Part shown: positions 1-35,347 of the stretch, one piece after another
Layout: each line of letters opens with the position of its first letter
Position numbering within the stretch: the stretch's first letter is position 1
Assembly: GCA_003151795.1 (NCBI GenBank)
Contig: PLYL01000014.1
Span: 1-35,347 of the forward strand
Source of the DNA: Candidatus Yanofskyibacteriota bacterium
Lineage (GTDB): Bacteria > Patescibacteriota > Minisyncoccia > 2-02-FULL-40-12 > GWA2-44-9
Direction of reading: 5' to 3'
Length of the DNA stretch: 35,347 nucleotides
Notes under the pieces: model-generated
Told to the model about the DNA's origin: nothing
Seen by the model: the letters and a program-made list of their open reading frames with translations, nothing else
Database searches by the model: none
Program-made: the position numbers and the translations under genes

Positions 1-1611
1 AATCAGATCCGAAAGAACACTCCCGTGAACTAGCAGGTTGTTGGCGGCGGCCGTCCCACTCATGGAGGTGTTTCCGAATTGGTCCACTGTGAACTGGCTG
101 GTGTAGACCTGGAAGGTTTGGGCTGGACTGCTCTTCGCTCCGACGGTCAGACCTTTGTTCACCTGGACGGTATCGGTCCCGACGGTCCCGAAACTGCCGG
201 TCGAACCCCAGATGCCACTGTTGAAAAATCCGACGCCGTTGAATTCGCTGGTGCCGTTGACGTTCAGCCCGCCGATGGAAATCGTGTTTGCCGTCGACGC
301 GCCATTTGAGGTTACGAACTGGAGATTGATGCCGTTAGAGGGCGTGCCATTTAAAAATTCGGCGTTTAAGTTTTTGATAAGGGCCTGATTATTAATCGTA
401 AGCGTGCCTTGAGTGAGATTGAGGTTGCCTTTCTGAATTGTCAAATTCCCGCCCGTCAAGGAAACATTCTTGCCGAAAACCGCGTCCGAAAAGACGCCGA
501 GCGTGCCATAGACCTGAAGCGAATCCATGAGCTTGGTTGCCCCTTTGACCGTCAGGGTCTGGCCGACTTCGACATTGCCTTCGAGTTGAACGTCCTCGTA
601 GGTCAAATTGCCGTTCTTGGTCACGAAAGCCAGGCTGAAATCTTTGGTCTGCAAATTATCTAGATAGTCGGCATTGAGATTGTCGACCTTGGTCATCGAA
701 TCGACGACGATTGGCGCGACGCCATCCGGCGCGCCGCTGCGGAGCTGGCCTTGAGTTTCGACGTGGCCGTAAATATTTACGTTGCCGTCTTTGTCGAGAA
801 TAAGAACTTCATTGGCGTGCGTGCCGGCGAAGTGGCCATCAATCGTGGTGGCATCGGTAAAGGCTTTTTTAATCTTTTGAGCAATCGCGTCCACTTGGCC
901 GAAGCTAAATCCGCCGACAAAGATAAACAAGAGCACTACCGCCGTGACCATAATCGCCATCAAACCTATCGGTGAACGAGTAGTTGATTTAGCAAAATTA
1001 TTAAAATGATGGAATCGGTGTATCTTTGAGCTATTTCTTTCTTGAATTAGCTCTTCGATTTCCGGATCCAACGGCACGGGCTGGTTCGCCCGGACTGCCG
1101 CTGGAATCGCCTCGCTCACGCTCGCTGCAAATGTCTCCAGCGAATCAGACAAACGATCGAGTTTTTCAAGGACTTTACTTTCTGGAACATTTCCCGGAAT
1201 TACAGGGGCAACGGGTGACACTGTTGTAACTGGTGCGGAGAGTGTCGGTTCAGTCCCTTGATTCGTACTTCTTGATTCTTGCTTCTTGTCTTCATTGAAG
1301 ATTTGAGGATTAAGACGCTTAAATTCATCCATCAAATTCGACGGAGCCGAAGCCAGTTCTACGGCGGGACTAAACTGTTTAGAGATTGGCGATAGCAGGG
1401 CCTGCTCTGAAACATATCGTTGTAACGCTTCGTGGGTGGTGTACCAATTGCGCCCGATTTTTTTAGCAAAAATTTTACCGCGCCGGGCCAGCAAACTTAA
1501 GTACTCTTGAGAATACGGCGCATGATGCGCCGCCTCTTGGATTGAGAGCCACTGTTTTGGATGGACCTGCCTGCCGGCAGGCAGGGATTTTTTAGGCTGA
1601 TAATCAGACAT
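1..1611 (-). CDS. Large membrane-anchored surface protein (partial; runs off left edge): N-terminal excisionase/MerR-type HTH, single TM helix, beta-rich tail-fibre-like ectodomain
   Basis: Manual minus-strand translation from ATG at 1611 is open to position 1: MSDYQPKKSLPAGRQVHPKQWLSIQEAAHHAPYSQEYLSLLARRGKIFAKKIGRNWYTTHEALQRYV... (HTH_17-like), ...SPIGLMAIMVTAVVLLFIFVGGFSFG... (TM), then ...NVNIYGHVETQGQL...LNADYLDNLQTKD...LNAEFLNGTPS.... Absent from the ORF track because it has no stop in the window. Confidence 0.85.
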   Translation of the reverse strand, partial: MSDYQPKKSLPAGRQVHPKQWLSIQEAAHHAPYSQEYLSLLARRGKIFAKKIGRNWYTTHEALQRYVSEQALLSPISKQFSPAVELASAPSNLMDEFKRLNPQIFNEDKKQESRSTNQGTEPTLSAPVTTVSPVAPVIPGNVPESKVLEKLDRLSDSLETFAASVSEAIPAAVRANQPVPLDPEIEELIQERNSSKIHRFHHFNNFAKSTTRSPIGLMAIMVTAVVLLFIFVGGFSFGQVDAIAQKIKKAFTDATTIDGHFAGTHANEVLILDKDGNVNIYGHVETQGQLRSGAPDGVAPIVVDSMTKVDNLNADYLDNLQTKDFSLAFVTKNGNLTYEDVQLEGNVEVGQTLTVKGATKLMDSLQVYGTLGVFSDAVFGKNVSLTGGNLTIQKGNLNLTQGTLTINNQALIKNLNAEFLNGTPSNGINLQFVTSNGASTANTISIGGLNVNGTSEFNGVGFFNSGIWGSTGSFGTVGTDTVQVNKGLTVGAKSSPAQTFQVYTSQFTVDQFGNTSMSGTAAANNLLVHGSVLSDLI

Positions 1612-1661
1612 GGGGAGACTAGAATTAAGAAGTGAGAATTAAGAATTAGGAGTAAGATTTT

Positions 1662-1694
1662 TTGATTGATTGACCCTTGTTTTTACGTTACAAT
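1662..1694 (+). promoter_or_regulatory. Candidate sigma70-like promoter for a short transcript
   Basis: TTGATT (1666-1671), 17-nt spacer, TACAAT (1689-1694), followed about 50 nt later by a terminator hairpin. Confidence 0.4.
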
Positions 1695-1739
1695 TAAAAG
1701 GCCAAAAGCTTCGTTTTATCGCGTGGCTAAGGCGTGCAT

Positions 1740-1777
1740 TCCGCTTGCCCCTCCCTTCACGGAGGGGCAAGTGTTTT
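1740..1777 (+). terminator. Rho-independent terminator
   Basis: CTTGCCCCTCC-cttcac-GGAGGGGCAAG followed by TGTTTTTT. Confidence 0.7.
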
Positions 1778-1793
1778 TTCTATGATTTGGCGC

Positions 1794-1861
1794 GTCCCGA
1801 TGACTTGGTCATCGCGGATCCTCGATTTTCATCAAAATAATCATTTTGTGAAAATCGGGAC
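1794..1861. repeat. Palindromic double-hairpin element, family A copy 1
   Basis: GTCCCGAT...ATCGGGAC ends; hairpin GATGACttgGTCATC, then GGATCC, then CGATTTTCA...TGAAAATCG hairpin; second copy at 15437-15522. Confidence 0.75.
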
Positions 1862-1878
1862 ACTCTATTTTTGAACTT

Positions 1879-1915
1879 TTTCTATCTATCCGATATCATA
1901 TCGGATAGATAGAAA
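1879..1915. repeat. Perfect 17-bp inverted repeat with 3-nt loop
   Basis: TTTCTATCTATCCGATA-TCA-TATCGGATAGATAGAAA. Confidence 0.9.
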
Positions 1916-1971
1916 TCTTGGCTCTAAATCTAGTTAAATTATACCATTGAGAGTTCATAAAAAGTGGACAA

Positions 1972-2008
1972 CCCGCCCAAATTTTTACGGAATAAAAACT
2001 TAGGCGGG
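1972..2008. repeat. Palindromic element, family D copy 1 (CCCGCC...GGCGGG)
   Basis: CCCGCCCAAATTTTTACGGAATAAAAACTTAGGCGGG; same family as 2494-2528 in opposite orientation. Confidence 0.7.
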
Positions 2009-2063
2009 CAAGCTCCGACCTAAATAGCTAGTGGCTAAGTCCTAATGGCTATTGTTATCCACA

Positions 2064-2108
2064 TTGACCATTCTTGGGGTATAAAGGTATACTACCTTTA
2101 TAAAAGGT
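2064..2108 (+). promoter_or_regulatory. Promoter with overlapping dyad operator upstream of MerR-like gene
   Basis: TTGACC (2064-2069), 18-nt spacer, TATACT (2088-2093); dyad TATAAAGGTA-TAC-TACCTTTATA (2080-2102) and overlapping ACCTTT-ATA-AAAGGT (2094-2108). Confidence 0.5.
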
Positions 2109-2213
2109 TCATAAGTTATTAAAAAATATCTTTTGTAAAAATCAAGATATCTTATAGACTCCGGCTAGTAATGTCTATTAACTAGGAGCTCTAAAAATAA
2201 AACCGACAAATAT

Positions 2214-2435
2214 ATGCCTAAAAAGTTCCTAACTGTTAACGATGTCGCCAGATTGATCGGTGTTAGCCCCTTGACGGTTCGCAACTGGGATCAGAAAGGC
2301 AAGCTCCGGGCCTATCGCAACCCTGTGAATAACTACCGGATGTATAAAATCGAAGAAGTTGAAGCCATCCTTAAAAAAATAGAACACAGCAAAGATGGCT
2401 ATTCCCCGGTGAAGGTCAATATAGAATCGGAGTAA
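2214..2435 (+). CDS. MerR/excisionase-type helix-turn-helix DNA-binding protein
   Basis: MPKKFLTVNDVARLIGVSPLTVRNWDQKGKLRAYRNPVNNYRMYKIEEVEAIL, classic MerR-type HTH_17 pattern. Confidence 0.85.
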   Translation: MPKKFLTVNDVARLIGVSPLTVRNWDQKGKLRAYRNPVNNYRMYKIEEVEAILKKIEHSKDGYSPVKVNIESE

Positions 2436-2447
2436 TTATTTACCACA

Positions 2448-2484
2448 GAAACTAAAAATCGCCAATAAGGCGATTTTTAGTTTC
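2448..2484. terminator. Strong hairpin after MerR-like gene
   Basis: GAAACTAAAAATCGCC-aataa-GGCGATTTTTAGTTTC, 16-bp perfect stem. Confidence 0.6.
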
Positions 2485-2493
2485 GCGGGCTTG

Positions 2494-2528
2494 CCCGCCT
2501 AAGTTTTCTGAAAGAAAATTTTGGCGGG
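2494..2528. repeat. Palindromic element, family D copy 2, abutting the tRNA-Trp 3' end
   Basis: CCCGCCTAAGTTTTCTGAAAGAAAATTTTGGCGGG. Confidence 0.7.
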
Positions 2529-2595
2529 GGCACTAGGAGTTGCACCTAGGACGTCCGTTTTGGAGACGGAAATTTTACTGCTAAACTATGCCCCC
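2522..2595 (-). tRNA. tRNA-Trp (CCA), CCA end encoded
   Basis: Acceptor GGGGGCA/TGCCCCC, anticodon loop CTCCAAA, T stem CTAGG/CCTAG, 3' GCCA encoded. Confidence 0.88.
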
Positions 2596-2604
2596 TCCGG
2601 CCAG

Positions 2605-2662
2605 CCGGGCAGTGAAGTCCGAGACTTCATCCGGCGAAGCCGCTCGGACTTCTACTACCCGG
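2605..2662. repeat. Structured repeat, family E copy 1
   Basis: CCGGGCAGTGAAGTCCGAG...CTCGGACTTCTACTACCCGG; related to 28341-28407. Confidence 0.7.
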
Positions 2663-2819
2663 TCATGCGCGCCTCTTTGTGCGGGGTTCTCTTTTTGCAT
2701 TTTTTGCAAAATTTCTTCAACTCAATCTTCCGCTCGACCTTCTTTTTATTCTTACTGGTGTAATAGTTCGCGCTCTTGCAAACCGTACACCGCAACCGCA
2801 ACAGATTTGGCTGTGGCAT
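2655..2819 (-). CDS. rpmG: 50S ribosomal protein L33
   Basis: MPQPNLLRLRCTVCKSANYYTSKNKKKVERKIELKKFCKKCKKRTPHKEARMTG with CxxC zinc motifs. Confidence 0.9.
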   Translation of the reverse strand: MPQPNLLRLRCTVCKSANYYTSKNKKKVERKIELKKFCKKCKKRTPHKEARMTG

Positions 2820-2907
2820 AAATTGTATTGAACCACGTAATAATTTTAGCACTTAACTATTTAAATACTCGTGAATATTACGCAATTATTCATTAATTAC
2901 TAACCTT

Positions 2908-2964
2908 GTCCCGCACATAACTTCCGAAATATCTGTCCGGAACGTCGGAAGTTATGTGCGGGAC
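2908..2964. repeat. Palindromic element, family C copy 1
   Basis: GTCCCGCACATAACTTCCGA-17 nt-TCGGAAGTTATGTGCGGGAC; 20-bp perfect arms. Confidence 0.85.
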
Positions 2965-2969
2965 CTTGA

Positions 2970-3040
2970 GCCGACGGTGAGAATTGAACTCACGACCTAT
3001 TCCTTACCATGGAATTGCTCTACCGCTGAGCTACGTCGGC
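2970..3040 (-). tRNA. tRNA-Thr (GGU)
   Basis: GCCGACG...CGTCGGC acceptor, TAGCTCAGCGGTAGAG D arm, anticodon loop ATGGTAA, T arm GAGTTCAATTCTC. Confidence 0.9.
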
Positions 3041-3106
3041 GCACACTGGTGCTCCCCGCCCGTACCGAATGGTACGTTCGGACGGGTACCACTGAGCTAC
3101 AACGGC
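3041..3106 (-). pseudogene. Truncated tRNA-like sequence (5' half plus imperfect hairpin)
   Basis: Minus strand GCCGTTGTAGCTCAGTGGTA matches a tRNA 5' half; it continues as CCCGTCCGAACGTACC-ATTC-GGTACGGGCGGG with no matching 3' acceptor strand. Confidence 0.5.
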
Positions 3107-3128
3107 TTACTTTACAAAGAACTTCTGT

Positions 3129-3211
3129 GGGCAGGGAGGGATTTGCACCCCCGAAGGCACAAGGCCGGTTGGTTTACAGCCAACCCGGTTTGACTACTTC
3201 CGTACCTGCCC
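3129..3211 (-). tRNA. tRNA-Tyr (GUA)
   Basis: GGGCAGG...CCTGCCC acceptor, anticodon loop CTGTAAA, class II variable arm, T arm GGGGTGCAAATCCC. Confidence 0.9.
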
Positions 3212-3215
3212 AAGA

Positions 3216-4001
3216 TTAACTAAACTCCCATTCTTCTATATATTCAGAAAATACACTCTGTAGTTTAGTATATTCTGGCTTTAAAATCAATGCTAATTTT
3301 TTGTCAGAATAGATCTTTCTAAACGCCTTATCTCGCCTCGAGGAATAATCAGAAAGGAAATTCTTTATTTCTACATACAAGCCATAGTCTGGCAGATAGA
3401 AATCTGGGGTATATTTCTGAAATTTAAGGTCAAATGCTTCAGGTTGGAATACCCACTTAATTTTAAGAAGGTTAAGAATTCTAGCAAAATTAGCTTCCCA
3501 TCTACTAAAGAAATAGATACTCAAATCAATATCAGGCCTAATGCCGGATTTAGCTCTTGCGGCTTTAGGGGATGTCGGCCTACCACCAATGTCATTTATT
3601 GAGCACCTGACCGAACAATATTTATGATCTTGCCAACGAGGGGTAAGGAACTCTTTATCGCAGTTTAGACATCTCTTAACTAACCTTGGAACAATAATCT
3701 TTCCCCTCGCAGTATAGTGATAAGGACTTCTTTTTATGGATTCCGAAATTTTTAATTTTGTTTCTATGCTTTTGGGGCCTCGGGCTAAATTGTTATAAAT
3801 TGCGGAACAATGCCGAGAACAAAATTTTTTAGGACTAGAGTTCTTTTGTGGTATAAAGATATTGTTACAACCGGGCCTGAAGCATGTTTTATTTTCGATT
3901 TTAATTAATAGGGAATCAAAACGGCCAGCTTGCCAGGCCTTTTTCATTTTTTCCGATTGCGTCTTTCTATAATTCCTGGAGTCGTAAAATGAGTACCTCA
4001 T
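3216..4001 (-). CDS. Putative homing endonuclease: zinc-finger-like CxxC motifs, NUMOD3-like motif, PD-(D/E)xK nuclease motif
   Basis: From MRYSFYDSRN: CFRPGCNN...FCSRHCSAIY, CLNCDKEF...YCSVRCS, IETKLKISESIKRSP (NUMOD3-like), YTPDFYLPDYGLYVEIKNF (PD...ExK). The ORF-track start at 4064 lies inside tRNA-Thr. Confidence 0.65.
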   Translation of the reverse strand: MRYSFYDSRNYRKTQSEKMKKAWQAGRFDSLLIKIENKTCFRPGCNNIFIPQKNSSPKKFCSRHCSAIYNNLARGPKSIETKLKISESIKRSPYHYTARGKIIVPRLVKRCLNCDKEFLTPRWQDHKYCSVRCSINDIGGRPTSPKAARAKSGIRPDIDLSIYFFSRWEANFARILNLLKIKWVFQPEAFDLKFQKYTPDFYLPDYGLYVEIKNFLSDYSSRRDKAFRKIYSDKKLALILKPEYTKLQSVFSEYIEEWEFS

Positions 4002-4007
4002 AAAGGA

Positions 4008-4078
4008 GCCAGGGAGAGGACTTGAACCTCCAACCTGAGCATTACAAATGCCCTGCTCTACCATTGAGCTACCCTGGC
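4008..4078 (-). tRNA. tRNA-Thr (UGU)
   Basis: GCCAGGG...CCCTGGC acceptor, anticodon loop TTTGTAA, T arm GAGGTTCAAGTCCTC. Confidence 0.9.
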
Positions 4079-4123
4079 GTTTCTTAATATTATCAAAGAA
4101 TCTTTTAGTTTAAAATGTAGAAT

Positions 4124-4738
4124 TTATATTGTTGTCTCTATCTTCTTTAATAATCTGGAATATTTACGGGCCAGAGTGATGTTGTCAGGACCAAAGCCTA
4201 ATCCGGCTTCGTAGGCCTCCTTGGCGTCCGGAATATTATCCATTTTCAAATACAGATCACCTAACGTTTCGTACAAACCGGCGTTCTTGGGGTCTTGGGC
4301 AATCTCAATGATAAGTTGCTGTTCCTGGCCCTTTAAATCTTCCGGTGGCGGTTCGGCCACTATCGCCATATGTTCTGGCACCGCGACTTCGGTTGAAGTT
4401 TCTGGCTGGGCAGATGCGGTGTGCTCCAAATGGTTATTAAGATGGGTGTGGCGGACTTTCTGGATTAAACGGGCCGAAGCGTGGTCTATCTTTAAGAATG
4501 CCAGCCGCATGCGTCGGAGACCCTTTTCAAGCTCCTGGAGACTCGTCTGGCGGTACTGGTGCCACGGAATTCGGCTGAACCACGAGATTAATTCTGGGAA
4601 AAAATCCTCAAATATATTATCACTGACCTCATGAGCCTCTGGATAAAGCTTCCGGAGATACGACATCTTCCGGCGGACAATAACGGCCATGCCGACAAGC
4701 GACAAACCAATTAGAATAAGCGGAATGGTGATGAACAT
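4124..4738 (-). CDS. N-terminal TM protein with C-terminal TPR repeats
   Basis: MFITIPLILIGLSLVGMAVIV TM; NAGLYETLGDLYLKMDNIPDAKEAYEAGLGFGPDN TPR-like. Confidence 0.7.
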   Translation of the reverse strand: MFITIPLILIGLSLVGMAVIVRRKMSYLRKLYPEAHEVSDNIFEDFFPELISWFSRIPWHQYRQTSLQELEKGLRRMRLAFLKIDHASARLIQKVRHTHLNNHLEHTASAQPETSTEVAVPEHMAIVAEPPPEDLKGQEQQLIIEIAQDPKNAGLYETLGDLYLKMDNIPDAKEAYEAGLGFGPDNITLARKYSRLLKKIETTI

Positions 4739-4744
4739 GCGAGA

Positions 4745-5200
4745 TTAGATCTGAAATACCTCGAATCGGCTAATTTGGATGTTCTCACCCAATTTGGCGA
4801 TATGCGAGGTAATAAGGTCATGAATAGTCTGCTCGGGATTTTTGATGAACATTTGTTCCATAAGCTCCTCGACGTTCTGGGGCTTCATGGCGGTGATATG
4901 GAGAGCCAGGTCATGGGCCAAAGCCTGAAAGACCTCACCCCGACTCACAAAGTCAGTCTCACAGCGAAGCTCAAGCATGCAACCGGAAAGCTTGTTATTG
5001 TGGATATAAGCATCAACAAGACCGGCTTTTAGTTCGCGTCCCGCCTTTTTGGCGGCAATATCACCGCCTCGCGACGCAAGCAATTCCCGGGTCTTATCAA
5101 TATCGCCGCCGGCTTCGATCAAAGCCTTTTTGATGTCCGCGACCGACAAGCCGGTCTCGTCCCGCAGTGATTTAATCTGGTCGATAGAAATGTCTGCCAT
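4745..5200 (-). CDS. tsf: Elongation factor Ts (short)
   Basis: IKSLRDETGLSVADIKKALIEAGGDIDKTRELL...LRCETDFVSRGEVFQALAHDLALHI. Confidence 0.93.
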   Translation of the reverse strand: MADISIDQIKSLRDETGLSVADIKKALIEAGGDIDKTRELLASRGGDIAAKKAGRELKAGLVDAYIHNNKLSGCMLELRCETDFVSRGEVFQALAHDLALHITAMKPQNVEELMEQMFIKNPEQTIHDLITSHIAKLGENIQISRFEVFQI

Positions 5201-5202
5201 AC

Positions 5203-5275
5203 AAGAATTACGAAGGAAGAATTACGAATTACGAATTTTAGTCTTAATTCTTAACTCTAACTTCTTACTTCTATT
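5203..5275. repeat. Inverted pair of degenerate 7-nt repeats
   Basis: GAATTAC GAAGGAA GAATTAC GAATTAC GAATT, then TTAATTC TTAACTC TAACTTC TTACTTC. Confidence 0.75.
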
Positions 5276-5969
5276 GATTGATTGTCGCTGTCAGCTCTCG
5301 CTTGAGCGCGTCTAGGATGAGGTCGACTGATTTCTTGGAGCGGTCGTTCGCGGGCACGACGTAGTCTACGGCGCTTGGGTTTGAATCTGTGTTGGTAATA
5401 GCGACGGCTTTCACGCCCATTTTCTTGGCTTCATGAAGCGGTAAAGCGCTTTCTTTCTGCGAAGAGACAAAGACAACGTCCGGCATGCGGGTCAGCTTTT
5501 TCAAACCCTCAAAGTGGGTCGACATCTTAGTCATTTCGCGAGTGAGCATCAGGCGTTCTTTCTTGGTGTATTTATCGTAGACGCCGGTCTTTAAGCCCTG
5601 TTCCATTTCTTCGAGCTTTTTTACGCGGGCGTTGATAATCTTGAAGTTCGTCAGAGTCCCGCCAATCCAGCGGTCGATGACATAGGGCATGTTAAGTGCT
5701 TGAGCGAGGTCTTTGATTCCGCCCGAGGATTGCTTGGTCAAGCCGACGAAAAGCATCAGCCCGCCGCCTTCGGCTGTTTTCTTTAAGAATTTGACCATAC
5801 TAATCAATTCGATTTGAGTTTTTAAAAGGTCAATGATGCAAATACCATCGCGGACAGTATAGACGTACGGCGCCATCTTTGGGTTATAGACGGTCTTTTT
5901 GCGCCCAAAATGCGTGCCCGCCTTAAGCATGTCATCGTACGAAATCAGGTTGTCTTGCATGGTATTCAT
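5271..5969 (-). CDS. rpsB: 30S ribosomal protein S2
   Basis: LKAGTHFGRKKTVYNPKMAPYVYTVRDGICIIDLLKT...VDRWIGGTLTNF-type motif (IDRWIGGTLTNFKII). Confidence 0.95.
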   Translation of the reverse strand: MNTMQDNLISYDDMLKAGTHFGRKKTVYNPKMAPYVYTVRDGICIIDLLKTQIELISMVKFLKKTAEGGGLMLFVGLTKQSSGGIKDLAQALNMPYVIDRWIGGTLTNFKIINARVKKLEEMEQGLKTGVYDKYTKKERLMLTREMTKMSTHFEGLKKLTRMPDVVFVSSQKESALPLHEAKKMGVKAVAITNTDSNPSAVDYVVPANDRSKKSVDLILDALKRELTATINQ

Positions 5970-6056
5970 GTGTTTCTATATATTACAGGATTTTGGGATT
6001 CTAATCAAGAGCTTCGCGAAGCCTTCCCAATTTCTCACAGGCTTAAGTTTGGGCGA

Positions 6057-6866
6057 TTATTTGTCCGTCCCCGCCACGGCCATGCCTTCGGCGAGAGCAT
6101 CGAAGACGGGGTCGAGATTGCCTTCGAGGATTTTGGCGATGTTGCCCCAGCTTTTTTTGATGCGGTGGTCAGTGATGCGATCTTGAGGGAAGTTGTAGGT
6201 GCGAATTTTTTCCGACCGGTCGCCGGTGCCGACTTGCTTGCGGCGCTCATCGGAGACGTTGCCGGTCTCTTCCATTCTTTTAATTTCAAGAAGTTTAGAA
6301 CGCAAAACCTCCATCCCCTTTTCCCGATTGGCCTGCTGGCTCCGTTCTGAACGGGAAGAAATCACAATCCCTGATGGTTTATGTAAAATCCGGACGGCGG
6401 TCTCGACTTTATTAACATTCTGTCCGCCCGGCCCGCCGGCGCGCGAAAAACTCACTTCAATCTCATCGGGCCGGATAACCAGCTCGCTTTCCTTAGCTTT
6501 TGCCAAAACCGCCACGGTAATGGTCGAGGTGTGCACCCGACCCGACTTTTCGGTATCTGGGACGCGCTGGACGCGATGGACGCCAGATTCATATTTCATT
6601 TTTTCAAAAGCATCCGAGCCGTGCAATTCAAAAACGACGGACTTATAACCGCCCAGGGAGTTCATGTTGGAGTCAATAACCTCAAAGCCCCAGCCCTTTA
6701 GGGCCGAATATTTTTTGTACATTCCTGCAATCTCGGCGGCAAAGAGAGCCGATTCATCCCCGCCGGCCCCGGCCCGGATTTCAATAATCGCCTCATGGCC
6801 GGCTTTAGCACCAGGAGCTTTGGGCTTCTGGGATGTCTGCCATTGTTTCCAATCGTATTCGGGCAT
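6057..6866 (-). CDS. prfA: Peptide chain release factor 1, lacking most of domain 1
   Basis: [33 protein letters not shown] (PxT-type), [19 protein letters not shown]; starts immediately before the GGDE region. Confidence 0.92.
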
Positions 6867-6875
6867 GAGAGAGAT

Positions 6876-7103
6876 CTACTTCTTGGCTTTGACTTTGGGC
6901 TTCTTGGCGGCGGCGACGCGCTTTTGGTATTTTTCAACCCGGCCGCGAGTGTCGACGATTTTTTCCGTGCCGGTATAGAACGGATGGCACTTCGAACAGA
7001 CGTTAATCCGAATATCTTCGGCCGTTGAGCCGACATGCCAAGTATGACCGCAGGCGCAGGTCACTTTAGCTTTGGGATAATATTGGGGGTGGATATTTTT
7101 CAT
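6876..7103 (-). CDS. rpmE: 50S ribosomal protein L31
   Basis: MKNIHPQYYPKAKVTCACGHTWHVGSTAEDIRINVCSKCHPFYTGTEKIVDTRGRVEKY. Confidence 0.95.
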   Translation of the reverse strand: MKNIHPQYYPKAKVTCACGHTWHVGSTAEDIRINVCSKCHPFYTGTEKIVDTRGRVEKYQKRVAAAKKPKVKAKK

Positions 7104-7201
7104 AATTTACAATTTACGAATTTACAATTTTCAGTGAATGTATCAATTGAACAATTGAATCATTGTAAATTTATTGTGAATTGATAATTGAAAATTGATA
7201 A

Positions 7202-7975
7202 TTATTTTTCTGATTTCTTGTCAGCTGTTTTCTTTTCGGTAATTCCTGATTCTTGTTTAGTGATTCCTGCTTCGGGTTTGCCTTCAGACGCGTCAAGGAC
7301 GGCATCGGCATCCTTAACCTTTTCAACGATTGCAACATCATCGACGGTTTCGCCTGTAGTTTCAAGGGAAGCGGCCAAAGCTTCCTCGGAAATCGGAGCC
7401 TGGACGGCGGCAATGATTTCTTCGGCATGGCCGAGCACTTCGACTTTGTCGCCTAGCTTCGCGTCTTTCAATAAAATCTGGTCGCCAAAAGCAACTAGAG
7501 GTGCCATGTCAAAATTAATTTCGTGAGGCAAATCTTGGGGCAAAGCTTCAACTTCTACTTCGTTGACATTGCGGATAAAGATACCGCCATCTTTAACGGC
7601 TTGGGATTCGCCGATAAACGCGACGGGAACCTTGGTCTTAATTTTTTGAGCCAGGTTAACTTTATAGAAATCAGCGTGGATAATCGCGTCCGAGGCCGGA
7701 TGACGAGCGATGTCGTGGATAATGGTCGGAAAGACTTGTCTGCCACCTGCCTGCGCAGGCAGGTCAACACTGACGTAAACAAGAGTGGATTCCCCCGCCG
7801 CTTTGAAAGTCTTATTAAAATCCTTATTCGGGACCTGCAGAGCAATGGGTTCCTGGCCTTTGCCGTACAAAACCGCCGGAATAAAGCCGGATTCGCGAAT
7901 CTGCTTGACCTTGCTCCCCATCACTGTCCGCAGTTGAGCATTCAATTCAATTTTGTGCTGTTGGGCTGATGCCAT
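7202..7975 (-). CDS. rplY: 50S ribosomal protein L25/CTC family, with repeat-derived inserts
   Basis: IPAVLYGKGQEPIALQV...DFYKVNLAQKIKTKVPVAFIGESQAVKDGGIF; insert DLPAQAGGRQV and heptad-derived tail PEAGITKQESGITEKKT. Confidence 0.92.
   Translation of the reverse strand: MASAQQHKIELNAQLRTVMGSKVKQIRESGFIPAVLYGKGQEPIALQVPNKDFNKTFKAAGESTLVYVSVDLPAQAGGRQVFPTIIHDIARHPASDAIIHADFYKVNLAQKIKTKVPVAFIGESQAVKDGGIFIRNVNEVEVEALPQDLPHEINFDMAPLVAFGDQILLKDAKLGDKVEVLGHAEEIIAAVQAPISEEALAASLETTGETVDDVAIVEKVKDADAVLDASEGKPEAGITKQESGITEKKTADKKSEK
7745..7764. repeat. 20-bp perfect palindrome inside rplY
   Basis: ACCTGCCTGCGCAGGCAGGT. Confidence 0.85.
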
Positions 7976-8034
7976 TTAAGTCCTCATATAATAACAAAAA
8001 AACTGGACAAACACAAGAGGGCTTGGCCAGTCGA

Positions 8035-8943
8035 CTACTTCATCATAAAGAGCTTGGTTTTGGCGATAACTAATTTCTTGACTTCTTCGGCGGCGGGAGC
8101 GAGGTATTTGTAGGGCGTGGTTTCGTTCGGCATGGTTGTCATCTCTTCTTTGAGCTTGTCATGATAGGCCACGCGAAGTTCGGTATTGAAATGGACGTTG
8201 GTTATGCCGGCTTTAATAGCCGCCGCGATATTTTCATCTTTGAGCCCTGACGCGCCGTGCAATATATAGTACGGTTGGGGCGCGGCCGCGACGATACTTG
8301 CGAAATGCGGGATATCAAGCCTTTCTTCTTGACCAGTAACGATTCCGTGAATATTCCCAAACACGACCGCCATCCGATCCACGCCCGTCTGGGCCACGAA
8401 ATCCGCGACTTCTTCGGGTTTGGAATAATCGGCGGGACTGATTTCAATTTTAGTCTGGACTTCGGATGAACCTTTTAAATAACCGAGTTCTCCTTCCACG
8501 GAAATATTAGGATTGACCGATCGGGCATAGTCCACAACTTGTTTAGTGAAAGCAATGTTGTCGGCCATGGGCAACTTTGAGCCATCGGCGATAATCGAAT
8601 CATAGCCCGCATCAATCGCCATTTTGCACTTTTCAAATGATTTAAAATGGTCAGCGTTCAGGAATACGGGAAATTGCATATCATCAGCGACAGCTCGGAC
8701 CAGGGCCACAGCTTCTTTGATGCCGACAAAATCCGCTTCCCCTTCCGATGTCCCCACCATCACGCACGGCGCGACAGAGTTCCCAGGGCGGGCTAAAGCA
8801 CCGCCCAAGGAGCCCACTCCGAGACCAGCTTCCTTGGCTCCTGCCACAATCGCCTTTAACACATCCTCGGACGCGAAATTAAAATGCCCAATGGCAAAAT
8901 GTGACTTTCGCGCTTGTCCTAAGTAGAAGTTTAGATTATTCAT
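8035..8943 (-). CDS. fba: Class II fructose-bisphosphate aldolase-family protein
   Basis: FAIGHFNFASEDVLKAIVAGAKE, FLNADHFKSFEKC, VEGELGYL, VVFGNIHGIV, YYILHGASGL, NVHFNTELR. Confidence 0.9.
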   Translation of the reverse strand: MNNLNFYLGQARKSHFAIGHFNFASEDVLKAIVAGAKEAGLGVGSLGGALARPGNSVAPCVMVGTSEGEADFVGIKEAVALVRAVADDMQFPVFLNADHFKSFEKCKMAIDAGYDSIIADGSKLPMADNIAFTKQVVDYARSVNPNISVEGELGYLKGSSEVQTKIEISPADYSKPEEVADFVAQTGVDRMAVVFGNIHGIVTGQEERLDIPHFASIVAAAPQPYYILHGASGLKDENIAAAIKAGITNVHFNTELRVAYHDKLKEEMTTMPNETTPYKYLAPAAEEVKKLVIAKTKLFMMK

Positions 8944-8965
8944 AGATACTATTATTTATTTCGAC

Positions 8966-9038
8966 GAAGAATAAAGAAGTATGAATTAAGAAGTAAGTCT
9001 CCGAAATCTTAATTCTTAATTCTAGATTCGTAATTCTG
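8966..9038. repeat. Inverted pair of degenerate 7-nt repeats
   Basis: GAAGTAT GAATTAA GAAGTAA, then TTAATTC TTAATTC TAGATTC GTAATTC. Confidence 0.75.
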
Positions 9039-9048
9039 GTTTTATAAA

Positions 9049-10338
9049 TTACAATTTTATAAAACCACTGATAATATTGTCTTCGGTCAGCTGGTTCATC
9101 CGGTCACGGCCCATGTATTCGGAAAATATGTGGTTCCACATGGCTTCTTGCTGGTGATAGAGATATTTCACTTCGCCTCGCGTTACTAATGACATAATTA
9201 AGTCTACCACATCAAAGCTGACCAACTTTTCGGAACCAGTGGCAAATTTACTGGAACTCGGCGCCGTGGACACGAAGAAATCTCCGATATGATCAAGATT
9301 CGTCCAATACGCGATATTGAATTTTCCGCCAGAATCATTCATGACTTCAGCGAGTTTCTGAAAATTCTGGGCCACCCTATACCAGTGTTCGGCTTCAGGA
9401 TCAACGTGATGCATTGAAAGTCGTGGGTCATGAATATCGTCTTTTGCCAAGTATCGTTGAATGATTAACCAAGTCCTTGATCCTTGATTCTTAATTCTTG
9501 CTTCTTGAATTTCCAGCACATCGCCGCGGAGTAATGACTGGAGCTTTGGAATAAAATCCGCGTCATGCAAAAACTTTCTAAATAAACCTGAATAGAACGG
9601 CACCTCGTGCAAATAGTGCAAAAGGAGCAAAAACATCCGTAGCGTCTCGCCGGCCGGCTCCATTGATTCGGGACTGATGAAGATAATCCCGTATTCTTTA
9701 AGATGGCTGACATTGTGGAATTTCTTGCCGATAAATTTCTCGGCGATAGCCAGCCATTTGGTATCCATGATTTTAATCTCCACATCCCTGTCTTCAAAAT
9801 CTTCCGGCTTTAAATCTTTGTAAGCCACATCAAAAAACTGATGCATCCATTCTTCGGTCTGGGTGAAGCGCAACGCCGCCACGACCGAAGCGAAGCCCTC
9901 CTTCTCAATCAACTCACTGGCGCTCTGGTACCCGAAATGTTCAAGCAATGACTGGGGCGGGTCTTTTTCTAATAATTCAGCAACTCGTTCTTTCTTAATA
10001 AAGAATCCTTTCGGCGGCGTAAAGATATTCAAAGCCGTATCCCGAATCTTCCCCGGGTCATCGGACAATTTAGAAAGGTCGGGCCTATCCAGTAATTCAA
10101 ATAATTTATTGTCAATAATTAAAAGTTTCTGTGTCAGCGCGCCATAAACCTCTTCGGCCGTCGAAGCTCGAGTCAACCCAAGGTCCGCCAAGGCACGGTC
10201 AATGTTTTGGTCATTATTACCAACGACAGCGTCCAAAACGCCGGTTTTGCCGCTCACAACCGACATTTTTTGGTCCAAATCTAAAATCGCCTCGGGAGAG
10301 GTACCCAATATTCGAGCGAGTTTTTCGACCGAATCCAT
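9049..10338 (-). CDS. Uncharacterised 429-aa protein
   Basis: Long intact ORF with coding character; no family recognised. Confidence 0.8.
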   Translation of the reverse strand: MDSVEKLARILGTSPEAILDLDQKMSVVSGKTGVLDAVVGNNDQNIDRALADLGLTRASTAEEVYGALTQKLLIIDNKLFELLDRPDLSKLSDDPGKIRDTALNIFTPPKGFFIKKERVAELLEKDPPQSLLEHFGYQSASELIEKEGFASVVAALRFTQTEEWMHQFFDVAYKDLKPEDFEDRDVEIKIMDTKWLAIAEKFIGKKFHNVSHLKEYGIIFISPESMEPAGETLRMFLLLLHYLHEVPFYSGLFRKFLHDADFIPKLQSLLRGDVLEIQEARIKNQGSRTWLIIQRYLAKDDIHDPRLSMHHVDPEAEHWYRVAQNFQKLAEVMNDSGGKFNIAYWTNLDHIGDFFVSTAPSSSKFATGSEKLVSFDVVDLIMSLVTRGEVKYLYHQQEAMWNHIFSEYMGRDRMNQLTEDNIISGFIKL

Positions 10339-10384
10339 ATGCTTATATTTTGGCTTATTTATTAGGTTTTTGCAACGTTTCCAT

Positions 10385-10630
10385 TAAAATAGTGGACATC
10401 CGTTCAGTCAGGACAGTACCTTTTCTTTGAACATCATCACGCTCAACGACGGCATCGCCACGACGCGGCCGTTCGGCGACCAGTCCCGGCGCTGACGCCC
10501 CGGCGCGGGCCGACGACTCTGACAGTCGTGAGATAGTCAGGCGCCGGCCATCGGTTCGACAGGATGGGGAGCATCGCTCCCCATCCGATGAGGCCCGCTT
10601 TGCATAAATGCATCGCGGGCCGGTTTTTTT
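10385..10630 (+). ncRNA. Candidate structured noncoding RNA ending in an intrinsic terminator
   Basis: GC-rich, several stable hairpins (CCGGCGC/GCGCCGG enclosing ACGACT/AGTCGT; GATGGGGAGC-atc-GCTCCCCATC), final GGCCCGC...GCGGGCC stem plus T7. Plus strand, between minus-strand genes. The 5' end is not determined. Confidence 0.5.
10592..10630 (+). terminator. Intrinsic terminator
   Basis: GGCCCGC-tt-TGCAT-aa-ATGCA-tc-GCGGGCC-gg-TTTTTTT. Confidence 0.8.
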
Positions 10631-11660
10631 ATTTTTCCAAAACTTCGACCAACGGCCACGGCCCGAAATCGCCTTTTTTTAAAATACCGGCTTTGGCACC
10701 GTATTGGGTAACGACCGATGATGAATTCGCGGTCGCGAGCTGGATAGCTTTCACAATTTTTTCTTCTTCGTTCATTGTTCCCTGTTCATTGTTCCCTGTT
10801 CTCATGTACTCGGCGACGAAACCGGACACAAACGCGTCGCCCGCGCCTGTGCGTTCGACAATCGGCGAATCGGGCACGCCGGCGCGATAGATATGCTGGC
10901 CATCCGAGACCGCGACGCCATCATGGCCCTTGGTCATTACAAATATCCCCGGCACTAGCGCGTCCATGGCTTTAAATATTTCGTCTTCTTTATTAAATTC
11001 AACCCCAAGCAGTTGGGCCGCTTCTTCCTGATTCATTGATACCACCGCGCACTGTTTCAAAAGCGGTTTTAATTTTTCTAAGCCCAGAGCAAGTTCCTTG
11101 GTCCCCGGATTCGTCGCGACTTTCACGCCATGAGCCGTTGCCCAACTTACGGCTTTTTCAAATAAATCATAATGCCCGCCGAGACTGCCAAGCACGAGCC
11201 AGCCCGTTTCCAGTTCATCAAAAGAAATCTTGGACGCTTCGAAATGCTGGCCCTCGCCTTTGTACGACAAAATAGTCCGTTCGCCATTTTCATGGACCAA
11301 AATAACCGAATAGGCGGTGAAATCATCGGAATGTTTTTGAAAATAAGCCGTATCGACACCTTCCGCGGCCAGTTCTTCAAGAATAGCCGCGGCATTACTG
11401 TCATTGCCGATTACGCCGATGCACGCGGTCTTTAACCCCTGCCGCGCGAACGTAACCGCGGTATCGGCCGCGCTTCCGCCAATCGCAAATACTAGTTTTT
11501 TAACTTGATACTTTGAACCGAGATTAAAACCAATCCCCTCACCCGTCAGAAATTCTTTTCCCGACAACTTAGCAAAATCCAAGCCGCCAAGAAAAACATC
11601 CCGTGTGACCGAACCAATTGTTACGATGTCATATTTCATTTTATTTTCGACGGGATTCAC
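10629..11660 (-). CDS. PfkB-family carbohydrate/nucleoside kinase
   Basis: AIGGSAADTAVTFARQGLKTACIGVIGNDSNA, VERTGAGDAFVSGFVAEYM. Confidence 0.9.
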   Translation of the reverse strand: MNPVENKMKYDIVTIGSVTRDVFLGGLDFAKLSGKEFLTGEGIGFNLGSKYQVKKLVFAIGGSAADTAVTFARQGLKTACIGVIGNDSNAAAILEELAAEGVDTAYFQKHSDDFTAYSVILVHENGERTILSYKGEGQHFEASKISFDELETGWLVLGSLGGHYDLFEKAVSWATAHGVKVATNPGTKELALGLEKLKPLLKQCAVVSMNQEEAAQLLGVEFNKEDEIFKAMDALVPGIFVMTKGHDGVAVSDGQHIYRAGVPDSPIVERTGAGDAFVSGFVAEYMRTGNNEQGTMNEEEKIVKAIQLATANSSSVVTQYGAKAGILKKGDFGPWPLVEVLEK

Positions 11661-12289
11661 TCCCCTGATTTTTGTAAGTTCAGTATTGCTTGAGCGGGGT
11701 CTTCGCTATTCATAATGTAACCGCCCGATTCAATCATAGTGGCGCCAGCCTTAACCATCTCGGGCACGCGCTGGGGATTCGCGCCGCCGTCTATTTCAAT
11801 TACCACTGCGGGATATTTTTCATGAAAGTTTGCCATCTTGGCAAGAACTTGGGACTGAAACTCACCGCCGTATCCGCCCGGATGAACCATCATGAATTGG
11901 ATAAAATCGGCTTGCCCCGCGAACGGCGCGATGGCCTCAATGCCAGTTTCCGGATTTAAAGCAATTCCGGCGCGCTTGCCCGCTCTCTGTATAGTATCAA
12001 TGATTTTTCCGGCTTTGTCAGTAGCCTCGATGTGGAAAATAATACTTTCCACATTCTGAATTTTAAGAAATGGCAAAACTGCTTCTTCAGGATTCTGGAC
12101 CATCAAATGCACTTGGAACCGCGGGCTATCGGCCATGGCTATTTCTTCCAGTCCGACCAGTTTGGTTGGCGTAAAAACCCCGTCAGAAATATCCACCTGC
12201 AAGATCGGCGCAAGCGATTGCAACTTATTTAGCATTTGTTGGAATTCCTCCCGAGTTGCGGCGAGAATGCCGGGAATTATTTGAATCAT
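11657..12289 (-). CDS. rpe: Ribulose-phosphate 3-epimerase-like protein
   Basis: IIPGILA, LQVDISDGVFTPT, VHLMVQNPE, IIFHIEA, IQFMMVHPGGYGGEF, VVIEIDGGANP. Confidence 0.82.
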   Translation of the reverse strand: MIQIIPGILAATREEFQQMLNKLQSLAPILQVDISDGVFTPTKLVGLEEIAMADSPRFQVHLMVQNPEEAVLPFLKIQNVESIIFHIEATDKAGKIIDTIQRAGKRAGIALNPETGIEAIAPFAGQADFIQFMMVHPGGYGGEFQSQVLAKMANFHEKYPAVVIEIDGGANPQRVPEMVKAGATMIESGGYIMNSEDPAQAILNLQKSGE

Positions 12290-13929
12290 TCTTTTTGGAT
12301 ATGGGCCATGGCATATGGCATATCAGCATTAACTTTTTTGCGGGGATTGAAAATATTCTGCGGGTCAAAGATATCTTTTGTTTGTTTAAACAAGGCTGTG
12401 ATTTGCGGACCATACATTTTTTCGAGGTACGGCGTGCGAATCAGACCGTCATTGTGCTCGGCCGTGATGGAACCGTGCATGGATATTACTAAGTCATAAA
12501 CTTTTTCTGATAGTTCCGGAATCGCCCGACGGTTCTCCTCGCTGTGGAAATCCATCAGCGGAATGACGTGAAAATTCGCGTCCCCCGCATGGCCGGCGAT
12601 GGTATAAGTCAAACCTTTGTATTGTTTTACGAGGTCATTAAGTTTCGGCAAAAATGACGGCAGTTGATCGACATGGACAATCACATCGTCCACAAACGGC
12701 GCGGTGTGCTCGTTCCCGACGTGTTTGCGAAGCAAGGCGAAGCTTTCTCGGCGGATGGTCCAATACTTCTCGGCTTCCTCGGCGTCTTTGGTGATATGCG
12801 TCGAGACGTCAAATTTTGCCTTCACGGCCTCTTGGGCGGATTTTAATTTATCATCCACTTCAGATTCACTATCGCCGGTAAATTCAGCCAGTAGAACCAG
12901 TTTGGGCAAACCGCCCGTCAAAACCATCTCCGCTTCGGGTAGGAATTTAAAAAACAGAGAAAGCGCGCTTCCCTTCATGCTTTTAATTAAAGCGGGTAAA
13001 AATCGAAGGGCGAGTTTCAAAGTCTGGTCGTCATAGGTTTCAAAACTCTCGGGCTTGAATTTCATCACTTCGTTCACCAAATCGCCGAGCGGGGCGAGGT
13101 CTTTCATAAACATAACCAGCAATTTTGAAACTGGCTTGGGTTTGATGAGTTTTAATTTTATTTTAGTAACCAGGCCCAACGTGCCCTGCGAACCGACAAT
13201 CAGTTTGGTCAGATCGAATGTTCCTTGTTCCTTGTTTAAAATGTTCCATAAGTAGTAGCCGGCCGAGTTTTTGGAAACATTCGGTTTGGCTTTTTGAATG
13301 ACGTCGTAATTGGTTTCAATCAGCGCGTACATATCTCGATAAATTTGGCCTTCCAAATCCGGCTGGGATTTTTTAGCTTCGAGTTGTTCCGGCGCCAGGG
13401 CGTGAAAAACATACTCGTTACCGTCCGATAGCACGACTTTCAATTCTTCGACATATTTTTCGGTCTTGCCATAACTCAAAGATTTCTCTCCGCCGGAATT
13501 ATTGGCCACAATCCCGCCCATGGCGCAAATTTCCCGCGAAGCGGGATACGACGGCAGAAGCAAGCCTTTGGCCAGAGTGGCTTTTTCAAAATCCCGATAA
13601 TAGACGCCGGGTTCGGTAACGGCGTAATCATTGCCGACTTCCAAAACGTGATTAAAATATTTCATGAAATCAAGGACGATAGAATCATTGAGCGGACCGC
13701 CGGACATGTCCGTGCCGGCCGAACGCGCGGTTAGCGACAAACTGGGCTGTTCCGATTTATGTTCGCCGACCCACTTCACCAGATGTTTCACGTCTTCGGT
13801 ATCTTTAGGGTAGACAATAACTTCCGGCTTCACCTCAAAAATACTGGCGTCGTGGCTGTATTTTAATAGGTCTTGCTCCGTGATGCTTACATCGCCTTTG
13901 ATTATATTTTTGAGTTGATCTGCTAACAC
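12286..13929 (-). CDS. FAD-binding oxidase (GlcD / D-lactate dehydrogenase-like)
   Basis: SLTARSAGTDMSGGPLNDSIVLDF, PASREICAMGGIVANNSGGEKSLSYGKT, GSQGTLGLVTKIKLKL, AGHAGDANFHVIPLMD. Confidence 0.9.
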   Translation of the reverse strand: MLADQLKNIIKGDVSITEQDLLKYSHDASIFEVKPEVIVYPKDTEDVKHLVKWVGEHKSEQPSLSLTARSAGTDMSGGPLNDSIVLDFMKYFNHVLEVGNDYAVTEPGVYYRDFEKATLAKGLLLPSYPASREICAMGGIVANNSGGEKSLSYGKTEKYVEELKVVLSDGNEYVFHALAPEQLEAKKSQPDLEGQIYRDMYALIETNYDVIQKAKPNVSKNSAGYYLWNILNKEQGTFDLTKLIVGSQGTLGLVTKIKLKLIKPKPVSKLLVMFMKDLAPLGDLVNEVMKFKPESFETYDDQTLKLALRFLPALIKSMKGSALSLFFKFLPEAEMVLTGGLPKLVLLAEFTGDSESEVDDKLKSAQEAVKAKFDVSTHITKDAEEAEKYWTIRRESFALLRKHVGNEHTAPFVDDVIVHVDQLPSFLPKLNDLVKQYKGLTYTIAGHAGDANFHVIPLMDFHSEENRRAIPELSEKVYDLVISMHGSITAEHNDGLIRTPYLEKMYGPQITALFKQTKDIFDPQNIFNPRKKVNADMPYAMAHIQKE

Positions 13930-14010
13930 AAATTATCGAATCAAGAAGTAAGAGTTAAGAAGTAAGATTTATATTTTCGTAATTCTTAATTCGAAATTCT
14001 TAATTCTATT
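13930..14010. repeat. Inverted pair of degenerate 7-nt repeats
   Basis: GAATCAA GAAGTAA GAGTTAA GAAGTAA GA, then GTAATTC TTAATTC GAAATTC TTAATTC. Confidence 0.8.
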
Positions 14011-14011
14011 A

Positions 14012-14455
14012 CTAATATTCCTCTTCTATATTTTCCACTTCGTGAATCCGGCGCTTATAGCGCTCTTCGCCGGAGAAATCAGTATCGAGGAAAATTTTTA
14101 CAATTTCTTTGACATCATCTTCGGAAGTATGGTCGGAAGCAAGGGCGAGAACATTAATATCGTCGTCGTGGCGGGCGGCGCGAATTTGGTCTTTATTAAT
14201 AGCCAGCCCACACCGGATGCCGGAGACTTTATTAGCCACCTCGTCCACACCGACCCCCGAACCGCAAATCACAATCCCCCGGTCTTCATGGTCGATGATG
14301 CTCTTGGCGACTTTCAAAGCAAACTCGGGATAATCATCTTCGGGATCAAGCTCCAGCGCGCCGACGTCTTCATATTCAAAATTCAACTCATCAAAAAACT
14401 CCTTTAATTTTTCCTTCAGTTCGAATCCTCGATGATCGGCGCCGATATAAATCAT
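14012..14455 (-). CDS. rpiB: Ribose-5-phosphate isomerase B
   Basis: MIYIGADHRGFELKEKLKEFF, GIVICGSGVGVDEVANKVSGIRCGLA. Confidence 0.93.
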   Translation of the reverse strand: MIYIGADHRGFELKEKLKEFFDELNFEYEDVGALELDPEDDYPEFALKVAKSIIDHEDRGIVICGSGVGVDEVANKVSGIRCGLAINKDQIRAARHDDDINVLALASDHTSEDDVKEIVKIFLDTDFSGEERYKRRIHEVENIEEEY

Positions 14456-15423
14456 TTTCGGTTTAGATATTCTACCGCGGCCAGGACGGCGATACAGCCT
14501 TGGCCGGCGGCGATTACGATTTGTTTAAACGGCACATTAGTGACATCGCCGGCGGCAAATAGCCCCGGGACATTGGTAGCACAGCGGGCGTCGACGACAA
14601 TCTGGCCGAATTTATCTTTCAAAACATCCTCGGGCACAAGTCCGGAGTTTGGAACCATGCCGACATGGATAAAGATGCCGTCGGTTTTTAACTCTTGTTC
14701 GATGCCGGATGTATCGATATAAGTAACGGCTGTCACCAACTGTTCTCCTTTGATACCGGTCGTCTTGGCCTGATAAATTATCTTGACGTTTTTCTTAGCC
14801 GTCAATTTATCTATCAAGACTTGCTCGCCCTTGAACTGGGCATTCTTATTTATAACATAAACTTGGGAGGCGATATCGGCCAGCATCAAGCCCGACTCCA
14901 GCGCCGAATTCCCGCCACCGATGACGGTTGTGATTTTGTCGGTAAACAACGGCCCGTCGCAAGTCGTGCAATAAGTCACGCCTTTGTTGCGAAATTCTCT
15001 CTCGCCGGGCACGCCAAGTTCTTTAGGATGGACGCCGGTGACGATGATTACTGCTTTGGCGTCATAGTCGCACTTGGGCGCACTTTCAGTATCTATCCCT
15101 TCCATCTTATCTCCAGCCATGGTCGGACCATCCGAATTTACCGAGATGCAAAAGAGGCCATCGGTCTGACGAATTATCGAACGCACCTCAATGCCCTCTT
15201 CCGGCGTCGTGTGATTAGCCAAAAGGTGGGCCTTAAACTGATCTGTGAGCGCGAGGCCGTCGGTCGAAACCACGCCGGGCCAATTTTCGATAATCCCCGA
15301 GGTCGCGACTTCTCCGCCGAATTCTTTGGTAATAATTTTAAAATTAAGACCGCGCCGAGCCGCGTAGACTCCCGCAGAAGTAGCAGCAGCAGATCCTCCA
15401 ATTACAATAAGGTCATAAGTCAT
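14452..15423 (-). CDS. trxB: Thioredoxin reductase (FAD/NAD(P)-binding)
   Basis: DLIVIGGSAAATSAGVYAARRGL, GVTYCTTCDGPLF, VIGGGNSALESGL, GLFAAGDVTNVPFKQIVIAAGQG. Confidence 0.92.
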   Translation of the reverse strand: MTYDLIVIGGSAAATSAGVYAARRGLNFKIITKEFGGEVATSGIIENWPGVVSTDGLALTDQFKAHLLANHTTPEEGIEVRSIIRQTDGLFCISVNSDGPTMAGDKMEGIDTESAPKCDYDAKAVIIVTGVHPKELGVPGEREFRNKGVTYCTTCDGPLFTDKITTVIGGGNSALESGLMLADIASQVYVINKNAQFKGEQVLIDKLTAKKNVKIIYQAKTTGIKGEQLVTAVTYIDTSGIEQELKTDGIFIHVGMVPNSGLVPEDVLKDKFGQIVVDARCATNVPGLFAAGDVTNVPFKQIVIAAGQGCIAVLAAVEYLNRK

Positions 15424-15436
15424 AATAAATTAAGCC

Positions 15437-15522
15437 GTCCCGATTTGTCCTGCGCGAAGCGCAGATGACAAATCGAGGATCCTCGATTTTGCAACCAAGC
15501 TCTGCTTGGGCAAAATCGGGAC
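15437..15522. repeat. Palindromic double-hairpin element, family A copy 2
   Basis: GTCCCGATTTGTC...GACAAATCGAGGATCCTCGATTTTGC...GCAAAATCGGGAC; same architecture as 1794-1861. Confidence 0.8.
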
Positions 15523-15571
15523 TGATCCGCCGATAATGATTAAATCAAACATATGTTATATTATGAGGGTA

Positions 15572-17008
15572 ATGTCCAAGAAGACAAGCCTCATTATCCT
15601 CATCCTCGTCAGTATCGGCATCCACTTTGCCTTTTTTGGCCATCCAAACGAGACCGTCTTCGATGAAGTCCACTTCGGCAAGTTTGTCTCGGCCTATTAC
15701 ACGCACGAGTACTATTTCGATATCCATCCGCCGGGTGGCAAGCTTATTATCGCCGGATTCGCGAAATTGTTCAACTTTTCGCCGGAATACAGCTTCGCCC
15801 AAATCGGCCAGCCGTTTCCAGATAATAAATATCTAGCGCTTCGATTTTTACCAACGCTTGCCGGTACGTTTCTGCCGATTGTAATTTATTTTCTGGCCTT
15901 AGAACTTGGCTTCTCGATAATGGGCGCGTTTGGCGCGGGTATGCTGATTGCCCTGGAAAACGCGCTCCTCACTCAATCCCGATATATTCTCCTTGACCCG
16001 TTTCTTTTAGTATTTGGATTTGCCGCTTTGCTGTTTTATTTTAGGCATAGATCCGCAGACCAACATTGTCGTAAAGATCTCCCGAAGGGAGAGAAATTGA
16101 AAATTGAAAATTGGAATTTGATACTCATGGCTCTCTTCGGCGGCCTTTCCTTATCTATCAAGTGGACCGGTATCGCTTTTCTCGGTCTCGCCGGCGTGAT
16201 TGAACTCGTTGATATCATAAAGCAAGAATTACGAATTAAGAATTACAAATTAATAAATCTCTTCAAACAGATATTAAAACTGATTCTATATTTTGTGGTG
16301 ATTCCGTTTCTCTTGTATTTCTCCGTCTTTGTTATTCATTTCTCCCTGCTCATTAAATCCGGCGATGGCGACGCGTTTATGAGTCCGGCGTTCCAAAGTT
16401 CGCTTCAGGGTTCAACCTATGCCACTGATCCCGCGCTCAAACCGCTCAATATTTTCCAAAAGTTCGTCGAGCTCAACAAAGAAATGTACACCGCCAATGC
16501 GACGCTCACCGCCACTCATCCTTACAGTTCCAAATGGTACACCTGGCCCTTTATGATTCGGCCGATCTACTACTGGGACCACGCGGCGACAAACGCCCCG
16601 ACCGAATCCAAGATTTATCTTATCGGCAATCCGCTCATCTGGTGGGCCAGTACTGTCGCAGTCTTGTATTTAGTATTAAGTATCATGGGCGAATGGATTT
16701 CCAAACGACGGATTGCCTTGGCCCATAATACAGTCCCCTTAATACTTATCGCGGGCTACTTCATTAATTATCTCCCCTTCATCGGCATCGGCCGGGTGAT
16801 GTTCCTCTACCATTATCTCTCGGCTTTAATCTTCGCCATCCTCGCCCTCGCCTATCTGATTGACCAACAGAAATTTTCTAAGCGAATTTTTATAGTCTGT
16901 ATTGCTCTCTCCACCCTCGCCTTCCTCTACTTTGCCCCGCTCTCCTACGGCCTCCCCCTCGAATCCGGCCAATTCCAAAACCGCCTCTGGCTCACCACAT
17001 GGCAATAA
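15572..17008 (+). CDS. GT39-like (protein O-mannosyltransferase/ArnT-type) membrane glycosyltransferase
   Basis: PNETVFDEVHFGKFVSAYYTHEYYFDIHPPGGKLI, multi-TM, SSKWYTWPFMIRPIYYW. Confidence 0.87.
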   Translation: MSKKTSLIILILVSIGIHFAFFGHPNETVFDEVHFGKFVSAYYTHEYYFDIHPPGGKLIIAGFAKLFNFSPEYSFAQIGQPFPDNKYLALRFLPTLAGTFLPIVIYFLALELGFSIMGAFGAGMLIALENALLTQSRYILLDPFLLVFGFAALLFYFRHRSADQHCRKDLPKGEKLKIENWNLILMALFGGLSLSIKWTGIAFLGLAGVIELVDIIKQELRIKNYKLINLFKQILKLILYFVVIPFLLYFSVFVIHFSLLIKSGDGDAFMSPAFQSSLQGSTYATDPALKPLNIFQKFVELNKEMYTANATLTATHPYSSKWYTWPFMIRPIYYWDHAATNAPTESKIYLIGNPLIWWASTVAVLYLVLSIMGEWISKRRIALAHNTVPLILIAGYFINYLPFIGIGRVMFLYHYLSALIFAILALAYLIDQQKFSKRIFIVCIALSTLAFLYFAPLSYGLPLESGQFQNRLWLTTWQ

Positions 17009-17427
17009 AAAAGACCGCCGTAATTATTAAGGGCAACCCCGCACTGGTGAACGGCAACGTTCGTGCCGATACTTTTTACGCCGACCTCAAGACTTTTTTA
17101 GAAAGTTTAGACTTTGAAGTTTCTTTTGACGCGGGCGAGCCATATACAACACCACCTAAAGCGGATGTCTGGATTGGTCATAGCCGAGGTTCTGACCGCC
17201 TGCGATTTGCTCTGCCAGAAACAATTGTCGTCGGGCTTGGCGTTCCAGAATCGGTGGAAGGGCATTCATTCCCAGTTGTTAATCACCCAAAAGATGAACT
17301 AGCTCACCGTGTCTATAAATCCGGTAAAATATTAAGAGGCGAAGATACTGCACATCTCGACGACACGAATCACTATATCCTCACCGATGACATGAAACGT
17401 CAGTTGATTGAAATTATACAGAAATAA
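16999..17427 (+). CDS. Uncharacterised 142-aa protein (alpha/beta-hydrolase-like GHSRG elbow)
   Basis: DVWIGHSRGSDRLRFALPE; overlaps the end of the GT39 gene by 10 nt. Confidence 0.65.
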   Translation: MAIKKTAVIIKGNPALVNGNVRADTFYADLKTFLESLDFEVSFDAGEPYTTPPKADVWIGHSRGSDRLRFALPETIVVGLGVPESVEGHSFPVVNHPKDELAHRVYKSGKILRGEDTAHLDDTNHYILTDDMKRQLIEIIQK

Positions 17428-17463
17428 AAAACGCGCGGTGGGTCGTATAGACCCCACCGCGCC
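17428..17463 (-). terminator. Terminator hairpin (possibly bidirectional)
   Basis: Minus strand GGCGCGGTGGGGTCTATACGACCCACCGCGCGTTTTTTA. Confidence 0.7.
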
Positions 17464-17472
17464 TTAAGCGTT

Positions 17473-18201
17473 TTACCTCGCCAGCGATTTCGGCCAGAAG
17501 CCGAAGACGAGCTTCTGCTCGCGGTGTTCGAGCATCTCCTTGGTAGAGAGGAACTCGCCCCACCCATCTTCGGGCGGATTGTACCGCTTCGGTTTTGTCC
17601 GCGACGGAGGATGGAGCTGTCTGACATCAACATCGAATCCAGCCTCCTCTCCGATCCTCTGAATGTCCATCGGCTGGTGTGCGTAGGACACGTGCCCGTA
17701 CTTCTCTCTGAGCGGCGCACGCCAGCGCATCCATGCCGTGTTCTCAGCGTGACTGCCGAGCGCGATGAAGGCGCCGCCGTCGGGCCGCAGGATCCGCATG
17801 AGCTGATTTGAGAAATCTTCCAGGGAGTCGATCAGATACAGTGTCTCGTGACTGACCACGAGATCCATACTCTGAGGCGGCACCTGTTCGAGCTTCTCGA
17901 AGAAGCATCCGTTCGGAAACTTCTGGATCGCTTTCTGCCTGGCGAGCTTGAGCGGTTCGACGCCGTTGACGCTGATGTTGGTCCACCCCCGTCTTGCCTG
18001 AATGGCTTCAAGCAAGCCGCCGGTGTGACACCCGATGTCGAGCACGTTCCACGGACGGTTCGGCAAGGAAGGAATCCTGGCCTTCAGGGCCACGTCTTCA
18101 GCCAGAACATCGTCGACGCACTGGATGAGCGCCCGCCAGTTCTCCTGGTTCTGCATCTCCATCCGCATATCGCCGCCCTTGTCAAAAAAGTACTCTCCCA
18201 C
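17473..18201 (-). CDS. Class I SAM-dependent methyltransferase
   Basis: WNVLDIGCHTGGLLEAIQA, MDLVVSHETLYLIDSLEDFSNQLMRILRPDGGAFIALG. Confidence 0.85.
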   Translation of the reverse strand: MGEYFFDKGGDMRMEMQNQENWRALIQCVDDVLAEDVALKARIPSLPNRPWNVLDIGCHTGGLLEAIQARRGWTNISVNGVEPLKLARQKAIQKFPNGCFFEKLEQVPPQSMDLVVSHETLYLIDSLEDFSNQLMRILRPDGGAFIALGSHAENTAWMRWRAPLREKYGHVSYAHQPMDIQRIGEEAGFDVDVRQLHPPSRTKPKRYNPPEDGWGEFLSTKEMLEHREQKLVFGFWPKSLAR

Positions 18202-18280
18202 CGAAACTCTCCTTTACGGGCCGTATGGCCGCATTTCCATATTATAATCTATTTTAATAAAAAGTCAATCCGCCTGGGCA

Positions 18281-20116
18281 ATGTTCATTAAAACAAGTAT
18301 GATAGCTAGGCACACCTCTCTTCTCATGGCAATAAAAGAATTCTTTAAAACTTTTTGGGAGGCGTTCATTTTGCGCTGGCGAGTCGATCGCCTGATTTTT
18401 GTACTTATGGCTTTGGGTACGATAGTAGATGGCGTAATGCCGATTGCTCTTAGCTATTCATTCAAACTTCTCCTCGATAGGCTTACATTTGATATTTCTC
18501 AAAAAATTGAACTTGTATCAATTGCCCTAATCGGGATACTCGCCCTTAGATTCTTACTGCAAACTTTTTCAAACTTAAAGAATGTCCTATTTTTTTCTTA
18601 CTTACAGAGAATTAGCAGATACCGCATGGAAAATTACCTCAATTATTCTATAAGTGAAAAAATATCTAACCTCGACATTGATTATTTTGAAAATTCAAAA
18701 ACTCAAAATCTTATTAGTAAGGTCACTCGGGAATCAGTCAGTAGAATTCCGGCTTATGCGGAAAATGTATTGTGGCTTATTTCAAGTAGTATCACATTGA
18801 TTCTTGCCATTTTAGCGTTAGCGCCTATTAGCATCTGGATTCCCTTAGTTGCCATCATCGTAAGTATCCCTAGGGTTTACACAACCCAAATTCGAAGCAA
18901 TTTAGAGTGGAGCGTATTCAACAAACAAACGCCCGAAAGTCGCTGGTTATTATATTTTTCGAATCTAGCCCAAGACGAACTAACGGTTACGGAAGCTCGT
19001 ATATTTAGGTTCCGAAAAGAAATACTGGAAAAAATTGATTACTATCAAGAAAAAGTTTTTAAAGGTCTTCATAGCGCATTAAAAAAATATATCTCGTTGG
19101 CTTGGATTCCGATACTATGTGAATCTGTCTTCGTTTTTATCGTCATTTATTTAAAGCTGCCTGCCACGCTTAGTGGCGTCCTTGGTATCGGTAGCCTTGT
19201 ATTTTTAGTTCAAATACTTGACCAAGTAATGACTTCGACCACGGGCGTAAATTCATATATCATCACGCTAGTTGAGGACAGCAGATACATTAAAAACTAT
19301 TTTGAACTTCTAAATTTACCGCCCAAAATTATTGAGAAAAAACCTGGGCACGTCTTTGAAGAAATATCCGCGCCAACTATTCAATTCAGTGGCGTGAATT
19401 TCCAATACCCAGATGGTAAGCCAGTTTTAAAAAATATTTCTTTTTCAGTCAAACCTGGCGAACACCTTGCCATTGTAGGGCCTAACGGGGCCGGCAAAAC
19501 TACCTTAATAAAACTACTCCTCCGTCTTTATGATCCAACGAAGGGTTCGATTTTGATAAATGACTTCGATTTAAAGGATGTTAAATTAGATAATTGGTAT
19601 AAATTCGTGAGTACCCTCTTCCAATCATTTATAAAATACTCCTTGACCGTCAGTGAAAATATAATGATGAGCGCCAGTGGCAGTGAAGACAAAAATAAAA
19701 TTAAAAAGGCGGCTCAAATGTCGGGCGCGGATGAATTTATTGAAAAGTTTCCCAAGAAATATAACCAGCAATTGGGACGTAAGTTTGACGGCGAAGAATT
19801 ATCGGTCGGTCAATGGCAGAAACTCGCGCTGGCGCGCGCGTTTTATGAAGAAGCGCCGGTGTTGATTCTCGATGAGCCGACGTCAGCCATCGACGCGGAA
19901 GCGGAAGCGGAAATTTTCGACAATCTAAACAAAGTTTACAAAGACAAAACGGTAATATTTATCTCTCACCGCTTCTCAACTGTTAGAAATGCCGACAAAA
20001 TCATCGTCCTCAAAGACGGCCGGATTGCCGAAGAAGGCACTCACGAATCGCTCATGCTCAAATCCGGCATCTACGCCCGCATGTTCAAAAAACAAGCCAA
20101 AGGCTACATCGACTAA
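18281..20116 (+). CDS. ABC transporter, fused permease and ATP-binding subunit (exporter type)
   Basis: Six-TM N-terminus; Walker A VGPNGAGKTTL, signature LSVGQWQKLALARAF, Walker B VLILDEPTSAID. Confidence 0.93.
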   Translation: MFIKTSMIARHTSLLMAIKEFFKTFWEAFILRWRVDRLIFVLMALGTIVDGVMPIALSYSFKLLLDRLTFDISQKIELVSIALIGILALRFLLQTFSNLKNVLFFSYLQRISRYRMENYLNYSISEKISNLDIDYFENSKTQNLISKVTRESVSRIPAYAENVLWLISSSITLILAILALAPISIWIPLVAIIVSIPRVYTTQIRSNLEWSVFNKQTPESRWLLYFSNLAQDELTVTEARIFRFRKEILEKIDYYQEKVFKGLHSALKKYISLAWIPILCESVFVFIVIYLKLPATLSGVLGIGSLVFLVQILDQVMTSTTGVNSYIITLVEDSRYIKNYFELLNLPPKIIEKKPGHVFEEISAPTIQFSGVNFQYPDGKPVLKNISFSVKPGEHLAIVGPNGAGKTTLIKLLLRLYDPTKGSILINDFDLKDVKLDNWYKFVSTLFQSFIKYSLTVSENIMMSASGSEDKNKIKKAAQMSGADEFIEKFPKKYNQQLGRKFDGEELSVGQWQKLALARAFYEEAPVLILDEPTSAIDAEAEAEIFDNLNKVYKDKTVIFISHRFSTVRNADKIIVLKDGRIAEEGTHESLMLKSGIYARMFKKQAKGYID

Positions 20117-20697
20117 ATAAGTTTCAGTATTTTCCACCAGTTTTCGATATATTCGGGGCGGCGGTTTTGGTATTTCAAATAATAGGCGTGCTCCCAGACA
20201 TCGAGACCAATGACCGGCGTGTGGCCGTGGAGATACGGCGAGTCTTGATTGGGCAGGCCGTGCATGTGCAACTTGCCCTGCTCATCGCGAGCGAGCCAGG
20301 CCCAGCCCGAACCGAATTGCTTGGTCGCGATATCGGTAAATTGTTTTTTAAAATCATCGACGGAACCGAAGGTCGAAGTAATATCCGCGACCAGTGCTTC
20401 GTCTTTTTGGTTGGCCGGATCCATCAGTTTCCAAAAGAGCGAGTGATTCGCGTGGCCCCCGCCATGACTGCGGATAGCCGTCCGATCCGCGTCTTCGACT
20501 TTGAGCGTCTCGAGGTTTTTTAATAAATCTTCAACGGGTATACTCTGTAAATCGGGATATTTTTCCAAAGCCGCGTTTAATTTATCAACATAGGCCTGAT
20601 GGTGCTTAGAATAATGAATCTCCATCGTTTTCGCATCGATGTAGGGCTCGAGCGCGTCGTATCCATAGTTGAGTTTTGGTAATTCGTATTTTGCCAT
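20113..20697 (-). CDS. sod: Superoxide dismutase (Fe/Mn)
   Basis: MEIHYSKHHQAYVDKLNAAL, GGHANHSLFWKLM, GSGWAWLARDE, DVWEHAYYLKYQNRRPEYIENWW. Confidence 0.95.
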   Translation of the reverse strand: MAKYELPKLNYGYDALEPYIDAKTMEIHYSKHHQAYVDKLNAALEKYPDLQSIPVEDLLKNLETLKVEDADRTAIRSHGGGHANHSLFWKLMDPANQKDEALVADITSTFGSVDDFKKQFTDIATKQFGSGWAWLARDEQGKLHMHGLPNQDSPYLHGHTPVIGLDVWEHAYYLKYQNRRPEYIENWWKILKLI

Positions 20698-20704
20698 ATG
20701 TGTT

Positions 20705-20944
20705 TTAATTAACTCCCATTAATTGATTTATTTTAGGCCGGTCAAAACCGACAATTATCTTGTCATCAATGATAATCACCGGTACGCCGAACTGGCCGGA
20801 TTTAGCGACGAGTTCTTTTTGTTTTTCAATATTGCCGGCGACATTTACGTCTTCGTAGGCCCAGCCTTTTGATTTAAAATATTCTTTGGCCATATGGCAG
20901 AAATGGCAAGTCGGCGTGCTGTAGATCGTTATTGAGTGATTCAT
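20705..20944 (-). CDS. Glutaredoxin family protein
   Basis: MNHSITIYSTPTCHFCHMAKEYFKSKG...GQFGVPVIIIDDKIIVGFD; CxxC and cis-Pro. Confidence 0.88.
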   Translation of the reverse strand: MNHSITIYSTPTCHFCHMAKEYFKSKGWAYEDVNVAGNIEKQKELVAKSGQFGVPVIIIDDKIIVGFDRPKINQLMGVN

Positions 20945-20972
20945 ACCTTCCATGATAGTATACGCAAGCCCA

Positions 20973-22193
20973 ATGTTCAAGGTTATAAAAAAAGACAAAC
21001 GAACTAAGGCCCGATTGGGCGTTCTAACCACGCCTCATGGCGCCGTAAAAACGCCATCATATGTCTTCGTTGGGACCTATGGCAAATTCCGCCATCTCAC
21101 CGCCAAAGATATCAAAAGAACAGGTTCCCAGCTTGTGATCGCCAATACGTTTCATCTTTGGGACCCCGCCCTTGCACGCAAAAGCGGGGCAAGAAAAGTT
21201 GGGGATACTTTCCTGACACGAAGTTTTGGTTTAAATATTCCAACCATGACGGATTCGGGCGGATTTCAAGTCTTGTCCCTCGCGTTTGGCGATAAAAATA
21301 AAGTCGGCAAATTCATGACGGGCGAGGCCAAGCCAGACGCGAGTTATAAACGCACCAAAATTCGTATCACTCAAAAAGGCGTGCATTTTAAATTCAAAGG
21401 CAAGAAACTTTTTCTCGGTCCAAAACTTTCGATGCAAATCCAACGCAAAATCGGCGCGGATATTATTTTTGCTTTTGATCATATCACTTCTCCCTTAGAC
21501 GATTTTGCTTATAATCAAAAAGCTTCAGATCTTACCAACAAATGGGCCCATATTTGTTTAGACGAACACGCCAAAAATCAAAAAGGTAAAAAGAATAAGC
21601 AGATGCTGTTCGGTATTGTCCAAGGGGGCATCTATCCCAAATTAAGAAAAGAAAGCGCTAAATATATCGGCTCCCTCCCCTTCGACGGTTTCGGTATCGG
21701 CGGTTCGTATACCAAAGAACAAATCGCCAAGATGCTGAAATGGGTCATTCCTTATTTGCCCGAAGACAAACCGCGCCATCTCTTGGGCGTCGGCAAAGTG
21801 GCCGATGTCTTTGAAGCCATCGAGAATGGTATCGATACTTTTGATTGCGTTATTCCCACCCGCGAAGCCCGCCACGGCCGGCTCTATACCAAGACCGGCC
21901 ACATGGATATCCGCAAAGGGAAATACTCGGCCGATAACCTGCTGGCTGGCGAGGCAGGAAAAGTAATCGAGAAGGGTTGCGGTTGCCTCACGTGCTCGAA
22001 CAAAATACGTCGCTCTGAAATTCGCGAGCTAATCAAAAGTGCAGACCGTGAATTAAACGCAACAGGACAAAGGTATTGCCTCATGCACAACATGTGGTTC
22101 TTCAATAATTTACTAAACGAAATACGAGCCTCGCTCGCGCGGGGCTCGTATCAGCAATACAAGAAAAATTTCTTGTCTAAATTCAACTCTTAA
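20973..22193 (+). CDS. tgt: tRNA-guanine transglycosylase
   Basis: TMTDSGGFQVLSL, GIVQGGIYPKLR, GFGIGGSYTKEQ, HLLGVGKVADVFEAIENGIDTFDCVIPTREARHG, CGCLTC. Confidence 0.93.
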   Translation: MFKVIKKDKRTKARLGVLTTPHGAVKTPSYVFVGTYGKFRHLTAKDIKRTGSQLVIANTFHLWDPALARKSGARKVGDTFLTRSFGLNIPTMTDSGGFQVLSLAFGDKNKVGKFMTGEAKPDASYKRTKIRITQKGVHFKFKGKKLFLGPKLSMQIQRKIGADIIFAFDHITSPLDDFAYNQKASDLTNKWAHICLDEHAKNQKGKKNKQMLFGIVQGGIYPKLRKESAKYIGSLPFDGFGIGGSYTKEQIAKMLKWVIPYLPEDKPRHLLGVGKVADVFEAIENGIDTFDCVIPTREARHGRLYTKTGHMDIRKGKYSADNLLAGEAGKVIEKGCGCLTCSNKIRRSEIRELIKSADRELNATGQRYCLMHNMWFFNNLLNEIRASLARGSYQQYKKNFLSKFNS

Positions 22194-22202
22194 TTCTTTT
22201 TC

Positions 22203-22271
22203 ATCCCGCACATAAAAAGCAACAGCCCCTTTCGGGGCTTTTTGCTTACCATTGCTTTTTATGTGCGGGAT
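22203..22271. repeat. Palindromic element, family C copy 2, containing an inner terminator
   Basis: ATCCCGCACATAAAAAGCAA...TTGCTTTTTATGTGCGGGAT arms; inner AGCCCC-tttc-GGGGCTTTTT. Confidence 0.85.
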
Positions 22272-22504
22272 TTCATCTTCTTCGCGAAGACGTAGATGTA
22301 GAGGATATCGAGAATGCCGGCGGTGTTTATGACCAAGAGGGCGATAAACCACCATTTATGTTCGTGCCTGGCTGCTTTCCACATCGCCAGACCTTTCCAG
22401 AACAAGCTCCAAATGAGCACCAGTGCAAAAAATGCACCAAGACCAAAACCGATCGGCGTACTCAACCACCACGACCCATGATCCGCGTATGGATAGTTCA
22501 TCAT
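22259..22504 (-). CDS. Small membrane protein (DUF5652-like)
   Basis: WWLSTPIGFGLGAFFALVLIWSLFWKGLAMWKAARHEHKWWFIALLVINTAGILDILYIY. Confidence 0.7.
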   Translation of the reverse strand: MMNYPYADHGSWWLSTPIGFGLGAFFALVLIWSLFWKGLAMWKAARHEHKWWFIALLVINTAGILDILYIYVFAKKMKSRT

Positions 22505-23325
22505 AGTTTATTACGGATATCTTTTAATTTTTGGATATCCTCTTTGACTTTATCATGCTCCGTTTCTAAGATGAAATCAAGGTCAAAAGTGGACATCAGA
22601 TACACGAAACCTTCGCGGCCGATCTTGCCCTCGCCGATGTGTTCGTGCCGGTCTCGCCTTTCACCCAGGCCAATCTTTGAATCATTAGAATGAATCAGCT
22701 TGATGGCGTTCTTCCCTATCGACTTTGAAATAGATTCTAGGGTTTTCTTCATTGTCTCGGCCGTACGAATATCATACCCGCTCGCAAAAATATGGGCCGT
22801 GTCCAGACAGACACCCAAATCGTAACCGCTCAATTTTATAATATCTCTCAACTCTTCAAACGTATCGCCCATCACATTGCCCGCGCCAGCTGATACCTCT
22901 AGCAAAAGCTCTGTTGAACCCTTGTACCCGTCCATCACTTTGGTCACGCCTTCAGCGGTTATTTTGAGGGCTTCTTTGCGGTCTAAATCCTTGGCACTCC
23001 CCGGATGGAACATCAAGTATTTAGCGCCAATCTGACTGCTCCGCTCAAGTTCCTCTCTGATAACTCTGGCCGAGGCCGAACGAATCGCTTTATTCGACGA
23101 CGCAAAATTAATGTAATACGGCGCGTGGATAAAGCATTCCTTCTGGCCGTGCTTCTCCATCTGACCCCTAAATTCCTTTTCAATTTCCGGCGTTATCTTC
23201 GGCGCCGCTCCGCCTTGGGGCGACCGCGTAAACATCTGAAACACCTCGCACCCCAACTCACCCGCCCTCTCCGGCGCGTTTACAATTCCCCCCGCGATTG
23301 ATACATGGCATCCGATTCTTCTCAT
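22501..23325 (-). CDS. nfo: Deoxyribonuclease IV (AP endonuclease)
   Basis: GCHVSIAGG, FHPGSAKD, LLLEVSAGAGNVMGDTFEEL, GVCLDTAHIFASGYD, LIHSNDSK, RHEHIGEGKIG. Confidence 0.93.
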   Translation of the reverse strand: MRRIGCHVSIAGGIVNAPERAGELGCEVFQMFTRSPQGGAAPKITPEIEKEFRGQMEKHGQKECFIHAPYYINFASSNKAIRSASARVIREELERSSQIGAKYLMFHPGSAKDLDRKEALKITAEGVTKVMDGYKGSTELLLEVSAGAGNVMGDTFEELRDIIKLSGYDLGVCLDTAHIFASGYDIRTAETMKKTLESISKSIGKNAIKLIHSNDSKIGLGERRDRHEHIGEGKIGREGFVYLMSTFDLDFILETEHDKVKEDIQKLKDIRNKL

Positions 23326-23326
23326 G

Positions 23327-23644
23327 TTATTTATAACTAAAATAAAGTGCACCTAAAGCTAGCATAAAAGCTAGGCTTCGATATATAGTAAACGGTTCAT
23401 CAAAATAAAGACCAGCAATCCCAAGTGCAAGAATTACTGTTAAAGCTTCCCAGACCAAGAAAACTGAACCAAACTCCATCTTTGTAAATATAATAGCAAC
23501 CGGAATAACACCGCAAGCATATAGAAAAATGCCCAAGGCCAAATACCCATAATTATAGATATGACTTTTTTTAAGAAATACGTCTCCGGCCATAGTCAAA
23601 ACAACACCCAATACTACCCAGAAAAATGTACTGAAAAATTTCAT
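23327..23644 (-). CDS. Small multidrug-resistance/EamA-like membrane protein
   Basis: Four TM helices: VVLGVVLTMAGDVFLKKS...FGSVFLVWEALTVILALGIAGLYFDEPFTIYRSLAF. Confidence 0.75.
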   Translation of the reverse strand: MKFFSTFFWVVLGVVLTMAGDVFLKKSHIYNYGYLALGIFLYACGVIPVAIIFTKMEFGSVFLVWEALTVILALGIAGLYFDEPFTIYRSLAFMLALGALYFSYK

Positions 23645-23686
23645 TAATATTTTATTGATTTTAATTCTTCGAGAATATCTTCGATA

Positions 23687-24526
23687 CTATTTAAGCCTAA
23701 GTAATTTCTGTTTCTTTGTTTCAATTTTATTTTTTAGTTTCTTTTCTTTTTCCAGTTCTTTTATATGGATTTCGGGTTTGAGATGCTCTGGCAAAACTCC
23801 GCCGATATCTTTTATGGTTTGCCGGACTTTCCCACCAATCATAAAGTGAGTACGGCGAGATGACTCTTCTCCTTGGATACTAGAATCATTCCGAAGTTTC
23901 TCTTCGGTCTGCGTTATACGAAATAAATTAGCAGCCAGCTCTGTCGAACCGGCCCGATCAAGAAGTTCTCCTTTTTTAATACTTTTTCTTTGTTCAACTT
24001 CGCTCAAAGGCATGCCATATAAACCTCGATACCCAGCGTCATTAAACAAACCAAATTGGCTCACGCCTTTTTTCTTGGCAGTACTGTGAAGTTGTTTATT
24101 TTCATTTTTAACTTCATTCCTTATATGGAGGCGTCGTTCATTCTCTGGTAACTGTTCAAGGAGTTCTTGCTTCCTTGTCTGTGTTGCAAAATAGGTTTGT
24201 GCAATAGCGATTTCTTGTTTGTTCGGATCTCCATTTTGCGCCATCAAATAACAAGCATAGCGATCAAGCTTCCAATCTAGAACAGTTCGCCCAGCATTAG
24301 AGCCAATTTTGACCATTTTGCTGATCCTAGCAAAATGGTTATCCACAGACTGTCCGCTTTGGACAGCCGCCCGGGCAGCCCTCATTATCACTTCTTCAAA
24401 ATTGCGCCATTGCGTATAACCCAAAACTTCCATTAACTCTCGTGCAAGCCAATACTCAACACCATTCTCTTGAACATGTTTTATATCTTCGAACTTTTTA
24501 TTGGGAGAAGTAATTTCGGTGGTCAT
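23687..24526 (-). CDS. dinD: DNA damage-inducible protein D (DinD, BRO-N)
   Basis: EYWLARELMEVLGYTQWRNFEEVI, LDRYACYLMAQNGDPNKQEIAIAQTYFATQTRKQE, GVSQFGLFNDAGYRGLYGM. Confidence 0.9.
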   Translation of the reverse strand: MTTEITSPNKKFEDIKHVQENGVEYWLARELMEVLGYTQWRNFEEVIMRAARAAVQSGQSVDNHFARISKMVKIGSNAGRTVLDWKLDRYACYLMAQNGDPNKQEIAIAQTYFATQTRKQELLEQLPENERRLHIRNEVKNENKQLHSTAKKKGVSQFGLFNDAGYRGLYGMPLSEVEQRKSIKKGELLDRAGSTELAANLFRITQTEEKLRNDSSIQGEESSRRTHFMIGGKVRQTIKDIGGVLPEHLKPEIHIKELEKEKKLKNKIETKKQKLLRLK

Positions 24527-24972
24527 AATTCTAGGTCTTGTTTATCGAAACCGAATAACTTTTCGTAGGTGAGCTGGATGAATTTAGGTTTTAACATATA
24601 CCACGAGTCGCCTTGCAAGACGTCCTCGGCTTCTTTGGGTTCGGGCTTATTTCTTTTTAAATAATGTTTCTTGGCCAAATCGAATCGAGGGCCGTCTATT
24701 TTTTCGGCTACACCCGAAAATTGGATACCCATATTCTGTTCTTTCGGTCCGCTAGTGGTGATCGTGCCGGAAACTTTGTTATTCTTGAGAATCGCTTGCG
24801 AATGCCTGGCCTCCGGGTCGGACATCCAATATATATTCAGTTCGTCATCAAAAACATAAATCACATCGGACACCCAAACTCCGCCATCATCAATCGTGGC
24901 TAAACTCATGAGATAGCTTTTATCCAGAACCTCTTTAATCAGCTGGGTGGTTTTTATGATTTTGTTATCCAT
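24523..24972 (-). CDS. Pyridoxamine 5'-phosphate oxidase-like flavin protein
   Basis: YLMSLATIDDGGVWVSDVIYVFDDELNIYWMSDPEARHSQAILKNNKVSGTI. Confidence 0.82.
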   Translation of the reverse strand: MDNKIIKTTQLIKEVLDKSYLMSLATIDDGGVWVSDVIYVFDDELNIYWMSDPEARHSQAILKNNKVSGTITTSGPKEQNMGIQFSGVAEKIDGPRFDLAKKHYLKRNKPEPKEAEDVLQGDSWYMLKPKFIQLTYEKLFGFDKQDLEL

Positions 24973-25862
24973 TATTTTTTTAGGCTGGCGTATTCCATAA
25001 ACTGCCAGAATTGTGGCCAGCTCTTATTTACGGCTTTCGGATATTTTATCTTTATTTTTTGATGATGAACAGCGGCCCACATCACTAGCGTCTGAATGAC
25101 TCGATGGTCTTTGGAATCAATAGTTTTCCCTGAACCCATCTTTTTTATCATATCATCCATTTCAATGAAACGATTACTCTCGTGGCCCTTGAGAGCGGGC
25201 CATTTATTTTCAGCCGATTTTTTAGAAATATAACCGAAAATATACGCAAAGCAAAAATCCTCCGCTTGGGCAGGTTTGAATTTCGGTTTTTGTCCTCGCA
25301 GTAATTTTAAAAATGTTTCCGCCTGTTTTTGGATGGTCTGGTCGTATTTTGGAACCCATGGCTTGTTGTCTTTCCAATGACGCACGGCTTCGTACGTCGT
25401 GGCGAGTTTAAAAGGAATCTTTTTTGGTTTTGTAAAATTACCCATCAGCACCGAAGCACTGGCCCATTGAGAAGTACTGTTATCTAACTTGAGGAGTTTC
25501 TCTAAAGGATAACTAACGATTTTGGGATTAGAAGTTATTTTTCTACTTCTTAATGTGCCCTTCTTAATAAACTTTTTATCAAGATTTAATTTCCAAGAAG
25601 CAAACTGCAAGAAACGATATAGGGTCCCCGATTCTCCGACATTAACATTTTTCTTATTCCAATCTTGACTAGCTCGTTTGAGCGCCAGTAAATCCTCTCC
25701 GATATTTTTCTGTTTCGCCAAAAATTTATTAATCTCGTTTCGCCCATGAATCATATCCAAGACACCCATCCGAATTATCCACGATTTATCGAGAGGTATG
25801 TAATCTTTAATGGTTGATTCCAATATCTTTTCTGAATTGTTTTCCTTCAAATTTGATTTCAT
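24972..25862 (-). CDS. Divergent EPSP-synthase-like (enolpyruvate transferase fold) protein
   Basis: GESGTLYRFLQF, NSTSQWASASVLMG, NRFIEMDDMIKKMGSG, DHRVIQTLVMWAAVHHQKIKIKYPKAVNKSWPQFWQFMEYA match the order of AroA landmarks. Confidence 0.5.
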   Translation of the reverse strand: MKSNLKENNSEKILESTIKDYIPLDKSWIIRMGVLDMIHGRNEINKFLAKQKNIGEDLLALKRASQDWNKKNVNVGESGTLYRFLQFASWKLNLDKKFIKKGTLRSRKITSNPKIVSYPLEKLLKLDNSTSQWASASVLMGNFTKPKKIPFKLATTYEAVRHWKDNKPWVPKYDQTIQKQAETFLKLLRGQKPKFKPAQAEDFCFAYIFGYISKKSAENKWPALKGHESNRFIEMDDMIKKMGSGKTIDSKDHRVIQTLVMWAAVHHQKIKIKYPKAVNKSWPQFWQFMEYASLKK

Positions 25863-27063
25863 TAACAGCAGTATAAGCTTTTTTTAAAGCCAAAGGCAAT
25901 GAAGAATCTATTGCGGTAACTCCTAACACTCTACCACCATTTGTGACAATATCATTACTGCTCTGTTTTGTGCCGGCATGAAATATCACAACATCTTTCA
26001 ACTTCTCTGCTCTTTCAATTCCTTTAATTATTTTCCCGCTTTTATATACACCAGGATATCCTCCGGAAGCGAGCACTATGCAACATGCTGATTCAGGCGC
26101 CCACTTAATTTTGAGATTTTTTAGATTGCCTTTCACGCACGCTATTAAAATATCTATAATATCAGTTTTGAGTATTCTCATGTATGACTGGGTTTCAGGA
26201 TCGCCAAAGCGGGCATTAAATTCAATAACTTTGGGTCCTGTTTTGGTCAGCATGATACCGGGATATAAAACTCCGATAAACGGACTACCTCTTTTCTTTA
26301 ATCCATTCAAGGTTGGCCCTATTATTTTATTTTTTATTTCTTCTATAATTTCTGGTTTAATTTCCAAAACCGGAGTAATAGTTCCCATACCACCAGTATT
26401 CGGGCCACGATTCCCATCATAGGCCCGCTTGTGGTCTTTTGATGTTGGAAATATTGAAAACGTTTTGCTGTCAGAGAACACATGGATTGAAATTTCTCCA
26501 CCCGTCAAAAATTCTTCAATGACTACCCGGGCACCTGCTTCGCCAAAAACTTTTGATTTCATCATATCTTCCAATCCTTGAATCCCTTCTTTTAAATTTT
26601 TGACAATAAGAACTCCTTTACCTAATGCGAGACCATCTGCTTTTATTACCAACGGAAATTTTTCGTGTTCAATATATTTTTTAGCTTTTGAAAAATCAGT
26701 GAAAGATTTAAATTTGGCAGTTGGGATTTTCTCTTCATCCATGAATTTTTTGGCAAAAGACTTTGACCACTCAATTTTTGCCGCAGCTTTTGTGGGGCCG
26801 AAAACGGGAATCTTAAGGCGCTGTATTTTATCTACAATTCCTTCCGCTAAATAACTATCAGAACCAACAACCACCAGGTCGACCTTGTGCTTTTTTAACC
26901 AATCAATAATTTCATTTGTTTTGACTAGAGGGATGTTTTTTGCGATAGAAGCGGTGCCGGCATTGCCGGGCGCAACATACATATTTTTTACTTTTGGAGA
27001 CTGTTTTAACTTCCAGACCAGAGCATGTTCTCGGCCTCCGCCTCCAATGACAAGAATATCCAT
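25807..27063 (-). CDS. purD: Phosphoribosylamine--glycine ligase
   Basis: MDILVIGGGGREHALVWKLKQSPKV...VYVAPGNAGTA-type, IKADGLALGKGV, HKRAYDGNRGPNTGGMG, FNARFGDPETQ. Confidence 0.94.
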   Translation of the reverse strand: MDILVIGGGGREHALVWKLKQSPKVKNMYVAPGNAGTASIAKNIPLVKTNEIIDWLKKHKVDLVVVGSDSYLAEGIVDKIQRLKIPVFGPTKAAAKIEWSKSFAKKFMDEEKIPTAKFKSFTDFSKAKKYIEHEKFPLVIKADGLALGKGVLIVKNLKEGIQGLEDMMKSKVFGEAGARVVIEEFLTGGEISIHVFSDSKTFSIFPTSKDHKRAYDGNRGPNTGGMGTITPVLEIKPEIIEEIKNKIIGPTLNGLKKRGSPFIGVLYPGIMLTKTGPKVIEFNARFGDPETQSYMRILKTDIIDILIACVKGNLKNLKIKWAPESACCIVLASGGYPGVYKSGKIIKGIERAEKLKDVVIFHAGTKQSSNDIVTNGGRVLGVTAIDSSLPLALKKAYTAVNEIKFEGKQFRKDIGINH

Positions 27064-27638
27064 CAGTATTTGATTGATTTTAATTCGGCGAGGATGTTTT
27101 CGGGGATGGGGATGGCTTCGCGGATGGGGCTTTTGCCAGGGTAGCGCCAAGCGGTGATGATGACTTTCTTTTTGCCAAGCAAGGTTTGCATCTTATCCAT
27201 CACGCTTACGCCTTTCGGGCCGGATTTTTCGGCGTACATCACCCAGATTTCTTCTTTCCAGGGGAGAGGCTTCCCATTCTGTTGTCTCCCTGCGGGAGAT
27301 CTCCCGGAGGGAGACATAACAGCAATGGTATCAGGCGCGATACCCTTCTCACTTCGATATGGACTGCGGATGACTCGTTTCACTCGGTCGGCTGATAAAC
27401 CGTAATATACCATTTTGCCGGCGACATGATTAGTCCAGTGGTACTGGGAGCCTCCCCCACGATTCAATTTCTGCTGCAAGGCCTGCATTCGGCCTCCAGC
27501 TTCAGGAAAATTTCTCGACATAGGCACCGCTATGTCTCGAGAATTTTCCTTTCGCTTCGGCGCGAATCCAGACCTTTCGCGACGAACCGAATCGCGCGGG
27601 AGGCTCCTGGCATCGTTTTTAGGAAGTTGTATACGCAC
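27063..27638 (-). CDS. Uncharacterised protein (DUF4258-like core?) with repeat-derived N-terminus and insert
   Basis: YHWTNHVAGKMVYYGLSADRVKRVIRSPYRSEKGIAPDTIAVMS...EEIWVMYAEK...KKVIITAWRYPG; insert SPSGRSPAGRQQ encoded by a palindrome. Confidence 0.6.
   Translation of the reverse strand: MRIQLPKNDARSLPRDSVRRERSGFAPKRKENSRDIAVPMSRNFPEAGGRMQALQQKLNRGGGSQYHWTNHVAGKMVYYGLSADRVKRVIRSPYRSEKGIAPDTIAVMSPSGRSPAGRQQNGKPLPWKEEIWVMYAEKSGPKGVSVMDKMQTLLGKKKVIITAWRYPGKSPIREAIPIPENILAELKSIKY
27284..27315. repeat. 32-bp near-perfect palindrome inside CDS
   Basis: GTCTCCCTGCGGGAGATCTCCCGGAGGGAGAC. Confidence 0.85.
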
Positions 27639-27646
27639 TTCGCCAT

Positions 27647-27692
27647 TAAAACAAAAAGCACCGACTTTCGCCAGTGCTTTTTGTTTTGCTGT
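27647..27692. terminator. Bidirectional terminator hairpin
   Basis: AAACAAAAAGCACcgactttcgccaGTGCTTTTTGTTT. Confidence 0.8.
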
Positions 27693-27771
27693 TTACCTAG
27701 TATACCAACATCGACTTGCCTTTCGGCTGGCTCGTCGCAAGCGACGAGCTGGTCAATGTTGTATTACTAGG

Positions 27772-28113
27772 TTAGCGATCGTTGCGATCACCATAACCGC
27801 CTCGATCGGAGCCGCCTCGGCCTCCGCCGAAACCGCCGCCCATCGGACGTCGCGGAGGACGTTCAGTCATAGGCCGAGCCTCATTGACTGTTAGATTTCG
27901 GCCATCAAGGTCCATGCCATTGAACTTTTCAATAGCGGCCATTGCTGCCTCATCAGATGCCATCTCCACGAAAGCGAAACCACGTGATCGGCCTGTCATC
28001 TTGTCCATCATCACTACGACGGACGTGACTTCACCAACCTGCGCGAATGTTTCGCGAAGACCGGCTTCAGTCGTGTTGAACGACAGGTTTCCGATATATA
28101 ATCGTTTTGCCAT
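27772..28113 (-). CDS. RRM-domain RNA-binding protein with Gly/Arg-rich tail
   Basis: KRLYIGNLSFNTTEAGLRETFAQVGEVTSVVVMMDKMTGRSRGFAFVEMAS; RNP1/RNP2 motifs; GGGFGGGRGG tail. Confidence 0.95.
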   Translation of the reverse strand: MAKRLYIGNLSFNTTEAGLRETFAQVGEVTSVVVMMDKMTGRSRGFAFVEMASDEAAMAAIEKFNGMDLDGRNLTVNEARPMTERPPRRPMGGGFGGGRGGSDRGGYGDRNDR

Positions 28114-28117
28114 TACT

Positions 28118-28192
28118 TAACTTACAACTGACTACTTACAACCGACAACGAGAGTTGTTAGTTATTAGCGGTTAGTTGTTAGTTGAATTACT
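28118..28192. repeat. Inverted pair of degenerate 7-nt repeats in the RRM-gene leader
   Basis: CTTACAA CTGACTA CTTACAA CCGACAA, then TTGTTAG TTATTAG CGGTTAG TTGTTAG. Confidence 0.75.
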
Positions 28193-28270
28193 AGTAGGGC
28201 GACCCCTCGTCGAGTCCCTGCTAGCGACCTAAGCCGCCGTGAGAATCTACCGAGTTCCTACAATACGGGC

Positions 28271-28299
28271 ATTGTAGCATATTCGGCCACTATGTGCAA
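28271..28299 (-). promoter_or_regulatory. Sigma70-like promoter for the RRM gene
   Basis: Minus strand TTGCAC, 17-nt spacer, TACAAT; implies a 5' UTR of about 150 nt. Confidence 0.6.
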
Positions 28300-28340
28300 T
28301 ATGTCATAAAATAGGCCCCAAAAACGGCCTATTTGCCCAA

Positions 28341-28407
28341 CCCGGATAGTGAATATCCGACCATTTCAGAATGCGACAAAGTCGCCAGTCGGATATCTAC
28401 TACCGGG
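28341..28407. repeat. Structured repeat, family E copy 2
   Basis: CCCGGATAGTGAATATCCGAC...GTCGGATATCTACTACCGGG; overlaps the stop of the next gene. Confidence 0.7.
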
Positions 28408-29203
28408 CCAATATCTTATCAATAATAGCTTGAAAAGTGGTAAATGGGGCGGCGCCGACCGAGTTACCGCTACTATCGGCGACGAGCTGGCCGTTGATAA
28501 ACGTGGCCGGCGTGCCATTCACCCCGACAGCGCTTCCAGACTGCGTTTCTTGCTGGATAAGAGACGCGTAAGTATCGGAATTGAGACAAGTATTAAACTG
28601 CGAGGTGTTCAAACCGAGAGCAACGGCAAATCCTTCAAGTTTCGCCTTGGAGAACGCTCCGGAATTCTCCGAGCCTTGATGGCTATAAAGATAATCGTGG
28701 TACGCCCAAAACTTGCCTTGGTCGTTCGCGCATCGCGCCGCTTCGGCCGCCCAAATCGATTCTTGGCCGAGAAATGTATAATCTTTCCACACAAATCGAG
28801 CTTTGCCCGTGTTCACATATTCACTTATAAACATCGGTTGATTTTGTTGGAAATATCTTTGGCAGTACGGGCATTGGAAATCGCCGAACTCGACAACCGT
28901 CACTGGCGCATTAGCATCGCCCAGCATCATGGCATTGGTCAGGTCGATATTTACTTTCCCGGCTGGTTTTTGAACTCCTCCAGCAATTTGAGCAACTGTA
29001 TTCTGACCAGCACTGTAACGGACGTAGAGAATAGAACCGCTAATCAAAATAGCGGCAATTAATATTGAGACCGGCAAAATTAGTTTGGTTTTGTCAAAAC
29101 CCGGTCCGCCGGTGAAGACATGCGGAACCGGAGCTGGAGCCGCGGGCATGTCAGTCAGCTGAACGATTGGTTCGGCGTCAGTGTCGTATTGAGGTGTATT
29201 CAT
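28400..29203 (-). CDS. Membrane-anchored DsbA-like thiol oxidoreductase
   Basis: TM KLILPVSILIAAILISGSILYV; VTVVEFGDFQCPYCQRYF; GVNGTPATFINGQLV. Confidence 0.9.
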   Translation of the reverse strand: MNTPQYDTDAEPIVQLTDMPAAPAPVPHVFTGGPGFDKTKLILPVSILIAAILISGSILYVRYSAGQNTVAQIAGGVQKPAGKVNIDLTNAMMLGDANAPVTVVEFGDFQCPYCQRYFQQNQPMFISEYVNTGKARFVWKDYTFLGQESIWAAEAARCANDQGKFWAYHDYLYSHQGSENSGAFSKAKLEGFAVALGLNTSQFNTCLNSDTYASLIQQETQSGSAVGVNGTPATFINGQLVADSSGNSVGAAPFTTFQAIIDKILAR

Positions 29204-29317
29204 CCCGTCAGAAGTCGTAGAAACGAGTCAGACACTCTGATGTGAGACCGAAGCTACGATGATTAATTTAATGTTTGACTTTCAAACCCGTAAGGGCGAC
29301 TTCCTACGGGATTCATA
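29200..29317 (-). promoter_or_regulatory. Candidate structured 5' leader (possible cis-regulatory RNA) of the DsbA-like gene
   Basis: Minus strand ATCCCGTAGGAAGTCG can pair with CGACTTCTGACGGGAT, which includes the start codon, or form local CCCGTA/TACGGG. Confidence 0.4.
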
Positions 29318-29333
29318 ATTTAAGTGTAGCACA

Positions 29334-29999
29334 TTATTTATTAAATTGAACTGTGTCTAATACCGACTCCAACGCATCCGCAACCATTTGCTTGTCATAT
29401 TCCTTGATTCCCGAAGCGACCGGATAATTCTGGATATTACTATAATGGATTACATATTCAAGCACCTCGCACCCGCCGTTGCGCACGGCCCGATAGCTCG
29501 TAAACTCATAATAGTTGCCCGCGGCGGCATCAGTTCGCGTAAATTCGCGAAATACCACTCCGCCAATCGACCGTGATGAATATGTATCATGATAGCCAAA
29601 CGTTGATGGCGGATTTAAACACTCCGCGACCGCAGTCGGTTCGGTGCTGACCCCGATGCGAAGCGATGCGTCGCCGAAATTCGTGCGGGGTTCAAACGAG
29701 CGCGGAATATTGACGCTCGCGATTTCATTGCCATTCGTCAGTCCATATAAGTCCCATTCGGCCAGCGGACCGGTTTGGCCGGGCTTCACTTGGAACGCCG
29801 GTGGATATTTTAAACTCACGCCGAATTTCTGATTCGTATAGTTTCGCCAGCTGGAATAATCGGGCGGGGCGGTTGGTATTGGCGTGGATTTTAAATTAAA
29901 CAAAGTCTCCGTAACCGGCGCGTAATACAAAAACAATAGACCGGCCGCGACCGCCGCGATTGTTATCATGATCCGATAAGATTTAGAAAATACCCTCAT
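29334..29999 (-). CDS. Uncharacterised secreted/membrane-anchored protein
   Basis: N-terminal TM (IMITIAAVAAGLLFLYYAP), then KFGVSLKYPPAFQVKPG. Confidence 0.7.
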   Translation of the reverse strand: MRVFSKSYRIMITIAAVAAGLLFLYYAPVTETLFNLKSTPIPTAPPDYSSWRNYTNQKFGVSLKYPPAFQVKPGQTGPLAEWDLYGLTNGNEIASVNIPRSFEPRTNFGDASLRIGVSTEPTAVAECLNPPSTFGYHDTYSSRSIGGVVFREFTRTDAAAGNYYEFTSYRAVRNGGCEVLEYVIHYSNIQNYPVASGIKEYDKQMVADALESVLDTVQFNK

Positions 30000-30040
30000 G
30001 ATACCTAGTATACAACGAAAAATATCGCTATACTATCAGC

Positions 30041-30766
30041 ATGATTCATACGAGCCATGGCTTGCGTATTTATCGCAAGCACGTCCACGTCTTGATTGCT
30101 TTTGGCGTTCTCATTTTACCTATCGTCTTTATTTTCTTCGGGGGTTGGATAAGCCATATCTCGGTTCGAGCTCTCGGCACGGCCTTAAGCGTCTCTGGCT
30201 ATCGCCTCTTCATCGCGTATGTAATTTCAGCCATCATCGCCCTGGTGCTGGCCATCGCGCTGGGCCAAGGCAAAGTCGGCGATTTCTTTATTCCCGTCTT
30301 TGATTTGCTCCAAAACATTCCTTCCTTCGCTCTTATTCCTGTGTTTGCGCTGGTGTGGGGCTATACCAATACCATGGCCATCGGTTTTGCGGTTTCAGCG
30401 ATGATTTGGCCGATATTGTTCTATGTCATCAGCGCCATCCGCACCGCCAAGACCGACTTCAACGAAGCGGCGACGGTTTTTGGCGCAACCGGTTGGCGCC
30501 GTTTTTCGTCCTACCTTTTGCCCTTAAGTTTCCCCGCGCTGGTCACCGGCTCAATCGTGGCCGTCAGCATCGGCTGGGAAGCCGTCATCGGCGTGGAAAT
30601 TATCGGATTTTCCAATGGCATCGGCAATTTTCTCACCGCCAACGCCGGCGCCAACGGCAATCACGCCCTCGTCTTCGGCCTCATCGCCCTTCTGCTCATC
30701 GTCTTTTCGATTAACAAACTAATCTGGCTCCCGCTTCTTAAACGCTCTCAACTATATGCCGAATAA
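30041..30766 (+). CDS. ABC transporter permease (NitT/TauT/SsuC-like)
   Basis: Multi-TM; EAATVFGATGWRRFSSYLLPLSFPALVTGSIVAVSIGWEAVIGVEI (EAA loop). Confidence 0.88.
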   Translation: MIHTSHGLRIYRKHVHVLIAFGVLILPIVFIFFGGWISHISVRALGTALSVSGYRLFIAYVISAIIALVLAIALGQGKVGDFFIPVFDLLQNIPSFALIPVFALVWGYTNTMAIGFAVSAMIWPILFYVISAIRTAKTDFNEAATVFGATGWRRFSSYLLPLSFPALVTGSIVAVSIGWEAVIGVEIIGFSNGIGNFLTANAGANGNHALVFGLIALLLIVFSINKLIWLPLLKRSQLYAE

Positions 30767-31514
30767 TATCCTGACCGTCGAGCGCGTCCAGCACACTTTC
30801 CCCGAAGATAAAAAGAAATTCGAGGCGATTCGAGATGTCTCGTTTTCGGTCAAGCCCGGCTCGTTCACAGCCATCGTCGGACCGTCCGGCGGCGGCAAGT
30901 CTACCCTTCTGCGGATTATCGCCGGTCTCATCAAGCCGACCGGCGGGGATATTAAAATAGAAACTAATAAAATTGCGCTTGTTTTCCAAAACTTCGCGCT
31001 TTTCCCTTGGCTCACCGCCTTTGAGAATATTGAATTCGGCCTCAAAATGTCCGCCAGAGGCGGATCCGCCTCTGGCGGAAAGTTCCTAACCAAAAATGAC
31101 CGCCACAAAATCGTCCATCAAAAAATCGCCGAGGTGGGCCTCACCGGATTCGAACACAAATATCCCAAAGAACTCTCGGGTGGGATGCGCCAGCGCGTCG
31201 GCCTCGCCCGGGCCTTGGCCGTCAGCCCCGACCTGCTCCTGATGGATGAACCATTCTCCAGTCTCGACACCTTCACGGCTGAAAAACTCCGAAAAGACCT
31301 CCTCGATATCTGGCTAAAATATAAAATGACCATCGTCATGGTCACCCACCTCATTGAAGAAGCAGTCGCACTTGGCGACGAAGTCATCGTCCTCTCCGCC
31401 CGCCCCGCCCAAGTCAAATCCACCACGCCCATCCCCCTTCCCCGCCCCCGCAACCTCCGCTCCCCCGAGTTTTTCCGCCTGGTGGACGAGCTGACGGCGC
31501 AGATTGAACAATAA
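30756..31514 (+). CDS. ABC transporter ATP-binding protein (NitT/TauT/SsuB-like), with palindrome-encoded insert
   Basis: VGPSGGGKSTLL, LSGGMRQRVGLARAL, LLLMDEPFSSLD; insert SARGGSASGG. Confidence 0.93.
   Translation: MPNNILTVERVQHTFPEDKKKFEAIRDVSFSVKPGSFTAIVGPSGGGKSTLLRIIAGLIKPTGGDIKIETNKIALVFQNFALFPWLTAFENIEFGLKMSARGGSASGGKFLTKNDRHKIVHQKIAEVGLTGFEHKYPKELSGGMRQRVGLARALAVSPDLLLMDEPFSSLDTFTAEKLRKDLLDIWLKYKMTIVMVTHLIEEAVALGDEVIVLSARPAQVKSTTPIPLPRPRNLRSPEFFRLVDELTAQIEQ
31050..31079. repeat. 30-bp perfect palindrome inside ABC ATPase gene
   Basis: TCCGCCAGAGGCGGATCCGCCTCTGGCGGA. Confidence 0.9.
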
Positions 31515-32117
31515 ATGTCTATGAAAATAATCCTTTCAACACGAAATCCAAGTAAGGCGGAACAGATTCAAGCTATATTCAAAAACACAAACATCTCAAT
31601 AATTACGCTTGCAGATGCAAATATTGAAGGAGAGGCTGTCGAGGATGGGGATACTCTTCAAACAAATGCGCTGAAAAAAGCGTTGTTTGCACGCGAACAC
31701 TCTAAAGATAAAATCTGGACCATGGCTGATGATACTGGACTATTTATTGATGCCCTTGCCGGCGAGCCAGGAATTAAAGCCGCCCGATGGGCCGGAGAAA
31801 CTGCGACAACTGATGAGATTACTCGGTATACGCTAAAGCGGTTAGAAGGGATCAGTAATCGCTCGGCGACTTTCGAAACAGCCGTAGCCATAGTTTCTCC
31901 AACGGGTGAGAAGCACCTTTTTAGTGGCAAAGTTCGTGGATATATTCTAGAAAATCCTCGAGTTAAACCTCAACCCAAAATGCCCTACAGCCCCATCTTT
32001 ATGCCAGAAGGCGAAAAACTTGTATGGGCCGAAATGTCAGTGGAACATGAGAACAGTATTTCTCATCGAGGCAAAGCATTCCGCCAAGCCCGCGCTTTCT
32101 TGGAAAAAATACTATAG
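31515..32117 (+). CDS. rdgB: Non-canonical purine NTP pyrophosphatase (RdgB/HAM1)
   Basis: MKIILSTRNPSKAEQIQAIF, TMADDTGLFIDALAGEPGIKAARWAGE, SHRGKAFRQARAFL. Confidence 0.92.
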   Translation: MSMKIILSTRNPSKAEQIQAIFKNTNISIITLADANIEGEAVEDGDTLQTNALKKALFAREHSKDKIWTMADDTGLFIDALAGEPGIKAARWAGETATTDEITRYTLKRLEGISNRSATFETAVAIVSPTGEKHLFSGKVRGYILENPRVKPQPKMPYSPIFMPEGEKLVWAEMSVEHENSISHRGKAFRQARAFLEKIL

Positions 32118-32118
32118 T

Positions 32119-32760
32119 TTATTGCGCCAGGGCGGCGTCGACGCGGGCTTTGAAGTCGGTGAAGTTTTGGATGCCGACTTCTTGGAGACCGTTGACGTAA
32201 AAAGTCGGGGTCGAATTGACGCCCAGCGAAGTGCCGTCTTGCTGGTCCCCCGCGATGACATCGCTGTATTTTCCAGCGGAAACTTCGGCTCGGAAACGAT
32301 TGACGTCGAGTTTTAATTGAGCGGCGTAGCCGACAAAAATCGACATCGGGTCGGCCGAATTCACCCAGATATCTTGATTGGTATACAACAAATTATACAT
32401 GCCCCAATAATTGCCCTGGGCGCCGGCGGCTTCAGCGGCTTCAGCGGCGACAAGCGCGTATTGGTGCTGGGGCAGGGGGAAATTACGAAACACAAAATTG
32501 ACTTGGGGATTGTCTTTATACAAAGCCAGGAGTTGTTCGACAATCGGATAAGCCGCCCCGCAGGCCGGGCATTGATAGTCGCCAAATTCAACAAGATTTA
32601 CTTTCGCGTTCGGACTGACCGTGCTATGGCTATTCGCCTTGATAAGCTGGTCTTTGGCAACTGGCGCCGACGCGATTTTGTTATTGCGGACAATTAAAAA
32701 TCCAAGGCCGCCGAATATCACGATAAACACTGCAATCATTATTACTATTTCTTTACGCAT
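32119..32760 (-). CDS. DsbA-like thiol oxidoreductase
   Basis: TM then KVNLVEFGDYQCPACGAAYPIVEQLL; LGVNSTPTFYVNGLQ. Confidence 0.9.
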   Translation of the reverse strand: MRKEIVIMIAVFIVIFGGLGFLIVRNNKIASAPVAKDQLIKANSHSTVSPNAKVNLVEFGDYQCPACGAAYPIVEQLLALYKDNPQVNFVFRNFPLPQHQYALVAAEAAEAAGAQGNYWGMYNLLYTNQDIWVNSADPMSIFVGYAAQLKLDVNRFRAEVSAGKYSDVIAGDQQDGTSLGVNSTPTFYVNGLQEVGIQNFTDFKARVDAALAQ

Positions 32761-33181
32761 GGTTTGATTTTCCGTAGAATGCCATCAGAAAAGTTATTAA
32801 AGCGAACGCCACCAGGGATAATAGCGGAATGGTGATAAAATTCAAGACCGTAAAAGTTTGAGTCACGCAGGAAACACCAAGAGTGCAGGGCGCTAAGCTT
32901 TCAGAAATAACATGCCACACGAGCAGATTATGGTACACAGCAATGGCGAGGCCAATGAGGCTTAACGGAAGAGCGTATACCGAGACGGCTTTATCTTTTA
33001 TCAAGATACCAATCCCGATGATAAAAACCAATGGATACATAAAAATATCCTGCCACCAGCATAAAAGGCAACGCGGAAAACCTAGGACTTCCGCGAAGTA
33101 CACACTGCCAACCAAAGACACCAGGGCAATCGCCCAAGCCAGATAGACGCTGTATTCCGATAGCCAAGATTCAGTTCGCAT
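32753..33181 (-). CDS. Disulfide bond formation protein DsbB/BdbC
   Basis: Four TMs, GFPRCLLCWWQDIFMYPL, SLAPCTLGVSCVTQ. Confidence 0.92.
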   Translation of the reverse strand: MRTESWLSEYSVYLAWAIALVSLVGSVYFAEVLGFPRCLLCWWQDIFMYPLVFIIGIGILIKDKAVSVYALPLSLIGLAIAVYHNLLVWHVISESLAPCTLGVSCVTQTFTVLNFITIPLLSLVAFALITFLMAFYGKSNHA

Positions 33182-33202
33182 CGCGATTTAATTATCATAC
33201 CA

Positions 33203-33240
33203 AAAGAAAAGAATCCCGACTAGCCGGGATTCTTTTCTTC
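33203..33240. terminator. Bidirectional terminator
   Basis: AAGAAAAGAATCCCG-actagc-CGGGATTCTTTTCTT. Confidence 0.8.
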
Positions 33241-33259
33241 GACAACCTAAAAATCGCGT

Positions 33260-33442
33260 CTATGCCTTCCAGCCCGTGAAAGCGACGTAGATAGCGCTTA
33301 ATCCTACGAGGTCGTAGACAACGCGAGACAGAGTACTCATGTCCCCGAAAATCATAGCGACAAGATTATAATCGAACAGTCCGACCAAGCCCCAGTTGAG
33401 GCCCCCGATAATCACGAGGACTAGGGCAATTTTATACAACAT
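33260..33442 (-). CDS. DUF378-like small membrane protein
   Basis: MLYKIALVLVIIGGLNWGLVGLFDYNLVAMIFGDMSTLSRVVYDLVGLSAIYVAF. Confidence 0.88.
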   Translation of the reverse strand: MLYKIALVLVIIGGLNWGLVGLFDYNLVAMIFGDMSTLSRVVYDLVGLSAIYVAFTGWKA

Positions 33443-33662
33443 ATTTATATATGCACGAAAATCTTGATTTGGGTTCGACCGATCCTCGGGGGGATCCTAG
33501 CCCCATTATCGTACAATCCTAAAAAACGATAAATAGGGTTATGAACAGCGCCTGGATTTGCCTCGGATGAAGCCTGAAACAAGAAGCCGGGCCGATACGT
33601 AATGACTTGCGCGGAGCTAGTATGAGTCGATCTGGCTCCTTTATTAATTAACAACAAAACAA

Positions 33663-34472
33663 ATGAAAAACAACAAATATATCTCCTTGGCAGTTTTAGG
33701 CAGTCTTGTGTTAGCTGTTCCGGTCTTCGCCCAAACCTCAACCACCGCCACGCCCCCGGCGGGATTGCATGGTGTTAGAGGCGGGATGATGGGCCGCGGC
33801 GGCATGATGGGTATGGGCATGCGCCCGAGCGTCGTCGGCACGGTCGCTTCCGTAAATGGCACGGCGCTGACGGTGACCAGTATGAGCAGAATGGGTTGGA
33901 ATAAGAATGGCGGCACTCCAGCCGTCACTCCAGCCGTCACTCCCGCGCCAGTAACCTACAGCGTTGACGCCAGCAAGGCCACGGTTACCAAAGCCGGCGC
34001 CGCCTCGACCGTTTCCAGTATCGCTGTCGGCGATATGGTCATGATTCAGGGCACGGTCACCGGCACTAATGTCGCCGCCACCGCCATCCGTGATGGAGTA
34101 CCGGCCAAAGTCCAGAAACCGGAACCAACGCCCCTTATCCAAGGTAATGGCCAACCAATCATCGCGGGCACTATTTCCGCGATTAATGGTTCGACGCTGA
34201 CGATAACCAATAACAGCAACGTGACCTACGCGGTTGACGCCTCCAACGCGAAAATTCAGAGCAAAGGAGTCCTCTCGACCGTTTCAGCGGTAGCCGTCGG
34301 CGACAATGTCGTCGTCCAGGGCACGGTTAACGGCACGGCCGTAACCGCCTATTCCGTCACCGATCAGGGAGCCACGCCGGCGCCATCAATTCAGTCAAAT
34401 GGTGCACCAATGGCTCATGGCAATATCTTCGGCGGTATCGGCCAGTTCTTCAAGCACCTCTTCGGCTTCTAA
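33663..34472 (+). CDS. Secreted DUF5666-like repeat protein
   Basis: Signal peptide; repeated VVGTVASVNGTALTV...VGDMVMIQGTVTGTNVAATAI and IAGTISAINGSTLTI...VGDNVVVQGTVNGTAVTAYSV. Confidence 0.82.
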   Translation: MKNNKYISLAVLGSLVLAVPVFAQTSTTATPPAGLHGVRGGMMGRGGMMGMGMRPSVVGTVASVNGTALTVTSMSRMGWNKNGGTPAVTPAVTPAPVTYSVDASKATVTKAGAASTVSSIAVGDMVMIQGTVTGTNVAATAIRDGVPAKVQKPEPTPLIQGNGQPIIAGTISAINGSTLTITNNSNVTYAVDASNAKIQSKGVLSTVSAVAVGDNVVVQGTVNGTAVTAYSVTDQGATPAPSIQSNGAPMAHGNIFGGIGQFFKHLFGF

Positions 34473-34577
34473 ACAGAATCGAAAGTAAAATAGTTCCTTA
34501 TGGCATTCACGCAACAGCCCTGCTTTATAAAGTTCGGGGCTGTTGGCGTCTGGCCGATATTTTTATAAAATAACCTT

Positions 34578-35347
34578 ATGAAGAAATATATCCCTTTCCT
34601 GATTATCGTCGCGCTTATCGCCGCCAGCGATATCGGCGGTTTGGTGTTGTATAAAAAAGAAATCGTAAAACAGCAGCAAAGCCAGACCGCTTCGGTTTCC
34701 GCCCTCCAAAAAGAAGTTACGACGCTCCAGGCCCAGCTGACGCTGGTCAGCAAACAGCAAAGCACGGCCGGCATGTCCGCCCAGGATGTAGTCACGTCCG
34801 CGGTCGCCAAAACAACGCCTTCGGTCGTCTCCATCGTCATCAGCGAAGACGTGCCTCAATATAAAATCGTCTACCAAAATCCTTTCGGCGATGATCCGTT
34901 CTTCAAAGATGCCGGCATCCAAGTCCCCGTCTATGTGCCGACAGGCCAAACTCAATCCCAGAAAGTCGGGGCGGGCAGCGGTTTTATCATTAGCGCGGAC
35001 GGTTACATCCTGACCAACAAGCACGTCGTGGCTGACGCCAATGCGAGCTATACGGTCCTCTTGTCGAACGGCAAACAACAAACGGCCCAGGTTATTTACA
35101 AGGACCCGACGAACGATATCGCCATTGTTAAAATCGCCGGCACTAACTACCAGCCCGTTAAATTCGGCGATACAAACAGTCTGCAACTCGGCCAGACCGT
35201 CATCGCCATCGGCAACGCCTTGGGCGAATATAACAACACCGTCTCGATGGGCGTCATTTCGGGTCTGAACCGAACCATCCAAGCTTCGAGCCCGGATGGC
35301 AGCACGGAAACCCTGACCGGCGTCATCCAAACCGACGCCGCCATCAA
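34578..35347 (+). CDS. HtrA/DegP-family serine protease (partial, runs off right edge)
   Basis: Manual translation: MKKYIPFLIIVALIAA...VGAGSGFIISADGYILTNKHVVADA...DPTNDIAIVKI...GDTNSLQLGQTVIAIGNALGE...GVISGLNRTI...GVIQTDAAI. Absent from the ORF track (no stop in window). Confidence 0.93.
   Translation, partial: MKKYIPFLIIVALIAASDIGGLVLYKKEIVKQQQSQTASVSALQKEVTTLQAQLTLVSKQQSTAGMSAQDVVTSAVAKTTPSVVSIVISEDVPQYKIVYQNPFGDDPFFKDAGIQVPVYVPTGQTQSQKVGAGSGFIISADGYILTNKHVVADANASYTVLLSNGKQQTAQVIYKDPTNDIAIVKIAGTNYQPVKFGDTNSLQLGQTVIAIGNALGEYNNTVSMGVISGLNRTIQASSPDGSTETLTGVIQTDAAI

Follow-up and report, generated by a model that had tools for sequence, protein, structure and literature searches.

A probable free-standing homing endonuclease gene behind tRNA-Thr in a Candidatus Yanofskyibacteriota genome

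The closest precedent for the gene described here is SegB of phage T4, which is a GIY-YIG nuclease. SegB (F-SegB) of phages T4 and T6 is encoded, like the present protein, by a free-standing nuclease gene lodged among tRNA genes. I-Ssp6803I, an endonuclease of a cyanobacterial tRNA-fMet group I intron, targets a tRNA gene and belongs to the PD-(D/E)xK homing class, as is predicted for our protein. Homologues of SegB are over-represented near tRNAs, whatever the isotype (PMC13096335), and PD-(D/E)xK is a listed class of homing endonuclease (PMC3943268). Work on homing nucleases in CPR bacteria has dealt with rRNA introns, and cleavage has been demonstrated for I-ShaI (PMC11270868); the main text of that paper does not mention tRNA or free-standing nucleases. 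I-ShaI comes from the same bacterial radiation as the present gene and is a LAGLIDADG enzyme, intron-encoded in rRNA genes. Free-standing homing genes near phage tRNAs, the PD-(D/E)xK homing class and the rRNA-intron nucleases of CPR bacteria are already known; a literature search that covered few subscription journals returned no paper on tRNA-addressed zinc-finger homing genes in these bacteria.

The gene lies on a contig of a Candidatus Yanofskyibacteriota bacterium (assembly GCA_003151795.1, PLYL01000014.1), of which we analysed a stretch of 35,347 nucleotides, referred to as the window. The host genome measures 766 kb, is 99.6% complete and holds a single copy of the nuclease gene. The initial annotation had read this ORF as a free-standing, tRNA-targeting homing nuclease. 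Its domains, its position at tRNA-Thr, a swap of nuclease domains among relatives and empty sites in related genomes support that reading, and we consider it very probable, from sequence comparison and modelling, that the ORF encodes a free-standing homing endonuclease which targets tRNA-Thr and belongs to a modular family; the enzyme would cleave DNA and home. The features of the locus, in the direction of transcription, are as follows.

4124..4738, minus strand: gene for a TPR-containing protein, the conserved upstream neighbour, used as landmark for orthologous sites
4005..4078, minus strand: tRNA-Thr(UGU), the anchor gene; the ORF begins 3 nt past its 3' end (ARAGORN)
3216..4001, minus strand: putative homing endonuclease gene, 261 aa, with zinc finger 1, NUMOD3-like motif, zinc finger 2 and T7-EndoI-like PD-(D/E)xK domain
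3774..4001, minus strand: predicted N-terminal targeting module, aa 1-76, with the pattern FYxSxxYxxxQSxxxKxxW..G.FD and a Cys4 finger; common to HNH-type relatives at tRNA-Thr
3728..3776, minus strand: NUMOD3-like segment, about aa 76-91, GPKSIETKLKISESIK (Pfam and alignment)
3603..3671, minus strand: second Cys4 zinc finger, C111/C114...C129/C133, conserved in homologues
3219..3581, minus strand: predicted T7-EndoI-like PD-(D/E)xK catalytic domain, aa 141-261 (profiles, alignment and model)
3127..3211, minus strand: tRNA-Tyr(GUA), the downstream border, 4 nt past the stop codon (ARAGORN)

The ORF (4001..3216, minus strand) encodes 261 amino acids, with an ATG at 4001 and a TAA ending at 3216. 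The open frame runs on upstream through tRNA-Thr (3216-4064). The start at 4001, which had been proposed at the outset, is confirmed by the alignment, in which position 4001 corresponds to the first residue of every full-length homologue. Both flanking tRNA genes are complete according to ARAGORN, and by its ends the ORF occupies the gap between tRNA-Thr(UGU) and tRNA-Tyr with 3 nt and 4 nt left over, the first becoming 5 nt if the Rfam tRNA end (4007) is used. The gap-filling arrangement was thus correctly described; the spacings of 7 and 5 nt that had been given for it were not exact, which is a trivial difference. The ORF is AT-rich, as had also been observed, with a G+C of 36.1%, the window as a whole having 46.7%; just 0.4% of window stretches of the same length are lower, and the relatives of the ORF are also low in G+C (32-37%). 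Its gene neighbours are tRNAs, rpmG, the TPR gene and tsf. No group I or group II intron was found by Rfam in 2400-4800, and the ORF is not embedded in a self-splicing element in the manner of intron- or intein-encoded nucleases.

The C-terminal part of the protein is strongly supported as a T7-endonuclease-I-like PD-(D/E)xK domain that keeps all four catalytic residues and would be expected to cleave DNA. A nuclease core of this class, TPDFYLPDYGLYVEIK, had been picked out by the initial annotation, and the catalytic residues, the PDB profile and Foldseek agree on it. The predicted active site (E169, D200, E211 and K213) is invariant across 38 sequences; the E, D and E-x-K residues have the required order and spacing and align to YTPDF...VETK of T7 endonuclease I. 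Pfam, NCBIfam and single-sequence PDB searches with the window protein alone gave no significant family, and the domain assignment depended on profiles of relatives, the single protein being insufficient. PHROG 9019 (Holliday junction resolvase/endonuclease) matches the C-terminal 120 residues at 5e-15, and other phage endonucleases match as well. A profile of six relatives matched T7 endonuclease I (7.6e-5) and Bax1 (1.9e-4) in the PDB, and Pfam Phage_endo_I was found in four of the six family members (best 1e-5), with the window protein alone below the cut-off.

An AF2 model of the domain alone, built from 38 sequences, reached a pLDDT of 88.6; the full-length AF2 model, built from two sequences, was uninformative (pLDDT 36). 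The top Foldseek match of the domain model was T7 endonuclease I on a Holliday junction (2pfj, E 0.019, with low TM-scores). Every informative match in these profile and structure comparisons was to a nuclease. A GIY-YIG match to the window protein was found in neither Pfam, PHROG nor the PDB profile, which sets it outside the SegB family. T7 endonuclease I, a Holliday junction resolvase, belongs to the same catalytic domain family and has matching E-D-ExK residues. It is structure-specific and has no zinc fingers, whereas the domain of the ORF is fused to DNA-binding modules and sits at one locus.

These DNA-binding modules, zinc fingers and a NUMOD motif, are of the homing type. Two Cys4 modules, comprising eight cysteines, flank the NUMOD3-like motif. 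The first is formed by C40/C45...C61/C65 and is conserved in homologues. The conserved cysteine pairs had been noted before, as CxxC/CxxxC; the first pair is in fact Cx4C. The NUMOD3-like segment that had been suggested is likewise present, and Pfam NUMOD3 was matched in four of six family members (best E 6.7e-7); the window protein itself falls below threshold, so that the support comes from the family. PHROG 1271 (HNH endonuclease) matches the N-terminal half at 9e-12.

The N-terminal part (72 positions) was used in a protein-only search of 384 genomes of the class, of the order and of public genomes, genomic context being left out of account. Ten members with the full N-terminal module were found (the window protein, L002-L005 and L010-L014), one of them, L005, from Ca. 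Harrisonbacteria in the public genomes. In every one of the ten the gene stands 0-70 nt downstream of a tRNA-Thr, and the carriers belong to different families of the class. The adjoining tRNA-Thr is UGU in nine and CGU in one, and unread bases break up the tRNA next to L014. In most members the ATG is within 0-3 nt of the tRNA-Thr 3' end. The nearest full-length relatives (about 50% identity) are outside the family of the window genome, and when an N-terminal profile was run across the phylum, no full-length member turned up beyond the class.

The module at this address is joined to different nucleases. It is followed by PD-(D/E)xK in six of the ten members (one of them broken) and by HNH in three (L002-L004); the remaining one is truncated. 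The window protein and L003 share 46% identity in their N-termini (E 4e-18) and no meaningful similarity in their C-termini, that of L003 being HNH. The presence of two unrelated nucleases at one address points to the N-terminal part as a candidate address-reading module. In genome G038 two HNH-type genes stand in tandem (L004 862-2163), one behind tRNA-Thr(UGU) and the next behind tRNA-Thr(CGU), so that tRNA-Thr sites have been used more than once in a single cluster.

The locus therefore differs from both of its nearest counterparts. SegB is phage-borne, whereas the ORF is chromosomal in a bacterium, combines zinc fingers with a T7-EndoI-like nuclease and belongs to a family tied to tRNA-Thr. 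I-Ssp6803I is intron-encoded, whereas no intron was found here, and the zinc-finger/NUMOD3 module and the T7-EndoI-type domain of the ORF are different from it.

The weaker zinc-finger matches of the N-terminal searches belong to a different protein family, in one member of which (L007) the homing-endonuclease-associated repeat PF18780 was detected. A tRNA-Pro gene is in the neighbourhood of all 15 members examined. Most of these genes, whichever way they point, have one end no more than about 70 nt from the tRNA-Pro 3' end; the association is looser for L021 and L137. Three genomes have the gene between tRNA-Pro and tRNA-Ala, and in two of these the gap is closely filled. No tRNA-Pro-type relative was found in the genome of the window. 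Both families are modest in size, 10 members at tRNA-Thr and 15 at tRNA-Pro, and many of the genomes are draft assemblies.

The catalytic domain is also found in other mobile elements. Three genomes of the class have homologues of it (E ~1e-21) inside DnaE open frames 1122-1539 aa long (L145-L147), where the ends of the DnaE insert are intein-like, with C..GDT on one side and ...FVVHNS on the other. In these DnaE (DNA polymerase III alpha) inteins the homologous nuclease domain is the mobile part of another selfish element, which may be taken as an independent sign of a homing role for the domain. The nuclease domain of the inteins is part of a protein-splicing element that interrupts an essential gene, whereas the ORF is free-standing. 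All three inteins also carry a zinc-ribbon-like Cys motif. A scan of viral contigs with the single protein found nothing, whereas an alignment query found many relatives of the domain, some of which lie between tRNA genes in phage contigs (L078, L118 and L135).

It is very improbable that the ORF is a defence nuclease, that is, a restriction-like PD-(D/E)xK enzyme in a tRNA-flanking genomic island. The fold would suit such a role: AbaSI and PvuRts1I, which are modification-dependent restriction enzymes, are among the Foldseek matches of the domain model, and tRNA 3' ends are common island sites. However, the gene stands alone. No methyltransferase or specificity subunit of a restriction-modification system was found among the adjacent ORFs, and no integrase or island was seen among the neighbouring genes. 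The replacement of the catalytic domain by HNH at the same site, and the use of the domain in inteins, also argue against defence and are consistent with a homing endonuclease.

The distribution of the gene is patchy. It is missing from all three congeners and from 27 of the 28 family genomes searched, and is therefore far from fixed in relatives of the host. With the TPR gene as landmark, the same gene order is found in congeners G002 and G003, in which the Thr-Tyr gap is empty (49 and 28 nt), so the empty site sought in sister genomes exists. The insertion site is fixed, with occupied and empty alleles in related genomes. The spacers of G002 and G003 are not alignable to that of the window, so neither an exact nor an ancestral insertion point can be read from them. 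Decayed copies occur among the relatives: one relative (L010/L025) contains an internal stop and a frame break, and L012 is truncated, as expected for mobile homing genes. The tRNA genes of the cluster also differ strongly between congeners, and the sequences alone would therefore fit both vertical inheritance with repeated loss and recent transfer.

Two further explanations have to be weighed against this distribution. A former homing endonuclease that has become domesticated or inactive, and is now simply inherited, is improbable; the single genomic copy, the lack of identical copies elsewhere and the broken relatives would fit it, but the reading frame is unbroken, no catalytic or zinc-binding residue has been lost, and none of the sister genomes searched carries the gene. 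Least probable of all is a host protein, co-transcribed with the tRNA, whose substrate would be tRNA or Holliday junctions (a resolvase). This is suggested by the PHROG label of Holliday junction resolvase and by the fusion to the tRNA transcript; the HNH version, however, is unrelated to resolvases, and a gene absent from 27 of 28 family genomes does not have a core function.

Other nuclease genes occupy this tRNA cluster in relatives. Seven of 25 inspected orthologous gaps are filled, by the window gene, by five LAGLIDADG genes and by one zinc-finger HNH gene; the five LAGLIDADG genes overlap tRNA-Tyr with their ends. The next gap contains a GIY-YIG gene in G002 and, judging from translated sequence, also in others. 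About nine of 15 free-standing LAGLIDADG loci examined in the order touch or overlap a tRNA gene. In L173 the tRNA next to a LAGLIDADG gene was called as Stop(tta); this call was discarded, as the tRNA is probably a misnumbered Lys(UUU).

The tRNA genes of the cluster (2522-4078) show unusually fast replacement. In the window tRNA-Thr(UGU), tRNA-Tyr and tRNA-Trp are 64-69% identical to those of G002 and G003, Thr(GGU) differs less, and the neighbouring rpmG protein is nearly unchanged relative to the congeners. Local replacement of only the two tRNAs that flank the insert was considered and rejected, as Thr(UGU), Tyr and Trp all differ.

A tRNA-like remnant in the cluster had been cited as a record of breakage and repair. 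The remnant is real (3048-3106, minus strand) and sits in the next gap, not in that of the ORF. It is a 5' fragment of tRNA-Thr(GGU) with nearly the sequence of the G002 gene, directly before an intact but different tRNA-Thr(GGU). Its D-loop contains a 32-nt palindrome, CCCGTCCGAACG...CGGGCGGG (3055-3086), which is a dispersed hairpin repeat of 27-36 bp (L148-L157), with about ten copies spread over three genomes of the genus and a single copy in another genus; two of the copies are at the identical tRNA D-loop position. Damage by the enzyme of the ORF was rejected as its origin, since a piece of tRNA-Thr(GGU) that carries a palindromic repeat found across the genus records a different event. 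The same arrangement recurs in a fragment of tRNA-Thr in G001 (L029 near 2115-2190), behind which come a GIY-YIG gene and an intact tRNA-Thr(UGU).

Further elements were observed at these tRNA genes. In congener G001 a probable group I intron that contains no ORF splits tRNA-Tyr (L029 2539-2740; Rfam score 47.1 bits, slightly below the gathering score of 50, with E 3.8e-11), and L047 is possibly a similar case. In the window, a near-perfect inverted repeat, gtcccgcacataacttccgaaat...cggaagttatgtgcgggac (2898-2967), lies beside the tRNA-Thr(GGU) 3' end and is perhaps a terminator or a small mobile hairpin.

For the homing endonuclease we infer the following course of DNA cleavage, target choice, repair-driven spread and message release. 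The N-terminal zinc-finger/NUMOD3 module would recognise the tRNA-Thr gene and its 3' flank, and the C-terminal PD-(D/E)xK domain would cut the uninterrupted flank in cells without the gene. Repair of the break from the donor copy would insert the gene directly behind the tRNA, which would keep the tRNA whole and interrupt the cut site; as the tRNA is kept whole, insertion would cost the host little. The 0-3 nt spacing in most copies suggests that tRNA and mRNA may share one transcript, from which processing of the tRNA 3' end would free an essentially leaderless message.

A wider proposal, which we regard as speculative and on balance doubtful, is that tRNA genes in these reduced genomes may serve as docking sites for modular homing elements. 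It would combine a zinc-finger family for each tRNA (Thr or Pro), an exchangeable nuclease, a leaderless message released by tRNA processing and driven tRNA replacement. Such homing-driven replacement, if true, would explain the differences between the cluster tRNAs of the congeners.

The two families are a natural set of site-specific nucleases with exchanged targeting and cutting modules, addressed to tRNA-Thr and tRNA-Pro, and the exchanged modules make modular target recognition by homing enzymes directly testable. They extend the habitat of selfish nucleases in ultra-small bacteria beyond rRNA introns to tRNA 3' flanks. Homing genes at tRNAs suggest a force behind the turnover of tRNA genes in ultra-small bacteria.
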